NCBI GenBank assembly: GCA_031316115.1
Contig: JALDRC010000002.1
Span: forward strand, 124,001-188,000
Source: Nitrososphaeraceae archaeon
GTDB lineage: Archaea > Thermoproteota > Nitrososphaeria > Nitrososphaerales > Nitrososphaeraceae
Reading direction: 5' to 3'
Length of the DNA: 64,000 bases
The notes below the pieces were generated by a model that saw only the letters and a list, made by a program, of their open reading frames with translations, was not told where the DNA came from and ran no database searches. How positions within the stretch are numbered: position 1 is the stretch's first letter; each line of letters begins with the position of its first letter. Positions 1-64,000 of the stretch are shown here, one piece after another. The translations under genes were made by a program, and so were the position numbers.

Positions 1-1
1 C

Positions 2-306
2 AGCAGCGGATCCGAATACTACCATCCTTTAGAATCATCTTATGTTGATTTAACCGTACAAGATCCTAGAAATGTTACAACTGAAAATTTTTCAGGTTTA
101 ACAGACGAAAAGGGATTTTTCACACACACATGGAATATAAATGAAAATGCCTAAATTGGAAAATATATGATTTATTAGATATAATTGTTCCAGGATACAA
201 ACCATTAGCAAAGTCAAAAATATTTACTTTTACTTCTGGAAATACTACTGAAAACGCAACGAATCTTGGAATATTTTTTACTATTTGTAATCGTGTACAG
301 CAATAA
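2..306 (+). pseudogene. Decayed C-terminal end of an exported Ig/macroglobulin-like domain protein
   Basis: The window opens inside a coding frame (2-154) that reads as a beta-sandwich segment with V-D-L-T-V, G-L-T-D-E-K-G-F-F and T-W-N-I, typical of Ig-like or MG2-like domains of exported archaeal proteins. The frame meets TAA at 152-154 where a Lys codon (AAA) would keep it open. Similarity resumes as G-K-Y-M-I-Y and, after a one-base loss near 177, as D-I-I-V-P-G-Y-K-P-L-A-K-S, ending with TAA at 304-306. A nonsense change plus a frameshift mark it as a pseudogene. The 5' part lies outside the window, so the full architecture is unknown. Confidence 0.55.
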
Positions 307-330
307 TGCTTAGTTATTTATGCTTTATTC

Positions 331-438
331 CTATAAAAACACTGATTTTTCCTCATAACATCAGTTATAATCTATAAAAACACTGATTTTTCCTCATAAC
401 ATCAGTTATAATCTATAAAAACACTGATTTTTCCTCAT
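331..438. repeat. 41-bp tandem repeat, about 2.6 copies
   Basis: A 41-bp unit starting CTATAAAAACACTG and ending CAGTTATAAT is repeated at 331-371 and 372-412, with a partial third copy from 413 to about 438. The copies are essentially identical, so the duplication is recent. It lies just 3' of the decayed exported gene and encodes nothing evident. Short self-complementary bits (ACTGAT / ATCAGT) sit within each unit. Confidence 0.85.
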
Positions 439-965
439 GATAGTCATTTCAAAACAAATCTTGATGGAGTTTGGTGATAGAATTTAAGATTTATTGTTAA
501 AAAAAACCAAATGCTTAAATTAGCTTTAGGTACAACGATACATATCAACAATTTAAAACTATCGTGATTTTTTTTATAATTTATAAAAAATATGCAATAA
601 CAATTAAGGTAAGATATTTTATCTAGCTGATCGTTCCTTATAGTCTAAGCTAATTCTTTATTGTCAACGAGATAAATTGAATGGAATAATTCGTATAACT
701 CACTAGTTAAATAAGCGATGTTTTCACCTAATTTACTTTTGGTCGAAATTTGTAATGATAAAATACAAAAGAAAAAATGAATCAAAAGATGTAAAATAGG
801 AGATTATAATATCCAGATATATTTATAAATGTAAAATCTTAGCATATTTTCAATTTACCATTTATTATACCAATTAGCATATATTTTCTAATCATAGTTT
901 ATTATAATCCTATCTCATATGGAGTAAAGTTATCTACCATCACGTTTATTCAGTAATATCACAAC
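439..965. other. Intergenic, no gene seen
   Basis: AT-rich sequence with many stops in all frames. I see no RNA-like GC-rich island. It separates the tandem repeat from the first readable codons of the IS630-type transposase. Confidence 0.5.
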
Positions 966-1574
966 TGTGTATTCAGAAAATGAATTGATTAAATTATACA
1001 ATAAGGAAGCGAATCCCAAGGTAAAGGAAAGACTACTTTTTGTAATAAAAGTAAAATAAGATAATATTATTCCTGTTTATGCTTGTGATGAATTACATAG
1101 AAGTAGACCTTGGGACTCATTTGGTGGGATAGATTCTCAATAGAAGGAGTGGAAGGATTAAAAAACAAACTAAAAAGTGGTAGAAATCCCGATATATCTA
1201 AAGAGACATTACATGAAATAAAAAATGAATTAACATCCAGCAAACAGGGTTGGACTACAAAACAGGTAAAAGATCTGATAATAAGAAAAAGTGGAATAAA
1301 ATATCATTTTGCGCATATATACAGACTCATGCACAAGTGGGGATTCAAACAGAAGGTACCAAGAAAAGTTCATATAAACACAGCATCAAAAGAAGAGAAA
1401 GAAGATTTTAAAAAACAGCCAGAAAGATACTGGATACTATCCAACAACAAAAAGAAGAAGAAGGTTTCACAGTAGTATCTACAGATGAATCATTCTTCTT
1501 CTATGATTCCCTTGTAAGAAAAGTATAGATAGTAAAGAATGAAAAACCAGTTGTAAGAATCACAGGATCCCATT

Positions 1575-2612
1575 CGCAATCAGTAGATCTCTTGTGCAAT
1601 AGAAGCGCTTACAGCTATATTCCTCTTTTTTAGCAGTTATTTCATAGATTTGCTAAATTACAATAGATTATCTAAAAAACCATTATTGTTCAGATCATTT
1701 ACAGGATTGGAATTATCGGAATTTGATTCTATTTGCAAGGAGGTAGAATCAAGATATCCAAAATATGAGATTAAACGATTATCTAAAAGGAAGAGAAAAA
1801 GAAACATAGGTGCAGGAAATCATTTCAAACTGAAAGTGAGAGATAGATTTCTCATGCTTTTAGTATACTACAAACTATACATAACACATACACTTGCTGG
1901 TTTTCTATTTGATCTGGATCAAAGCAATGTACGTAGAGATATACGATATATGGAACCTGTAGTATCAAGTTGCATTCCACTACCTCAAAAGTTATACAAT
2001 ATTACAAGAAGATTGAGAACTGTACAGGAAGTAGAACTATATTTTCCAGGATTTAAAGTATTTATTGATTGTACAGAACAGGAGATACAAAGACCCAAAA
2101 ATAAAAGAAAAAGAAAAAACTATTACTCTGGCAAGAAGAAAAAACATACGGTAAAGACACAATATATGATCAATAAAAAAGGAGAAATACTGCACAAATC
2201 AAATAAGCATAGGAAAGGAAAACAGCACGACTATTCTGTTTACAAAGAAGAACATCCAAGAACACCACCACAAGTAGAAAATTATTATGATCTTGGATAT
2301 TACGGAATAGAAAAAGATTTTCCTGATCTTAAAGCAGTATTACCAGTAAAGAAGAAACGTAATATTGAACTCACCAGAACAGAAAAGAGATACAACAAAA
2401 AACATAGTAGACAGAGAGTAATTGTAGAACATACTATCTGTAGGATAAAGAAATTCGGTATTATGGGAAGCAGATACAGGAACAGACTAGAGAGATATGA
2501 TGTAATGTCAGATATTGTTTCTGGTTTGATTAATTATAGAATAATACACAGTAGAAGATAATAACTGTAATTGATTGTAATGAAAAGATAGTGTAGATTT
2601 TATCTAATTGCG
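1575..2612 (+). mobile_element. IS5-type insertion sequence nested in the IS630 relic
   Basis: The interruption of the IS630 transposase spans about 1575-2612. The ends share an imperfect inverted repeat: CGCAATCAGTAGA on the left, and CGCAATTAGATAAA read from the right end on the opposite strand. The element is about 1.04 kb and carries a single transposase gene. I could not define the target duplication with certainty because the host gene is decayed. Confidence 0.65.
1650..2561 (+). CDS. IS5-family transposase (DDE_Tnp_4 type)
   Basis: The 303-residue protein has the layout of IS5-group (ISL2/IS1031-like) transposases. An N-terminal helix-turn-helix region (about residues 50-110, with T-L-A-G-F-L-F-D-L-D-Q-S-N-V) precedes an RNase H-like DDE domain. 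The likely acidic triad is Asp in F-I-D-C-T-E-Q-E (about 140), Asp in Y-Y-D-L-G-Y-Y-G (about 215) and Glu in I-V-E-H-T-I-C-R-I-K-K-F (about 260). It is very basic, as expected for DNA binding. The start used is TTG; no better in-frame start is visible just upstream. The frame is intact, so the element may still be active, unlike its IS630 host. Confidence 0.85.
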   Translation: MLNYNRLSKKPLLFRSFTGLELSEFDSICKEVESRYPKYEIKRLSKRKRKRNIGAGNHFKLKVRDRFLMLLVYYKLYITHTLAGFLFDLDQSNVRRDIRYMEPVVSSCIPLPQKLYNITRRLRTVQEVELYFPGFKVFIDCTEQEIQRPKNKRKRKNYYSGKKKKHTVKTQYMINKKGEILHKSNKHRKGKQHDYSVYKEEHPRTPPQVENYYDLGYYGIEKDFPDLKAVLPVKKKRNIELTRTEKRYNKKHSRQRVIVEHTICRIKKFGIMGSRYRNRLERYDVMSDIVSGLINYRIIHSRR

Positions 2613-3202
2613 CAAATCATCTAGTGTTTTTTGGTGCTACAAGTCTTGATGGAAAACAGATATTCAAACAATATGTTCGGTTTAATGCAAGTATATTTTT
2701 AGATTATCTAAAACAAATACATAGGAAATTTCCAAAATGCTACATTTTTCTGGATAAGGCAAAATAACACTACAGATCAAAAAAAGTATTGGAATATTTT
2801 GATAAACACAAAAAAGATTTGATTCCAATATATCAACCGACAACATCTCCAGAGTTTATGGTACTAGAAGAGATATGGCATATAGCCAAGAGCGATCTGC
2901 TTGTTCTCCAGTACTATTCATCATTTACAGATTTTAAAAATAAAATATCGCAATATTTCAGAACAAAAAGGTTCAATCTGGATATGAGAAACTATCTTCT
3001 TTCTAAAATTGACAATTAGAAAACACAAGCTAATTATTTGGTATAAATAAGGGGTATGTACACATTGTTCAAATTCTTTTTTTGTCATTATTTCAAGATT
3101 ATCTCAGAATATTCTTAATAATAGTGAAATTTGAAATAATGTATTGTTCCAACAATTTTATTATAACGATATTACTAACTTGCAATGTGTTATGTATATA
3201 TC

Positions 3203-3316
3203 TTAATGACCTATTATTTTGTTATTATAGAATTTAATAAATTGTTGACAGTTCGCTATCATCTGAACGATACACTCATTACCTTCCCAGTTTGGCCCTT
3301 TTCCTATACCGGCCAT
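3203..3316 (-). CDS. Very small ORF, 37 aa, unknown
   Basis: A minus-strand ATG ORF begins M-A-G-I-G-K-G-P-N-W-E-G and ends with a basic, aromatic tail. It coincides with a patch of higher GC than its surroundings, the only reason to suspect coding. I do not recognise it. It could be the start of a truncated gene or chance. The plus-strand ORF over the same bases looks less protein-like. Confidence 0.25.
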   Translation of the reverse strand: MAGIGKGPNWEGNECIVQMIANCQQFIKFYNNKIIGH

Positions 3317-3499
3317 AACATGTTGTATACAAGTTTATTACAGAAAGAATCAAAACTAATTATAGATTGGAATAGAAATTAGAATTGCGAATCCTGATCT
3401 ATAAGTATCTGTAACGGATTTTCATACTTTCTAATGATGTATGTTAATAAATGGATCAGTATATAATTATGTTCTAAATTTGATTAATGATAATATATC

Positions 3500-4150
3500 T
3501 AATATTATCAAAAATAAAGCAATCATGTTCCTTCCTTTTTTTACAAACTTAAGGTCGATCTATTTATTATTTTGGGAAAATTTACGTTCATCATCTATGT
3601 TTTACTTTTCTTTCTGGCTTTGGTGATAGGAGCATTGTTCAATATATCCATATTATATCCTGTTTAATGCAATATCAAATTTTTATGTAGTATCAAAGTA
3701 GAAGATTTCCTTGTCGCTCATAAATAATGAGGTAGCTATATATCTTAACTATATTATTATTTTTATATCTTTTTATCTTTTTTGTAAGTTCTATGTGGCC
3801 GTTTAGAATGATCTTCTAATTCATCCAATCTTACTTTTTTATATCTTTTTCAATATCTGAAAAATTTCATAATGTATATGTATACATGTTTACAGCCTTA
3901 ACTTATTCTAATACATCCTTCCAGTCTTCCTCTTATACATAATATTCTTTTACCCTCTAGATATTGATTATGCTGTCTAGGCTGTTATAAGTCAAGTGTC
4001 TTGTTAGATATTAGATCATTAATTAAAATCAATAAATTTTTGAATATCTAGTCAATACTTTTAGAAGAGGAAGTTATGACATTGATATGACATTTGACTA
4101 CTACTAATTATTATCATGTAAAAGAGTAACAGATGGCATGATAATCCTTT
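3500..4150 (-). pseudogene. IS481-type transposase relic, copy 1
   Basis: This stretch is recognisably similar at the DNA level to the minus-strand relic at 11750-12667. Shared landmarks include AAATTTACG followed by a T-rich block and GG[C/G]TTTGGT (about 3575-3630), TGTATACATGTTTACAG (about 3880) and AGAGTAACAGATGGCATG near 4125. Read on the minus strand, the better preserved copy gives an integrase-like transposase. This copy is shorter, has lost part of the middle and has no open frame. Its 5' end lies about 110 bp beyond the 3' end of the 5S rRNA gene. Confidence 0.6.
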
Positions 4151-4265
4151 TATTTCTACAACATTTTGAGAGATAAAGTTATAATAAATAATTCTTTTTG
4201 TAGAAGGTATATTATCCAATATTTTAATGTAAATCGATTATAAATTTCGTATTTTTATTATTTTT

Positions 4266-4379
4266 CCCTCTGCAAGTAAGAGGCTTTTTTCGGCCAGTCC
4301 CGTATTTGGCCTTTCCTCTATACCTTAATAGTGCACCGGGGAACGGGACCGAAACCCGTTTCACCATTTCTGCAGAGGG
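4266..4379 (-). rRNA. 5S ribosomal RNA
   Basis: A 114-nt GC-rich island in very AT-rich sequence. Its ends form a perfect 9-bp terminal helix (CCCTCTGCA with TGCAGAGGG, helix I). On the minus strand the centre reads GGTCCCGTTCC, then 13 nt, then TTAAG. This has the same spacing as the conserved 5S segment GGTCCCATTCC...GTTAAG that forms helix III and loop C. Further 3', AGAGG pairs with CCTCT and GGCCA with TGGCC, matching helices V and IV. The strand is set by the loop C consensus. No 16S, 23S or tRNA lies nearby, in line with the stand-alone 5S genes seen in Thaumarchaeota. Confidence 0.85.
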
Positions 4380-4401
4380 TTAATTATTATAGCACAACTT
4401 A

Positions 4402-4411
4402 GTATTAATAA
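4402..4411 (-). promoter_or_regulatory. Probable TATA box of the 5S rRNA gene
   Basis: Reading the minus strand, GTTATTAATA lies centred about 27 nt upstream of the 5S 5' end, the expected distance for an archaeal TATA box. Placement is by spacing only, since AT-rich sequence gives many such matches. Confidence 0.4.
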
Positions 4412-4769
4412 CTTAAAGATAAATCATTAAATGATCCATCATTATGGATAAATAATAATGGTGAGGCCAATTCACCTTTAAAAAATGCGGTAAAAAATCA
4501 AAATATATCAAATAAATAGAATTGTTATGTTTTACTATAACTATTATACAATGGTGTATTTTATCAATATAAAGGGTTAATATGAATGATAATAAATCAT
4601 TTACTTAAAATAAAAGTGCAAAGGTAATTATTTTTTTAATTCGTTAAAAAATCTGAAATTTGTAGTAAAAATTTTCAATCTAAATACATGTTTTAATTTT
4701 TTAAGATTTGTTCAATCTTGAAAGTATTATCTTTATATTTTATGAAATACATAATAATTTGAAAATAAA
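4412..4769. other. Intergenic between the 5S and dps promoters
   Basis: AT-rich spacer. TTTATATTTTA at about 4731-4741 lies roughly 30-38 nt before the dps ATG and is a reasonable TATA box. Nothing else stands out. Confidence 0.4.
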
Positions 4770-5279
4770 ATGGAATCAACATTATTAAGGACAAGTAGTA
4801 TGGATATAGACATAGGCCTTTCTGAAGATTCTCTTAACGGAGTTATTAAAATATTAAATAACTTATTAAGTGACGAATATGTCTTATATACCAAAACTAG
4901 AAATTATCACTGGAATGTAGTAGGATCTCATTTTAATGATAGACACAAGTTCTTTGAAGAACAATATGAAATACTGGATGAAATAATTGATGAAATAGCA
5001 GAACGAGCTCGTCAACTTAATGGTAAATCGTTAGGCACTCTAAAGGAATTTTTAGATTATGCAAGGATAAAAGAATTTCCTGGCAAGTATCCAAAGGATA
5101 CTGAAATGATATCAAATCTTCTCTCAGACCATGAACAGATTATAAAGACATTAAGGAAGAATGCAGATGAATGTGAAGATCCCTATCATGATATGGGAAC
5201 AAATGATTTTATTATAGGTATCATGGAAAAACATGAAAAAATGGCTTGGATGTTAAGATCACATTTAGACCAAGCTTAA
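4770..5279 (+). CDS. dps: Dps-family ferroxidase / DNA-protecting mini-ferritin
   Basis: The 169-residue protein matches the Dps family along its length (usual size 150-190). Dps dodecamers oxidise Fe(II) with peroxide and store iron, protecting DNA from oxidative damage in the cytoplasm. The intersubunit ferroxidase ligands can be placed: His47 in Y-H-W-N-V, His59 and Glu63 in R-H-K-F-F-E, and Asp74 and Glu78 in D-E-I-A-E. The Dps signature spans residues 46-85. The N-terminal tail (about 20 residues) is acidic rather than Lys-rich, so strong DNA binding is uncertain. It is a single gene with a plausible TATA box upstream and starts at ATG after an AT-rich leader. Confidence 0.92.
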   Translation: MESTLLRTSSMDIDIGLSEDSLNGVIKILNNLLSDEYVLYTKTRNYHWNVVGSHFNDRHKFFEEQYEILDEIIDEIAERARQLNGKSLGTLKEFLDYARIKEFPGKYPKDTEMISNLLSDHEQIIKTLRKNADECEDPYHDMGTNDFIIGIMEKHEKMAWMLRSHLDQA

Positions 5280-5940
5280 AGTATAATTTTTATTATCATA
5301 ATTTTATTTGTCTATTATGAATTACCATTTTATCAAATAATCAAATCGTTTAGAAATTTTCTATCGTTGAAACTATTATATAATTTACGGTACAAAATAA
5401 TTCAATGCAAGGATCCTGAGAATTCTGTGGAGCCGAAGAGAAGTTAAAGCAACAAAAACAGAAGATGGTCAAACAAAAAATGCTTGTGATCAATGTACTT
5501 AAAATACAATGAAATTAAATTAATTAAAAAATTGATCATCTATTATTTTTTTTGAATTTTAAAATTTTACTTAAGTTATTAAAATTGGATAAATAAAAAT
5601 AACTGTCCTGTTACTTTTTGAAAACTGATAAAATATTAATGACATCTTATAAAATATTAATAATATCATGACAAAATATGCTATTTTAAATAATATGTAG
5701 TCCTTTTAAATAATAAAATTAATCTAGTTTTAGGAAAAAAAATGGACAAGATATTTTATCTCTTTTGCTTAACTTTAAATTTTGGTAATTCTCCGAAAAA
5801 TTCGAACTCTACGCTGGAAAATCAAAAAGATAAAACTAAATCCTAGAAATTTTATCTCATTAAAATAATTTATAATTTATGAAATATTATTTGCAATGTT
5901 TATATCCAATGCTATCTATCTTTACTCATAGTCTTATAAT
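5280..5940. other. Intergenic with a decayed short coding fragment
   Basis: Mostly AT-rich. At 5400-5500 two short overlapping frames read ...C-K-D-P-E-N-S-V-E-P-K-R and then V-K-A-T-K-T-E-D-G-Q-T-K-N-A-C-D-Q-C-T. Joined by a one-base shift they resemble the C-terminus of a small Cys-containing protein. There is no start codon or complete frame, so I treat it as debris. Confidence 0.3.
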
Positions 5941-6138
5941 ATGACAACTAACAAAAATAACGATTATTGTAATTTTTTATGCGTAAAATGTCAAAGAAAT
6001 AGCCAATTATATAGTAAACCAAAAAAGAATATAATTCTAGTTTGTCCATATTGTAAAACCAAATGGAAGGTTGATAAAGTTGATAAACATGACAATGATA
6101 CGTATTTAATACATGCTTTGGAAGTAGAATTAATCTAG
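5941..6138 (+). CDS. Small zinc-ribbon protein
   Basis: A 65-residue protein with two Cys pairs, C-V-K-C (after an extra Cys at 10) and C-P-Y-C, about 20 residues apart. The second is followed by K-T-K-W-K-V, as in short zinc ribbons (treble-clef or rubredoxin-knuckle type). It is basic in the middle and acidic at the C-terminus. Such single-domain zinc ribbons are common in Thaumarchaeota and generally of unknown role. The gene stands alone and its ATG directly follows an AT-rich region. A related C-x-x-C reading frame without a usable start occurs at 62179-62323. Confidence 0.65.
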   Translation: MTTNKNNDYCNFLCVKCQRNSQLYSKPKKNIILVCPYCKTKWKVDKVDKHDNDTYLIHALEVELI

Positions 6139-6485
6139 ATATCTTTACTACGGATCAACTAATTTTTTAAAATACGCGATATTTTGATCGATAAATGAGT
6201 TTATTTTATACTTTGATAATAGATATGAATATCCCAGGTATAACAGTTATAATATCCATTTTAAAGCGTTAAACCGTTATTTAAAAAGTACATATTGATC
6301 TTATTTGTTTTAGATGGTACATACAATATATGTTGTCTTTCATCTTCCTTGTTATGCAATACTATTCCAATAGGAAATAAAGAATAACATGTACTTTTTA
6401 CAAGTTATACACTAATTCTAGAGGTATAAAGAATTAACTTTGTATACACATCTTTAAATATGTATAAAAATAACTTGCATCTACT
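6139..6485. other. Intergenic
   Basis: AT-rich spacer with no open frame of note. TTTAAATATG at about 6453-6462 is about 30 nt before the next ATG and could be its TATA box. Confidence 0.4.
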
Positions 6486-7034
6486 ATGTCAAATCAAAAA
6501 GAAGTAGCTCAAAAGGAAATTAAAAATACCCAAGAAAAAACAAGTGAATTTCTAAAGACTCAAAATCAAGAATCACAAAAGAAATCTATATCTGATATTT
6601 CAGAATCAACTAAGGAAAATATCAATCAATATCAAAAAATAAATAGAAACATTTTTGAAAAAAGCATATATGCTACCAACAAATTTCAACAAGAAAATAT
6701 AAAAATAATTCAATCAATATCTGATAATTATAAGGAATTACAAAATAATATTTTCAATACCTATCAGTCAGCTTTTTCACAATATCTACATAATATATCT
6801 GAGTCAAATTGGAAAAATTTTAGTGCACCAGAAAGATATTCAAATATATACAATAAAAGTATTCAACAGATTAAAGACAATAGCATAGAATGTTCTAAAA
6901 GACTAAATGATCTCGCTTTAACATCTACTGAAACATTTAATAATTCTATAGAAATAGCACAAAAATACTATAATGAATCTTTTAAAAACTATTTTAAGTT
7001 TGTAAATGAGATTGAAAAATCTTATTACAACTAA
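6486..7034 (+). CDS. Phasin-like coiled-coil protein
   Basis: The 182-residue protein lacks Cys, signal peptide and membrane segments. It is rich in Gln, Asn, Ser, Lys and Glu and is predicted to be almost entirely helical and amphipathic. A low-complexity N-terminal 50 residues is followed by a longer body with repeated aromatic positions (Y-x-x-x-F, N-W-K-N-F, Y-S-N-I-Y, K-Y-Y-N-E-S-F). This composition resembles phasins and PhaE-like subunits that coat polyhydroxyalkanoate granules, and some Nitrososphaerales encode PHA synthase. That assignment is inference from overall character; no PHA synthase is in the window. A second protein of similar character is at 51926-52294. Confidence 0.6.
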   Translation: MSNQKEVAQKEIKNTQEKTSEFLKTQNQESQKKSISDISESTKENINQYQKINRNIFEKSIYATNKFQQENIKIIQSISDNYKELQNNIFNTYQSAFSQYLHNISESNWKNFSAPERYSNIYNKSIQQIKDNSIECSKRLNDLALTSTETFNNSIEIAQKYYNESFKNYFKFVNEIEKSYYN

Positions 7035-7292
7035 ATTTTTTAAAATTGATTGTTAGAGCAACAGAAAGATATCAATGTTTTTAATCTATTTTTAAAATAA
7101 TAAATTGGTAATGGATTATGGAATTATTATAACGAAGTCGTTTTTAATAATAGTTATAATGACTTTTGATTGACCATTCTTAAAAATATACATAAAAAGA
7201 TTATAGATTAGCTCAATTTAGAGTTTATTTAAATTTATCTAGACAATATTATATAATCTTTCTAGAGAAAATAGAGTTACGAATTATGTTTT

Positions 7293-7451
7293 ATGAAATT
7301 ATCTACAAGAATCTTTCAAAAATTATGGAATACCTTTAGCAAAATCCAAAGGAATCCAAGTCAATGGAAATCTTTTTTTGTACTTTATTTAAACAATTAT
7401 TTTGATCCAAAATTTGTTAATATAACGCTACTAGGTTTTAATCCATTTTAA
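7293..7451 (+). CDS. Short ORF, 52 aa, doubtful
   Basis: ATG to TAA, beginning M-K-L-S-T-R-I-F-Q-K-L-W-N and rich in aromatic and Asn residues. I see no signal peptide or motif. It lies just before the exported fragment at 7483 and could be debris of the same locus. Confidence 0.2.
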   Translation: MKLSTRIFQKLWNTFSKIQRNPSQWKSFFVLYLNNYFDPKFVNITLLGFNPF

Positions 7452-7482
7452 GAGTTAAATATTATTTTGCCTTAAAAATAAT

Positions 7483-7827
7483 ATGTATACAAGATTTTTA
7501 CAGGAGATCAGCTGTTGCTTGTTTATCTTTTTATTTACCTTGATATTGCTTTATAATCCTTCGGTAATCTATAGTCAAGCTCCCCTCTTACAAGGTGATT
7601 CTTCTTTAGCTAAAGGTATAGAAGGACCAGAAAAATTGATAGGAAATTTTACTGCTGGAAAGCCCCCTACGACAACAATTTTTAATTTAACATCGGGATA
7701 TAAAATTGAACCTGTAGTCTGGAATCTAACCGCTCCTTCGAGTATAACATTAGACGATGATGGAAATATGTATATATCTAAAGCAGGTTATCCTTATGTT
7801 CATGTTAACCTTAATTTTCTATTATAA
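7483..7827 (+). pseudogene. N-terminal fragment of an exported NHL/beta-propeller protein
   Basis: The 114-residue ORF has a clear signal peptide (hydrophobic residues 10-30, then Y-S-Q-A). After this comes a short mature part with G-Y-K-I-E-P-V-V-W-N-L and S-S-I-T-L-D-D-D-G-N-M-Y-I-S-K-A-G. This is the usual start of an exported sorbosone-dehydrogenase-like or NHL-repeat beta-propeller, where the next element would be a first propeller blade. The frame stops at 7827 after only this beginning, whereas such proteins normally have several hundred residues. I therefore read it as a truncated gene, with the remainder lost. Confidence 0.55.
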
Positions 7828-8287
7828 TTCATCATATTAAAAATTATCTAAAATAGCTTATGCTAAACATGTCACTTTCCTTTCATTTTTCTGTTTCATT
7901 CTTTTTATTTTCCTATTTTTTAATTCGGCTAACAGGCGGCAAACATCTATTCACCTTCTTTACGAGGTAGTAGTATAGCCCCTCAGATATTGGTTCAGTC
8001 AGAGTCTCACTCTCATATGGAGTATGTTAACTTTGAAACTAGCCTGTATACAAAATGAATTGGTATCCAATAAAGATTTTCATAGAGTCAGAGCCTATCT
8101 GATATTTCATTGCGTTATAAATTAATTTTATTGATATATTTTTTAAGAATTTTTATATGATAGAAAAATATAATACTTTGCTCTATAGTCAATAATTTAT
8201 CATTTTATAATTCAGAAAGATAAAATAAAAATTTAGTTTCTATTTTTTTAAAAAAATCCATTATATTTTGAAACAGTCTCTGATATA
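7828..8287. other. Intergenic with a GC-richer remnant
   Basis: From about 7925 to 8060 the base composition becomes less AT-rich (AACAGGCGGCAAAC, GAGTCTCACTCTC), but no frame is open for more than a few dozen codons. It looks like leftover coding or mobile sequence that I cannot identify. Confidence 0.3.
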
Positions 8288-8719
8288 TTGCCTCCAAAAA
8301 TAAGTATAATTTATAATGAAAGTATATTTAATGGTGACTTGGTCAGTTACAAATATCGTGAAGGCTATAGATTCAGCGATCTAGATATATATCTTCAAAA
8401 TTTGTCTAGCTATCTGCATACGAAAATTATTCCAATAAAAAGTAAAGACATTAAATTTACTGCCTCCGGTTATCCTGAAAGGCTAGAACCCTCTAATTTG
8501 AGTATTACTACATATAAAATAGATGATAATAAAATTAATTTCACTAAAGGTCAGCTAAGGATATTAGAACCACTAAATGCTACAAATAATGAATATTTAT
8601 TTAAAATGAACTTACCATTAGGAGAATATTTTGTTTTAGCTAGTACTACGACTATCCCTGAAAGTTATGATCGAGTGGGAGGCTATGCTATATATTCATT
8701 CAGACTTTTGATAACATAA
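8288..8719 (+). CDS. Probable exported-protein fragment, unknown
   Basis: The 143-residue frame opens after a stop at 8249-8251 and has no ATG; TTG at 8288 is the first usable start. It begins P-P-K-I-S-I-I-Y-N-E-S and has several N-x-S/T sequons, alternating beta-type hydrophobic residues and an ending of the type G-E-Y-F-V-L-A-S-T-T. This suggests the C-terminal beta-rich domain of a secreted or surface protein. No signal peptide is present. It may therefore be the 3' part of a gene whose 5' part is lost, possibly the same locus as the signal-peptide fragment at 7483. I do not recognise a family. Confidence 0.45.
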   Translation: MPPKISIIYNESIFNGDLVSYKYREGYRFSDLDIYLQNLSSYLHTKIIPIKSKDIKFTASGYPERLEPSNLSITTYKIDDNKINFTKGQLRILEPLNATNNEYLFKMNLPLGEYFVLASTTTIPESYDRVGGYAIYSFRLLIT

Positions 8720-9143
8720 TTATTTTAATCAATTTTTAATTTTTAATCTTTATACTTAAGTTAATTTTTGTTTTACAGGGAGAACATAAATATTGAATTT
8801 CAATCTTGATTCAATTTATTGGAAAATTAGTCTAGATTTTTGATCAAATATATGAGTTTTATATTTTAGTTTTAAGTAAATATGATACATGAATAATGAG
8901 TAGTGAAGCGTTGTTTTGTCTTCTATTGGTTGGTTTTATGTATTCCAGACTAAATAATTCTATTGTTTTATTCTATGTAAAAATTCTATTTATTCATTTG
9001 AACCATAAATTTTCTATGATTAATAACAGATTTCTTTATTTTTAATGTAATTTTTAATAACATTATTGTGTATATTTTAGTAATGACAAAACAATATTCT
9101 AATTTTCTCATCGAAAAAATATACATCGTGGAGGGATAAAACC
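8720..9143. other. Intergenic
   Basis: No convincing gene. GGAGGGA at 9131-9137 sits a suitable distance before the next ATG and is one of the few good Shine-Dalgarno-like sites in the window. Confidence 0.4.
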
Positions 9144-10264
9144 ATGAATGTAAATTATAATTCAAAAAATAACGATAAAAGATTTATCGAACGCGGAGAT
9201 ATTTTTTTCTTTTATCGACCTAAAATAGATAAAAAACGCGTAACCAAACTAGATGATGTTCAACGATTTTATATGATTACCGTTCCAGATAATAACAAAA
9301 AAAAGGATAATGATTATAGACTTTTTATGCTAGGTACTAAGAAAATGCCTGAAATAATTAAAGGTAAAACTTCAGCAGATGAGAGAAATTGGGCATTAAA
9401 TCTCTTAACTACTTCTAGTAAAGAAGAAATAGATAACGAGATCTTTCGTCCAATAGAGTACCAAACTAAAACCCGAGGAAAAAGAAGAATTAATTCTGCA
9501 CAACCAGTAGGGGAAGGAAAATATTGTATTATAAAACATGACGGGCATACAGAATTTGTCTATGTTCTCGAAATACCAGAAACTCCTGGTCCTATTCAAG
9601 CGGAATTTGAGATAAATAAAGAAGCAAGCTATATTATTTCAGTAAAAAATCCAGAGATCTCTATTCCTGGGTATGAGATATTTAAACATGACAAAAAACC
9701 CAGATATCCAAAATATATTATAGATAAGTTTGGAAAAAAGAGATGGATAAATATTGACGATCCTAGATTACTTGACTATGTTAATACACAATTATTATTG
9801 ATTGGAGCCAGAAAAGATAACGTAAGAGAAGAACTAGATATAGAAATAGATGAAGAAAAAGAGACTAAAAATAGTGCAGATATTTTCAAAGAGTTAAATG
9901 TTAAAAAAGATGAAATCCCTTTACAATCGTTTTTTAAAGGTAAATTTCCAAAAGAGGAAGAACTTGCATCATCACACAATATTAAAAAAATCCCCAGTGG
10001 AAAGGCACCTGGAGTAAAAGGCGGAAAAAAAAGGAGGGAAGAAATCAGTTAAAAATTCTTCATCTGCTGCTGCAATTGCCAAATTTCTTTCTGGAATAAA
10101 ATTTCCGAAAACTAAAAAAGATATCCTAAAATTTGCTAAAAAAAAACAAAAAATCAGAACTTAATGATGCTAGATCTGAAATATTAGATATTCTTGCAAA
10201 ACTACCAGAAAAGACATATCGGAAGATAACGGAAGTTGAAGTTGAAGTAGGTAAGATAAGGTGA
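9144..10264 (+). CDS. Conserved hypothetical protein ending in a DUF2795 domain, frame broken at two poly-A runs
   Basis: The first frame gives 302 residues (9144-10052). A globular N-terminal part (R-G-D-I-F-F-F-Y-R-P, Y-R-L-F-M-L-G-T-K-K, R-N-W-A-L-N-L-L, G-H-T-E-F-V-Y-V-L-E-I-P) is followed by a charged linker and a Lys/Gly tail. I do not know its function. After an A8 run at 10025-10032 the coding continues in another frame (S-S-A-A-A-I-A-K-F-L-S-G-I-K-F-P). After the A9/A6 runs at 10138-10151 it continues in a third (S-E-L-N-D-A-R-S-E-I-L-D-I-L-A-K-L-P), ending at 10264. The joined tail fits DUF2795, a small helical domain with an L-x-G-I-x-F-P start and L-x-x-L-P end. The breaks are either consensus errors in homopolymers or true frameshifts. 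A Shine-Dalgarno-like GGAGG precedes the ATG. Confidence 0.65.
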
Positions 10265-11007
10265 TTAATTCCAGAAAAATCTGGATTTATTTAATACCTT
10301 ATGTCAAGGTATTGGATATCAAACTTTGTATTTAGTAAATACAGAACTATACCAGTTAGCAAAAGATCGGTGACAAAACATGAAGTTTTACGGTTTAATA
10401 ATGATAATAATTGTGAAAATAGTTATGCTAATCGGTCTACATCAATTGCCTATATGTTATTTTTCATCATATATATAAATAAGAGTAGTAAACAACTATC
10501 TGAAAAATACAATAATTGCATAGATTTTTTTTTGGGATTATGTTCTAAAATATGAATTTTGCATCATATCTTGTCTAATGGATATCAACTAAAAATTTCA
10601 GTAATTTATTTATTCATGGATAACGATTCTGATTGACTTTTGTGTTTACAAGCATGATAGGTTTAAGAGCTAATGGAACTTAAAAACAGACAATATATAT
10701 ATAGATAACTATAATCTCTGTCTAACGTAATCTAACTAATACAGCTAAATATATTATCATAAAAATAATTATTTCATCATAAAAATATAAAATTATTTTT
10801 TTATTTTAATATCTCTTAAAAGACTTCTATTAACACTGAAAAGCTGTCTATTCTGTTAAGTACTTAAAGAAATTCTAGTTATTATAAAAGACCGATTGAT
10901 CACTTATAGAATAGTACGATAATATCCAGATGGATCATTCTTAAATCTGATTATTAAAATAAGAATTTATCCGTCGCTATAAATATACTTAATTTCAGAA
11001 ACTTTTT
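10265..11007. other. Intergenic
   Basis: Only a low-complexity frame (10301-10555) is open here, and I do not believe it codes. No structured RNA is apparent. Confidence 0.4.
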
Positions 11008-11241
11008 TTATTTATCCATCATTGTTACTTCCATAATCGAATTACAACTCAGATTAAATTTTAAGTGATGTCTTTCAATAACTTCCTTGCTGTGTGCTTC
11101 TAATAAATAATAAAATAGTTCTACCTCCTTATTAAAAAATACTTTAATATTTTTTACATTAAATTCTCTATCGTTTACTACTGGCATGTTAATTATATCT
11201 CCAATTTCAGATAGGTTATGGACATCGAGAAATATTGGCAT
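11008..11241 (-). CDS. DUF4242-type small protein
   Basis: The 77-residue protein starts M-P-I-F-L-D-V-H-N-L, closely matching the M-P-x-F-x-D-x-H opening of the DUF4242 family. It keeps the later V-x-x-F-F-N-K-E block and the L-L-E-A-H-S-K-E-V-I-E-R-H-H segment ending in S-I-M-E-V. The family has a ferredoxin-like alpha/beta fold with a conserved His/Asp site; the biochemical role is not established. It is a single gene transcribed leftward. The ATG at 11241 is fixed by the conserved N-terminus. Confidence 0.75.
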   Translation of the reverse strand: MPIFLDVHNLSEIGDIINMPVVNDREFNVKNIKVFFNKEVELFYYLLEAHSKEVIERHHLKFNLSCNSIMEVTMMDK

Positions 11242-11749
11242 GGTATGTAGATATGTTATGATTCAATTTAACTCTTAGCAAGTAAGTATAAAATATATAG
11301 GAAATTTCCCCATATTCAAAAAAATTATTTTTTGATTATTTATCTGATTTATAACGATAATTGAATTTGTTATGATCTGTCTATCGCCTTATTAGAAAAA
11401 AAGCATTCATATAGACAATCCATAATGTCAACTTCCCAAATCTAGTTCTTAATCCCATCTCCTACTTTTGACCATAATTTACTATGAGCATTGTGAATTA
11501 TACATAGCGATACATGACATCCTTCATGCCTAAGAACTTGTTTATCTTTGTGTATAATCCTTTATAGCAAGTGAAGAGGATGGTGAAACCAAACTATCTT
11601 TTTCCACTATTATTGACAATATTGGTGTTGTAATTTTATTTATTTCTACTATTTCAAAAGTATTATTTTTATTAACATTGTTAGATGTAGATTTATGTTC
11701 TCAAATCATGTGAATTTTAATTAGTATATTATTTTAAAAGCAGTAATCT
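11242..11749. other. Intergenic
   Basis: AT-rich with no supported ORF. It may contain the unreadable far end of the IS481-type relic that follows. Confidence 0.35.
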
Positions 11750-12667
11750 ATGATTTTTTTGTATTCTTCTCCTGGAATAGGAATAGGATTATGTAATCAA
11801 TTCTCTACATCAAGAAATGTTTCTACAAATTCCTTTTTATCTATGTTTTTCCATAAATTAAAATATTTTCCAAATAAAAATTCTCCTGGGCTCATCATAT
11901 TAAAGATAAAATCTAAAAAGTATTCATCACAATGGTCGTATGTCTCTATAAATTTATTTTTATCTGTATTTTTACACCAAAAAGATACAGTTGTATTATC
12001 CTTATTAAAATCGTCGGAGTAGCGATAGGCAGTAATTCATTTATTTTTATTTGATGGATGTCAGGACAAATCAGAGAAAAAATACCTCCCCAACAATACT
12101 CTAGAATAGATATTTTTGGTGGTTTGTGATCATCAAAAATCGATATCAACCATTTTCCTTCATTTTCTATAACTTTCAGGTCAATCTGCCACAATTCATT
12201 TGGAAATTTACGCTCAAATCGTATGTATTTTCTTTTTTTCTGGGTTTGGTAATAGAACTATTGTTTAATCAATTCTTGCATAAAATTCTGTATACTGTCA
12301 TATGTCCTACCTTTAAGTTGTATTGATTTGTAAGAGTTCCCTGTATTTTGTTGGGACAGTAGTTGTATTTCTTTCTTAACTGTACTATTTTCTGTTCTAT
12401 CTTTTTATCTATCTTATGGATTGTATGTGGTCTTTATACCTATCTTTTAGTCCATCCAATCCTTCTTTTTTGTACCTCTTCCAGTATCTGTAGAAACTCA
12501 TTTTGGATATGTGTACATGTTTACAGATGTCAGTTACTTTCCATCCATCTATTCTGCGTCTTATACACCATCTTCTTATCTTTTCTAAATCTCTTTTATA
12601 CTACATCTGGTGTAACAACCACACTCCTTACTCTTACCAAGTAGAAGAGTGTAATAGATGTCATGGG
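11750..12667 (-). pseudogene. IS481-type transposase relic, copy 2
   Basis: On the minus strand, frames from 12667 downwards read as an integrase-type transposase. It has a helix-turn-helix (I-C-K-H-V-H-I-S-K, F-Y-R-Y-W-K-R-Y-K-K-E-G-L-D-G-L), then Q-Y-N-L-K-V-G-H-M-T-V-Y-R-I-L. The catalytic start follows as N-E-L-W-Q-I-D-L-K-V and I-S-I-F-D-D-H (11946-12194). After a frameshift come F-W-C-K-N-T and a C-terminal F-V-E-T-F-L-D-V-E-N. Internal stops (for example after Q-S-I-R) and several shifts make it non-functional. It shares both ends with the shorter copy at 3500-4150, so the same element entered this region twice or was duplicated. Confidence 0.7.
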
Positions 12668-12696
12668 ATAATACAAATAAAAATAAAAATATGATA

Positions 12697-12804
12697 TTAA
12701 ATATTGGAAGTCGGATCCGATTCAGGTTCTTCGGGTTTTGGTTCCGGATCAGGTGTTGGATCAGGATCGACAACTTCTGAAGTAACTATGTATGGATTTG
12801 TCAT
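12697..12804 (-). CDS. Short Asp-Pro-rich ORF, 35 aa
   Basis: ATG to TAA on the minus strand. The product begins M-T-N-P-Y-I-V-T-S-E-V and continues with D-P/E-P pairs (D-P-D-P-T-P-D-P-E-P). The GC-rich DNA and regular D-P/E-P spacing stand out from the surrounding AT-rich sequence and argue for past or present coding. It stops about 30 bp from the 5' end of the IS481-type relic. It may therefore be the N-terminus of a longer gene cut off by that insertion. Confidence 0.4.
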   Translation of the reverse strand: MTNPYIVTSEVVDPDPTPDPEPKPEEPESDPTSNI

Positions 12805-13552
12805 TTATTATCTATAGACAACATGTTTTATATCATTTACAATTTTTAAGATTGAATTTGTGATCTTCTTTATAGATAACCCCCTCATTTGAACGATTCA
12901 TTTGTCAGATAAATTTTGTTAATAATACTTAAATTATTCGTAATTATCTAAGATTATTCAAAATAATTTAATGAATTTCGATATTGATTTATGATATTGG
13001 ATTAGATGATTAACAAACTAATAAGCAAACCTTGAAGAAAATTATGCTCGACCTCAGAATAGATAAATAAGATTTCATAAAGTCTTAACATAATTTTCGA
13101 AATACAGAGAGCCAATCATCATAAAGAAGGATAGTATCTGGGGGATATTCAGTATTCATAAATAATAGAGTTTTCTTTCATTATGAATTTATTTCTATGT
13201 ATAACCAAGTCTTATTTTTGAGAAAAGCAATTATATTTTAACTATTTTTCCATTTTGATTTATCTTTTTTATTGTTTATAGTCATCAGAATGAAATAGAA
13301 CCAAGATATAATATCATGTACATCAAATTCTAAAACAGCTAAAAATAATACAGAAATAAATTACTTTATATTATTACAGTAAAATATCTATCGTTATTTT
13401 TTCCGTAAACTAAATAACAGGTATAGTATTAACAATAAATCCCTGTTATACATAACATTTGAATTAAACTTATAAGCAGAATTTAAAATAACATTTTATA
13501 TTATATAATCTTTTATAATAGAATACAGTAATTAGTTCAAAAACATAATATT
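12805..13552. other. Intergenic
   Basis: No ORF or RNA-like structure that I can support. Confidence 0.4.
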
Positions 13553-13978
13553 TTATTTTTTTAAAAGTAATAACAAAAAGAAATAAGTAACTCTCGAATA
13601 AACATATTTACTAGTTTTTAAAATTATTTTTCTTTTATTCTTAAATTTGGTATTATCCTTAAATGATTCTTTTGTTTTCACTTTCGTAAAACATATAACT
13701 TTTATTGATTCCATTCTGTCATCAATTTTTAAATCATCTCTGAATATTACATTTATCTTTTCATGATTATCACAGGCAGTTTCAAAATACATTTTTAATG
13801 ATATCCGTATTTCTTTTCTTAATTCCTCTCTGGTAGAAGCCTGAAATTTGATAGCAGGAATTTCAATTATGCTAGCTAGGTAATTTCCATTATAATTTAT
13901 TTTTGTAATTCTAAGCGTTAGATTGTGATGATGTGAATATTTATAATCCGTCATATTATATTGGATATAGTAATTCAC
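13553..13978 (-). CDS. HicB/UPF0150-like small protein
   Basis: The 141-residue protein has, at residues about 20-70, the strand-strand-helix pattern of HicB/UPF0150 folds. The pattern is I-N-Y-N-G-N-Y-L-A-S-I-I-E-I-P-A, then F-Q-A-S-T-R-E-E-L-R-K-E-I, then a helix. HicB proteins are often antitoxins of the HicA RNase, but no HicA-like ORF is adjacent, so a toxin-antitoxin role is not supported here. The second half is Lys-rich and ends in a short Leu run (F-F-L-L-L-L-L-L-K-K) that could be a tail-anchor-like segment. A frameshift in the last third cannot be excluded. Confidence 0.5.
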   Translation of the reverse strand: MNYYIQYNMTDYKYSHHHNLTLRITKINYNGNYLASIIEIPAIKFQASTREELRKEIRISLKMYFETACDNHEKINVIFRDDLKIDDRMESIKVICFTKVKTKESFKDNTKFKNKRKIILKTSKYVYSRVTYFFLLLLLKK

Positions 13979-14876
13979 ATATTAAAATATAATAGATTAT
14001 TTTAAAACCATCACAATCATGAAGATTAAAAATACCATTTTTATATATTAAAAAATATAAAATATGTTCTTTATTAATTTTTTATGTAATAGTGTTTTAG
14101 GAAAAATTCATTGACTTGTAAAGCAATAAGATAACATCTTCGAAACAATCGGATTTATACATAATATTTAACTGTTAAAAGAGAAAATCCTAAAATTCAG
14201 TAATAATACTATAAACTTTTTCTACGTCTTTCAATCCCTTCTAAAATGGACTAATAGGATTCTCATTGAATTTGGCTATATTCGATGTTAAGAAATTAAA
14301 ATATTTAATGTCATATTATGCAATACGTACAAACTCAATGTTTTTATATAGAATTTTTTAAATTTATTAATTTCATGAACTATATTAAGAAAACTTTTAA
14401 TTATAAAATCTTGAACAGAATAATCCTAATTACTATCAAAAAATCAAGATCCAGATTTATATCTAACATAATTGATAGTGTTAATTTTTTCACTCATAAC
14501 AAAAGAATTATTTGATTTCACAAATCATTGTAAATTGTAAATTCCAATACGCACGATTTCAAGTTCTTCATCATTAATTATTTTTACATCCTCAGACACC
14601 TAAATGGAATCCCTTTTGTTAAAATTTTATACCTCTAGATACAATAATGCTAGGATAACAAAAAACATTTTGATTTTAAATTATGATACATGAATTTAAT
14701 CCGACCTCATTTATGGATCAAAATTGTCGTTTCATTTGTTTACCTATATTAGTTTAAAATAAACAATTATTGTTTTATGATTTTTGTATACTGTTAATGG
14801 ATTTCTTACTATCATTCATATAAATTCAAAGTTCAGTCATAGAACAAATATATTCCAATTCATTAAGTGTGATGGT
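13979..14876. other. Intergenic
   Basis: Contains only a low-complexity frame (14318-14515) that I do not accept as a gene. No GC-rich island is present. Confidence 0.4.
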
Positions 14877-15095
14877 ATGAAATGCCTTTCATGTAACACA
14901 AATTTTCATCCTCAGATGGGATTTCATTTCTTGGGATTCAGTAAAAGACAAAACTCCATTTATGTATACTACCAATTATGTCCATCATGTAATGAAGCCG
15001 TGGTAGGGCTGTATGAGACACAGAAAACAGAGTATATGCCACCGATTTTACCGGATGAAGTAAACAAAAAAGTATCGATTTTAAAAAAAGAATAA
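14877..15095 (+). CDS. Small zinc-ribbon protein
   Basis: I chose the internal ATG at 14877 (72 residues) because the conserved-looking part begins M-K-C-L-S-C-N-T-N-F-H-P-Q; the 31 residues upstream in the same frame look non-coding. A second pair, C-P-S-C, follows about 35 residues later after Y-V-Y-Y-Q-L. Four Cys in two C-x-x-C knuckles indicate a zinc ribbon. The remainder is V-V-G-L-Y-E-T followed by a charged tail. The role is unknown. It lies just upstream of the CHRD gene but has its own spacing of 115 bp, so co-transcription is uncertain. Confidence 0.65.
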   Translation: MKCLSCNTNFHPQMGFHFLGFSKRQNSIYVYYQLCPSCNEAVVGLYETQKTEYMPPILPDEVNKKVSILKKE

Positions 15096-15210
15096 ACAAC
15101 TACTCAATTTTTAATTTTTTTTCTACATTTGTTGATATCTCATTTACACGATAAGGAATTTGAAGTTTTGTACCGAATACTTTATTACAATTATCTTCTA
15201 AATTAAAGTG

Positions 15211-15759
15211 ATGAAAGATAAAGTTTTACTGTTAGGTATATCTATACTCTCTGTAGTATTATTGTTTGGGACATTTGATAAAACAAACGCTGTAACCGAT
15301 AATTCATTTAGCACTACTTTAAACGGTGAACAAGAAGTTCCGCCGGTAGAGACAAGCGGCAATGGTCAGGCAACTTTTCAATTGCAAGATAACTCTATGA
15401 GTTATCAGATAAATGTTCAAAATACTGATAAAGTAACTGGAATACATATTCATAAAGGTGAGTCTGGGCAAAATGGAGATGTTATTGTAACCTTGTATTC
15501 ATCCGATACAAAGTTAAAGGATAAAGATCAGTCATTATTTGATAAATTATCTTCCAAGATAGATGTTTCAACTTCAAATGTTCAGAGATCTAGTCAATAT
15601 TCATATAGCGGTAACTTTCATGCATCAGATTTAAAAGGACCGCTAGAGGGGAAAACTCTAAACGAACTAACTTCTCTGATGGGTCAGGGACAGACTTACC
15701 TAAATGTACACACGGAAAGCTATCCTGATGGGGAAATAAGAGGACAGATAGGAAAGTAG
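15211..15759 (+). CDS. Exported CHRD-domain protein
   Basis: The 182-residue protein has a signal peptide (residues 1-27, hydrophobic L-L-L-G-I-S-I-L-S-V-V-L-L then T-N-A) and one CHRD domain from about residue 33 to the end. Typical CHRD features are present: L-N-G-E-Q-E-V-P-P-V near the start, G-I-H-I-H-K-G in the middle, and Y-L-N-V-H-T-E-S-Y-P-D-G-E-I-R-G-Q at the end. CHRD domains are beta-rich extracellular modules whose ligand in archaea is unknown. ATG at 15211 is preferred over the overlapping GTG at 15208. A hairpin plus T-run terminator follows 16 bp after the stop. Confidence 0.92.
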   Translation: MKDKVLLLGISILSVVLLFGTFDKTNAVTDNSFSTTLNGEQEVPPVETSGNGQATFQLQDNSMSYQINVQNTDKVTGIHIHKGESGQNGDVIVTLYSSDTKLKDKDQSLFDKLSSKIDVSTSNVQRSSQYSYSGNFHASDLKGPLEGKTLNELTSLMGQGQTYLNVHTESYPDGEIRGQIGK

Positions 15760-15775
15760 TATCTTGTATTTAATT

Positions 15776-15798
15776 AGAGTAAAAATCCACTCTTTTTT
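15776..15798 (+). terminator. Hairpin and T-run after the CHRD gene
   Basis: AGAGT pairs with ACTCT across an 8-nt loop, followed directly by six T. It is placed shortly after the stop codon. Archaeal termination depends mainly on the T-run. Confidence 0.55.
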
Positions 15799-16061
15799 CG
15801 CATCTCGTCTAAAGATTGGATTTTAATAACCAATCAAATTATTTTTTTACTAGATCAATATAATTAGATCCAACTTGAGCTTAAAATTATAAACAAGCAG
15901 AATATAAAATAAATTATGAAAAAACATTCATGAGTAGCTAATAGAATAGATAACAGAATCTAGTTATTAAATATCCAATCTTTTGAGAATGGATAAAATC
16001 TATTTAGCAATATATAATACAAACTAGCTAACCATTTTAAAATATTGATGAAATAGAAAAA

Positions 16062-16071
16062 TTTTATATAC
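16062..16071 (+). promoter_or_regulatory. Probable TATA box of the first Q-ladder gene
   Basis: TTTTATATA lies about 33-41 nt upstream of the ATG at 16104, in the range for an archaeal TATA element with a short leader. The 305-bp spacer before it contains nothing else I can support. Confidence 0.4.
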
Positions 16072-16103
16072 AATTTCATTATATCCAAAATTGAAACTAA
16101 TAT

Positions 16104-17135
16104 ATGGAAGCAAAAAAAATTTTTTCATATCTAGTCCTAAGTACACTACTTTCTCTCGTTTTGGCGCAATCCCATGGATTTTTTGAGTCATCTTTTGGTG
16201 AACAATTATTCCCAGAGGGTTCTATAGCACAAAAAATCCAACAAAAAGCTGAACAATTAGGTATTGGCTCAAATATTGCACAACAAATTGGACAGGAAGC
16301 TGAACAAGCAGCATCAGGCGAGGATATTGCACAGGTGATTGACCAGCAGGCAGCGCAGGAAGCAGTCGGTCAAAACATCGCACAACAAATCCAACAAAAA
16401 GCTGCACAATTAGGTATAGGTGAGAATGTCGCACAAGAGATTGCACAGGCAGCTCAACAAATAGCAGCGGGCGAGGATATCGATCAAGCGATAGGACAAG
16501 AAGCAGCACAAGCAGCAGAAGGAGATGATATAACACAGGATATTGACCAGGCAGCAGAGCAGGCAGCAGCGGGCGAGGATATCGATCAAGTGATAGGACA
16601 AGAGGCAGCACAAGCAGCAGAAGGAGAAGATATTGATCAAGCGATAGGACAAGAAGCAGCACAAGCAGCAGAAGGAGAAGATATAACACAGGATATTGAC
16701 CAGGCAGCAGAGCAGGCAGCAGCGGGCGAGGATATCGATCAAGTGATAGGACAAGAGGCAGCACAAGAAGCAGAAGGTGAAGATATAACACAAGATATTG
16801 ACCAGGAAGCAGCACAAGAGGCAGAAGGTGAGTACATTGATCAAGATATTGGACAGGCAGCAGAACAAGCAGCAGAAGGTGAGTACATTGATCAAGATAT
16901 TGACCAATTAGCAGAACAAGAAGCAGAAGGTGAAGATATAACACAAGATATTGACCAATTAGCAGAACAAGAAGCAGAAGGTGAAGATATAACACAAGAT
17001 ATTGACCAGGAAGCAGCACAAGAAGCAGAAGGAGAAGACATAGAACAAGATATTGACCAGGAAGCAGCACAAGAAGCAGAAGGAGAAAATATTAACCAAA
17101 ATATCGGTCAATCAGCTTCACAATCAGCAAATTAA
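16104..17135 (+). CDS. Exported Gln/Ala/Glu-rich 17-residue-repeat protein (Q-ladder paralogue 1)
   Basis: The 343-residue protein starts with a signal peptide (Leu-rich residues 9-21, L-A-Q-S). Almost all the rest consists of repeats of about 17 residues, G-E-D-I-x-Q-x-I-x-Q-x-A-x-Q-x-A-x. Gln recurs every four residues (Q-x-x-x-Q-x-x-x-Q), so in a helix the Gln would line one face while Ile/Ala form the other. G-E-D punctuates the modules and makes the protein acidic. The first four modules are more diverged (I-Q-Q-K-A-E-Q-L-G-I-G); later ones are near copies, so the array is expanding. There is no Cys, no C-terminal anchor and no catalytic motif. A structural matrix, sheath or fibre role is inference. 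Paralogues lie at 18060-20193 and 20456-23443. Confidence 0.75.
   Translation: MEAKKIFSYLVLSTLLSLVLAQSHGFFESSFGEQLFPEGSIAQKIQQKAEQLGIGSNIAQQIGQEAEQAASGEDIAQVIDQQAAQEAVGQNIAQQIQQKAAQLGIGENVAQEIAQAAQQIAAGEDIDQAIGQEAAQAAEGDDITQDIDQAAEQAAAGEDIDQVIGQEAAQAAEGEDIDQAIGQEAAQAAEGEDITQDIDQAAEQAAAGEDIDQVIGQEAAQEAEGEDITQDIDQEAAQEAEGEYIDQDIGQAAEQAAEGEYIDQDIDQLAEQEAEGEDITQDIDQLAEQEAEGEDITQDIDQEAAQEAEGEDIEQDIDQEAAQEAEGENINQNIGQSASQSAN
16315..17090 (+). repeat. 51-bp in-frame tandem repeats
   Basis: The 17-residue modules correspond to a 51-bp DNA unit (GATAT..., GACCAGGCAGCAGAGCAGGC and variants). There are about 15 units, including near-identical blocks such as 16531-16610 and 16676-16760. Long antisense frames over this stretch are artefacts of repeat composition. 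Confidence 0.8.
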
Positions 17136-17165
17136 ATGGAGTAGAATCTTACAAGTAAAACCAAT

Positions 17166-17204
17166 TTGTTCATCCTAGTGATGAACAAGCCAAATACTCT
17201 TTTT
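17166..17204 (+). terminator. Strong hairpin followed by a T-run
   Basis: TTGTTCATC and GATGAACAA form a perfect 9-bp stem with the 5-nt loop CTAGT, followed after 11 nt by five T. It lies 30 bp after the stop of the Q-ladder gene. A terminator or an mRNA 3'-end stabiliser are both possible. Confidence 0.5.
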
Positions 17205-18059
17205 ACACATCTCAGTCATTATTTTATTTTCAGTAAAGTTTGCTATTGTTTATTCATTAACAGTAGGCAGTTAAAAATTCTCTGGATTAAGACGGATTCA
17301 GATTGTGTTAACCTATTTTTTAAGTTATCCAAGATTAATTAGCCTAATTAATCTTTTAAAGTTAAATGCTTAGTTACAAGGTATCTTAAGGTCTGATGTA
17401 ACTGGGGTATAACTAGTCTGTATTGTCTCAAACAATTGGAGTATTCATATCTATCTAACTTTTATAATTTAATGTTCCAATAAATTCACCTTTCGATAAG
17501 TGTATAATCAAAAAGAAATCTATATTTTAATAAATGAATTCTTTCTTATAGATGAAATAATTATTCAGGTATGAAAGTAATATTATTAATTATTGCTTTT
17601 ATCTTGAATCAATTAAATCTTTCAATTAACTCTTCAGTATTTCGAATCTATTTCTCTAGAAAAAACTTATTTTTGCTGAAAAATAAATCAAACCTCGTAT
17701 TCAAAAACGAAAAACATATGCACTTTCGAGATGGGGATGGTTAGTATGATAAAGCTTGTAAAATTATCGAATTAATATACTATGTCCATTCTTTGAGGAA
17801 ATCCGAAAGAATTGATTACTATTATCTAAACGATCAAATAAAACTTTTTGATGATTGTTATCTCTATCTGGAAAGATGAAACTGCGTTCTATTTCATATA
17901 CATATATACAATAGGTACCTACATATGATGATACCATTTTAAATAATAATTATTTTTATGGAGAAATTCAGAATTACCTTATTAACAGACCATAATGAAC
18001 TACTAATGTACACGAGGATGGATCTTTAGATTAACCCATACAACAAAAAAAAAGGGAGT
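17205..18059. other. Intergenic between convergent Q-ladder genes
   Basis: No gene seen. At 18045-18053 a run of nine A (T9 on the minus strand) lies just after the stop of the leftward gene and is a good archaeal T-run terminator. Confidence 0.45.
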
Positions 18060-20193
18060 TTATTTTTTAAGTACAGCAGTCAGGGCTAAACTATTTCCTG
18101 GATTGAAATCCACTGACTTTGTGGATATGTTGTACAATGCCAAACCATTGATATCTGAAAGTGTAGTTGGTTTTCCTGAAGCGATTTTGAAACCATTCAT
18201 TTTATCATCAAAAGCTACAGTATATAGAGAATTATATTTTCCAAGATTTTGTATCTTCTTTAACTTTACAATAGCATTTTGATGGTCATTGCCATTCTTA
18301 TCTAATGAAAGTATTACAAATTTCAAACCTGGGTTATTTGGAAGATTTAACAATGCTCTACCATCTTTTAATTGACATGGTTCAAAATCAGCTACAACGA
18401 TAACTCCTCTCGCAGATAATTTTCCTTTCAATTGAATTGAATCCGATTGGGTTGGACATGTATTTTTATCCTTTACTACAACTCTCTTTACTGTTTTACT
18501 GTGACTATCTTTGATGTCATAATTTACTTTAGTAACAAAATTGTTTTCAACATATTGGTTGATTTGTACTGCAATTTGGTTTATAACCTGGGTCACGTCT
18601 CCACCTGCTACAGCAACTTGTGTTGCCGCTTGTTTAATAGCTTGATTGACTTGTTGAGAATTTCCACTACCATATAAAGCCCCAAGATTGCCGATTGCAT
18701 TTGCTAAATCACCTTTTGGGTTATTTGCTACTTGCTTGGCAATTTGATTGATAGTTTGATCCACCTTTCCTCCTGATGACGATGCTACTTGCTTACCAAC
18801 TTGTTCTATGACTTGTTTAACCGAATTGGGTTTTTCATCTTCTGGTACTCCTTTAACTATTTGTTCTGCAGCTTGATTGATTTCTTGTTGTATATCCTTT
18901 CCATACGCAGTCTGTTCTGCTTCTTGTCCTATTTCTTGATCTACTTGCCCACCTGTTGCTGCCTGCTCTGCTAACTGATCAATATCTTGTGTTATATCCT
19001 TACCTGCTGCTGCCTGCTCTGCTATCTGCTCTATATCCTGCTCTACTTGTTCACCTGCTGCTGCCTGCTCTGCTTCTTGTCCTATCTGTTGATCTACTTG
19101 TTCACCTTCTGCTGCCTGCTCTGCTTCTTGTCCTATCTGTTGATCTACTTGTTCACCTTCTGCTGCCTGCTCTGCCTGCTGATCAATATCTTGTGCTATA
19201 TCTTCACCTTCTGCTGCCTGCTCTGCCTTGTCCTATCTGTTGATCTACTTGTTCACCTTCTGCTGCCTGCTCTGCCTGCTGATCAATATCTTGTGCTATA
19301 TCTTCACCTTCTGCTGCCTGCTCTGCCTGCTGATCAATATCTTGTGCTATATCTTCACCTTCTGCTGCCTGCTCTGCCTGCTGATCAATATCTTGTGCTA
19401 TATCTTCACCTTCTGCTGCCTGCTCTGCCTGCTGATCAATATCTTGTGCTATATCTTCACCTTCTGCTGCCTGCTCTGCCTGCTGATCAATATCTTGTGC
19501 TATATCTTCACCTTCTGCTGCCTGCTCTGCCTGCTGATCAATATCTTGTGCTATATCTTCACCTTCTGCTGCCTGCTCTGCCTGCTGATCAATATCTTGT
19601 GCTATATCTTCACCTTCTGCTGCCTGCTCTGCCTGCTGATCAATATCTTGTGCTATATCTTCACCTTCTGCTTCTTGTGCTGCTTCCTGATCGATATCCT
19701 GTCCTAGATCTTCTAGGCCTATTCCTAACTGCTCTGCTTCTTGTCCTATCGATTGATCAATATCTTCTCCTTCTGCTTCTTGTGCTGCTTCCTGATCGAT
19801 ATCCTGTCCTAGATCTTCTAGGCCTATTCCTAACTGCTCTGCTTCTTGTCCTATCGATTGATCAATATCTTCTCCTTCTGCTTCTTGTGCTGCTTCCTGA
19901 TCGATATCCTGTCCTAGATCTTCTAGGCCTATTCCTAACTGCTCTGCTTCTTGTCCTATCGATTGATCAATATCTTCTCCTTCTGCTTCTTGTTCTGCCT
20001 GCTGGTCAATAGATTGAGAATCTGAATCGCCATTTTCTTCATCTTCGTCATTGCTAGCATATACTTGTTCTACAACCGTCATTCCATCCCCATCAAACAA
20101 ATTCGACATTTGAAGAGGAGATGAGGTTACTAACACCAGTGAAATGAGACTTAGAAACGAAAGTATAGATATTCTATCTATAAATCTACTCAT
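18060..20193 (-). CDS. Exported Q-ladder protein with C-terminal beta domain (paralogue 2), one frameshift
   Basis: Read leftwards from ATG at 20193, the protein has a signal peptide (I-S-L-V-L-V-T-S-S) and an acidic stretch. Three 35-residue modules (G-E-D-I-D-Q-S-I-G-Q-E-A-E-Q-L-G-I-G...) follow, then eight or more 17-residue modules. At about 19226 two bases are missing compared with sister units (CTCTGCCTTG versus CTCTGCTTCTTG), ending the frame at 19204. With the two bases restored the frame runs on without a stop to 18060, about 710 residues. The last 140 residues form a non-repeat domain with one Cys pair (T-C-P-T-Q and E-P-C-Q-L), G-V-I-V-V-A-D-F and K-F-V-I-L-S-L-D-K-N-G, probably extracellular and beta-rich. 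The shift may be a polishing error in repeats or a true phase switch. Confidence 0.72.
19040..20010 (-). repeat. Two tandem arrays: 51-bp units and 105-bp units
   Basis: About 19160-19670 holds near-identical 51-bp units (TGATCAATATCTTGTGC as landmark); about 19670-20010 holds three 105-bp units (landmark CCTAGATCTTCTAGGCC). Both are multiples of three and keep the frame. The copies are almost identical, indicating recent expansion or homogenisation. Confidence 0.85.
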
Positions 20194-20455
20194 CGTGAGG
20201 AATTATAAATAAAAGTATTATTAAAGATTTTATGAACTTGGCTAGCTCATTAATTTTCTAGAATATTGTTCTTAATACAAGATTTTAATGATGTAGTTCA
20301 TTTGAATTTACTTTTCACCTTAATTCAAAATATCTATTTTTTAGTAAATCTAGTCAAATCAAAATAATTAAAAAAGTAAATTTTATGGAATTGTTATATA
20401 GTTAAAAGATTTTAAAAAGATTCACCTTAAATATTTCTATAATATTATATCGGTA
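20194..20455. promoter_or_regulatory. Divergent promoter region of two Q-ladder genes
   Basis: A 262-bp region separates the start codons of the leftward and rightward genes. Rightward, TTAAATAT at 20427-20434 lies about 25 nt before ATG 20456, implying a leaderless or near-leaderless mRNA. I see no clear operator palindrome. Shared control of the two genes is inference from the divergent layout. Confidence 0.45.
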
Positions 20456-23443
20456 ATGACAGAAAAGCGCTTAGATAATAGTTCAAAACATCTAAGTTTA
20501 GAACTACGATTAATGTATACAGTTATTTTAGGAATGGCATTAATGTTAATTCCTAATGTTTATGCGACGGTTAATAATACTGCTTTAGCAGATGAATCTA
20601 TTTCTCAAACGATTAATCAGATTGCTAGTCAGGTAGCCAATGCAAATGCAGGAGCAAATCCAACTGCAATCACTCAAACATTAGAACAACTTGCATCGCA
20701 GACAGCGGGAGAAACTTCTGGAGATCTAAACCAGGTTATCAACCAAATTGCTTCTCAAGTTGCGGATAATCCTACAGGTCAAGTTGCTCAAAATATTCTA
20801 CAACAAGCTCAACAACAGGCTTCCCAGGGTTCACTAACTAGTTCAGCCAGTCCAACTTCACCAGCAGGTGCAGTAAATCAACAAATAATTCAGATTGCAG
20901 AGCAGTTGGCTAGTTCTACTGGTGCAGATAAGGGCGCAGTTTCACAGGTAATTAATCAATTAGCTTCACAAGTAGCGAAAGGTGGAGGTAGTTCAAACCA
21001 GGTTATTTCACAAATTGCTGAACAAATAAGTCAGAATCCAGAAGGTTTGGCTGCTCAATCCATAGCACAGATAGCACAGCAGGAAGCAGCTGGAAATACA
21101 GGATTAGCAAACCAAGTAATAGAACAGATAGCTAAACAAAGCGCCTCAGGTGCAAGCCCAATTGCTCAAAATATCATTCAATATGGTTTCCAGTCAGCAG
21201 TTGAAAATAGCGCAGTTCAACAGATAAAACAGGTTGCTACTCAAGTAGCTCAAGCAAATCCGACGACATCTCCAGCCCAAGTAGCTCAGACAATAACTCA
21301 AATAGCTTTACAAACCGCGAATCAAGGAGGAAATCCCTTCCAAGCAATTGAGCAATTTGCTCAACAAATCGCAACAAATCCTAGTGGACCTGTATCTCAA
21401 TCGGTAGCACAATTAGCACAACAACAAGCAAGTGGAGGTAGTCAAGCTGTTGCTGCAAGCAAAGCCATTAAACAAGCTGCTGTGCAGTCAGCTTCGCAGT
21501 CAAGTGGTGGAGGAAAAACTCCAATTGTGCAAAATATTGTTAATCAAGTTATAAATCAGATTGTTAATTGTCCTGAAAATGCTCCATGTAACGTAACTCA
21601 AATTGCAAATCAGGTTGCTGAAGTAACCGGTGCACCTCCAACTTCAGTACAGCAAGCTATTGAACAACTAGCACTACAGACAGCAAAAGGAGGAGGAGAT
21701 GTTTCTCAAACCATCCAACAAATTGCCTCTCAGGTTGCTCAAAATCCAAATGGTCCAGTTTCTCAATCAATTTCCCAAATTGCCAAACAAATAGCTGAAG
21801 GTAACACTGGCGCTGTTAATCAGGCAATACAGCAGGCGGCAGAACAAGTTGCGACAGGTGGAAATATTGATCAAGCTATATCACAAGCAGCTGAACAGGC
21901 TGCTCAAGTACCAGATGTTGATCAGCAAATAACACAGGTAGCACAGCAAATAGCAGAAGCTACTGGAGCCAGTCCAGAACAAATTCAACAGACATTGCAA
22001 CAATTTGCTACTCAATCTGCATCAGGTCAAGGAGCCGGAGCTATTTCTCAAACCATCCAACAAATTGCCTCTCAGGTTGCTCAAAATCCAAATGGTCCAG
22101 TTTCTCAATCAATTTCCCAAATTGCCCAGCAAGTAGCTGAAGGTAACACTGGCGCTGTTAATCAAGCAATAGAGCAAGTAGCTCAACAAGTTGCAACAGG
22201 TGGAAATGTAGAACAAGCAATAGTACAAGCAGCAGTTCAGACAGCGGTTGGCGGAGGAGAAGTTAATCAACAAATAACCCAAATTGCAAATCAGGTAGCC
22301 GGGGCTACAGGGGCTAGTCCGTCTGCAGTACAGCAAACTATTGAACAACTAGCATTACAGACAGCACAAGGAGGAGGAGATGTTTCCCAAACCATTCAAC
22401 AAATTGCAAATCAAGTGGCTGAAGGTGGGACAAATAATCCTACACTCCAATCTATCACCCAAATTGCTCAACAACAATCATATGGAAATAAACAAGGTGT
22501 AACTCAAGCAATAGAGCAGGTAGCTCAACAAGTTGCAACAGGTGGAAATGTTGAACAAGCAATTGTTCAAGCGGCTGAACAAGTGGCTAGTGAAGAACAA
22601 CAACCAACTGAAGAACAACAACCAACTGAAGAACAACAACCAACTGAAGAACAACAACCAACTGAAGAACAACAACCAACTGAAGAACAACAACCAACTG
22701 AAGAACAACAACCAACTGAAGAACAACAACCAACTGAAGAACAACAACCAACTGAAGAACAACAACCAACTGAAGAACAACAACCAACTGAAGAACAACA
22801 ACCAACTGAAGAACAACAACCAACTGAAGAACAACAACCAACTGAAGAACAACAACCAACTGAAAATGGACTATTAGGATTATTACAAGAATCAAAGCAG
22901 AAATCAATAACTGAAACTACAACTCCAGAAGAAACACAGTCTACAACTGGAGAATCAACAACATCTAAAAAGACTGGCTTATTGGGATTAATCCCACAAG
23001 CAGAAACACCACCAGAAACATCTACAACAGAGCAACAGCAGCCTACAGAGGAACAACCAAAACAAGAACAAAAAGCATCTTCCGGTGGAGGAATAATAGG
23101 TCTTCTTCAGCAAGAACCACCTACAGAAACTACTACAACAGAACAACAACCAACTGAAGAACAACAACCAACTGAAGAACAACAACCAACTGAAGAACAA
23201 CAACCAACTGAAGAACAACAACCAACTGAAGAACAACAACCAACTGAAGAACAACAACCAACTGAAGAACAACAACCAACTGAAGAACAACAACCAACTG
23301 AAGAACAACAACCAACTGAAGAACAACAACCAACTGAAGAACAACAACCAACTGAAGAACAACAACCAACTGAAGAACAACAACCAGATGAGGAACAACA
23401 AAACGACGATGAAGAAAAAGCCTCTGAAGATAACGATGAATGA
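20456..23443 (+). CDS. Large exported Q-ladder protein with Glu-Gln-Gln-Pro-Thr tail (paralogue 3)
   Basis: The 995-residue protein has a signal or anchor segment at residues 19-38. About 690 residues of degenerate modules of the type V-x-Q-x-I-x-Q-I-A-x-Q-V-A-x-G-G follow, spaced by Asn/Pro/Gly turns. This is the same Q-x-x-x-Q ladder as its neighbours but with longer, less acidic modules. The pattern suggests a long helical solenoid or fibre. After this come two blocks of about 15 E-E-Q-Q-P-T hexapeptides, each followed or preceded by a G-L-L-G-L-(I/L) or G-G-I-I-G-L-L segment, and an acidic C-terminus. The hexapeptide blocks would be extended, wall-spanning or stalk-like. There is no Cys-rich or enzymatic domain. 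Surface or matrix location is inferred from the signal and composition. Confidence 0.75.
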   Translation: MTEKRLDNSSKHLSLELRLMYTVILGMALMLIPNVYATVNNTALADESISQTINQIASQVANANAGANPTAITQTLEQLASQTAGETSGDLNQVINQIASQVADNPTGQVAQNILQQAQQQASQGSLTSSASPTSPAGAVNQQIIQIAEQLASSTGADKGAVSQVINQLASQVAKGGGSSNQVISQIAEQISQNPEGLAAQSIAQIAQQEAAGNTGLANQVIEQIAKQSASGASPIAQNIIQYGFQSAVENSAVQQIKQVATQVAQANPTTSPAQVAQTITQIALQTANQGGNPFQAIEQFAQQIATNPSGPVSQSVAQLAQQQASGGSQAVAASKAIKQAAVQSASQSSGGGKTPIVQNIVNQVINQIVNCPENAPCNVTQIANQVAEVTGAPPTSVQQAIEQLALQTAKGGGDVSQTIQQIASQVAQNPNGPVSQSISQIAKQIAEGNTGAVNQAIQQAAEQVATGGNIDQAISQAAEQAAQVPDVDQQITQVAQQIAEATGASPEQIQQTLQQFATQSASGQGAGAISQTIQQIASQVAQNPNGPVSQSISQIAQQVAEGNTGAVNQAIEQVAQQVATGGNVEQAIVQAAVQTAVGGGEVNQQITQIANQVAGATGASPSAVQQTIEQLALQTAQGGGDVSQTIQQIANQVAEGGTNNPTLQSITQIAQQQSYGNKQGVTQAIEQVAQQVATGGNVEQAIVQAAEQVASEEQQPTEEQQPTEEQQPTEEQQPTEEQQPTEEQQPTEEQQPTEEQQPTEEQQPTEEQQPTEEQQPTEEQQPTEEQQPTEEQQPTEEQQPTENGLLGLLQESKQKSITETTTPEETQSTTGESTTSKKTGLLGLIPQAETPPETSTTEQQQPTEEQPKQEQKASSGGGIIGLLQQEPPTETTTTEQQPTEEQQPTEEQQPTEEQQPTEEQQPTEEQQPTEEQQPTEEQQPTEEQQPTEEQQPTEEQQPTEEQQPTEEQQPTEEQQPDEEQQNDDEEKASEDNDE
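22592..22861 (+). repeat. 18-bp minisatellite, about 15 copies
   Basis: Perfect or nearly perfect GAAGAACAACAACCAACT units, 18 bp, encoding E-E-Q-Q-P-T. They stay in frame whatever the copy number. Confidence 0.95.
23139..23388 (+). repeat. Second 18-bp minisatellite, about 14 copies
   Basis: The same 18-bp unit as the array about 280 bp upstream, again in frame. Two identical arrays in one gene allow deletion or exchange by recombination between them. Confidence 0.95.
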
Positions 23444-23485
23444 GATAATTGATAAAGTATGGAAAATACAAAGAAACTAAAAGAT

Positions 23486-23515
23486 AGAATTCATTAGAAT
23501 TCTCCTTATTTTTTG
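23486..23515 (+). terminator. Perfect hairpin and T-run
   Basis: AGAATTC and GAATTCT form a 7-bp stem with loop ATTA; CCTTATTTTTT follows. It sits 43 bp after the stop of the 995-residue protein. Confidence 0.6.
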
Positions 23516-24225
23516 TGAAAAAGCTCTTAATTTTAACTTTATGATTTTTGAATATTAGAGACGTCGATGTATCTCATTCTATTTAATCTGATTTATTTTG
23601 TATTTTGCTTTCTAACATGAGATTAATTTGAATATCTAAAAGGTCTTTCGGAATTAATGTTAAATATATTTCCAATATATTGGTCAAAATATTTTGTATT
23701 TATTTAAAAATTTTATTTCATGTAAAACAACTATCTAGTATCTAAGATTAGTATATCTCTTTTGATTTTGAATCTTTAAACATAATACCGGATTTCAATT
23801 GTATATTCTTCTTACCGTACTCTGGATTTAAAAGATCGACTATAAAAAATCAAGTCACCTTAAACCTAGTCCTCATTTAACATTTAAAAACTATTGTATT
23901 AATGATATTATGGCAACATCTGAAATATCTAACATAGAAATTCAACCTTGTGTTTTTGACCCGTTCATCAAGTCTCTAAAATAATTTAGGAAATTAAAAA
24001 ATGCTATGATTCAAATATTATTAATAAATCAAAATTGAAGTATGATAATCATTATATTGTAAGTTTCATCCTTCAAAATAAATTCTCACCTGCTACGCTC
24101 CACTTAAAATTTTCTTATTAATGGGAATAAAGAATTTCATTGTATAATGACTACTGTATTTTTATCATTTTCTAACAGTCTAACTTATATACTCACTATA
24201 TTAAGCATAGTCATTCAAACAGAGA
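23516..24225. other. Intergenic
   Basis: No supported gene. A 24-codon ATG frame at 23910-23984 (M-A-T-S-E-I-S-N-I-E) is too short to judge; it could be the truncated start of a lost gene. Confidence 0.35.
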
Positions 24226-24399
24226 ATGAAAAGTTTCAATTTAACAGTGATAGTAATATCAATAGTATTGGTAGTAATAGGTATAACCATAAATATAGTG
24301 TTTGGACAACCTCAAGATATTTTGTATTATCAAGAAAATTTCGGAAATGTTATTCCTCTATTGAACGTCCATAATAATTGGATACAAATTTCAAGTTGA
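24226..24399 (+). CDS. Small exported or membrane protein, 57 aa
   Basis: ATG to TGA. The product begins M-K-S-F-N-L-T followed by about 20 strongly hydrophobic residues (V-I-V-I-S-I-V-L-V-V-I-G-I) and F-G-Q, a convincing signal peptide or N-terminal anchor. A short mature part of about 30 residues follows (Y-Y-Q-E-N-F-G-N-V-I-P). A frame-shadow ORF at 24147-24374 covers the same bases but is less protein-like. The function is unknown; it may be the start of a longer exported protein that has been truncated. Confidence 0.5.
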   Translation: MKSFNLTVIVISIVLVVIGITINIVFGQPQDILYYQENFGNVIPLLNVHNNWIQISS

Positions 24400-24865
24400 A
24401 ACTTATCAAATTAATATTTTTCATAATTAATTTTATCAACTTCCCGCGTACGTTGGATCATGATGGATCTGATATTCATACTATTTTAGGATATATGATT
24501 TATTATCTATAATGAGGATAAAATTTAAAGAATTATATAACCTTTTATTGTAGAAAAATTAGATAACATTAGGGTATTTTTTACTTATCTGAAACTAAAT
24601 CTCAATTTTGTAAATTGAGTTGAAAATTTGTTAAATTATAAAGACAAATATATTCAAGAATTATCCGACTATTTGTTAATAACTAATCTCTGATATAAAA
24701 CAGACAGGAAGATATTTTTTTATAATCTTAAAATAATATGTTCATGTTATGTAATATGAAGTGATAATACTTTCATAAATAGGAATTAAAATAAATTATT
24801 TAAAAACACCGTTCTATCAAGAATTGACATTTTTTAGATATTTCAATTTGTATAAAAAAATAAAA
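24400..24865. other. Intergenic
   Basis: Nothing supported. Confidence 0.4.
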
Positions 24866-25282
24866 TTATTTTCTTATATAGATCTGACTTATTATGGTTC
24901 CCACCAGAGTAAACGATCCAATTAAAGCAGCAATAAATACAGTATCAGCTATGGAAGCTAACGAAGGTCCAACAGCTGCTACGAATATTGCGTAAACCAA
25001 TATTATGAATCCAATTAAACCAAAGAGCCCTAAAGTGATTGATTTAATTTCACTCCCTCCATCTTCACAAGAGAGAAATTTTTTGATTCCTTTTTTTCCT
25101 TCCGTTGTTGCATCTGATAGTGTTTCAGTTGTTTTCTCTGCTATTTTATTGGAAATGGATTCATTTTCTCGATGAGTTGTTCCACCAAATCCTACAGTAC
25201 TAGTACTTTTTTCAGATTGGCTTCCTTTATTATCAGAAATTCGGTCTTCAGTATGACCGAAACTAGTTGATTTATCGCTCAT
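24866..25282 (-). CDS. Two-helix membrane protein with Ser/Thr-rich soluble N-terminus
   Basis: The 138-residue protein has a hydrophilic N-terminal half (Ser, Thr, Gly, Glu; residues 1-75) that looks disordered. Two transmembrane helices lie at about 82-106 (S-I-T-L-G-L-F-G-L-I-G-F-I-I-L-V-Y) and 110-135 (V-F-I-A-A-L-I-G-S-F-T-L-V-G). It ends in a short basic tail (Q-I-Y-I-R-K), so both ends are probably cytoplasmic. No family is recognised. It is a single gene with no close neighbour. Confidence 0.65.
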   Translation of the reverse strand: MSDKSTSFGHTEDRISDNKGSQSEKSTSTVGFGGTTHRENESISNKIAEKTTETLSDATTEGKKGIKKFLSCEDGGSEIKSITLGLFGLIGFIILVYAIFVAAVGPSLASIADTVFIAALIGSFTLVGTIISQIYIRK

Positions 25283-26221
25283 GATTTTACTAATATTTTA
25301 TAATATAAAAAGGTGCAGGTATTTATTATAATTTTTAGATTATTTCAAAGCAGATATTATCTTAATATGTTATAACCAAAGCATTTATCTTATATATTTA
25401 ATAAATGTGAATTTTTTTTATAAAATCTGGTAATACTTTACTAATAATTTGAATTCCAATGTAATTATTCTCAAATCCTGTTAATTACTTTAGATTTTTT
25501 GGGAAAAATAATTTCAAATGAGAAAGAAATAAAGCTCAAGATGATTCTCATCAATCTTCTTGATTTAATTTGACAACCCACGAATATATGAAAAAATCTT
25601 TGTTATGGCACACAGATCTCATTTATCTATACAAATATAGTTAATTATCATAAAGTCCTAAATTAACGACTTTGATAAATATGGAAAGAGTTTTGACATA
25701 TATTTTTTAGTTCATGCTAGTGGGTCAAGGCAAATTAGATACTATCAAAATTCCAACAAAGGAATGTGGAGTTTTATTTTTATTGTCTATATTTTAGAAA
25801 TATTAACTTTTTTTTTAATTAGTTGATTCTCGTAACTACAATAATCATAGATATTCAAGATATGACAATAGCGAGGTAAATATTACTGTGGAAATATTTA
25901 TTAAATATAAGTCGTAATTTTCTGTCAAAAGTTATTTTTAAACTAATATTTTGAAAGAGGCTGAAATTGATTTACTTCATACCAATTTTATAAATAATTT
26001 ACAATTTATATTTGAAATTGTAAAGTTATTCGTTTCCTTAATAGAATAACTATTTTTATTAATATTATATGTAGAAAAAGAACTAAATATTATTTATTAA
26101 TTAATATTTTCTTATTATATTTTGGATTTATTTTTAAAATTATAGAAAATATTAATTCTATAGAAATCATTCTATGCATAAATATCTAATCAGTAAAGAT
26201 GTTTCATTCATAAAATATCTT
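25283..26221. other. Intergenic
   Basis: Very AT-rich, without a supported ORF or RNA-like island. Confidence 0.4.
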
Positions 26222-26407
26222 TCAAATATCAAAATGAATTTTTTTTAAGTAAAAAGAAATTCCCTCTTCATACATTCCTTTCGAGATACTTTTTATAATT
26301 CCATCTTCAATTAATTTTAGTCTATTTTTATCTTCGATTAGATCGGTAGGAATATCTATATCCATCTCTACTTTTAATTTAATTCTTTTACTAACTACCA
26401 TTAACAT
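26222..26407 (-). CDS. Small protein, 61 aa, unknown
   Basis: A compact alpha/beta-looking sequence: strand K-R-I-K-L-K-V-E-M-D-I-D-I-P, helix-forming L-I-E-D-K-N-R-L-K-L-I-E-D-G-I-I-K-S-I, then a C-terminal strand with F-Y-L-K-K-I-H-F. The balanced composition argues for a real gene. It starts at M1 or M3. No motif or known family is recognised. Confidence 0.5.
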   Translation of the reverse strand: MLMVVSKRIKLKVEMDIDIPTDLIEDKNRLKLIEDGIIKSISKGMYEEGISFYLKKIHFDI

Positions 26408-26826
26408 GATCTTACGATAAACGACAATAATAAATTAACTGATTTGATTTTTTAGAGATGGTATAAATAATGTAAATCAAATTGAAATACACTTTTAGTA
26501 CTGGTAAAAAATTCTCTTTTGAAATCAATAATAATAGAGGTATAGTTTTTTCTGTTTAACAAATATTAATTCAAATCAGTATAACTAATTCAAATACTAT
26601 AATTTATGACAATAGAATAATTTTAATAATAAAAAATGAAACCTTTTATTAATAAAATACATCTTGATTATAATTGCAAATGTAATTATCCATATATATA
26701 GTAAAATTATATGTAACAATCAATAGAATAAACATTCTCAAAATATAGGCATAACAAGTGTTGTTTACAAACCGATAAATATTTCGAAATCATATCTCAT
26801 ATATACCTAATAGTGATGTAATAGAT
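26408..26826. other. Intergenic
   Basis: No gene seen; AT-rich promoter-like sequence precedes the next ORF. Confidence 0.4.
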
Positions 26827-27120
26827 ATGAATTACCCAATTAATTCTTCAGAAAATAATCTAATAACACAGGAAATTACAAATTATATAGATTACGAACT
26901 CAAAATATTTGAAAAACTTACAAAACGAAAATTTTCTTTTACCGTTCTAGAAAATGGTAAAATAGAACTTCACGGATACGAAGAATCCTCTGAAGATAAT
27001 CCAACGATAACATACCCGATAATATTTAGAGCAAACAACTTAAACCAATTTTTAGGAAAACTAATGATGATTCGTGAATTCCTAATAACAAAATTCAATA
27101 GAATAATATCAACCGAATAA
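26827..27120 (+). CDS. Small soluble protein, 97 aa, unknown
   Basis: It has no signal peptide or Cys. A helical N-terminal half (I-T-Q-E-I-T-N-Y-I-D-Y-E-L-K-I-F-E-K-L) is followed by a beta-hairpin (F-S-F-T-V-L-E-N-G-K-I-E-L-H-G-Y) and a C-terminal helix (L-G-K-L-M-M-I-R-E-F-L). It has the look of a genuine folded small protein but I do not recognise the family. Its ATG follows ATACCTAATAGTGATGTA, and a TATA-like element lies near 26800. Confidence 0.55.
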   Translation: MNYPINSSENNLITQEITNYIDYELKIFEKLTKRKFSFTVLENGKIELHGYEESSEDNPTITYPIIFRANNLNQFLGKLMMIREFLITKFNRIISTE

Positions 27121-27480
27121 ATAATTTTGTTATTAAAAGCAAATTTTAAAACAATAATAATATAAATTATATTTATCTTTGAGACTTCTTAATTACGTGT
27201 AGCTAGAATAAGATTTTTATGATTTATTTCATTATTATCCAATAATACTATTACAAGATTGTTCAACTGTTTAATTTTATGACATCTTATTTTAGATCTT
27301 TATTTTAGCCTTAATTACAGTTTGGAACAAATTGTAAAATATTGTATCTGTTCAACAACATGATTCTTCTGTATTGTTAAAAATAAAACCTTAGGTTAGG
27401 ACACCAAATTTATAATATATGAATAAATAAATATGAAAATTTTACTTAAATATATTAATATCATATGATATTATTAAATT
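27121..27480. other. Intergenic
   Basis: AT-rich spacer; nothing supported beyond possible promoter elements for the next gene. Confidence 0.4.
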
Positions 27481-27723
27481 ATGAATATTTTTATGTTATT
27501 TTTGGCCTTCATTTTCTTGGTTACAGTCATTACAAATTCCTTATCAGACGAATTATTAGCTCAAACATTTACTGACGATAAGGAATATTGTTCGGATTAT
27601 AATGGGAAATGGAATAGCGAAGAAGGTAAATGCGAGTTCACAAGTGAGAGTAATCAAGAAGCATATATAAAATCAATATGCAAGGATCCGGAAGAGGGAA
27701 AGCATTATCCTAAAATTTGCTAA
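27481..27723 (+). CDS. Small exported Cys-containing protein, 80 aa
   Basis: A signal peptide (residues 1-28, F-M-L-F-L-A-F-I-F-L-V-T-V, then L-L-A-Q) is followed by a mature part of about 50 acidic residues with four Cys. These occur in E-Y-C-S-D-Y-N-G-K-W, G-K-C-E-F, S-I-C-K-D and K-I-C at the very end. An even number of Cys outside the membrane suggests two disulfides. The C-x(7)-W...C pattern is common among short archaeal secreted proteins of unknown role. It is a single gene. Confidence 0.65.
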   Translation: MNIFMLFLAFIFLVTVITNSLSDELLAQTFTDDKEYCSDYNGKWNSEEGKCEFTSESNQEAYIKSICKDPEEGKHYPKIC

Positions 27724-29320
27724 ATTTCTGGGTTATAATGTAATCACACTATATGAAATTCTTTAAACTTATTTATGATTTTGTTTGATAAAACCAATCT
27801 GTATAAAATTTTTTTTTGACGAAGTACATAAACATATGATCAGTATAATAAATCGATACGATGGTTGAAAAACTAGACATTAGATATGAAGTAGCATATT
27901 TTAATGATTTAAGTAAAAAAAAGATATTAGAAAAAACATAGTTCTGTTGTGAAATTTATTAAAGATAATTTCTCCAATTGCTTTATAATACTAATTTTTC
28001 ATGGAATTTTCATGGTTTTGATACAACAATTTAACATGTTGCATTATAATTACAATATAACTCAGTTGTATAAAAATTGAATTAAGGAATAAGCAATTTC
28101 ATATTATTAAGAATTAAAATCAGACTATTACTATTTTTTTATTTATCATTAAATATATGATATCATAACTGAACTATGATTTTAAGATAGTTCAAATTAT
28201 CATTAATACGATCAAAAAAATCATTAGTGTAAGATTTTATTATCATTCGTTTTATTGGATTAAATTAGGACATAATCCTAATAGTATCTTTGTGTATAGT
28301 AAAAGCCACATTAACTTAAAATTTTAAACAGCATAAAGCTGAATTTATATTTTATAATTAATTATTTTGACTATAAAGTTAAGTCGAGGTACACAAAATA
28401 GATGTTACATCTCAATACATAAAAAACTAAAACATCTTTCAGATAAATTATCTAGAAAAATTGATCTATTCGATCTAGTGGGACATAGAAATATACAAAT
28501 GTTAGACTGTAAGAATGTAAGAGGAGTTAACATCTTTAAATATTTCAAAGATAATGTACTGATATAGAATTATAAAAGATCATCAACCATTGTGCTAGGT
28601 AGTCTTTATCTCATCCTTAATCAAAATACGAACTTATATTCTTATATTCAAGATAGAAGTATATATAATTAGTAACGTATTACATATCACGAAAATTTGA
28701 ATATGAGACTTTAATATTCAATCTCTAATGATTTTATATATAAAAAGAAGATTGAGTATATTGGTGACGAGTAAATAAAAAACATTACTTACAATAATAT
28801 TTCTCATATTCGTTAATTATTATTTTTAATTAATTGAAATACTGATGAATATTTAGATTACTTGAATTATACGATCTTTGATCGTTTAAGTAATTAAATC
28901 GTTCTTGGGTTATGGACAAACAATAATTGATAATAGAAAAGTCTTTGTTACCTGCAGTCTGATCTATTTATTATAATATTTATATAAGGAATATTAAATG
29001 CAGTCGATCTCATATTTTTTATATTTGTTCTTTAGGAATTTTATTTTTTGTTAGAAAATATTTTTACTATATGATTGCAATATTTATTAAATAAAATCTG
29101 CATTTAAATCTGAAATAACACTGATTTCGGTATAAGATCATTTCGTATATATGACCTATGTTTTAGAACGTGATTTCAGGGTAACGGACACATCAATATC
29201 TGCTTTAAATCATATTATATTGGTATTTGATAAAAATTGATTAGAGATTCATATTGAAAGATATAAACAAATTTTCCCAAAATATATGACAATTAGGTAC
29301 TTTAACCATTTAAAAATATT
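27724..29320. other. Long gene-poor stretch
   Basis: About 1.6 kb. It contains a 26-codon ATG frame at 27861-27941 (M-V-E-K-L-D-I-R-Y-E-V) that may be the beginning of a lost gene. A 66-codon TTG frame at 28367-28567 is basic and of doubtful coding value. There is also an imperfect inverted repeat at 28857-28894. Nothing else is evident. Confidence 0.35.
28857..28894. repeat. Imperfect inverted repeat (hairpin)
   Basis: ATTACTT and AAGTAAT bracket ACGATC-TTT-GATCGT, giving an inner 6-bp perfect stem and an outer 7-bp stem separated by an asymmetric bulge. It has no T-run. It may be a protein-binding palindrome or remnant of a mobile element end. Confidence 0.5.
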
Positions 29321-29509
29321 ATGCAAAAGGTTAATAGAACACCTGAAGAAATAGGTTCATCTCCTAGAGAAGAAGAATCTCGTCTTAAAACACAAAAAAA
29401 GATAAACTCAGAAACAACCAACGGTGATAGAGAACTTGAAGAAAGAGGTTCAGCTCCTAGAGAAGAAGAGGTTAAACAAAAAAACCTTCTGAAAGATACA
29501 AAAAGTTAA
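29321..29509 (+). CDS. Small charged protein with an internal duplication, 62 aa
   Basis: The product repeats E-E-I-G-S-S-P-R-E-E-E and, about 30 residues on, E-E-R-G-S-A-P-R-E-E-E, with Lys/Gln-rich stretches between. It is likely disordered or helical and has no hydrophobic core, signal peptide or Cys. Its stop lies about 40 bp before the predicted left boundary of the IS110-type element, so the insertion apparently did not cut it. The function is unknown. Confidence 0.45.
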   Translation: MQKVNRTPEEIGSSPREEESRLKTQKKINSETTNGDRELEERGSAPREEEVKQKNLLKDTKS

Positions 29510-29587
29510 CATGAATGTAATCGCAAAGAATGTATTCTGCTGTGTTGAATACATGTAAAAGTCTTTTCCTGTTGTTTATTCTCTTAT

Positions 29588-29730
29588 CCAACTAGCAAAC
29601 CCCTTGTTATGCATGACCTATCTACTACGATAAGGTCTTGTGTGTTGAATGGAGATATGTGTTAGCTGCTGTATATGTGAGCCATCAATAGAGCTCTGAT
29701 AGATGTTTGCAGCTTTGTCTGGCTAGTTGG
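29588..29730 (+). ncRNA. Candidate bridge RNA (seekRNA) of the IS110-type element
   Basis: CCAACTAGC (29588-29596) and GCTAGTTGG (29722-29730) form a 9-bp stem enclosing the non-coding region upstream of the transposase. Inside are a hairpin at 29615-29637 (GACCT...AGGTC) and a possible 6-bp stem AGCTGC/GCAGCT (29664-29669 with 29709-29714). Three segments match element boundaries. TGTGTTGAAT at 29641-29650 is identical to the left flank 29541-29550. GTGAGCCAT at 29677-29685 matches the reverse complement of 30998-31006 in 8 of 9 positions. ATAGATG at 29699-29705 is identical to the right end 30990-30996. Order and polarity (left target guide, right target guide, left donor guide) fit published IS110 bridge RNAs. 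I could not place the right donor guide. Confidence 0.65.
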
Positions 29731-29766
29731 TATAGTTAGTATCATCACAATAAAAAAAGAAAGGAG

Positions 29767-30876
29767 GTGAAAAAGAGAATAGAAAATAAAAAAGAATCAA
29801 ATAATAATATCAACGATAACGATTACTACATCGCAGTAGATATAGGAAAGAGAAATTGTGTTGTATGTATTACCTATAAAGATGGTTCCATAGTAGAAGA
29901 AACAAAATATGATAATACTCTACAGGAAGCAGAAAGATTTGCTTCTAATTTAGATAAAAAATATGATAGTAAAAGATGTCATGCAGTATGTGAATCAACA
30001 GCGAATATGTGGCTCAAAACATATGAAGCATTTGAAAACCATGGAATAGATATTAAACTTGCTAATCCAATGAAGACAAAAGCAATTGCTGAAGCGAAGA
30101 TAAAGACAGATAAACTGGATGCTAGAATATTAGCACATCTACTAAGATCCGATTTGATTGTAGAATCATATATTGCTCCAGATAAGGTAAGAGAAGATAG
30201 ATCTCTACTACGACTGAGAATAAACCTAGTCTCGGATAGAACAAGAGTTATGAATAGAGTACATTCTCTACTGGATAAGTATGATCAGAAATGCAAGTAT
30301 TCTCACATATTTGGTGTAAATGGGATAAAATGGCTAAAGAGTATAACACTGAAAGGTAATGATCAGATTCAACTTGCGAACTACATTCACAGTATTGAAT
30401 TTCTAAATTCTGAAATCAAACAGATTGAAAAGAAAATATCTCTTGAAGCATCAGCCAATGAAGATGTAAGGATACTGATGAGTATGATAGGAATAGATTA
30501 TTTTTCTGCAATGCTCATTTGTTCTGAAATAGGAGATATATCAAGATTCAGTACAGCAAGTAAACTTGTATCCTGGTGTGGATTGTGTCCAACTGTACAT
30601 CAATCTGGTAACTCAATTTATAGGGGTAGAATGAAAAAAGATGGAAATAAAAAGATAAACTGGATTATGATACAGGCTGCCAACACTGCATCAAGAACTG
30701 ATGACAGACTGAAAAAATACTATAAAAAGATAGCAAAAAGACACGGACATCATGTAGCAATAACTCACGTTGCAAACAAGATAATAAGAATTATCTGGGC
30801 AATGCTAAAATACAAACAACTGTACAATGAAAGGAAAACGGAACAGTATGAGAGAATATTTAAGAGGATCCGATAG
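29767..30876 (+). CDS. IS110-family transposase (DEDD recombinase)
   Basis: The 369-residue protein has an N-terminal RuvC-like DEDD domain: Asp in Y-I-A-V-D-I-G-K-R-N (about 25), Glu in A-V-C-E-S-T-A-N-M-W (about 79), and the Asp pair in K-T-D-K-L-D-A-R-I-L (about 117-122). A coiled-coil spacer follows. The C-terminal Tnp_20 domain has S-W-C-G-L-C-P-T-V-H-Q-S-G-N, whose Ser is the expected nucleophile, and the W-I-M-I-Q-A-A-N helix. Such enzymes insert elements using a bridge RNA. A full Shine-Dalgarno GGAGGTG (29763-29769) overlaps the GTG used as start here. The codon at ideal spacing is ATA at 29779, so the start may have been ATG. Either way the DEDD domain is intact. Confidence 0.9.
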   Translation: MKKRIENKKESNNNINDNDYYIAVDIGKRNCVVCITYKDGSIVEETKYDNTLQEAERFASNLDKKYDSKRCHAVCESTANMWLKTYEAFENHGIDIKLANPMKTKAIAEAKIKTDKLDARILAHLLRSDLIVESYIAPDKVREDRSLLRLRINLVSDRTRVMNRVHSLLDKYDQKCKYSHIFGVNGIKWLKSITLKGNDQIQLANYIHSIEFLNSEIKQIEKKISLEASANEDVRILMSMIGIDYFSAMLICSEIGDISRFSTASKLVSWCGLCPTVHQSGNSIYRGRMKKDGNKKINWIMIQAANTASRTDDRLKKYYKKIAKRHGHHVAITHVANKIIRIIWAMLKYKQLYNERKTEQYERIFKRIR

Positions 30877-31046
30877 TAAGATAAAGACGATACATCACTG
30901 TATCGTAGCCCAGATAAAGTAGTATAAGACATGACACAACAGCAGCAGTAATATTTGGATAAAGGAAATAATCCGAGAAGACTTTTACATAGATGCATAG
31001 CTCACTACTGCTAACCTATTTAGCTAACTTGTTATAGTCATATTAT

Positions 31047-31942
31047 GTGAGAAATTGGAAGAATTACAATGAATCTCTAGTAAGAAGAGGAGAGATATTA
31101 CTTGATTTTGATGTTATTGATAACTGGTCTATTGAATTAGGAAAGATGAACAATGGTAAGGAGGGTAGAAAGTTTGTATATCCAGATTCCTTTATCAAAT
31201 TACTTAGCAAGTATGATAATACTTTCATTTACCATATAGACAGACTGAAGGCGTAGTACGGGAACATGCCTCTAATACATTACCATCAATTCCTCATTAT
31301 AGTAACATCAATAGAAGAATGAATAGACTGGATATCAAAATAAATGAGGATGACATGAAATCCAGTTTACATGATGATAATTTTGTAATTGCAATTGATT
31401 CTACTGGTATTAAAGTTACAAACCGTGGTGAATGGATAAGACACAAGTGGAATGTCAAGAGAGGTTACCTAAAGATACATGTTGTTGTAGATATCAAAAG
31501 TAAGAGAATTTTATCATTACAGGTAACCAGTGAAGAAGTACATGATGGAAAAGTACTACCAAAATTAGTTGAGGATATAACAATAAAACAGAATAAGGAA
31601 CTAGATATGACTATAGCAGATGGTGCCTATGATAACAACAAGATATTTCAATTTCTATCATTTAGAGCAATTCAACCAGCAATAAAGGTTAGAAAGAATT
31701 CCAGATGTAGGAAAACAAATCATTACCTTAGAAACAAGACAGTAACGATGCAGAAAAATAATTTACAACAATGGAAAGATAGCGTAAGCTATGGACAGAG
31801 ATGGATTGTAGAAACTGTCTTTTCCTGTATCAAGAGAATGTTTGGAGAATATGTTACTGCTATTAGGTTAGAGAATATGATAAAGGAAATAATGCTAAAA
31901 GCATCGTTGTATAATTGGTTTCAGAGAATAACTATCACATAA
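31047..31942 (+). pseudogene. IS5-family transposase with one frameshift
   Basis: Frame 1 (31047-31256, GTG start) gives R-N-W-K-N-Y-N-E-S-L-V-R-R-G-E and F-V-Y-P-D-S-F-I-K-L-L. Near 31215 the homology shifts by one base to H-L-P-Y-R-Q-T-E-G-V-V-R-E-H, which runs into the frame of the 207-residue ORF from 31319. That part keeps the DDE residues: I-A-I-D-S-T-G-I-K-V, I-A-D-G-A-Y-D-N and I-V-E-T-V-F-S-C-I-K-R. Without correction no full-length enzyme is made. It directly abuts the right side of the IS110-type element. I could not define its terminal repeats. Confidence 0.78.
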
Positions 31943-32353
31943 TTATCAATTTCAGTATGATAGATTGATTTTCTAAATGAGTTGTGCGAAAGCAATGTAT
32001 TCAAATATTTCTAGAAAATTACCCAAAAAACAATTGCATTTAAAGGTTAGAACAATATTAACGACTTTCCATTCCAATACAAATATATTTTTAACATAAT
32101 TTTAAAAATTATCATACACTATCTTAAATACCAATATCAATTATTAGAACATTAAATAATTTTATTTATGAGGAATATAGAATTCGAGATTCTTAAAAAA
32201 TAAATCTTTATCATATTGAAAATTTGGGTCATTTTACATATTGAAAGTGGCTAATCGAGATATTTTTTAAATACGATATTATTATTTTTGAATGTAAATA
32301 TAGTAGACTTGGGTACAATTTATCTTATTTGAAACGATTCAACTGATAACTAC
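31943..32353. other. Intergenic
   Basis: Presumably includes the right end of the IS5-type element (GTTGTGCGAAAGC near 31981 is a candidate terminus). No ORF. Confidence 0.35.
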
Positions 32354-32983
32354 TTGTTAAATTATAATCCATTCTATAAAATAATAAAATATAAATATCA
32401 TTTTGAGATATCCAATCTGGCTAAGTCCGTGTCTCTTAATTTTCTATATATTTCTATTTTATTTGTATTACAAATTGTAATATGTCTCCCTGTAGATTTT
32501 ACTTTTTTAGTTTTAGGTCAAACCGATTCAAAAATAATTAATTCCTCATCTAGCTTGGATGTCTTCAATTCTATAACACAATCTATCCTTAATTTTACTC
32601 GAAAGTTTGAATATGTTATCAAAATCGATTCAACTCAAATTTTCCCCAATGACAATGTTAGGAATGAGGTTTTAAAAAGCAATAAAAGTATTGAATATAA
32701 TATCCCATCATTAGAATATGAATTATTAGGATTTCAGATAATTGCACAGAACATACAGGTAGTGACAGAACCTTTTCACCACTATAATGGTGATTTTAAT
32801 AAGATAAGAATTAATTTTCCTGTAATGAAGGCTGAAAACGTTAATGTAAAAAATACAATCTTAGAGTTATCATATGATAACATAGATTTAAGCTCTACGT
32901 TTCTTATTTATGATTCTCTGGAAGACGTATTTTTCATCCATATTCCAATTTTCGTAGCTTCACAATATCTTCCAAAACCATAA
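32354..32983 (+). CDS. Membrane-anchored or exported protein, 209 aa, unknown
   Basis: A TTG start is the only one upstream of a strong hydrophobic segment at residues 28-55 (F-L-Y-I-S-I-L-F-V-L-Q-I-V-I-C-L), which is an anchor or signal. The remaining 150 residues are hydrophilic, have several N-x-S/T sites and alternate beta-type hydrophobics (Y-V-I-K-I-D-S-T-Q-I-F-P). This suggests a small extracytoplasmic beta domain. The sequence ends F-V-A-S-Q-Y-L-P-K-P. No known family is recognised and no neighbour suggests a role. Confidence 0.55.
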   Translation: MLNYNPFYKIIKYKYHFEISNLAKSVSLNFLYISILFVLQIVICLPVDFTFLVLGQTDSKIINSSSSLDVFNSITQSILNFTRKFEYVIKIDSTQIFPNDNVRNEVLKSNKSIEYNIPSLEYELLGFQIIAQNIQVVTEPFHHYNGDFNKIRINFPVMKAENVNVKNTILELSYDNIDLSSTFLIYDSLEDVFFIHIPIFVASQYLPKP

Positions 32984-34077
32984 GTGATGCTGTCAATTAA
33001 TACATTAATAATATAAAGACTTCTGAACTTTGAAATATTTAATCCATTATGTTTAGGAGGTTTTTTCGATCTATGAAAGGCTCGTTTTAAATAATTGTTG
33101 AAGATTAAATTAAGATTTAATTTCTCTATTGTTTATAATTAAATTATGTAAGTATATCAAGGATATATAAAAAGATCTTTAGTAATTTATGATTTTAACT
33201 TTCATTCAATATCTCCTCAAGTCATTATAAGATAATTTTATCATAATTGGCGAATAGAATTTATTCTCTAAATTTTGCATTATTTAGATAAATGAGTAAT
33301 TTGATCTAATTCTTACTTGTATTAGATTAAAATTATTTTAGGGATGTTGAAAGAGATGATGATCTACAAAACCTCGATTTGTAAACCCTAATAACATGCT
33401 TAATGATTATACCTAATACAAGATTTATTTTAGATTACGAATAGTGAGATTCTTATCTTAATAACGGATTCTACTAGTATAAGCTGTATTTACATTATAC
33501 TTTTAAAGAAATAAAAAAATTATCTATTACAAAATGATATTTCAGAAACACAACACCAAAATCCATAAATGATTTCAAAACTTAAATTTATAACCTTAAT
33601 CGCTGGAGATCATTATCAATTATAATTTAGATTTTGCATAAAGAATAAAATGCTTTTTATCTCTTAGACCAGGATCGCTCATAATTGTCCGTTTAATTCA
33701 TTCCAAAAGAGGAAAATTAGTTAATTTTGTTTCTTTTATTAATACTATGCATTACATTTAGAAGGTAAGATCACAAAGGATATGATTACTAAAAAAAATA
33801 CAATAAACATCAAGAATCTAATTTCTAACAGATCTTAACAAAATATATTTATACAAAATTAACCAACTAATACTTTTAGTTAACTAATCTTAATATTGAA
33901 TATACATATTTTGTATCGATCTACACACACAGAAGATCGTCTTCCTGTTTCACTTGATTTTTATATTTTTTTAGATAGGCCATTAATTTGATATCGTAAT
34001 TGTGATGTTAATACATAATTAGTAATACAAATTTTAAGCAAACTCTTAATATACCTGTATAATAAAGTTACTTAACA
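32984..34077. other. 1.1-kb gene-free region upstream of the ATPase operon
   Basis: AT-rich, without a supported ORF. A small perfect inverted repeat CGATCT...AGATCG (33917-33939) lies about 140 bp before atpK and is too weak to call an operator. The promoter proper is listed separately. Confidence 0.4.
34045..34052 (+). promoter_or_regulatory. TATA box of the ATPase operon
   Basis: TTAATATA is centred about 29 nt upstream of the atpK start codon. At the usual archaeal TATA-to-start distance, transcription would begin at or a few bases before the ATG, giving a leaderless mRNA. Confidence 0.45.
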
Positions 34078-34425
34078 ATGATGCGATATAATCCTACAAA
34101 GTTGTCGGTAATCACTATAATAGCAGGTTTGACGATAGCAGTTTTTACATTATCGTATACGAACGTCTTTGCAGCCGAGGGAACACCAGCAGCTACAGGG
34201 TCAGATATTACTAAACCACTGCTAGCAATAGCAGCTGCTATAGCTATAGCAGGTGGTCTTATAGGTACAGGAAATGCCCAACAAGGTATCGGTGCTGCAG
34301 GAATGGGAATTATAGCAGAAAAACCAGAGAAGTTTGGACAGGTTCTTTTCTTCTTCGTTATTCCTGAAACACTCTGGATCATCGGATTCGTTCTTGGAAT
34401 CATTCTCTTGTTAGGTATACTATAA
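34078..34425 (+). CDS. atpK: A/V-type ATPase proteolipid subunit K (c)
   Basis: The 115-residue protein forms the membrane ring that carries ions through the ATPase. A cleavable signal peptide (residues 1-32, ending V-F-A-A-E) precedes one helical hairpin: helix 1 with P-L-L-A-I-A-A-A-I-A-I-A-G-G, loop with G-N-A-Q-Q-G, helix 2 with F-V-I-P-E-T-L-W-I-I-G-F. Glu97 in helix 2 is the ion-binding carboxylate. The adjacent motif shows no obvious Na+-type Gln/Ser set, so H+ is likely. Signal peptides on this subunit are known from several archaea. It is the first gene of the operon, 15 bp before atpE. Confidence 0.93.
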   Translation: MMRYNPTKLSVITIIAGLTIAVFTLSYTNVFAAEGTPAATGSDITKPLLAIAAAIAIAGGLIGTGNAQQGIGAAGMGIIAEKPEKFGQVLFFFVIPETLWIIGFVLGIILLLGIL

Positions 34426-34440
34426 TCGGCGGCTGAGTGA

Positions 34441-35004
34441 ATGACAAGCTTAGAAACATTTATTCATGAAATCGAGGAGAGAAAAAAGAGGAAAATCGAT
34501 CTCCTCGATAATACTTTATATGAAAAGAAGGAAAATATTGAGAGAACAAAAGGATCAACAATAAAAGAGTTAAACGAACATTATGAAAATGAGGCAAAGG
34601 CAAAAGCAGAAAGAGAAAGTGCCAGAATTATAGAATCTTCCAGATTAGATGCTAAAAAGATACTTTTTGAGGCCATCAGTGCCAACATGGACTCAACTTT
34701 TACATTGATTAAAAAGGAATTAAAAAACTTTACACAAACACCTCAATATAAAGACGTATTAGAAAAAATGGTGACGTATGCCAAAGAGAAATTAGGCAAT
34801 GATATTACTATTCATTGCAGGGAGAAAGATCGAACTTTCCTTAAAGAAAAAAAAATCACTTTAGGTTCTCCAATTAATACTATTGGTGGTTTGATAGCTG
34901 AAGACAAGAAAGGTACCCTTGAATTAGATCTCACCTTTGAAGAACTTTTAAGAACTAACGAAGATAAAGTAAAGAGTTTTCTATTAGAGAAAGCCACAGC
35001 GTAA
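34441..35004 (+). CDS. atpE: A/V-type ATPase subunit E (peripheral stalk)
   Basis: The 187-residue protein has the vATP-synt_E layout. A long N-terminal coiled coil (residues 1-75, Glu/Lys/Arg-rich) pairs with subunit H/G in the stator stalk. A globular C-terminal domain (T-I-H-C-R-E-K-D, then N-T-I-G-G-L-I-A-E-D, L-E-L-D-L-T-F-E-E-L-L-R) caps the A/B head. Length is normal for the family. It starts 15 bp after atpK and its stop is 2 bp before atpC, so the genes are co-transcribed. Confidence 0.92.
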   Translation: MTSLETFIHEIEERKKRKIDLLDNTLYEKKENIERTKGSTIKELNEHYENEAKAKAERESARIIESSRLDAKKILFEAISANMDSTFTLIKKELKNFTQTPQYKDVLEKMVTYAKEKLGNDITIHCREKDRTFLKEKKITLGSPINTIGGLIAEDKKGTLELDLTFEELLRTNEDKVKSFLLEKATA

Positions 35005-35006
35005 TA

Positions 35007-36071
35007 ATGACAACTTCTTCTTATGCATCTTCATTTGGAAGATTACAAGCCATTTCATCAAGTTTTCTATCAAAGGAATTTATTCATTCCCTTGTGCAAG
35101 CAAAAGATGTTCCAGAACTTACAAGATTACTTGAATCTACGTCTTATGGTCCAGAAATCGAAAGAGCTTCTTCCCTTTACTCTTCACCAGAATTATTAGA
35201 AGTAGCTCTGAATAGACGTATTGTTGAAGTGAACAAGCTTGCGCTAGAAGCAACTCCTTTTAGTGGAAGGGCTGCAATCAGGGCTTATTTATTAAAATGG
35301 GATATTCATAACATTGAACTAATTCTTTCTTCAAAGATGACCGGTCGTACGATAACGGAAACTGAACATTTTCTTGTATCAAGTAGGAATATTCCCGCAA
35401 GTATTTCAGCAGGTAATATTTTACACGATGAGATGAAAATTATATTATCACAAACAAATGTTGAGGGTGTGGTTAATCAACTTGTAAAGTATAGATATGG
35501 AACAATCTTAATGCAACATTTGGATTCTTATCAAAAAACTGGAGATCTTGGTCCCATGATGGCTGACCTTATGTCTTATTATTATACCAACTTAATGGAA
35601 TCCATCAAATTTTTCCAAGGAGATGAAGGTATTGTAAGGGATCTGTTTAGAGCCCAAATAGACAAAAAAAATATTTTAAGTATGTTGAAGGGAAAGAAAT
35701 CTGATTTAGATAGAGATGTTGTAAATAAACATATCATTAAAGGGGGTAAAATACCAATGGAAATTTTAAATGATATATTTAGCTTTAAAAGTAACGAAGA
35801 ATTTTTAAGTAAAGTTCAAGAATACTATAATTTAGATGAGTATTTGGTAACATTTAGGAAGAGTAATAGTTTAATAGACTTTGAAGTAGCATTTGATAAA
35901 TTCATTAACAGAACATATGTAAAAAGATTAAAAAATATTTCTTTATCATTAGGAACTATATTCTATTTTATCATAACAGCTGAATATGAATGGGATAACA
36001 TAAAAAGAATTGCTTTTGGAAAACAATATAATCTCCCTACTGAACGAATAAAATCAGTTCTTTTAGAGTGA
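35007..36071 (+). CDS. atpC: A/V-type ATPase subunit C (d-like)
   Basis: The 354-residue protein belongs to the vATP-synt_AC39 family, the funnel-shaped adaptor between the rotating central stalk and the K ring. It shows the family's repeated helical pattern, for example Y-A-S-S-F-G-R-L-Q-A at the start, A-I-R-A-Y-L-L-K-W-D-I-H-N-I-E and Y-Y-T-N-L-M-E-S-I-K-F. The typical C-terminal block F-Y-F-I-I-T-A-E-Y-E-W-D-N-I-K-R-I-A-F-G-K is also present. The length is as expected. It is packed between atpE and atpF with gaps of 2-3 bp. Confidence 0.92.
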   Translation: MTTSSYASSFGRLQAISSSFLSKEFIHSLVQAKDVPELTRLLESTSYGPEIERASSLYSSPELLEVALNRRIVEVNKLALEATPFSGRAAIRAYLLKWDIHNIELILSSKMTGRTITETEHFLVSSRNIPASISAGNILHDEMKIILSQTNVEGVVNQLVKYRYGTILMQHLDSYQKTGDLGPMMADLMSYYYTNLMESIKFFQGDEGIVRDLFRAQIDKKNILSMLKGKKSDLDRDVVNKHIIKGGKIPMEILNDIFSFKSNEEFLSKVQEYYNLDEYLVTFRKSNSLIDFEVAFDKFINRTYVKRLKNISLSLGTIFYFIITAEYEWDNIKRIAFGKQYNLPTERIKSVLLE

Positions 36072-36074
36072 GAA

Positions 36075-36422
36075 ATGGAAATGTCCAAAGAAAAACAAGA
36101 ATCAAATGGTAATATAGCTGTAATAGGGGATAGACAACTCATTATTGGATATCGTCTTTTAGGAGTAGATAATACTTTTATTGTAAATGGACACGATGAA
36201 TCACTAAAAACTATGGAAAATCTTTTCTTTTCCCATAAATTCAATATGATCATTGCGAGTCAATTTGTAAGAGAATCTCTTCCCCATGTATTTAGAGCTA
36301 GAGTTGAAGCATCTATAGAACCACTTGTTATATTTATGCCGGCCTTACAAGGTGATATTCATGAAGAATCAATTTCAACATTAGCTAAACGTGTTCTAGG
36401 TATAAGTATTAAAATAGGATGA
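36075..36422 (+). CDS. atpF: A/V-type ATPase subunit F
   Basis: The 115-residue protein is the small Rossmann-like subunit of the central rotor that binds subunit D and can regulate coupling. Typical features are I-A-V-I-G-D-R-Q-L-I-I-G-Y-R-L-L-G-V near the N-terminus and the later I-I-A-S-Q-F-V-R-E and P-L-V-I-F-M-P segments. It is slightly longer at the N-terminus than many homologues; the second Met (M-S-K) could be the true start. It begins 3 bp after atpC. Confidence 0.9.
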   Translation: MEMSKEKQESNGNIAVIGDRQLIIGYRLLGVDNTFIVNGHDESLKTMENLFFSHKFNMIIASQFVRESLPHVFRARVEASIEPLVIFMPALQGDIHEESISTLAKRVLGISIKIG

Positions 36423-36442
36423 TATAGGAAAGAATTAGTGGT

Positions 36443-38209
36443 ATGTCTAACTCAATTGTTTCTCGCATTTCTGGTCCAGTGGTAATTGCAACAGATGTTG
36501 ACGAAGCAAAAATGTATGATGTGGTACGTATTGGCGAATTAGGTTTGTTAGGTGAGATTATTCGTTTAGAAGGTAACAAATCTACAATACAAGTATATGA
36601 AGATACTACGGGGCTAAGGCCAGGAGAGAAAGTTGTTAATACAAAAAGAGCGTTATCTATGCAGCTCGGGCCAGGTCTTCTTACATCGATTTATGATGGT
36701 ATCCAAAGACCACTTGATGTGTTAAGGGAAAAAAGTGGAGATTTTATTAGTAGAGGCAAAATTATTCCTGCCTTAGATCAACAGAAAAAATGGGATTTTG
36801 TTCCAAAAAAGAAAAAGGGTGATGAGGTATCAGAAGGCGAAATAATTGGCGAGGTCCAGGAAACACCATTGATTAACCATAAGATAATGGTTCCATTTGG
36901 TACGAAAGGTAAACTGTCTGAAATTACAGAAGGAAAATATACTGTCAATGAAAATGTGGCTCAAGTTAAAACAACTAGTTCCTCTGTAGATATAGGTTTA
37001 TCAAGTTGGTGGATGGTAAGAACACCAAGACCAGTATTAAAAAAACTTCCTCCAGAATCTCCTTTACTAACTGGACAACGGGTACTTGATACTTTTTTCC
37101 CAGTCGCTAAAGGTGGTACTGCGGCGATACCAGGACCTTTCGGGAGTGGTAAAACTGTTACACAACAGCAACTTGCAAAGTGGGCAGATAGTAATGTAAT
37201 TGTCTATATTGGATGTGGAGAACGAGGGAATGAAATGACAGAAATTTTAACTACTTTTCCTGAATTAGAAGACCCCAAATCAAAACGCCCTTTAATGGAA
37301 AGGACAATTCTAGTTGCAAACACCTCTAATATGCCTGTAGCAGCTCGTGAGGCAAGTATTTACACTGGAATTACTATGGGGGAATATTATAGAGATATGG
37401 GTCATGATGTAGCTTTAATGGCAGACAGCACTTCTAGATGGGCCGAAGCATTGAGAGAGATTTCAGGCAGATTAGAAGAAATGCCTGGGGAAGAAGGATA
37501 TCCTGCATATCTTGGACGAAGATTGGCTGAATTTTATGAAAGAGGTGGTAAGGCAATTGTGATTTCACCAGAAGAAAGAATAGGTTCATTAACTTTGGTT
37601 GGAGCAGTCTCTCCACCTGGAGGAGATTTTTCAGAACCAGTTTCACAGAATACGTTGAGAGTTACAAGGGTCTTTTGGGCTTTAGATGCCAATTTGGCAT
37701 CAAGGAGACATTTTCCATCTATTAATTGGTTAACAAGCTATTCCTTATATGCTGATGATATGACTAATTGGTATAAGAATAATGTTTCTGCCGAATGGAT
37801 TGAACTAAGAAAAGAAGCAATGGGTATCTTACAACGCGAAGCAGAATTACAGGAAATTGTCCAGTTAATTGGCTATGATGCATTACCCGAACCTGAAAAA
37901 GGTGTTTTGGATACAGCTCGTTCCATTAGAGAAGACTATCTTCAACAAAGCGCTTATGATGAAGTAGACACATATACCTCTATAAGGAAACAGTCACTTA
38001 TGCTTTCGATGATTTTAGAATTTGGTAAAATGGAAGAAGAAGCTATTAAAAAAGGCATACCATCTTCAAAAATAGGATCTCTAGAAGTAAGAAAATTGTT
38101 ATCTAAAATTAAATGGACAAAGGAATCCGATATTGACGAATTGATAAATGAAATTAAAGTAAATATGAAACAACAGTTTGATAAATTGTTTATGGAGGTT
38201 ACTCTTTAG
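36443..38209 (+). CDS. atpA: A/V-type ATPase catalytic subunit A
   Basis: The 588-residue catalytic subunit has the A-type non-homologous insert (residues about 110-200). The P-loop G-P-F-G-S-G-K-T is at 231-238 (Lys237), followed by the [11 protein letters not shown] motif with the catalytic Glu. The Walker B region is [12 protein letters not shown] at about 322, and [12 protein letters not shown] follows. All catalytic residues are present. With subunit B it forms the A3B3 head that makes ATP from the ion gradient, or pumps ions at ATP expense. It starts 20 bp after atpF and ends 2 bp before atpB. Confidence 0.97.
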
Positions 38210-38211
38210 AA

Positions 38212-39606
38212 ATGTCTAATATAGCTTTTAAAACTATATCAAAGATAGCTGGTCCGTTAATGTTTGTTGAAGGGGTAAAGGATGCTGCATATGGAGAAAT
38301 GGTCGAAATCAAACTTGCTAATGGTGAAAGACGTCAAGGACAAGTTCTTGACACGAGCAAAGGGTTAGCAGTAGTACAAATTTTCGGTGCTACATTCGGA
38401 TTAGGTACAACCGGTACATCTACAAAATTTTTAGGAGAAACAGCCACAATCTCTGTTTCTGATGAAATGCTTGGGAGAACGTTTGATGGCTTAGGCAAGC
38501 CAAGAGATAACGGTCCAACAATAGTTTCAAAGGAAAAATTTGATTTGGTAGGAGCTGGAATCAATCCTTATTCTCGAGAAGAACCATCTGAATTTATACA
38601 AACTGGAATGTCTAATATAGATGGTATGAATACATTGGTTAGGGGACAAAAACTTCCAATTTTTTCAGGTGCTGGGTTACCTCATAATCTTTTGGCAACA
38701 CAGATTGCAAGACAGGCAAAAGTGTTGGGTGGTTCTGAAAGTTTCTCTGTAGTTTTTGCCGCAATGGGTATAACAAGTGAAGAAGCAAATTTTTTCGTTA
38801 AACAATTCGAAGAAAGTGGTGCGTTAGGAAGAAGTGTGCTCTTTCTGAATCTATCCTCCGATCCATCAATGGAGCGTATTCTAACACCTAGGCTAGCATT
38901 GACCACTGCAGAATTTCTAGCGTATGAAAGAGAAATGCATGTTCTTGTTATACTTACAGACATGACAAACTATTGTGAAGCATTGAGAGAAATTTCTGCT
39001 GCTAGAGAAGAAGTACCCGGAAGGCGAGGCTATCCAGGGTATATGTATACAGATTTATCATCCATATATGAGCGTGCAGGAAAAATAAAAGGAAGGAAGG
39101 GATCTGTAACACAAATTCCTATTCTTGCAATGCCTGCGGACGATATTACACATCCTATTCCAGATTTGACTGGATACATTACTGAAGGTCAGATTGTTTT
39201 GAGTAGAGAATTACATAGACTCAATATACAACCCCCTGTTGACGTACTTACAAGTTTGTCTAGATTAATGAATCAGGGTATTGGAGCTGGAAGTACACGG
39301 GAAGACCATAGGAACCTAGCTGATCAACTCTATGCTACTTATGCTCAAGGTAAAGATGCAAGAGCATTATCTGCCATAGTTGGAGAAGAGGCCCTTAGTG
39401 ATACAGATAGAAAGTTTTTGAAAATAGCTAATGAGTTTGAAAAACGTTTCGTCAATCAAGGTATAGACGAAAATAGATCCATTGAACAAACTCTTGATAT
39501 AGGATGGGACCTTTTAAGCGATCTACCTGAATCTGAAATGAAGCGTATTAAATCTGAATTTATAGCGAAATATAGAAAAAAACCACCTGTAGAAATAGGA
39601 GAGTGA
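38212..39606 (+). CDS. atpB: A/V-type ATPase regulatory subunit B
   Basis: The 464-residue non-catalytic nucleotide-binding subunit lacks a P-loop, as expected; the corresponding region reads [11 protein letters not shown]. It keeps the B-subunit signatures [38 protein letters not shown] split around position 270, and [11 protein letters not shown]. Length is normal. It is followed after 11 bp by atpD. Confidence 0.97.
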
Positions 39607-39617
39607 GAGAATAAGAT

Positions 39618-40283
39618 TTGTCTTTAGGATCTAACATTAGACCAACTAGACTAGAGTATATCAGGACAAAACGAAGAATCCTTATAGCAAAAAAAGGTTT
39701 AAAATTGTTAAAGCTCAAACGTCAAGCCTTAATTTTAGAATTTTTCAATTTAAGTAAAACAGCTGCAACCCTTAGAGGAAACCTTCAAGCAGAATTGATT
39801 AAAGGATATGAGACGATTAGAATGGCAGAAATGCTTGAGGGATCTATGAGACTCGAAAATGAAGCTATGAAAATATCTCAGATGGGGAATTTACAGGTAA
39901 CATCAAAGAGTATTATGGGAGTCCATATTCCAAAGCTAGTAGGAGGGGAAAAGGAAATACTTGCAGAACATCTCTTAGAAATTCCTACGTCAATTAATGA
40001 ATCAATTGGATCTTTTCAAAAAGTTCATAAAATAGTGTTAGAGATAGCAGAGAAAGAAACCGCTCTTCGTAAATTACTCTACGAAATTGAAAGAACAAAA
40101 CGAAAGTCTAATGCAATAGAAAATGTTTTTATACCAAAATTAATGTCCGCCTTGAAATTTATCACTTTTAGACTAGATGAAATGGAACGTGATACATTCA
40201 TTATGTTGAAGACAGTTAAAAGAAAGATGGGAGAAAGAGAACAAAAATCAAAGAATGAGGAGGTAGAAATCCATGCAGCATAA
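39618..40283 (+). CDS. atpD: A/V-type ATPase subunit D (central rotor)
   Basis: The 221-residue protein forms the antiparallel coiled-coil axle of the rotor. It has an N-terminal R-P-T-R-L-E-Y-I-R-T-K-R-R-I region, a central loop, and a C-terminal helix with R-R-subfamily features (N-A-I-E-N-V-F-I-P-K-L). The start is TTG, chosen because the family N-terminus (S-x-x-I-R-P-T-R) follows at once. Its last 11 bp overlap the start of the small membrane ORF at 40273, implying translational coupling. Confidence 0.92.
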   Translation: MSLGSNIRPTRLEYIRTKRRILIAKKGLKLLKLKRQALILEFFNLSKTAATLRGNLQAELIKGYETIRMAEMLEGSMRLENEAMKISQMGNLQVTSKSIMGVHIPKLVGGEKEILAEHLLEIPTSINESIGSFQKVHKIVLEIAEKETALRKLLYEIERTKRKSNAIENVFIPKLMSALKFITFRLDEMERDTFIMLKTVKRKMGEREQKSKNEEVEIHAA

Positions 40284-40422
40284 TAACAAAGATAACAATC
40301 GTAATTTTGCTAATGAGCAGCAAAAAAAATTTTATCTTATTGGACGAGCATTTAAAATTGGAAACATAGTTGGTACAACGGTTTTATTATTATTTGTAGG
40401 GAAACATTTTCTAGGAGTATAA
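40273..40422 (+). CDS. Small single-helix membrane protein inside the ATPase operon, 49 aa
   Basis: The ATG at 40273 lies within the end of atpD (in another frame) and the stop at 40422 is 1 bp before atpH, exactly filling the gap. The N-terminal 28 residues are polar and Asn/Gln/Lys-rich. They are followed by one hydrophobic helix (I-G-N-I-V-G-T-T-V-L-L-L-F-V-G) and a short basic end (K-H-F). Overlap with atpD and tight spacing support real translation. It could be an assembly factor, a stabiliser of the membrane sector or a minor subunit comparable to other small V-ATPase subunits. This is inference from position; I do not recognise a family. Confidence 0.7.
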   Translation: MQHNNKDNNRNFANEQQKKFYLIGRAFKIGNIVGTTVLLLFVGKHFLGV

Positions 40423-40423
40423 A

Positions 40424-40750
40424 ATGTCTAACTCACAAGAACAATATATCCAATCTCTAAAAAAGATTAAGGAGACCGAAGAAAAAGTCCATTCAGAAAT
40501 TGAATCTCACAGAAAACAAATCGAAAATGAGATTGAAACCCTGAATAACGAATTAACTGAAATTATTGCTAATACAAAGATGGAAGGAAAAAAAATGGTA
40601 GAGATAAGTCTACAACAGGCTCACGAAACTGCTACCAAGGAAGCAAATTTAATTATAAAAGATGCACAAGACAAATCAAAGAAAATGTCGGTAAAATTAG
40701 ATCAAGAAGATTTCAAACAAATACTTGATATTTTGCTTTCTGGGATTTAG
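40424..40750 (+). CDS. atpH: A/V-type ATPase subunit H/G (peripheral stalk)
   Basis: The 108-residue protein is almost wholly a charged coiled coil (E-x-x-I-x-S-H-R-K-Q-I-E-N-E-I-E), with the Ala-rich mid-section T-A-T-K-E-A-N-L-I-I-K-D-A. This is the usual make-up of the H/G stalk partner of subunit E. Size (about 105-110) and position between atpD and atpI agree. The C-terminal 20 residues (F-K-Q-I-L-D-I-L-L-S-G-I) are hydrophobic and may bind the head. Confidence 0.88.
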   Translation: MSNSQEQYIQSLKKIKETEEKVHSEIESHRKQIENEIETLNNELTEIIANTKMEGKKMVEISLQQAHETATKEANLIIKDAQDKSKKMSVKLDQEDFKQILDILLSGI

Positions 40751-40765
40751 GAGAGAATAACCATA

Positions 40766-42835
40766 ATGACTACCATCCTGAAACCAGTCAATATGGCTAA
40801 AATCGCAGTAATTGGATTAAAAAAATACAGACAACAAATCCTTTCAATTTTACATGAACTAAGGGTAATTCAAATAGAACCGCTTTCTAAAGAAGCGAAT
40901 TCGTTTTTGCACGAGGAACGAGAAAGTGATTTACATAGAGAAATTTCTGATCAGTTAATCCGAGTGAGAGGTTTATTAAATGTCCTTCCACCTGTACCTA
41001 TATCAGGAAAATCTGGATTCTTATCTGTTAAAGAGCTTACTCAAACAGTCAAGACAATGGACTTTGATGTTAAAATCGCTTCTATGGAGCGAGAAAAAGA
41101 TAAGATTTTGACAGATATTCGAGAAACAGAAAACAATATAAAACTATTGGAAGAATTTTCGTTTTTTAGTGAGGATCTGAGTCTTTTACATTTGGCTTTT
41201 GTTAGATCGTATTTTGGACGAGTAGATAAGGAAAAATATCCTGATTTTAAAAAGGCATTGGAATCTCAAAATAAAGATATAATGACCTATGCTAAAGAAA
41301 ATGGGAAAATTACTCATTTTATTCTTCTTCTTCCTCCAACTTTTCCGTCTAATATCTTAGCTTCATCTGTCAATCAACACGGTGTTCATTTAGAAGCAGT
41401 ACCAAAACTTAAAGGAAAACCCACTACTGTTGTTAACACTCAAAAAAATATTTTAAGTGATCTGAAGAAAAAACTAAGTCAAATCAACACAGATGAAATT
41501 GAAATTTCAAAAAAATATTATAAGTTTTTGAAAGGGGCAGAAGAACAATTAGAGATAGAAAACAAAAAACTTGACATAGTTGAAAATTTAGGCGTAACAG
41601 ATGATGTATTTGCGTTAGAAGGGTGGGTTCCAAAATCCGAGATAGCAAATCTAGATTCTCTTTTTCAAAAACATACCAAGGGCACAACAGTCTTTACACT
41701 AGAAAATAGTGAAAATCCTCCAACTCTTCTAGATAATCCAAAAAAATTCAGAGTTTATGAATCTTTTATAAGATTTTACTCCTTGCCTGAGGGTAGGGAA
41801 TTTGATCCTACTTTGATTTTTGCATTCATCTTTACCGTCTTTTATGGCATGATGATAGGTGATGTAGGATATGGATTAGCAATATTACTTGTCTGTTTTT
41901 GGGTAATAAGACGTGTAGAGAAGGGCAAACGTAATTTCAATATAATGCCTACATTTTTGAGGAAATTTGCACTAACTATATTACGTCCTACACAAATGGT
42001 AAAATTAGCTAAAGTGATGATACCAGGTTGTATTGTTGCTATTATACTAGGTTTTTGTTTTAACCTTTATTTTGGATTTCATTTAAATGGTTATTTGTTT
42101 ACATATCTAAACGAAACTTTTGGATTAAGTTTGCCTCCAGGTGGAGTAATCATAGGAGCTGATGGAGAAATATTAGAGCCAGGTGGAAATTTCTTAGATC
42201 CGCTTAGTACTTTTGGATTAAGAAAATTATTATTAGTAAGTGGTTATATAGGCCTTGGAATAGTTTCATTTGGACTAGTATTAGGTATTCTTAATGCTCT
42301 TCGAGAAGGTCAGAAAAAACACGTGATAGCAAAAGTAGGCTGGTTAGCATTTGGTTGGGGAATAGCTTTGTTAGGTTTGGGTATGATAAATCATCAGGAT
42401 CTCAATCCCATGACTAGCATTACAGGAGCCATATACTTTGCATTGATTTTGGGAGGAATTGGAATGATGTTTTTTGGTGAAGGAGTTAGAGCAATGATGG
42501 AACTACCATCAATAATTAGTCATATATTATCATATACTAGAATTGTAGGAATTTTATTAGCTTCAATAATTCTTGCTCATGTTATAGACTTCATATTTAT
42601 AAAAGCCATTGATAACCCTCTTCCGTTTCCTATTATAGCAATTATAATTTTATTTGTAGGTCATATTTTCAATATAATTATTGGTGTTTTTGAACCAGGA
42701 ATACAGGGCGCCAGATTGTTATACGTCGAGTTCTTTTCAAAATTTTATCATGGGAATGGAAGGCCGTTCAGACCATTTGGAAAAAAGCGAAGATTCACTT
42801 ATGATCAGTTTAATATCGAAGCACCAAAAACTTAA
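40766..42835 (+). CDS. atpI: A/V-type ATPase subunit I (a), ion-channel stator
   Basis: The 689-residue protein has a soluble N-terminal half (to about residue 340, with coiled coils) that binds the peripheral stalks. A membrane half of about 7-8 helices follows. The start of the membrane domain shows F-A-F-I-F-T-V-F-Y-G-M-M-I-G-D-V-G-Y-G split across 352-372. The essential channel Arg is Arg592 in S-Y-T-R-I-V-G-I, facing Glu97 of the K ring. The C-terminal H-I-F-N-I-I-I-G-V-F-E-P-G-I-Q and L-L-Y-V-E-F-F-S-K-F-Y signatures are intact. It ends the operon; a T6 run directly after the stop (42836-42843) probably ends transcription. Confidence 0.95.
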   Translation: MTTILKPVNMAKIAVIGLKKYRQQILSILHELRVIQIEPLSKEANSFLHEERESDLHREISDQLIRVRGLLNVLPPVPISGKSGFLSVKELTQTVKTMDFDVKIASMEREKDKILTDIRETENNIKLLEEFSFFSEDLSLLHLAFVRSYFGRVDKEKYPDFKKALESQNKDIMTYAKENGKITHFILLLPPTFPSNILASSVNQHGVHLEAVPKLKGKPTTVVNTQKNILSDLKKKLSQINTDEIEISKKYYKFLKGAEEQLEIENKKLDIVENLGVTDDVFALEGWVPKSEIANLDSLFQKHTKGTTVFTLENSENPPTLLDNPKKFRVYESFIRFYSLPEGREFDPTLIFAFIFTVFYGMMIGDVGYGLAILLVCFWVIRRVEKGKRNFNIMPTFLRKFALTILRPTQMVKLAKVMIPGCIVAIILGFCFNLYFGFHLNGYLFTYLNETFGLSLPPGGVIIGADGEILEPGGNFLDPLSTFGLRKLLLVSGYIGLGIVSFGLVLGILNALREGQKKHVIAKVGWLAFGWGIALLGLGMINHQDLNPMTSITGAIYFALILGGIGMMFFGEGVRAMMELPSIISHILSYTRIVGILLASIILAHVIDFIFIKAIDNPLPFPIIAIIILFVGHIFNIIIGVFEPGIQGARLLYVEFFSKFYHGNGRPFRPFGKKRRFTYDQFNIEAPKT

Positions 42836-43126
42836 TTTTTTATTTATTTAATATAACTATCTGGTTTTTAAATCAAAAAAATAATAGAATAATATCTATA
42901 GCAGAACAATTATTCTTCACATTACTTTTCATAGGTTATTCTGTGTTTCTGATATTTGTCAATTTCAATAAAAAATAAAATACTAAGATACTTTTTATTA
43001 TTAATGATTAATAAAAAATAATTCAGGGATATTGAATATAGATTAAAGATTATAAAATTCTAGTTAAAATTAAAGAGTTTATTTCAATAATTAGCACAAT
43101 ATAATTAAAGACTTGGTCTTAGTATT

Positions 43127-43414
43127 TTATTCTTTGAATTGATCTTTCATTTCTTCAAGTAATTTTTTTTCTTCCTTAATCATAATATGAATTTCGGATA
43201 TTATTGTATTTTGGGTTTTTATGATATCGTGGATATGCCGATCCTGTCTTCTATCAAGGATCATGATTAATAATCCTATCCCTAACGCTATAAGTATATT
43301 AATATCGGTATCCTCTATTTGCTGAGGAGTATCTGTGAACGCTAAGATTATTGCAGTAATGATTAATATAATTAATCCAAGTAGGACATAGCTTATTTCA
43401 TTCATAATTTTCAC
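43127..43414 (-). CDS. Small two-helix membrane protein with a coiled-coil tail, 95 aa
   Basis: Two transmembrane helices lie at about residues 8-27 (V-L-L-G-L-I-I-L-I-I-T-A-I-I) and 38-55 (I-N-I-L-I-A-L-G-I-G-L-L-I-M-I-L). A basic stretch (D-R-R-Q-D-R-H) and a cytoplasmic coiled coil (I-M-I-K-E-E-K-K-L-L-E-E-M-K-D-Q) follow. The topology resembles low-affinity iron-permease-like or DUF1003-like small proteins, but I cannot assign a family. It is convergent with the ATPase operon. Confidence 0.65.
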   Translation of the reverse strand: MKIMNEISYVLLGLIILIITAIILAFTDTPQQIEDTDINILIALGIGLLIMILDRRQDRHIHDIIKTQNTIISEIHIMIKEEKKLLEEMKDQFKE

Positions 43415-43779
43415 ATGATAATCGTATATTTATAGAATTTTAATTCCATAGATTATATAAGATAAAAAATTTCAGTTTTGTAAATATATAGTGTATAAAA
43501 ATAAGAAAATCTCGAAATTTTTATTTATTAGCTGGCACATCATCTTAATTTGGAATAGGAATTTTTATCTTTTCTATTTAGAACGTCTATATCTTACAGA
43601 TTGGATAACGAAACAAGATCTTTTAAGGAAAAAAATTCTAAGTTGAATTATTTGATAAAAAAGAATTTGGGATTTTTTAAACCTTACAAAAAATGTTGTA
43701 ACTCTTTCATTAAGATAAAACAAAAGAATAGATTGATAATAAAATTTGATAGATTGTAGAATAGCACTGAACTTTCTTT
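43415..43779. other. Intergenic
   Basis: Nothing supported; AT-rich. Confidence 0.4.
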
Positions 43780-44205
43780 TTATTCTTCCTGCTCTTTTCC
43801 TGACACGGATGCTTCTTCCTGCTCTTTTCCTGACACGGATGCTTCTTCCTGCTCTTTTCCTGACACGGATGCTTCTTCCTGCTCTTTTCCTGGCTCAGAG
43901 GTAACTATTTCTCCTACTGCATGTCCTCTACCTATTTTTTTTATTTTTATTCTTACATTATCATCGACTTTAGTACCATCAACAAAGATAACTAAACCTT
44001 GGATTCTTGCGATTCCGGCGTTTCCTTGTCTGCTCATTGCCTCTATTTTTACATTGTATTCTTGTTCCAGTTCAACTGGTGCTGGAGGATATCTCCTATA
44101 TGGTGAGAAGCCACGATTTCCGTAATTACGGTTAGAACTTCCTCCACCGTATGATCCTTCATTACTTCTCATAAAGAACTTTGTTCTTAAATTTAGATTG
44201 CTCAA
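43780..44205 (-). CDS. TRAM-domain RNA-binding protein with acidic decapeptide tail
   Basis: The 141-residue protein has a Gly/Arg/Tyr-rich N-terminus (G-S-Y-G-G-G-S-S-N-R-N-Y). One TRAM domain follows at residues about 45-103 (E-Y-N-V-K-I-E-A-M-S-R-Q-G-N-A-G-I-A-R split by G-x-G-I-A-R-I-x-G; R-I-K-I-K-K-I-G-R-G-H-A-V-G). TRAM domains are small OB-like beta barrels; in archaea, stand-alone TRAM proteins bind RNA and have been described as cold-shock-like chaperones. The C-terminus has three copies of the decapeptide G-K-E-Q-E-E-A-S-V-S plus a partial fourth, unusual for this family. The start may be the internal M-R-S-N-E at residue 12, which matches typical family N-termini better. Confidence 0.85.
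   Translation of the reverse strand: MSNLNLRTKFFMRSNEGSYGGGSSNRNYGNRGFSPYRRYPPAPVELEQEYNVKIEAMSRQGNAGIARIQGLVIFVDGTKVDDNVRIKIKKIGRGHAVGEIVTSEPGKEQEEASVSGKEQEEASVSGKEQEEASVSGKEQEE
43783..43890 (-). repeat. 30-bp in-frame tandem repeat, about 3.6 copies
   Basis: Identical 30-bp units (landmark CCTGACACGGATGCTTCTT on the plus strand) at the 3' end of the TRAM gene, encoding the acidic decapeptide. The last unit reads into the stop codon. Confidence 0.9.
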
Positions 44206-45142
44206 AGTTATTTATAATAAATATTTGGGATATTTCAACCTTCACATTTTTGTATTTGCTCTATCATCATAATATTCTTCAGTAATAGACCTTTTTGTAA
44301 TGCATTATCATTATTTTAAAGACAGCAGGTCACTCTGTCTGAAAAATTACTCATTCATATGACTTGTTTTTAAAAGATTGTAAGATTTAGCTCTAAATTA
44401 ATTATCGATCTAGTTATTTGCAATCCAATAAAGTTGTAATAACAGTGAAATACTAAAAAAAATAAACATTACAAATAAACACTGTTTGACTGCTCTATTT
44501 CAAATAGATATTTCATCAAGAATTTTAACACAGAAATCATGGTTAATCAATTTCATAGCGAGATTAATAATATGGAAAGTAATGAATCATAGATGATCAG
44601 ATCATTTCTTTGGTTGATATGGGATTGAAAAATTTTTTATTTAATAGTGAAAATATAATGCTATCTCTATTGGTTAGATGCTAGTTAGAATATTTTTAGT
44701 AAAATTGGTTAAACAAATTTTTGATTGCAATTAGATGAAATCAAGAAAATTTATTTTATGATTTTTCACATTGTTGTAATTTGTAGATATTTTCAATACT
44801 AACTAGTTAGAATTACCGGCTATTCTACAAGAGATAGGTAAGTTTATAGCCAAATATTTGAAAGCCTTGTTAATTAAATTATGTAATATATACTACCTCA
44901 TTTAAAATTCTAATTACTATGGAACAATGCTAATTATATAGACACAAAGAATTGTATTCAATTCCACCATATTTAATAGGTTATTGTATTTATCTTGTTA
45001 TTTTTTTCAAAACGGTAAATTTGTTGAAAATAGTTTTCATATTAACAACGCATAAAATTTATTTGTATCTATATAATATTATTCTATCAATATTAATTTA
45101 AAGAAACTAATTTAGGGAGTTTGCTTACCTTTGGATATGATT
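44206..45142. other. Intergenic
   Basis: No supported gene; a 17-codon ATG frame near 44538 is the longest protein-like bit. Confidence 0.4.
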
Positions 45143-45319
45143 TTATTTATACAGTCGCAGGGTCTCTTTGTCAAATTCTTTGGATATAGTAATTTTATCG
45201 ATCCATTCTCCTATCCTTCCACCACATTTTATGCATCTTAAAATGGTAAGATGTGAGGATACTCTAAAGGTATCTATTACTATATTGCTATTGTGTGAAT
45301 AGCAGGTACAGTCTTGCAT
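45143..45319 (-). CDS. Small Cys-rich protein, probable zinc finger, 58 aa
   Basis: The ATG ORF begins M-Q-D-C-T-C-Y-S-H and has a second Cys pair in L-R-C-I-K-C-G-G-R-I-G-E-W-I about 25 residues later. The knuckle C-x-x-C-G-G with the earlier C-x-C is consistent with a zinc site. The G-G-R-I-G-E-W-I-D-K segment looks conserved and genuine. The patch is less AT-rich than its surroundings. The role is unknown. It is isolated in a long gene-poor stretch. Confidence 0.5.
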   Translation of the reverse strand: MQDCTCYSHNSNIVIDTFRVSSHLTILRCIKCGGRIGEWIDKITISKEFDKETLRLYK

Positions 45320-46932
45320 TATACTATATCTTATGAAACCAAATATAAAAAATGATGCGATAAAAATAAATTATCTTTTTTTATATAAATTTCTAATATA
45401 ACCAATTGTTAGAAAATATTGTGAAATATCGCATGAATTAGCTGGGTCGACCCTTTGATTAATTCTATTCATCTTACAAAACATATTGAGTAAAATTGAA
45501 TAGACTTCTAAAATATAAAATACAACAATACAGACAATAAAAAGATTACACCGATCTATATATATGGCCTAAGCATAAGAATAAATGCTAATAATAATAT
45601 CCATTCTTATATTCTTCTATTTAATATGTTCTATTTAAAAATATTTATTCTTGTATTTCCAATTTTAAAGCTCTGTTAAGATAATGAATAAATTAGAAAT
45701 ATTATACGATGATCTATTATATTCTGTACTCAATTTTAAACAATTTTTTTAATATAATATAAAAGATATTGTTATCTTAATAGATACTTTTAGATTTTTT
45801 ATTAGCTATATATTGCTGAAAAGAAAAATGAATATGACTTGAACTCCGTGATAATTTAATATAATATTCATTTCCTTTGACCAAAATTGATCAATTTCAT
45901 CGATAATTACATCACTATTAAAAATGAATCACTATTACCATTTACGGAAATAAAAGAGATTACAATAATCTTCTTTTTGCTACCATGAAAAAAGTATAAA
46001 CACTCTTAGTTCTGTCTTTCAAATATGGGTTGACTTTTTCCATTAAGTTTTACATAAATAGTAAGTTCGGATAGTATTTAAATCCAATAACGTTAAATTA
46101 TTCATCATACAATGTACCTGGATATGTATGAATATTATGTTTATAAAAATCTCAAACTAACGATTTAATAAATTTCTCGAACAAACATGGTTTTTCATAT
46201 GAAAAATATTCCAATCACTGAAAAGTTAATCGATTTAATACAACAATATAACCAATAACCGTGTTTAGCAATTCAACGAATAGTTTTATATGTCATCAAA
46301 TGAGAGATCAATTGTTTGTAGATCTGTTAAGAAGATGGCTTTGAATGAGATTACATATAGAAACAGACTTCACTTTTCATCCTTGAATACACCCCACTCT
46401 TTAGTTGTGTTAATTATATATAGGATCATATTCTAATTCTTTCAAATTTATTTCTTTGTTACGTAATAAGACACTAAACGAGACATTATTAGATACATCT
46501 CTTTTTGTTTATCTGAACAGAGTCATTCTGGATCTAATCATATAAATACTTAGACACATATATATGAAATGTTTTTGAAAGGTACAATAATAAATATAAG
46601 AAAAATCAATTGAAAGATATCATATAAAGACTTAATATCACATAAAAAACTTTATTCAATCTCCAAGCTAATAGTTCAATTAACCATGAATCAGAAACTC
46701 TAAGATAGAAAGTTTTAATAACTACTTGATAATGTATTTCCAACGAAAATGTCTATTCTTTACTCTGATGTGAATGAAATTGTCTGGAAATGAACAGCAA
46801 AGATCATTAAATATTTGTTGAATCTTTTTTTAATATCAAGTATTTCTGCCTGATATTACATAGAATAGGCAATTGATACTCATATTCTTTCATATCCAAA
46901 TGATTATACATGAGTTTATTGTTTAATGCAAA
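45320..46932. other. Long gene-poor stretch, 1.6 kb
   Basis: Very AT-rich. The only protein-like frame is a 48-codon ATG ORF at 46289-46435 (M-S-S-N-E-R-S-I-V-C-R-S), which I consider doubtful. No structured RNA island. Confidence 0.35.
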
Positions 46933-47211
46933 TCATAATTTGCTATTTTTAACTCTTGGAACTTTGTTATTGCCAATATCGTAACCTTTTTGTTTTAGGT
47001 ATTTTAATGTCAATTTATATAATAATTCATCATTTTTAACGAATTCTAGTAAATATGACCAAGATACCTCTCCTTTGTTTTGAACTTCTTGCGCAATCTG
47101 TCTTGAAATAATGGTAGCTTCTTCTTTACATTGTTCAAAGGATTTACCGTTTCTATATGTAGTCTTCTTGGTATTACAAACTCCCTTAAGAATACCATCC
47201 TCATTACTCAT
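46933..47211 (-). CDS. Hypothetical protein, 92 aa
   Basis: Soluble and basic. It has two Cys (C-N-T-K-K and E-Q-C-K-E-E), a helical middle (A-T-I-I-S-R-Q-I-A-Q-E-V-Q-N) and a winged-helix-like second half (W-S-Y-L-L-E-F-V-K-N-D-E-L-L-Y-K-L-T-L split, then L-K-Q-K-G-Y-D-I). The last part would suit a small DNA-binding or adaptor protein, but no family is recognised. The ATG at 47211 follows an AT-rich leader, divergent from the next gene with about 85 bp between starts. Confidence 0.55.
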   Translation of the reverse strand: MSNEDGILKGVCNTKKTTYRNGKSFEQCKEEATIISRQIAQEVQNKGEVSWSYLLEFVKNDELLYKLTLKYLKQKGYDIGNNKVPRVKNSKL

Positions 47212-47295
47212 ATGTTAATATTTACAATATGACTAATTTATTTGCTAATGATTTTCTGAAATTACGTTTTTATTAATCGATTATTAAATTTCAAT

Positions 47296-47961
47296 ATGAA
47301 TTATTATGCCCAGTACCCATATGATTCCCTAACTAAAATTACTAAATTTTTATCTATTTTACTTTATGTTGGCATATGTTTTAGTTTAATTTCTGTCACT
47401 TTAAGTATTAGTTCAAACAATACAACTATGAAAGATCCAAAAATAACCTTTGAACCTGAAAACAGTATAAAAAAAACTGATAAAAATATCGAATCTAAGG
47501 AATTTTTTAGATTGTATGGCGGACTGTATTCATTAATATATTTATTGATTGCAGTAATTTTTCTATATTGGTTTTTTAGATCCTATAAAAATCTATATCC
47601 GTTAAATGTACAGGGATTAAAATTTTCACCGATAAAAGCAGTGGCTTTTTGTATTATACCTGTGATTAATCTATGGAAACCATATTTTATAATGAAAGAA
47701 GTTTTATTATCTAGCAAAGCTTCTTCGGATCCCTCAAGTTCTAAAATAGGTATGAGCGATATTCAATTAGTTAAAGGATGGTGGATAATATTCCTTTCCG
47801 CGATATTTTTTCCTATTATAAGCACAACTATATTTTCTGAATATATTTCCAATATAGTAACTAATATACTACTAGTTCTTGCGTCAATCTTGCTTTTGTT
47901 TCTGTTAAAAGAAATTACTTCAAGACAAGAAAAAAGATTTAACAATATGAACTTAACTTAA
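47296..47961 (+). CDS. DUF4328-like membrane protein
   Basis: The 221-residue protein has about five hydrophobic segments (residues 17-38, 72-93, 110-122, 160-178, 185-203). It carries the DUF4328 hallmarks: W-F-F-R-S-Y-K-N-L before a loop, L-K-F-S-P-I-K-A-V-A-F-C-I-I-P-V-I-N-L-W-K-P-Y, and a later W-W-I-I-F. These align with the conserved F-x-P-x-x-N-L-W-x-P family signature. Function is unknown; in other organisms such proteins often sit with signalling or septation genes. It starts about 85 bp from the divergent gene at 46933-47211. Confidence 0.75.
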   Translation: MNYYAQYPYDSLTKITKFLSILLYVGICFSLISVTLSISSNNTTMKDPKITFEPENSIKKTDKNIESKEFFRLYGGLYSLIYLLIAVIFLYWFFRSYKNLYPLNVQGLKFSPIKAVAFCIIPVINLWKPYFIMKEVLLSSKASSDPSSSKIGMSDIQLVKGWWIIFLSAIFFPIISTTIFSEYISNIVTNILLVLASILLLFLLKEITSRQEKRFNNMNLT

Positions 47962-48224
47962 TAACATAATAAGCAATATATTATACTCAATCTCCTTTTA
48001 ATTTCAAAAAGAAAAAACATTCATTATGATTTATGTATGCTTTATTAGTCAATAACCAATTGAATTGTTTTGAATTATAAAGCTATTAATATCGATCATG
48101 ATTTATATGATATTTTTTAAATTAGCAGATGAACTTTAGTTAAAAAGTTCTGAATAATTCTAGGTAATCTTTTAACAGATTAATCATACTGTAGTTTTAT
48201 AAACATTATATTATTTCTATTTAC

Positions 48225-48467
48225 GTGGCGCAAAGGATTGCTATTCCAAACATAGAAAATATTAATATGAAAAATCATATTAGTCCAGAAGCCAAATATC
48301 AAGAGTTTAAGGTACAATGGTATTTTCATAAAAGTTCTTGGTATAGGAGGACTAATGGAGAGGGATATTATGATGGAAAAGGCTGTAATCAATTTACAGG
48401 ATGCGTTTCTGATTGTAAATTTTTCAAAAGCTTTGGAAAACTGAAAGCGAATGAAGGTTTTGACTAA
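48225..48467 (+). CDS. Small Cys/Trp-containing protein, 80 aa
   Basis: GTG start at 48225 or ATG at 48267. The likely folded part reads E-F-K-V-Q-W-Y-F-H-K-S-S-W-Y-R-R-T-N-G-E-G-Y split by W-Y, then Y-Y-D-G-K-G-C-N-Q-F-T-G-C-V-S-D-C-K-F-F-K. Three Cys close together (C-x6-C-x3-C) and many aromatics suggest a small metal-binding or disulfide protein. No known family is recognised. The composition argues against chance. Confidence 0.5.
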   Translation: MAQRIAIPNIENINMKNHISPEAKYQEFKVQWYFHKSSWYRRTNGEGYYDGKGCNQFTGCVSDCKFFKSFGKLKANEGFD

Positions 48468-48829
48468 CATTCGCTTAAAATCGCATATTCATTCTTAATT
48501 ATTTTATCTCTTACAATTTTTTGCACATGTCCTATCCTAAAACCAATAAAAAAATCACTTTACTCCTTTTTGGTATTTCAAATCCTTCTTTTATTTACCT
48601 ATTATTATTTTATCTATATGCTTTAAGCAGACTTAAACAATAAATGGTTTAGACTTTTGAATTTATACTTAAATTTTAAATCATTTTTCTTTTAATTTAT
48701 GTAGATAACAATATTAGAAAATAATAGCACATAGCTAAATCTTACAATCTAACTATGCATAATAATTGTCACTAATTTTATACTAATGATTAAAAATAAG
48801 ACTCTTACCGAGTAATTAATAAAAATGAG
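48468..48829. other. Intergenic
   Basis: AT-rich region between two genes ending towards each other; no feature supported. Confidence 0.4.
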
Positions 48830-50407
48830 TTAGACCAGGACGGACTTGAGTTTAAATGGCAACTCTGGATTTCCAAAATTTTTATAATCATAAGCCGAAT
48901 AAATCTTGATTACTTGACCGTGTTTTATTTTGTTCTCTCCAACATAGTGAACAATTTTCATGTACTTATCATCCAAGGAAATTAAATTTTGTGCCAGCCC
49001 TCCTTCAATTAAAATATGTCCTCCTTCTCCTATGTCCATAACTCTTCTTGCGAATATGATACCCGGACCCCAAATGTTCTGATTGTTGTTAATATCATTT
49101 ACTATAAACACGGATCCAGATGCGATACCAATCCTGACCGATAGTTTAGAATCAGAATCGGAAATCTTTTTATTTTCACTATTCAATTGTTTATGTAGTT
49201 CAACACTAAGTTCTAGCGGTGCTTCAGGATTTGAAATAAACCCTATTGCCATCCCATCCCCAGTTGGGAGGATCTTTTTGTTCATGTTTTTCTTAAATGT
49301 AGGACAGATCGAAATAATATTATTTAGCAATTCTATTTTTTGTATCTGCTTTCTTACTGATAATAATGGACTTGATAGTCCAACTATGTCTGTAAAGAAG
49401 AAATTAGCATCTAGAACTATGCTTTGTCCTATGTTAGTAATTCCAGAGTCACCATAAATTCCATGCAATCTACTATATACTTCTAGATGATTTTTATGAA
49501 AAGCCATATCTTGGTGAAAAATTGGATTTTGAAGAATTGGCTTTTTACAAACAGTACATATTAGAGATTCTTTCGCACTTGCTGATAGCAAATCCTGAAA
49601 AATCAAATTACCTGTATTCGAGATTTGAATATTTAACCAGTTTGAAGGTATTTTCTGCCCAGTAAATGAAGAGATTCTAATCATTCTGTTAGTCTCTTCT
49701 GGATTTTGATTATCATCTAATTTCATTTCCAAGATTGTATCAAATAATGTGCTGATGTTTTCAATAATTTTATGATCTAGGGTTAGATTATTTACCGTAA
49801 AAATTGATTTTATTCCTTTACCCTTTAAAAAAAAACATAGTAAATTTATAAACCGTAATACATCCTTTTCATCAAAAATAGTACATAGATGGGAGATAGA
49901 ATCCAACACTACTACTACAGTGATACCATTTTCCTTCAATCCTTCTTTATCATTACTATAGTTTGCATTGTTTACATTTGTTAACAGTTGTTCTTTTTGA
50001 ATTTGGGAATGATTTCTAATTATATTTACACATCTATTCTCAACATCTTTGAAAGTAGCAAATAATCTTAAATCCATTTTTAATTTGTTCTGATTACTCT
50101 GGCCATTCTTCTTTGCAGTTACATCATTCTCTATTTCTTTTAGAAATGGATTTAAAAATAACGAATTTGAAAAAAGTAATTCTGGATTAATTCTAGGAAA
50201 AAAATTCTTGAATTGTTTCTCAATAATATTTGAACTTATGTAAATGGTATGGAATTTAGAATTAAGAGCATTAGCTAAGAAGGATTTACAATAAGTTGTT
50301 TTACCAACTCCTCTTTGGCCAATAAGTAAGAAAAGGACATTGTCTTCCCTCTCTCTCATTGAAATCTGTCGTCCCAATAAGAGTTCAAAGCCTGGAGGAT
50401 CCATCAT
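48830..50407 (-). CDS. KaiC/RecA-like ATPase fused to a class III cyclase-like domain
   Basis: The 525-residue cytoplasmic protein has two domains. Residues about 1-275 form a P-loop ATPase with Walker A G-Q-R-G-V-G-K-T (30-37) and Walker B V-V-V-V-L-D (Asp169), arranged as in KaiC-like circadian/regulatory ATPases. A linker holds a C-x-x-C (284-287) and His residues, possibly a zinc knuckle. Residues about 330-510 resemble a class III nucleotidyl cyclase. Metal Asp340 is in F-F-T-D-I-V-G, and Asp384 in P-T-G-D-G-M-A-I-G-F; R-I-G-I-A-S-G-S-V follows. The expected N-x-x-x-R transition-state motif reads I-I-F-A-R-R, lacking the Asn, so cyclase activity is doubtful and nucleotide sensing is an alternative. 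It is a single gene. Confidence 0.8.
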   Translation of the reverse strand: MMDPPGFELLLGRQISMREREDNVLFLLIGQRGVGKTTYCKSFLANALNSKFHTIYISSNIIEKQFKNFFPRINPELLFSNSLFLNPFLKEIENDVTAKKNGQSNQNKLKMDLRLFATFKDVENRCVNIIRNHSQIQKEQLLTNVNNANYSNDKEGLKENGITVVVVLDSISHLCTIFDEKDVLRFINLLCFFLKGKGIKSIFTVNNLTLDHKIIENISTLFDTILEMKLDDNQNPEETNRMIRISSFTGQKIPSNWLNIQISNTGNLIFQDLLSASAKESLICTVCKKPILQNPIFHQDMAFHKNHLEVYSRLHGIYGDSGITNIGQSIVLDANFFFTDIVGLSSPLLSVRKQIQKIELLNNIISICPTFKKNMNKKILPTGDGMAIGFISNPEAPLELSVELHKQLNSENKKISDSDSKLSVRIGIASGSVFIVNDINNNQNIWGPGIIFARRVMDIGEGGHILIEGGLAQNLISLDDKYMKIVHYVGENKIKHGQVIKIYSAYDYKNFGNPELPFKLKSVLV

Positions 50408-51925
50408 ATCTACAAACAGTTGTGGATATTTAAATATAAATTTAAATCATTGATCAATAATAATTTCTGACAAAAAAAAACGATCATGTGAAATATTTAT
50501 TTTTTGATAATAGGATAGTATCATAACTAATTTAAAATAATAAATGAAGTTTTGAAAGGATTTAAATATATCAGACGAAATCAATATTATTCCAGTATTA
50601 ATCCAAGTTTCAAAAAGTTTTGGTAAAAGAAATACATAAATGTGTGACTCAAAATGACTTTAGCAAAATTATTTAACAAATTTTATTTTCCTAGAAACAA
50701 AATTTTCTCTATTTAATTAAGGAAAGATTCACCCATGGTAATTTTATATCATCAATATTCTTTACCCGGATATGTTATTGTTTAAAGATAAAGAATTGTA
50801 TACATTTTTAAATGTATTAGATATTCATATCATTTTGTCTAAAGAGATAATAGTCTTCATACCTCTACATTCTATCTTTCAAATAATCGATTATTTTTCT
50901 TTATTATTTTTTTTTATGAAATATTGAATAAAATCTTAATCTAAATTCACTTTAGACTCCATAGTACCATAATCATGAGGATTCTTTATGCAGGGTAATA
51001 TTTTCCATATTTTCAATGTGTCATAATTAATTTTCAACAATCCTGATTTTTCTATATTTTAATTCGAAGTTTCCAAGCATAACACTCTGGTCTAATACTA
51101 CACAAAATTATATCCAGAAATGTAACAACTGATTTGTAAAATATTGTTACTTAAACTAGATCAAAAAAAAACACAAATACCATTAACAAAAGGTTAGAAT
51201 ATTTAAGTTGGTGTTTCTCTCAAATCTACTCTTAACTTAGGTTAGATGATCTATTCCTATCTATGGATTTTACTGCTTAATTTATAGTTATTTTTCTTGA
51301 TATAATGCCTATTAAGTCCAAATTTCAAAAAATTGCCTCATTCTCATCTAAAATCAAGTCTTCAATTTTTCAATGAGATCTGTATTATCGCTAATGTAAA
51401 ATATATCTGAATCTATGATGTAGGAGGTAAGATGTAGTAATTCTCTAATTCTTGTAGGTTTTTGATCTTTTTTGCATAAAAATAAACTATAGCAATTTGG
51501 TAATCATATTTTAACCATTTTTTTATCTATTTACACAATTATACAAATACCTTTTCAATCTCGATCTGCATATCCTCTTATCCACTCCATGGCTCATTGC
51601 GGATCACTTATCCAGTAAAAAATAATCTCCATTTTTTGTTCGTATTAAATTGGTTGAAGTTTCCCGATCTATTGTTCTAGATGCTACATACCATTTTTTC
51701 AAAATAAATCTGAATTTGGATTACTAATGCATCAGTTAGGTGAAAGGTAACTTAAAAGTGATCTTCATCAGATAAAATCACATCACAATTTATTGATTTA
51801 TTATTAAAAATATTCTACAAAGAATGATTTCTAACAGGGGTTGATTATAAACTAATCTAGTGTCACAATATTTTCAAATGAATTGTTATAAATTCTCGTT
51901 TATTCAACCAAAAAAGAATTAAATC
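50408..51925. other. 1.5-kb gene-poor stretch with decayed coding traces
   Basis: No intact ORF. On the minus strand around 51560-51700, a broken frame (K-W-R-L-F-F-T-G, stop, V-I-R-N-E-P-W-S-G, stop, E-D-M-Q-I-E-I-E-K-V-F) looks like a pseudogene remnant of unknown origin. Confidence 0.35.
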
Positions 51926-52294
51926 ATGGAAACATTATCTTATCAATATACAGGTATGACTGGGAAAACAAAAAAAAATGATGACAAAATAGAGGATCAT
52001 CTTAAAGATGGAAATATTTCTAATCCCTATGCTTCTATGTTAGAATTTTGGCAAAAGTATTCAACAGCATGGCTAGAAAAATATCAGGAATTTGTAGGTG
52101 ATATTCAACGGATTGGAGAATTACAGAGGGAATCTTTAAAAAATATTGAAAGAATGAATGAATTATATAAAGATCTAGTGGAGTGCGTTGATAAAATGAG
52201 TAGTTTATACAAGGAATCCTTAACCATAACGCAAAGAATGACCCAATATTGGATAGATTATCAGGCACTATTTAAGGACGATAGTGATAAATAA
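51926..52294 (+). CDS. Phasin/PhaE-like helical protein, 122 aa
   Basis: After a polar N-terminal 25 residues the protein is one long amphipathic helix region. It contains S-M-L-E-F-W-Q-K-Y-S-T-A-W-L-E-K-Y, R-I-G-E-L-Q-R-E-S-L-K-N-I-E-R and M-T-Q-Y-W-I-D-Y. Regular Trp/Tyr/Leu spacing and the F-W-x-K-Y...W start resemble phasins and the PhaE subunit of class III PHA synthases. It lacks a signal peptide and Cys. The similarity is of character rather than a proven motif. With the protein at 6486-7034 it may belong to PHA granule biology; no phaC is in the window. Confidence 0.6.
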   Translation: METLSYQYTGMTGKTKKNDDKIEDHLKDGNISNPYASMLEFWQKYSTAWLEKYQEFVGDIQRIGELQRESLKNIERMNELYKDLVECVDKMSSLYKESLTITQRMTQYWIDYQALFKDDSDK

Positions 52295-52644
52295 AATTAA
52301 AAATAGATATATGTAATTTAGCAGTATTTTAGCTAGGCATATCTATTTCCATAACTTTTCAATATGTCATATAATTTGAAAATTTTCTTATAATGGATTC
52401 ACATTATAGAAGTTCGATTTGATGAGTAAATAAAACCAGATAAATATAAAGTTGATAATTAATTCTAAAAAATTTTAAACTATTATATTTTTTATAGTTA
52501 AAATTATTCTTTGTTAATAAAGATTTTTTTCCTTTCTATTCTTTAGGAAATATTTCAATATCACTTGATAAATTATTTTTTACCAATTGATTATTCTTTA
52601 TTGATACATCTTTCTAAATTATTTAGATTTTTTTTAAATTAAGT
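52295..52644. other. Intergenic
   Basis: AT-rich leader before the giant surface-protein gene; TTTAAATTAA just before the start codon is the last of several TATA-like stretches. Confidence 0.4.
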
Positions 52645-55600
52645 ATGAAGTATTATTTATTTTTGGCGATAACATTATCGATTCTGATATCAATTTCTGT
52701 TTTCCCGTTTTACTATGAATTTGTAGGTAATGTCTCTGGACAAATCAAGGACAAATACGATAGCGATGAGCAAATTTTTAAAGAGTTCAATCCAAATGAG
52801 AGAACCCCGATCTCGGATTCAGAGATTGATTATTATCCAGAGCAAACACTTCAGGATGATGATGATTATTATGATTATTCAAATGAAGGAAGTTCTGATT
52901 ATCCACAAGAAAAAAACAAAGATAGTGCTGAAAAAATTTATGATAAAGTTCCAGATTATAATCTAGAAACATCACCTACCTCTCCAGGTCAGACTCCAGA
53001 ACAGACATCACCAGGTGAAACCCCAGGTGAAACCCCAGGTGAAACCCCAGGTGAAACCCCAGGTGAAACCCCAGGTGAAACCCCAGGTGAAACCCCAGGT
53101 GAAACCCCAGGTGAAACCCCAGGTGAAACCCCAGGTGAAACCCCAGGTGAAACCCCAGGTGGAAAACCCCGGAGGAAACCCAGGTGAAACCAGGTGAAAC
53201 CCCAGGTGAAACCCAGGTAAACCCCGGGTGACCCAGGTGAAACCCCAGGTGAAACCCCAGGTGAAACACCAGGTAGTCCAGGGAAACACCAGGTGCATCA
53301 GGTGAAACACCAGGTAGTCCATCAGGTGAAACACCAGGTAGTCCATCAGGTGAAACACCAGGTAGTCCATCAGGTGAAACACCAGGTAGTCCATCAGGTG
53401 AAACAGCAGGAAAAAACCAGGTAGTCCACCAGGTAGTCCACCAGGTAGTCCACCAGGTAATCCGGGTGAAACAGGTAGTCCACCAGGTAGTCCACCAGGT
53501 AGTCCACCAGGTAGCACCAGGTAGTCCACCCAGGTAGTCCACCAGGTAGTCCACCAGGTAGTCCACCAGGTAGTCTGATGATCCACCAGGTGTCCACCAG
53601 GTAGTCCACCAGGTAGTCCACCAGGTGAAACCCCAGGTGAAACCCCAGGTGAAACCCCAGGTGAAACCCCAGGTGAAACCCCAGGTGAAACCCCAGGTGA
53701 AACCCCAGGTGAAACCCAGGTGAAACCCCAGGTGAAACCCAGGTGAAACCCAGGTGAAACCCAGGTGAAGCCCAGGTGAAACCCCAGGTGACCCAGGTGA
53801 AGTGAACCCCAGGTGAGCAGGTGAAACAGAAACCCAGGTGAAACCCCAGGTGAAACCCCAGGTGAAACCCAGGTGAAACCCAAGGTGAAACCCGGTGAAA
53901 CCCCAGGTGGAAACCCAGGTGAAACCCCAGGTGAAACCCAGGTGAAACCCAGGTGAAACCAGGTGAAACCCCAGGTGACCAGGTGAACCAGGTGAAACCC
54001 CAGGGTGAGCCAGGTGAAACCCCAGGTGAAACCCAGGTGAAACCCAGGTGAAAGTGAAACCCCAGGTGAAACCCAGGTGAAACCCCAGGTGAAACCCCAG
54101 GTGAAACCCAAGATAGAAACCCCAGGTGAAACCCCAGGTGAAACCCAGGTGAAACCCAGGTGAAACCCCAGGTGAAACTAGTGAAACCCAGGTGAAACCC
54201 AGGTGAAACCAGGTACGGAGTGAAACCCCAGGTTAGGTGACTTGAGGAAACCCAGGTGAAACCCCAGGTGAAACCCAGGTGAAACCCCAGGTGAAACCCC
54301 AGGTGAAACAGGGAACCCAGGTGAAACCCCAGGTGAAACCCCAGGTGAAACCCCAGGTGAAACCCCAGGTGAAACCCCAGGTGAAACCCAGGTGAAACCC
54401 CAGGTGAAACCCCAGGTGAAACCCCAGGTGAAACCCAGGTGAAACCCCAGGTGAAACCCCAGGTGAAACAGGTGAAACCCCAGGTGAAACCCAGGTGAAG
54501 CAAGGTGAAACCCAGGTGAAACCCAGGTGAAACCCCAGGTGAAACCCAGGTGAAACCCAGGTGAAGAACCCCAGGTGAAACCCCAGGTGAAACCCTAGAG
54601 TGAAACCCCAGGTGAAACCCCAGGTGAAGCAGGTGAAACCCAGGTGAAACCCCAGTGAAACCCAGAAACTTACCAGGTGAAACCCCAGGAGACAGGTGAA
54701 ACCCCAGGTGAAACCCCAGGTGAAACCCCAGGTGAAACCCCAGGTGAAGCCCCAGGTGAAACCCCAGGTGAAACCAGGTGAAACCCCAGGTGAAACCCCA
54801 GGTGAAACCCCAGGTGAAACCCCAGGTGAAACCCCAGGTGAAACCCAGGTGAAACCCCAGGTGAAACCCCCAAATACTCCAGGACGTTCACTAAGTGCTT
54901 CTTGCGGACAAGTAATTGAAGAAAATGTTTCTTTATCTAGTAACTTAAATTGTAATTCTGACGCAATCTATATTGGAAATGAAGGAATTACAATCGATCT
55001 TAATGGTCATACAATCTCTGGGCCAGGAGTTTCAACTTCAAAAGTAGGTATAGTAAGCTCCAGTTATGATAATATAGTTATTAAAGGGCCTGGAATTATT
55101 CAGGACTTCCAAATAGGTATTTTAATTTCTGGTTCAACTAATGTTTCTGTAGAATCGGTAACATTACAGAACAATGAAGTCGCAATACTAAGTAGTGGTT
55201 CATCCAGTATCAATATAAATGAAAATATACTAAAAAGCAATACAATAGGTATAACAGGATACTCTACATCTGTAGTAGAAATTACTAATAATCTAATACT
55301 TGATAATATCTTGGCAGGTGTATCGTTACTAAATTCAAAAGATACTACAATATTATTAAATAACATTCAAGGGTCATCTAAAGGAATATTCCTAGACAAT
55401 CAAAGCAGAAACATAAAAGTTGCCTTAAACAACGTATTATTTAATGAAGCCGATATTGAAAGTTCAAATGGATTACCATTTAATGTTAATGACAATACCT
55501 TTATTGGAAATAATTGTCATATTTCAAAACCTTCGGGTACATGTGTTCTTTCAAGTGACCAAATACTAGTTCCAGGTAGTACATTGGGTAGTCCATCAGG

Positions 55601-57685
55601 CGAAACACCAGGACAAACACCAGGTAGTCCATCAGGCGAAACACCAGGACAAACACCAGGTAGTCCATCAGGCGAAACACCAGGACAAACACCAGGTAGT
55701 CCATCAGGCGAAACACCAGGACAAACACCAGGTAGTCCATCAGGCGAAACACCAGGACAAACACCAGGTAGTCCATCAGGCGAAACACCAGGACAAACAC
55801 CAGGTAGTCCATCAGGCGAAACACCAGGACAAACACCAGGTAGTCCATCAGAGCGAAACACAGGACAAACCCCAGGCTGAAACACCAGGTAGTCCGGAAA
55901 CCCCAGGTGAAACACCAGGACAAACACCAGGTAGTCCATCAGGCGAAACACCAGGACAAACACCAGGTAGTCCATCAGGCGAAACACCAGGACAAACACC
56001 AGGTAGTCCATCAGGCGAAACACCAGGACAAACACCAGGTAGTCCATCAGGCGAAACACCAAGGGTTCAGGACAAACACCAGGTAGTCCATCAGGCGAAA
56101 CACCAGGACAAACACCAGGTAGTCCATCAGGCGAAACACCAGGACAAACACCAGGTAGTCCATCAGGCGAAACACCAGGACAAACACCAGGTAGTCCATC
56201 AGGCGAAACACCAGGACAAACACCAGGTAGTCCATCAGGCGAAACACCAGGACAAACACCAGGTAGTCCATCAGGCGAAACACCAGGACAAACACCAGGT
56301 AGTCCATCAGGCGAAACACAGGACAAACACCAGGTAGTCCATCAGGCGAAACACCAGGACAAACACCAGGTAGTCCATCAGGCGAAACACCAGGACAAAC
56401 ACCAGGTAGTCCATCAGGCGAAACACCAGGACAAACACCAGGTAGTCCATCAGGCGGCTACCAGGACAAACACCAGGTAGCCCATCAGGCGAAACACCAG
56501 GACAAACACCAGGTAGTCCATCAGGCGAAACACCAGGACAAACACCAGGTAGTCCATCAGGCGAAACACCAGGACAAACACCAGGTAGTCCATCAGGCGA
56601 AACACCAGGACAAACACCAGGTAGTCCATCCAGGCGAAACACCAGGACAAACCCAGGTAGTCCATCGGGCGAAACACCAGGACAAACACCAGGTAGTCCA
56701 TCGGGCGAAACACCAGGACAAACACCAGGTAGTCCATCAGGCGAAACACCAGGACAAACACCAGGTAGTCCATCAGGCGAAACACCAGGACAAACACCAG
56801 GTAGTCCATCAGGCGAAACACCAGGACAAACACCAGGTAGTCCATCAGGCGAAACACCAGGACAAACACCAGGTAGTCCATCCAGGCGAAACACCAGGAC
56901 AAACACCAGGTAGTCCATCAGGCGAAACACCAGGACAAACACCAGGTAGATCCATCAGGCGAAACACCAGGACAAACACCAGGTAGTCCATCAGGCGAAA
57001 CACCAGGACAAACACCAGGTAGTCCATCAGGCGAAACACCAGGACAAACACGCAGGTAGTCCATCAGGCGAAACACCAGGACCAAACACCAGGTAGTCCA
57101 TCAGGCGAAACACCAGGACAAACACCAGGTAGTGGCAGACTTTGAAACACCAGGACAAACACCAGGTAGTCCATCAGGCGAAACACCAGGACAAACACCA
57201 GGTAGTCCATCAGGCGAAACACCAGGATGACAAGTCAACCAGGAGAAGAAACACCGCTAGGTAGCATACCAGGTAGTACACAACCAGGAGAAGAAACACC
57301 GCTAGGTAGCATACCAGGTAGTACACAACCAGGAGAAGAAACACCGCTAGGTAGCATACCAGGTAGTACACAACCAGGAGAAGAAACACAAACACCAGGT
57401 AGTACACAACCAGGAGAAGAAACACCGCTAGGTAGTATACCAGGTAGTACACAACCAGGAGAAACAGAGAACGAAGACAACGCTGAATCAGACAGTCAAT
57501 CTAAAGAGAAAACACCATCATACGAATCTCCATATGAAGAAGAAGAATTGTATCCTGAAAAAGAAGGAAAATTTGATCAACCCTACTACAAATCTCCATA
57601 TGAAGAAGAAGAATTGTATCCTGAAAAAGAAGGAAAATTTGATCAACCCTACTACAAATCTCCATATGAAGAATTGTATCCTTGA
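52645..57685 (+). CDS. Giant exported repeat protein with a parallel beta-helix domain, frame broken many times
   Basis: The 5' part (52645-53187) encodes a signal peptide ([13 protein letters not shown]), an acidic Asp/Tyr-rich segment and the start of a G-E-T-P array. From 53160 to 54870 the same 12-bp unit continues with frequent one-base losses in its C4 run, so the frame changes repeatedly. At about 54880-55575 an intact 230-residue domain with [14 protein letters not shown]-like turns and N-N-L-I-L-D-N rungs is a NosD-type right-handed beta-helix. About 45 units of [12 protein letters not shown] follow, again with indels. The last part (57227-57685) has [14 protein letters not shown] units and three Y-K-S-P-Y-E-E repeats. 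If the breaks are consensus errors, the product is about 1650 residues and anchored or secreted at the surface. Confidence 0.65.
53010..54868 (+). repeat. 12-bp tandem array (Gly-Glu-Thr-Pro), with 24-bp variants
   Basis: The unit GGTGAAACCCCA is repeated over about 1.8 kb. The first 12 or so copies (53020-53160) are perfect; later copies often have CCC instead of CCCC. A block at 53250-53600 uses GGTAGTCCATCAGGTGAAACACCA and GGTAGTCCACCA units. Long antisense frames here are artefacts. Confidence 0.9.
55573..57228 (+). repeat. 36-bp tandem array, about 45 copies
   Basis: The unit encodes [12 protein letters not shown]; its landmark is GGTAGTCCATCAGGCGAAAC. The copies are nearly identical, interrupted by about ten scattered small indels (for example near 55850, 56060, 56310, 56455 and 56630) that shift the frame. 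Confidence 0.92.
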
Positions 57686-57923
57686 GTATAAATAGACTTG
57701 ATCCATATTTTTTTCTCACCTTAAATTCAAAATTTTTCGAAATTTTTTCTGAATTTTATAAAAGTCAATTATGTCTAATAGTATAGTCAAATCATTTTTT
57801 ATTAGACTCTGTTAAGATGACGAAAATTCTGCGTTGAAATTAAAGAAGCAGTTATAATTACCTACAGAAGGTTATATAAAAATATACATTATTTATTCTT
57901 GTAATCTTATCTTAAGTCACCAA

Positions 57924-58700
57924 TCACGATCTTTCAAAATTCACGAAGCAGATACTGCAACCATATCTTTCCATTAAAAGACCACCGTCTATATTGACAT
58001 CCCTTGCTTTGTTTATTAAAGTTTTGGATATTTTTATCGACAGAGAATTATTTCTTGAAATTAATTCTGTAAATAAAATACATTTACTTATGAAATATTG
58101 GTTACTTAATTTTTTTTGACTCTGGTTCCCTGTTTTGCCTAAATCTCTTTCAGGTTGAATTATCTCATTTATCAATCCAATACGCTTTGCTTCAAAAGCT
58201 GAAATAACTTTTCCTGTGAAGATTAACTCTTTGGCTTTGGAAATTCCTATGATTCTTGCAAGTCTTTGGGTACCTCCCCATCCAGGTGGAATACCAATAG
58301 TTACTTCTGTTTGTCCTATCTTTGCATTATTTGATGCAAGCCGAATATCACAAGCTAAAGCCAATTGACATCCACCTCCCAAAGCATAACCATTAATGGC
58401 TGCAATTACCGGTACATTAAAATTTTCTATCAAATTTAACAATTTATGTACATGTAAAGCATATCTTTCAGCTTCATTCGGTGTCATATTAACAACAGCT
58501 CTCAGATCCCCCCCTGCACAGAAAGATCTTTCGCCCTCTCCTGTCAATATTACTGCTTTGATTTCATTGTCGTTAGAAATCACTTGAAAAACTTCGGAAA
58601 GTTCAGAGACCACTTCATAATTTAATGCATTGAGAACGTCTGGTCTGTTAATTTTGATTATATTAATATTATTTTTCTTCTCTGAAATTATATATTTCAA
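57924..58700 (-). CDS. Enoyl-CoA hydratase/crotonase-family protein, altered active site
   Basis: The 258-residue protein (TTG start) belongs to the crotonase superfamily. The oxyanion-hole segments are present: F-C-A-G-G-D-L at 60-66 and N-G-Y-A-L-G-G-G-C at 103-111. The second catalytic Glu (Glu132, G-Q-T-E-V-T-I-G) is kept, but the first is Gln112 (G-G-G-C-Q-L where hydratases have G-G-G-C-E-L). After about residue 180 the sequence diverges (G-K-T-G-N-Q-S-Q-K-K-L), and the usual E-G-x-x-A-F-x-x-K-R end is missing. Thaumarchaeota use a crotonyl-CoA/3-hydroxypropionyl-CoA hydratase of this family in carbon fixation. This copy looks like a diverged or decaying paralogue with perhaps different chemistry. 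It is a single gene. Confidence 0.78.
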   Translation of the reverse strand: MKYIISEKKNNINIIKINRPDVLNALNYEVVSELSEVFQVISNDNEIKAVILTGEGERSFCAGGDLRAVVNMTPNEAERYALHVHKLLNLIENFNVPVIAAINGYALGGGCQLALACDIRLASNNAKIGQTEVTIGIPPGWGGTQRLARIIGISKAKELIFTGKVISAFEAKRIGLINEIIQPERDLGKTGNQSQKKLSNQYFISKCILFTELISRNNSLSIKISKTLINKARDVNIDGGLLMERYGCSICFVNFERS

Positions 58701-58776
58701 TTATTTTAAGTAAGCTAACTTTAACATAAAAACTTACTTTTACCTATTATATCAAGTTAAAATATCGATTTTATGG

Positions 58777-58974
58777 TTGATTCTCTTCTGTTTATTTATT
58801 ATACTAATTCTAAGTATTCATACTAATTCTAATCATAAACCTTTCCATAATCAAATAAAAAAATTCGGTAAGCCGTATTTTATAAATTATCCAATGGTTA
58901 TAGAATCAATAATAGTTGTTCATAAGCACAATAAATTAGGAATAGTATTGTTTCAAAAAGTAGAGACAATATAG
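58777..58974 (+). CDS. Short ORF with N-terminal hydrophobic segment, doubtful
   Basis: A 65-codon TTG frame: residues 1-15 are hydrophobic (I-L-F-C-L-F-I-I-L-I-L), then a polar, basic part with P-Y-F-I-N-Y-P-M-V-I-E-S-I-I-V-V-H. It could be a tiny exported protein or chance. No family. Confidence 0.3.
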   Translation: MILFCLFIILILSIHTNSNHKPFHNQIKKFGKPYFINYPMVIESIIVVHKHNKLGIVLFQKVETI

Positions 58975-59375
58975 TAATGAAAAATCCAGACGAAATACAA
59001 TATATGAAATAAAAACAAATCAAGAGAAGGTATTGATTTTCGTAAATTTGATATACTGTGATATAAAAAAAATCAGCTCAAAATTTTTTATCATTCAACT
59101 AATATAACTTGACTATTTAATTAAATTGTTAAATCCAAAATATAAATAATTTATGTACTGTATTGAGGAATTTTATTAATATGAATTAAGGAATCAAAAG
59201 AAATACAAACTAATAAAAGAATAAAGGGTAGAAAGTTATTATTTCTTTGATATCCAATTAAATCATTAGCTAGCAACATATTCTCTAATAATACATATTC
59301 ATATATGAATATTTTCTAACTGCAAATTTAAAAAGAAAATACTTTTAAATCTGGTGTTATATCAGAAGACTAGAT
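58975..59375. other. Intergenic
   Basis: No gene. AAATTTAAA near 59325 is a candidate TATA region for the RTX-like gene that follows. Confidence 0.35.
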
Positions 59376-60203
59376 TTGGCTGGTAATCATTCTTTATCTT
59401 TACTGGGAATGTTAATCGTTGTTATTTTTCTTCTACCTGTTGCTAATGCTCAAACTACCTCTAATTTTACAATAAAAGATCCTCAAACTACCTCTAATTT
59501 TACAATAAAAGATCCTCAAACTACCTCTAATTTTACAATAAAAGATCCTCAAACTACCTCTAATTTTACAATAAAAGATCCTCAAACTACCTCTAATTTT
59601 ACAATAAAAGATCCTCAAACTACCTCTAATTTTACAATAAAAGATCCTCAAACTACCTCTAATTTTACAATAAAAGATCCTCAAACTACCTCTAATTTTA
59701 CAATCAAGAATGAGGTCTCAAAACAATTTGTCGGAAAACCCCAGGTGGATGTCACAATTGAAGGAACGCCAGGAGATGATAAACTACGTGGTGGTGATGG
59801 AAATGATGATATATCTGGAGAAAAAGGAGATGATATTATCAAAGGCAACGAAGGTAATGATGAACTAGACGGAGGACCAGGGGATGACCAATTAGACGGA
59901 GGACCAGGTGATGACCAATTGCAAGGTGGATCTGGTGATGATAAGCTAATAGGAGGTCCTGGATCCGATGAACTAGAAGGAGGGAAGGGAGCAGATATTT
60001 TTATTTGTGATGAAGAGGACAACGTATTAGATTTTAGTTCTATAGAAAATGATCAAAAACAAGGATCATGCGAGATAATAGACCAAACAATAGTAGAAAG
60101 GGAAGAATTTTCAGACTTCTTTGATGAAAACGATGATGATAACGACGTTGGTGGTCTGCCAGATAGTCCTAACACTAAATATCCATATGATCGATTGTTC
60201 TGA
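59376..60203 (+). CDS. Exported RTX-like calcium-binding protein with 11-residue repeats
   Basis: The 275-residue protein (TTG start) has a signal peptide (residues 8-25, L-L-G-M-L-I-V-V-I-F-L-L-P, V-A-N-A). Eight copies of Q-T-T-S-N-F-T-I-K-D-P follow, each with an N-F-T glycosylation sequon. Seven or so G-G-x-G-x-D-x-x-x nonapeptides (about residues 135-215) come next; these are the hemolysin-type Ca2+-binding repeats that fold as a parallel beta-roll. The family pattern then closes with G-A-D-I-F-I-C and V-L-D-F. The C-terminus is very acidic (D-E-N-D-D-D-N-D-V). It is probably secreted or surface-bound, folding on calcium outside the cell. No type I secretion genes are nearby; export is likely by Sec. 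Confidence 0.88.
   Translation: MAGNHSLSLLGMLIVVIFLLPVANAQTTSNFTIKDPQTTSNFTIKDPQTTSNFTIKDPQTTSNFTIKDPQTTSNFTIKDPQTTSNFTIKDPQTTSNFTIKDPQTTSNFTIKNEVSKQFVGKPQVDVTIEGTPGDDKLRGGDGNDDISGEKGDDIIKGNEGNDELDGGPGDDQLDGGPGDDQLQGGSGDDKLIGGPGSDELEGGKGADIFICDEEDNVLDFSSIENDQKQGSCEIIDQTIVEREEFSDFFDENDDDNDVGGLPDSPNTKYPYDRLF
59451..59707 (+). repeat. 33-bp in-frame tandem repeat, about 8 copies
   Basis: Seven identical 33-bp units (landmark CAAACTACCTCTAATTTTAC) and an eighth that diverges at its end. All keep the reading frame of the RTX-like gene. Confidence 0.95.
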
Positions 60204-60711
60204 AAAACACATCTTCTTTAGATGACAAGTAAACAGTCTAAGCTTTTAGATAACGATTTTATTGTAATTTTTTATTACATTAAAAATTACCTTAATTTCA
60301 AATTGACAAAATATAATCAAGTGTAAATTTTATTCGGATTTTAATTTATTTTATGTTTCGAGACTTGATATTCCATATTATTGGCAATAAATAACATAAA
60401 TACCCCATCTAATTCTGATGTTTTAGTCTGTAACTAGAAAACTAGGGTAAAAGAATTAAAACTTGTTATTTTAAGATGTAATATAATAACATGAAGGCCA
60501 GTTGAAACCAAGACTTTTAAGGAATAAGTAAACCTGGGCTTATAGAATAATAAAAAGATGTTATTCGTAGCAAGGAAGAGTATGAAAGTATTGGTAAAAT
60601 ATATATTTAAGATGTTATTGACAGCGACATAAGAATATATAAATTAGAATATGAAAATATTCATCTGTTTATTGGAGTAGATATACTACTTATCATTTTT
60701 ATATTCCTGCC
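60204..60711. other. Intergenic between convergent RTX-like genes
   Basis: A short hairpin CATCT-TCTT-AGATG (about 60209-60223) follows the stop of the first gene. Otherwise AT-rich with no ORF. Confidence 0.4.
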
Positions 60712-61005
60712 TTACAGTATCATTTCACATTCTAATGTTAAATCCTTGGCAGGATCAAAATCTAAAATAATATCATATCCACTTCCACAAATTAAGATAT
60801 CATATCCACTACCACTAGTAATGATATCATTACCACCCTTAGCATTTATCACATCATTATTATCTGTTCCAATTAATAAATTATGTCTATCATCTCCGTC
60901 ATAATTTTTAGCAGATGCTATAGATATGATATTTAAAATTCCAGTCAATGCGATCACACAAATAATAATAACTATGCCAATATACTGGAAAAAATAATTG
61001 TTCAT
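60712..61005 (-). CDS. Small exported RTX-like protein, 97 aa
   Basis: A signal peptide or anchor (residues 8-32, I-V-I-I-I-C-V-I-A-L-T-G-I-L) ends near S-I-A-S-A. A short series of Ca2+-binding-type repeats follows (L-L-I-G-T-D-N-N-D-V-I, A-K-G-G-N-D-I-I-T, S-G-S-G-Y-D-I-L-I), then the typical closing D-F-D-P-A-K-D. Only about three repeats are present, the minimum for a beta-roll. A Cys in I-C-G-S-G and one in L-E-C-E could form a disulfide. It faces the larger RTX-like gene and may be a shortened paralogue. Confidence 0.8.
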   Translation of the reverse strand: MNNYFFQYIGIVIIICVIALTGILNIISIASAKNYDGDDRHNLLIGTDNNDVINAKGGNDIITSGSGYDILICGSGYDIILDFDPAKDLTLECEMIL

Positions 61006-62178
61006 ATATTTTATAGAATCAACAATATTAAGAATATTTTAAAATTTTTTGAGAGAAAAATATTCTAAAAACATTTCTGAATTATTTTTACAATCCTAGG
61101 GTAGAATTTATTCCTTTACAAAATCTAATAATACATCATTACCTTATTCTTTAATAGAAAGCTATTATTAATAACATTATTTATCATCTGCTTTACCTTT
61201 AACATCTAATTGATTAAATCTATCTGAAGTGGACCAGCATTTAAAGTTGTATGCAATAAAAACTTGTTTGTGTTTTAAAAGTAAACATTTTACCATTATT
61301 ACTTTACAATTTTTATGTTCAACACTATAAGATATATAATTATTCCATTCTATCTATTATGTTTATATCGTTATTTCTATTAGATCATTTACTTTTTTTT
61401 TATCGGAGTAATTTTGTTACTAGAATAAAAAATATATTTAGATATAAAAGCGATTTTGTTCGCCTAGTTAGTGACCAAATAATAAGATAATCATTGATAT
61501 TATTTAATTTGGTTCTATCTATTTAAAAAACTATCTATCATCTTTTCCTGATTTCAAATTTTGATATTTTCAAAAAAAGTATGACATTATATTGTATCTG
61601 AGATTTGTAATTTGATATGTTCTTTGGATTTTGATACGAGTGTAATATGAAGGTTTCTATAAATTTTTGTATTAATGAGATTTTTATTATAAATTGAATA
61701 TTGAGTTGTTTTCTCCCTTTCACATTCTTATTTGTTTAATTATTTATTTACATATCCTTTTGTTCCATATTCTTGAATCTGCAGTAAACCTTTCTAAGCA
61801 TATAATTATCTATTGCAGATACCCAAAATACGATTCCAGGTCCTTTTTGTATATGAAATCTAAATTATACATGTGATCAAGAATAATACTGGAATGAAAA
61901 AATTTGCAACTAGATCTTCGTAAAAAATTAAAATAAACAAATAACAAATTCTTCCTAATCAGTTTACTTTTTAAAGATGTTTAAATAAGTATTTGAATTT
62001 AAAAGTAAATTATATTTTTCAAAAAAAATATTTAGAAGAAAAGCCATTAATATTAATTATCTCAGATTTATTATATTTATGTCTAAATGATTATTAACAA
62101 AAAGATTATCTCATTCATTTTACACTCAAATCTATGTATCTGGTAAAATGCCTTAATCAACAGAATATTTATTAAATT
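61006..62178. other. 1.2-kb gene-poor stretch
   Basis: Two opposing low-complexity frames (61538-61723 and 61694-61876) are open but not protein-like enough to accept. No RNA-like island. Confidence 0.35.
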
Positions 62179-62323
62179 TTAAAGTTCATCCATACTAAAA
62201 GATTGATAACAAATATTACATTTAAATTTCTCTTTACCAGGATTATTAGAAATAACCTGCAATTGACTTTTAGCCCTACACTTTGGGCATTTTCCATAAA
62301 CAGTTTTTTTTATGATAACGAAT
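62179..62323 (-). pseudogene. Zinc-ribbon ORF without a usable start
   Basis: The minus strand reads V-I-I-K-K-T-V-Y-G-K-C-P-K-C-R-A-K-S-Q-L then, after about 15 residues, F-K-C-N-I-C-Y-Q-S-F and a stop. Two C-x-x-C knuckles about 21 residues apart make a convincing zinc ribbon, similar in style to the protein at 5941-6138. The frame upstream reaches a stop without ATG, GTG or TTG. Either the start is non-standard or the 5' end has decayed. Confidence 0.45.
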
Positions 62324-62431
62324 GAAAGATATTGCCAAATATATATTTAATTCTTGAGAATTAAAAATCATTATAAGTTTATTTACACCAAATAATTAAT
62401 ATCACCAATTGCTCAACTATAATTATGGAAA

Positions 62432-62737
62432 ATGGGATTATTTGGAGCATTTGCAGTACACAGTTCTGAATCCTGTCCACCTAACAATATAAAAAGTAGG
62501 GAAATATTTGTTGAAATCAAAGATAAACTTGAAAAAAATACGTCAAATAATGATGCAATTAGGATAAAATCATTTTATATGTCTGTACTAAAAAACAAAT
62601 GGCTAATTATTTCTGAAGGTCATAATCCATTTGATATCAACAATCGATTAATCGATGCAGGCGTAAGAAATTTCAATTCTGTAAAGATTGTACCTTTGAA
62701 AAAATACGATGATGTGTTAAATAAAATCAAACAATGA
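62432..62737 (+). CDS. Hypothetical protein, 101 aa
   Basis: It starts M-G-L-F-G-A-F-A-V-H-S-S-E-S-C-P-P-N-N-I, then mixed alpha/beta: helix around E-I-K-D-K-L-E-K, strand I-R-I-K-S-F-Y-M-S-V-L, K-N-K-W-L-I-I-S-E-G-H-N-P, and a C-terminal strand-helix (V-K-I-V-P-L-K-K-Y-D-D-V-L-N-K-I). This resembles a small ferredoxin-fold domain of the type found in short archaeal hypotheticals. No named family is recognised. It lies 32 bp upstream of the methyltransferase-like gene, so the two may be co-transcribed. Confidence 0.65.
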   Translation: MGLFGAFAVHSSESCPPNNIKSREIFVEIKDKLEKNTSNNDAIRIKSFYMSVLKNKWLIISEGHNPFDINNRLIDAGVRNFNSVKIVPLKKYDDVLNKIKQ

Positions 62738-62769
62738 CTAAGAGTATTTTCTAGTTCTTTTTTTTAAAT

Positions 62770-63501
62770 TTGAAAGCCCCTAACACTCGATCTGACAAAG
62801 ATTTTCCCTCACATCTGTTACCTCGTACTGCATTTTACGGTAGGACCTTCGAAGAATACAAACGAATGTTCAATCTTAATATCGAGGAATTGAAAAATCT
62901 TAGAATTCTTGATTGTCCATCTGGACCTTCTTCTTTTGTTTCAGAATCTTACAGAAAAAAAATAAATGTAGTTGGCTGTGATCCAATGTACAGATATAAA
63001 TTAAACTATTTACTCAAAACTGGACTAGAGGATATAGAAATGTTGTTAGAAAAAGTTGCATCCTACAGTGATAAATATAACTGGAATTTTTATAAATCTC
63101 TCCCTCATCTAAAAAAGTTCCGGGAATTGGCACTAAATCGATTCTCTAAAGATTTTGTCCCTGGAATAAAGGCCGGGAGATATCATATAGCTAGTCTTCC
63201 ATTTTTGCCATTTAAAGATAACACTTTTGATATAACATTCAGTGCTAATCTTCTTTTTTTATACGATAACCTGTACGATTTAGATTTTCACCTGACCTCA
63301 ATTCTTGAATTAACTAGAGTTACTTCGAAGGAAATTCGAATATTTCCTATTCAGGGTTCTGATTTTGCTATTTCTAGGATCTTTTTACCTATTGTACATC
63401 TATTGGTTAGACATAACCTCGCATGTAGGATTGAAAATGTAGAACACCATTTCCAAACTGGTGCAAATAAAATGATGCTAATAACTAAAGACTATAATTA
63501 A
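62770..63501 (+). CDS. SAM-dependent methyltransferase-like protein
   Basis: The 243-residue protein (TTG start) has a class I methyltransferase core. Motif I is diverged (R-I-L-D-C-P-S-G-P-S-S-F, about 45-56), followed by the acidic loop V-V-G-C-D-P-M-Y. A P-F-K-D-N-T-F-D-I-T-F-S strand comes at motif IV (about 152-163), with an L-x-E-x-x-R-V helix after it. A helical insertion (residues 75-140) replaces the usual short connection. Motif I lacks the full G-x-G-x-G, so SAM binding is likely but not certain. The substrate is unknown. It is probably co-transcribed with the preceding gene. Confidence 0.75.
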   Translation: MKAPNTRSDKDFPSHLLPRTAFYGRTFEEYKRMFNLNIEELKNLRILDCPSGPSSFVSESYRKKINVVGCDPMYRYKLNYLLKTGLEDIEMLLEKVASYSDKYNWNFYKSLPHLKKFRELALNRFSKDFVPGIKAGRYHIASLPFLPFKDNTFDITFSANLLFLYDNLYDLDFHLTSILELTRVTSKEIRIFPIQGSDFAISRIFLPIVHLLVRHNLACRIENVEHHFQTGANKMMLITKDYN

Positions 63502-63533
63502 CACAATGATAAGTGATTTCGGATATAATGTGA

Positions 63534-63988
63534 TTTATTACCTTATTATTTGTAGATTTATTAGATGATTCTAATTTTACTTCAATATCTGGAAATAATC
63601 ACTATTCATCCAATGAAAATAAGGAAAAAAGATATTGTGTTCATTGTGAAACTTATGGACTTTTATATCCGGAATTAAACACAAGAACCAACCTTGAATC
63701 AGAACTTAAAAAAATCGTCAGATACTATCGGATGCCGAGAATCGGATTGAATACATTGCTTGCGTTACAATTTACCCATCAGAACACGGCAAGTAGAAAA
63801 ACAAACTCAAAGGATTCATTAAATTTCCAAATTTAATTCATGACAGTAAACGACATTATGTATTGTCTCTTTCCTAACATAATAGAAAATATACTAGAAA
63901 TATTAACAGAAATATATCAGAATCAGAAGAATTAGACCAGCTTATGAGGGACCGAATTGAAAGACGTAGTACACTAATTAGTTACTAG
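63534..63988 (+). pseudogene. Decayed hypothetical gene at the window end
   Basis: An open frame without a start (63534-63836) contains R-Y-C-V-H-C-E-T-Y-G-L-L-Y-P-E-L and a helical basic part (L-E-S-E-L-K-K-I-V-R-Y-Y). Near 63805 the better reading shifts frame (G-F-I-K-F-P-N-L-I-H-D-S-K-R-H-Y). It then passes a stop at about 63868 and continues as S-E-S-E-E-L-D-Q-L-M-R-D-R-I-E-R-R to TAG at 63986-63988. The single C-x-x-C hints at an N-terminal zinc knuckle. I do not recognise the family. Confidence 0.3.
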
Positions 63989-64000
63989 GATAATAATTCA

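Follow-up and report, generated by a model that had tools for sequence, protein, structure and literature searches.

Stalks built from tandem short helices are already a known kind of feature on surface proteins. By analogy, and in working principle only, the closest described case to the locus reported here is repeat region 2 of CagY of Helicobacter pylori, which is likewise exported and made of long tandem arrays of short alpha-helical motifs (PMC2581425). The motifs of this region are stable and withstand duplication or deletion; they also self-associate and form a sheath around a surface filament (PMC2581425). Unlike the proteins described below, CagY has other motifs, carries no Gln ladder and belongs to a type IV secretion system.

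A second likeness is to the DHR proteins (DHR5, DHR8, DHR10 and DHR14) and to natural alpha-solenoids, in which short helices with tight turns stack into a rod, and which gave the best PDB matches in both fold and profile searches. The DHR proteins are designed and are not relatives, and among the matches no natural repeat family could be made out. A third likeness is to polyglutamine polar zippers, in the proposed hydrogen bonding of Gln side chains between molecules. Classical polar zippers are beta-structured homopolymer tracts, however, whereas here Gln occupies every fourth residue of predicted helices; cross-beta structure is the criterion for a polyglutamine or amyloid polar zipper, and the protein called C below is predicted to be helical.

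The thaumarchaeal S-layer and adhesion proteins (PMC12448741) belong to the same archaeal order and are also large, exported proteins with surface roles, a role that the proteins described here would share. The large adhesins described among them (PMC12448741) differ from these Gln-rich helical arrays, judging by their descriptions. Little is known of the cell surface in soil ammonia oxidisers; certain relatives of the present host have hairs but no S-layer (PMC11559005). Nitrosocosmicus has no S-layer and bears about 30-nm hairs of unknown composition (PMC11559005).

The locus described here adds two uncatalogued, lineage-restricted families of exported proteins with a simple sequence code. 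If the Gln face of their helices mediates assembly or adhesion, it would give helical repeat materials a new interface that is easy to engineer, and would help in approaching how nitrifiers attach to soil.

Three exported repeat proteins

The window (the whole 64,000-nucleotide stretch analysed; GC content 30.7%) covers 124001–188000 of contig C12 in a 3.16-Mb genome (G000) that encodes archaeal AmoA (E = 2e-118), which makes the host an ammonia-oxidising archaeon. Those relatives that carry names belong to Nitrososphaerales and Nitrososphaeraceae. A first-pass annotation had proposed three neighbouring genes for related exported repeat proteins, here called A, B and C, at 16104–17135 (+), 18060–20193 (−) and 20456–23443 (+). 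These coordinates hold, as does a hydrophobic, signal-like N-terminal segment in each protein. The hydropathy scan found no second membrane-spanning segment in A, B or C beyond it (maximum 19-residue hydropathy elsewhere, 0.70); the sequences read as those of exported proteins. The A+B+C cluster as a whole was not seen in the other genomes compared. Transposase genes lie on both flanks of the surface-protein region, at 1650–2561, 29767–30876 and 31319–31942 of the window.

Protein A (343 aa) consists of a signal-like segment followed by 18 helix units, mostly of 17 aa (GEDIxQxIxQxAxQxAE). Protein C opens with a signal-like region (20456–20587, from sequence and hydropathy), continues with 32 helix units of 15–25 aa, each with a Q...Q...Q triad and arranged in six-helix super-modules (20588–22590), and ends in EEQQPT arrays with an 18-bp period (22591–23401). 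The latter confirm an expected Glu-Gln-Gln-Pro-Thr stalk; they are interrupted by GLLGLL-type linkers and are read as an unfolded stalk or tail.

Protein B had been taken for a single open frame, and this part of the annotation fails: segments 20193–19204 and 19223–18060 differ in frame. The upstream frame (19204–20193, −) encodes a signal-like segment and 15 units of 17–18 aa, eight of them identical in DNA. The second frame (18519–19223, −) adds seven 17-mers and then one C-type helix module (about 18519–18863), and a jelly-roll-like C-terminal beta domain with two cysteines follows at 18060–18467 (−). The frameshift itself (19221–19232, −) is a loss of 2 nt at a repeat edge, where GGACAAGAAGCA becomes GGACAAGGCA, and it adjoins the array of eight perfect 51-bp copies. 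In three sister genomes (G001, G004 and G005), repeats and C-terminal domain share one frame in contigs that end inside the repeats; the break in B is therefore likely an assembly error rather than a real one. Elsewhere in the window, at 52645–57685 (+), very long GETP/SPSG proline-rich repeats surround a right-handed beta-helix/NosD domain and are also split over several frames. Together, the two broken regions suggest either indel errors in the repeats of this assembly or real slippage.

The glutamine ladder and its conservation

The unit common to A, B and C is a helix of about 17–22 residues, [VI]xQxIxQ[hydrophobic]AxQ[hydrophobic]A, closed by a Gly-rich turn; in the position profile the shared code reads [VI]-x-Q-x-I-x-Q-h-A-x-Q-h-A-x-G. 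Gln residues do recur every four positions as first noticed, since Q-Q pairs at distance 4 exceed those in 2000 composition shuffles of each protein (z = 9.1 for A, 7.2 for the first part of B and 9.9 for C), while distances 2 and 6 are depleted. Unit lengths of 17, 35 and 35–40 residues had been proposed. For A and B the period of 17 (or 18) residues stands, the turns being acidic (GED); the 35-residue unit resolves into a 17+18 pair, and the higher repeat of C measures about 112 residues (342 bp). Everywhere the basic unit is one helix. In C, six helices follow in mainly fixed order with recognisable loops (TGASPxxV, GGG, NPxGP and GNTGAV).

That these modules are related, within a family expanded by tandem duplication, was borne out, in that an HMM of the C super-module matches both B (6e-23) and A (1e-11). 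B and C are securely homologous, because B holds one C-type module ahead of its C-terminal domain. The relation of the 17-mers to C, by shared code and an E near 1e-11, is weaker because their compositions are similar.

On the helical wheel, hydrophobic residues of the unit profile fall at 340–80 degrees and Gln at 200–280 degrees, with fewer large hydrophobics in the 17-mers of A and B. An outward Gln face, opposite the hydrophobic one, would be the natural reading. The single Gln face first envisaged is thus found within each 12-residue helix; its continuity across units fails as stated, for the helices would need to stack in register.

A stronger test than the shuffles came from comparison between species. 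Across the repeats, C is 72% identical to its relative in a sister species (G002). Ladder Gln are kept at 97 of 98 positions, against 29 of 45 (64%) for other Gln and 68% for non-Gln residues, and 35 of the 97 show a synonymous CAA/CAG swap. When Gln was made neutral in the alignment, the difference persisted (96/98 versus 28/45, p < 1e-7, at about 1e-8). Ladder positions were picked in one of the two sequences, and both directions gave the same result. Retention was also high in A (33/33 against its relative in G004:C258). Such retention with codon swaps, surviving a Gln-blind alignment, indicates that the ladder is selected and is not low-complexity drift. As judged from these sequence comparisons, purifying selection acts on the Gln ladder itself, with the caveat that gene conversion between repeat copies could contribute to its preservation. 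The polar residue that recurs every four positions is more strongly constrained than the hydrophobic core (retention of 0.99 for ladder Gln versus 0.82 for Ile and 0.82 for Ala).

Possible roles of the ladder

The favoured but still tentative reading is that A, B and C are interchangeable rigid spacers of the cell surface or matrix, with a Gln face for packing or adhesion and a C-terminal domain as end piece. Signal-guided export would place the proteins outside the cell, with bodies composed of short alpha-helices in tandem. The helices of C-type modules would stack into a rigid alpha-solenoid, each burying its I/L/V/A face and presenting, across the wheel from it, a three-Gln face. Such an array would serve as an extendable spacer, its length set by DNA duplication of 51-bp or 342-bp units. 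The conserved Gln face may then pack neighbouring stalks side by side or bind an extracellular polymer, and in B, as in relatives whose stalks are quite unlike its own, the jelly-roll domain would be a constant end piece.

In the main rival reading, the ladder serves internal packing only: Gln at i/i+4 would stabilise the helix and its contact with the next one, and the arrays would be passive spacers with no Gln-mediated contact between molecules. We consider this somewhat unlikely. Ladder Gln are kept (15/16) even in the single module beside the C-terminal domain of B, where any fibre-forming surface would be small. Moreover, Gln8, at 280 degrees on the wheel, would lie close to a lateral neighbour, and in a weak alignment with DHR14 the ladder positions mostly meet E, Q or K and the third can meet a hydrophobic residue. 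Passive spacers, however, seldom fix a polar site above their core, as the retention values for C would demand.

Predicted structure

The reading of A, B and C as rigid surface spacers draws on a structure prediction for C. Residues 366–722 were modelled with AlphaFold2 as an alpha-solenoid of 18 consecutive helices (mean pLDDT 80.8), with a pTM of 0.57 that rests on an 11-row alignment. The C-type module in B reached a pLDDT of about 75–80 and the C-terminal beta-sandwich about 45–80, while the 17-mers of A and B remained at about 25–45. Disorder or random modules, named in the first-pass annotation as the outcome that would speak against it, were thus not found in C, which is predicted to be structured and has conserved modules; the low prediction for A and B shows this outcome in part.

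A further alternative, which we regard as distinctly doubtful, starts from that low prediction: the 17-mer proteins A and B would be flexible, acidic glycocalyx polymers with no solenoid, and only C-type modules would be structured. The net charges (about −81 for A and −116 for B) would suit such polymers, and paralogs exchange this region for plainly unstructured GENGDG, TGEPG and SDSKDDDFE repeats. Against this, the 17-mers follow the same positional code as C, the ladder Gln of A are kept without exception, and a shallow alignment of near-identical repeats can be expected to yield low pLDDT.

The nearest solved structures to the C model were mostly designed helical repeats, and the matches were weak: Foldseek gave no E-value under 0.001, and the best VIA Z was about 6. 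Solenoid families in Pfam (TPR, HEAT, PPR, Sel1 and similar) gave no match to A, B or C up to E = 1; a remote kinship beyond the reach of such profiles is possible. C does score 41.8 against T2SSF (PF00482; gathering cut-off, 25.2). Reversed C, however, gives a false over-cut-off match to the unrelated NBAS, so HMM scores on this composition are unsafe; two class-preserving shuffles of C gave no over-cut-off Pfam match. T2SSF membership was rejected, as the transmembrane helices that flank the cytoplasmic helical bundles of that family are absent by hydropathy. The T2SSF and Spore_III_AB matches in C, along with helix-turn-helix (HTH)- or HU-like matches in relatives, were taken as helix-hairpin or composition artefacts. 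To Pfam and NCBIfam, the opening pair of module helices (AKQTGVSQAAVKQTIQQLA) in two relatives (L066, 5364–6599, and L067) resembles the N-terminal hairpins of HTH or HU proteins. This likeness is probably convergence; descent of the module from such a hairpin is possible.

Distribution and novelty

The ladder module was found in 13 of 121 relatives, patchily, over 7 genera of one family. A profile search recovered it in 10 of 400 genomes of the class and in none of a phylum-wide sample of 397 further genomes, and it occurs in five GTDB contigs, all from Nitrososphaerales. Within the genomes searched, both the ladder family and the C-terminal-domain family were found only in Nitrososphaeraceae. 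The module stands in varied company: alone after a signal peptide (G061, G046 and G023), with PT-rich stalks and SpaA prealbumin-like domains (G015 and G022), or next to a B-type C-terminal domain. In G002, the gene after the C relative is cut by the contig end and has a TSSP-motif signal peptide, as do C-terminal-domain proteins.

In a bolder form of the spacer reading, which we think improbable, the Gln-faced solenoids would join laterally through regular amide ladders, forming the helical equivalent of a polar zipper; soil ammonia-oxidising archaea would make surface hairs or a cell-binding matrix from them. A self-assembling fibre of ladder proteins would be possible. A coat in which such solenoids zip laterally into the hair-like filaments of S-layer-less archaea is very improbable: the Gln face is selected, and the closest relatives with known surfaces, Nitrosocosmicus, are S-layer-less and haired (PMC11559005), but the complete genomes of genus g2 (putatively Nitrosocosmicus) lack the ladder module. 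Finally, chance low-complexity sequence drifting through slippage, for which tandem DNA repeats and skewed composition might argue, is hardly credible, being refuted by ladder retention in the Gln-neutral alignment and opposed by ladder-specific conservation with synonymous swaps, by a six-helix register and NPxG loop common to different genera, and by a profile that finds nothing elsewhere in the phylum.

The first-pass annotation knew of no described system of this kind, and none was found in Pfam, NCBIfam, PHROGs, PDB sequences or the papers searched; the literature likewise yielded nothing on surface proteins of these archaea that are Gln-rich or carry CHRD. To judge from these databases and papers, the Gln code, its constraint and both lineage-restricted families seem not to have been described before. 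A viral origin was rejected, with no relative in IMG/VR and no meaningful PHROGs match.

The C-terminal domain as a separate family

The separate C-terminal beta domain expected for one of the proteins is present in the structure model of B. It belongs to an uncatalogued family carried on exported proteins of Nitrososphaeraceae (B match, 6e-53) that occurs in 26 of 400 genomes of the class, over 7 genera of one family, with 4 copies in the host genome. The domain is common in genus g2 genomes, and the profile search detected none in those of genus g12. Many carriers are exported proteins with another kind of repeat in the middle and this domain at the end, and in paralogs with GENGDG, TGEPG or SDSKDDDFE stalks the ladder module adjoins it or is missing. 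Because domain and ladder are separable and variously combined, they are better regarded as stalk parts than as one dedicated three-protein apparatus. Most likely, the domain would be a conserved end piece that binds the cell coat or a glycan.

No solved relative of the domain was found by sequence. Fold matches to the O-GlcNAcase C-terminal domain, C1q, CBM and Ena (Z 5–8) were dismissed as search background. Three further proteins of the host genome, L052, L053 and L054 (G000 C14, C12 and C15), each join a B-type C-terminal domain to a different repeat stalk, and two of the three lie near IS5-type transposase fragments. Two other carriers, L049 and L050 (G041 and G026), have N/Q-rich stalks that recall the curlin spacing Q-x-G-x-x-N; curlin-like repeats were rejected here, as Pfam gave them no curlin support.

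Neighbouring genes

The exported CHRD-domain protein expected directly upstream is present at 15208–15759 (+; PF07452, E = 3.9e-30), and Pfam found no such domain in A, B or C. Its suggested co-occurrence with the ladder did not hold: among the matches listed, none lies on ladder-gene contigs elsewhere, and the host genome has 5 CHRD genes. As CHRD genes are common in the family and, among the matches listed, lie off the ladder contigs, the protein is not a conserved partner and was rejected on genomic context as a component of a system. CHRD proteins are strongly multiplied in Nitrososphaeraceae, with up to 12 matches per genome, and are absent from the genus g12 genomes tested.

Another exported protein of the window, at 59376–60203 (+), starts its repeat region with eight identical 33-bp copies (QTTSNFTIKDP), after which come calcium-binding RTX nonapeptides (PF00353, E = 9e-22).

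Follow-up and report, generated by a model that had tools for sequence, protein, structure and literature searches.

An archaeal IS110-family element with a predicted upstream bridge RNA whose guides match the terminal repeat of a resident IS5-family insertion sequence

What kind of mobile element occupies positions 29546-30993 of this archaeal DNA, and does an RNA that it encodes specify its insertion site? In the window, the whole 64,000-nucleotide stretch analysed here, the original prediction had placed an IS110-type element with a bridge RNA upstream of its transposase. The element is an archaeal IS110-family (DEDD) transposon: its transposase reading frame of 369 codons contains both IS110-family domains, DEDD_Tnp_IS110 and Transposase_20, and keeps all the active-site residues known from IS621 (D25, E76, D115, D118 and S280), bearing out the family assignment. 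The start of the transposase is uncertain, the only in-frame start near its ribosome-binding site, within 29755-29775, being the GTG inside the Shine-Dalgarno-like GGAGGTG. The best trees place the transposase outside the IS4321/ISEc11-type proteins, with a joint clade not rejected (AU p 0.1). Membership of TIGR-Tas was considered and dropped, the match to NF052498 being weak (34 bits vs a cut-off of 100). The element, its gene and its surroundings are laid out as follows.

29546-30993, + strand: IS110/IS1111-type element, 1448 bp, counting one copy of the core TG at the left; its limits taken from where the flanks of the copies diverge and from its nested position in an IS5-family insertion sequence (IS)
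29546-29552, + strand: left terminal extension TGAATAC, 7 bp, bases 1-2 being the core TG
29553-29565, + strand: left subterminal inverted repeat ATGTAAAAGTCTT
29767-30876, + strand: DEDD transposase, 369 aa (PF01548, PF02371, NF033542, IS621 alignment)
30978-30990, - strand: right subterminal inverted repeat AAGACTTTTACAT, perfect, 13 bp
30991-30995, + strand: right extension AGA (3 bp), then the second core TG (30994-30995)
29538-31994, + strand: IS5-family IS hosting the insertion, 1009 bp minus the insert
29530-29537, + strand: target-site duplication ATGTATTC (8 bp) of the IS5-family IS, second copy at 31995-32002

The ends of the IS110-type element could be fixed because it is nested in an IS5-family IS that is itself bounded by an 8-bp duplication. 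It lies in the left terminal repeat of this host, which without the insert measures 1009 bp, vs 1011 and 999 bp for intact copies, and closes perfectly against them; the insertion therefore hit the dinucleotide TG at bases 9 and 10 of the left end of the IS5. The host transposase is frameshifted into two pieces, 31047-31256 and 31319-31942 (NF033579 match). Searching the host genome and 200 relatives for copies of the element returned many left ends and several right ends, several copies having one end only because the assemblies of the relatives are fragmented; the host genome holds one full-length copy, its other copies being remnants. Right ends are constant through ACATAGA-TG and diverge beyond. 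Taking TG as core (29546-29547 and 30994-30995) makes the extensions 7 bp long on the left and 3 bp on the right. The core had been expected to be AT, a choice that fails here, since right ends continue CAT, CTT, CCT, TTT or GGT while TG stays constant, and since it is TG that yields the 7- and 3-bp extensions and the perfect closure of the excised IS5 host. TTGAAT, taken as a constant flank in first alignments of five copies from the host's own genome, was likewise given up: wider sampling showed that the flank is the terminal repeat of an IS and that AAT is part of the element itself. The perfect 13-bp subterminal repeat of IS1111 type had been recognized correctly.

Intact copies of the targeted IS5-family IS start with TGCTGTGTTGCACAACTC, TGCTGTGTTGCATAACTC, TGCCTTGTTGCCTAACTC and similar sequences, and insert-free sites read TGCTGTGTTGCATAACTC (L113) and CGGTGTTGTATAACTCACTACTG (L128). 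A pattern search with the joined flanks returned one near-empty site (L128, two mismatches), the remaining matches being due to chance. The empty site proposed as a check in the original prediction agrees, in its inferred form, with intact IS5 copies, but its boundary is TG, not AT. The junction of an excised circle is predicted to read TTTACATAGA-TG-AATACATG (also written ACTTTTACATAGA-TG-AATACATGTAAAAG).

The structured non-coding region upstream of the transposase reads as a predicted bridge RNA, with fold, covariation and guide registers all favouring this part of the original prediction. Its main parts are listed below.

29588-29730, + strand: body of the predicted bridge RNA, with stem P1, CCAACTAGC (29588-29596)/GCTAGTTGG (29722-29730), closing it
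29600-29654, + strand: target-binding loop, with stem P2 (29600-29603/29651-29654) and hairpin P3 (29615-29618/29634-29637), from covariation
29665-29713, + strand: donor-binding loop, with stem P4 (29665-29669/29709-29713) and hairpin P5 (29679-29682/29693-29696), from covariation

Positions 29585-29735 fold better than shuffled sequence (z-score -3.2). RNAalifold on a MAFFT alignment recovered P2, P3 and P4 only, with little covariation, so the five helices were aligned and compared by hand across the Nitrososphaerales elements. Paired cells amounted to 100/104 in P1, 59/64 in P2, 46/48 in P3, 65/70 in P4 and 55/64 in P5. Compensatory changes occur in all five helices, many of them in P1, the enclosing stem, which exists as originally described: its true pairing scored 76/80, vs a shuffled mean of 33 and a shuffled maximum of 64. 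Together the helices delimit two loops, one for the target (P2, P3) and one for the donor (P4, P5). A covariance model built from 15 copies retrieved further members, some with transposases at only 51-61% identity; an Rfam search of 28000-33000 gave no match.

Candidate guides were located by an unbiased scan, in which every RNA register, sense and antisense, was scored against each flank and each end in the 12-13 elements that have both ends. For each flank and end one register stood out, giving these assignments.

29606-29613, + strand: right target guide GTTATG followed by the core complement CA, antisense to TG-CATAAC; no other of the 390-400 registers stands out
29641-29647, + strand: left target guide TGTGT and core TG, same sense as the left flank 29541-29547
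29648-29650, + strand: possible handshake guide AAT, identical to the bases that follow the core at the element's left end
29670-29673, + strand: right donor guide TGTA, antisense to the left-end bases TACA (29550-29553)
29699-29705, + strand: left donor guide ATAGA and core TG, same sense as the right end 30989-30995

The left flank matched the left target guide register in the same sense at 60/78 positions across 13 elements (next best 36), in agreement with the left guide first proposed. The ten identical bases then reported, TGTGTTGAAT at 29541-29550 and 29641-29650, are indeed present, but they are not ten nucleotides of flank: they comprise five of flank, the core TG and three equal to the element's own left end, the match running to ten because AAT follows that end. 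The right flank matched a register 5' of hairpin P3 in antisense (52/78 across 13 elements, next 35; 51/72 in the first set of 12, next 34). The right end matched a register in the 3' side of the donor loop in the same sense (63/65 across 13 elements, next 36). ATAGATG had been noticed at 29699-29705, where we place the left donor guide, and this position stands, whereas its second copy lies at 30989-30995 and not at 30990-30996. This guide shifts in step with the right end in relatives (ATGAG, ATGGA, ATAGG). The right donor guide, absent from the original prediction, is only 4 nt long; its four bases, on the 5' side of that loop, matched the left end in antisense at 51/56, the best of 120 registers (shuffled mean 34.6, from shuffles that, like the permutations used for guides, ignore relatedness among elements). 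A scan for this guide anchored on the other guides had failed because the spacing varies, and anchoring on stem P4 resolved the register. At the handshake candidate, a two-nucleotide match to each element's own left end covaries (25/34 vs a mean of 17.4). In both loops, the order is right guide in antisense, then left guide in sense.

The agreement between guides and flanks is imperfect in places. The right flank of the window element has one mismatch to its own guide (TGCATAGC vs TGCATAAC; flank TG-CATAGC), and several other copies fail to match their own flanks, with scores at the left of 2/6 in L044, 1/6 in L056 and 3/6 in L083, and at the right of 2/6 in both L047 and L075. Decay could account for these copies, as could targeting in trans. 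In L083, the flank ATCTCTTG fits the guides of L057 and L089 from the same genome.

The two target guides can be joined into the site that they spell, a terminal repeat of another IS, which the original prediction had not identified. For the window element this is TGTGTTGCATAAC (TGTGT-TG-CATAAC), which has one exact match in its own genome, at an IS5-family end (G000:C14:82121). L012 spells TCTGTTGCGTAAC and L052 spells CTTGTTGCCTAAC, both exact IS5 ends in their genome, G004, and L044 spells TGTGTTGCACAAC, found exactly in its own genome, G002. In genome G058, L057 and L089 spell TCTCTTGCGTAAT; a 17-base pattern around it occurs there at 83 sites with at most 2 mismatches, vs 4 for the reversed control, and 26 of the 83 carry no mismatch. 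The end carrying TCTCTTGCGTAAT is, in G004, that of a DDE_Tnp_4 transposon about 1042 bp long. In the L020/L035 lineage the guides read GGCTCTG; GGCTCTGTNAANTTAAG forms the inverted end of a resident element, and the protein of that element is similar to IS6-family transposases (E 4e-29, a score below the curated cut-off). In several genomes, then, the guides predict a target identical to the terminal repeat of another IS resident there, suggesting that the guide RNA directs the element to the end of another mobile element. Taken together, sequence comparison establishes the ends, the nesting, the RNA structure, the four guide registers and the identity of the target. The element reading overall is strongly supported by such comparison, and we regard the whole reading, an IS110-family element with an upstream bridge RNA, four guides, a TG core and an IS5 end as target, as very probably correct.

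The registers were derived on the Nitrososphaerales set, and only a haloarchaeal set is separate from it. Six haloarchaeal plasmid elements, found through a Natrinema match, share the same layout, with 7- and 3-bp extensions, a TG core and an upstream RNA. When the registers were carried over to them, with guide strings located by eye, left guide and left flank agreed at 30/36 positions and right guide and right flank at 30/36 (combined permutation P 0.004, with relatedness ignored in the permutation). Two Natrinema copies that are 94% identical have left guides CTGCTC vs AGGCTC and left flanks CTGTTC vs CGGCTC, each guide being close to its own flank. The check on other copies that had been proposed therefore came out as expected, their guides tracking their own flanks. 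L162, on a Halobellus plasmid, apparently has the core AG rather than TG at its left end, its right end and its left donor guide; as no position could be assigned to its target guides, the permutation test leaves it out.

Could the guides have been assigned otherwise? The original prediction took GTGAGCCAT at 29677-29685 as the right target guide, with an AT core and the left guide 5' of the right, as in the IS110 group, an order with which the upstream position of the RNA would agree. The segment is complementary, at 8 of 9 positions, to ATAGCTCAC in the window copy, although this flank is 30997-31005, one base away from where it had been put. Yet it is nearly constant among relatives whose right flanks differ, it scored at background in the register scans, and no register near 29677-29685 matches right flanks in other elements; moreover, GAGC (29679-29682) within it pairs with GCTC (29693-29696) in the conserved, covarying hairpin P5, of which the segment makes up half. 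Other copies lack AT at the supposed core and have TG, or a matching AG, at both ends. The scans instead put the right guide at 29606-29613, 5' of the left guide, and because of this position and of the TG core the order is not that of IS110 but its reverse, as reported for IS1111 seekRNAs. We consider an GTGAGCCAT guide so improbable that the match is best read as a coincidence.

It might also be supposed that the transposase recognizes the IS5 repeat through protein-DNA contacts, that guide-like matches descend together with conserved targets and that the RNA does something else, such as regulation. The target family is similar in the closest copies, so likeness between flank and RNA could there stem from common descent. 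Against this, guides change with flanks within one genome and between the near-identical Natrinema copies, they change again between lineages aimed at IS5, IS6 and DDE_Tnp_4 ends, and all four bridge-RNA guides sit in fixed registers, which leaves recognition by the protein very unlikely. A different doubt concerns the window copy itself, which may be a dead relic that no longer makes its RNA, the guide matches recording past activity only. Its being the one full-length copy among remnants, the frameshift in its IS5 host and the mismatch between right guide and flank all point that way, whereas the uninterrupted reading frame with its five catalytic residues, the perfect 13-bp repeats and the intact RNA fold do not; a relic is a serious possibility, if on balance a rather doubtful one.

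The reading that we prefer, an RNA-guided element aimed at IS5 ends, suggests the following mechanism. The element would be a cut-and-paste IS110-family transposon of an archaeal lineage, whose left non-coding end would give rise to a bridge RNA (about 29588-29730) with two loops. In the target loop, the 5' right target guide would pair with the target's right half on the top strand and the 3' left target guide with its left half on the bottom strand, the two meeting on the core TG. The 5' right and 3' left guides of the donor loop would act likewise on the joined ends of the excised circle, and the DEDD recombinase would exchange DNA at TG. The target so programmed, TGTGT-TG-CATAAC, is the terminal repeat of a resident IS5-family IS, the kind of repeat in which the element sits. 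Expression of the RNA, the circle intermediate, strand exchange and present-day activity would be expected by analogy with work on IS621 and seekRNAs.

Several derivatives were also observed. L054, L057 and L083 (all in G058) and L047 (G055) are 531-567 bp long and have both ends and a full RNA without the transposase, of which the first three keep small remains of the gene. Such derivatives carry different guides within one genome, and may be guide cassettes acting in trans. L084 (G036:C369), of roughly 100 bp, has both ends and only the right-target-guide half of the RNA; the flank on its right, CACAAT, agrees with this guide at 6/6 positions. L092 (G036:C653) runs, past the target-loop hairpin, into ACAACAAACTAGATCGG, which repeats its own left flank in inverted orientation. 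In L053 (G002:C271), the RNA is broken just after the donor loop by the end of an IS5-type element, TGCCTTGTTGCAC, of the kind targeted by its own lineage. To the left of the window element, 29321-29509 holds a 62-aa reading frame with a repeated PREEE motif, and a similar sequence lies beside another left-end remnant (L061), at a distance of 55 kb on this contig. At 19204-23443 the window has long genes of low complexity that contain many almost identical repeats (AEQAAEGEDIAQDIDQQ, TEEQQP).

More broadly, in the two published groups the position of the RNA is linked to the order of the guides and the length of the repeats, and the split between them is explained by the RNA moving between ends. 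The present lineage uncouples these traits, joining the guide order and ends of IS1111 to an IS110-like RNA position, so the end that carries the RNA does not dictate the order of the guides. We tentatively propose, with somewhat less than even confidence, a Nitrososphaerales and haloarchaeal bridge-RNA lineage of this make-up that lives mainly in the terminal repeats of other transposons, with guides retuned to the IS ends common in each genome and transposase-less derivatives as spare guide cassettes in trans. The elements compared here also provide a natural record of retargeting, in which guides track the ends of resident transposons. Because natural variation allows all four guides to be read and checked, bridge recombinases from archaea, possibly salt-tolerant and with their target, donor and core known, become directly testable.

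How does the element compare with known systems? In the wide sense it belongs to the IS110 family, with the family's domains and D, E, D, D, S active site and, as judged from sequence, guides that are complementary to the target and donor of the element itself. Subterminal inverted repeats of 7-17 bp, usually 11-13 bp, define the IS1111 group, and those found here are perfect and 13 bp long. IS1111 elements have terminal extensions of 7 bp on the left and 3 bp on the right (PMC11187229), as do the present element (TGAATAC, AGA) and its haloarchaeal relatives. In the IS1111 seekRNAs of ISEc11, ISKpn4 and ISPa11, the top-strand-complement guide lies 5' of the bottom-strand match (PMC11187229), the order seen here, and the GL-P----SG motif is shared too (here GLCPTVHQSG). 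By contrast, the RNA of IS1111 lies downstream of the transposase gene, whereas here it precedes it (29588-29730 vs 29767-30876), and the transposase has 369 aa vs 330-350 aa in that group.

The left-end RNA upstream of the transposase, its target and donor loops, the DEDD and serine active site, the dinucleotide core and a possible handshake guide beside it recall instead the IS110 group in the narrow sense (IS621, ISEc21); the IS621 bridge RNA has handshake guides (PMC11208158). However, IS621 and ISEc21 have the left guide, then the right (PMC11187229, PMC11208158), IS621 with LTG 50-58, RTG 77-80, LDG 123-130 and RDG 157-165 (PMC11208160, PMC11208158). Unlike in IS621, the order here is reversed in both loops, the core is TG rather than CT, and the subterminal repeats, absent or very short in the narrow group, are long.

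The unusual combination of IS1111-type repeats and an upstream RNA in an archaeal host, already pointed out in the original prediction, is thus supported. A literature search that took in few subscription papers and no preprints found no paper on an upstream RNA combined with IS1111 guide order and ends. Exceptions in RNA position have been reported among IS1111-like elements, ISMtsp17 having an upstream non-coding region and ISHvo10 and ISAcp5 long ones on both sides (PMC11187229), so the combination has a precedent in layout; by their description, these resemble the present element in having an upstream non-coding region with subterminal repeats. No guide assignment was found for the three in PMC11187229. 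ISHvo10, haloarchaeal by its name, may belong with the haloarchaeal relatives found here. Separately, L025, L028 and L029 are archaeal sister elements, also of the IS110 family, in which the left end is short and a long structured region follows the gene; a 9-bp subterminal repeat is seen in L028 and L029. The side of the RNA differs between these and the present lineage, clades that are placed close together. Insertion into the terminal inverted repeats of another mobile element also has parallels, going by titles cited in PMC11208160: IS4321 and IS5075 insert in the ends of the Tn21 family, and IS1383 in IS1384 repeats. As far as those titles tell, the present element differs from them in its hosts and in that its target would be read from an upstream RNA and changes with the guide among archaeal lineages.
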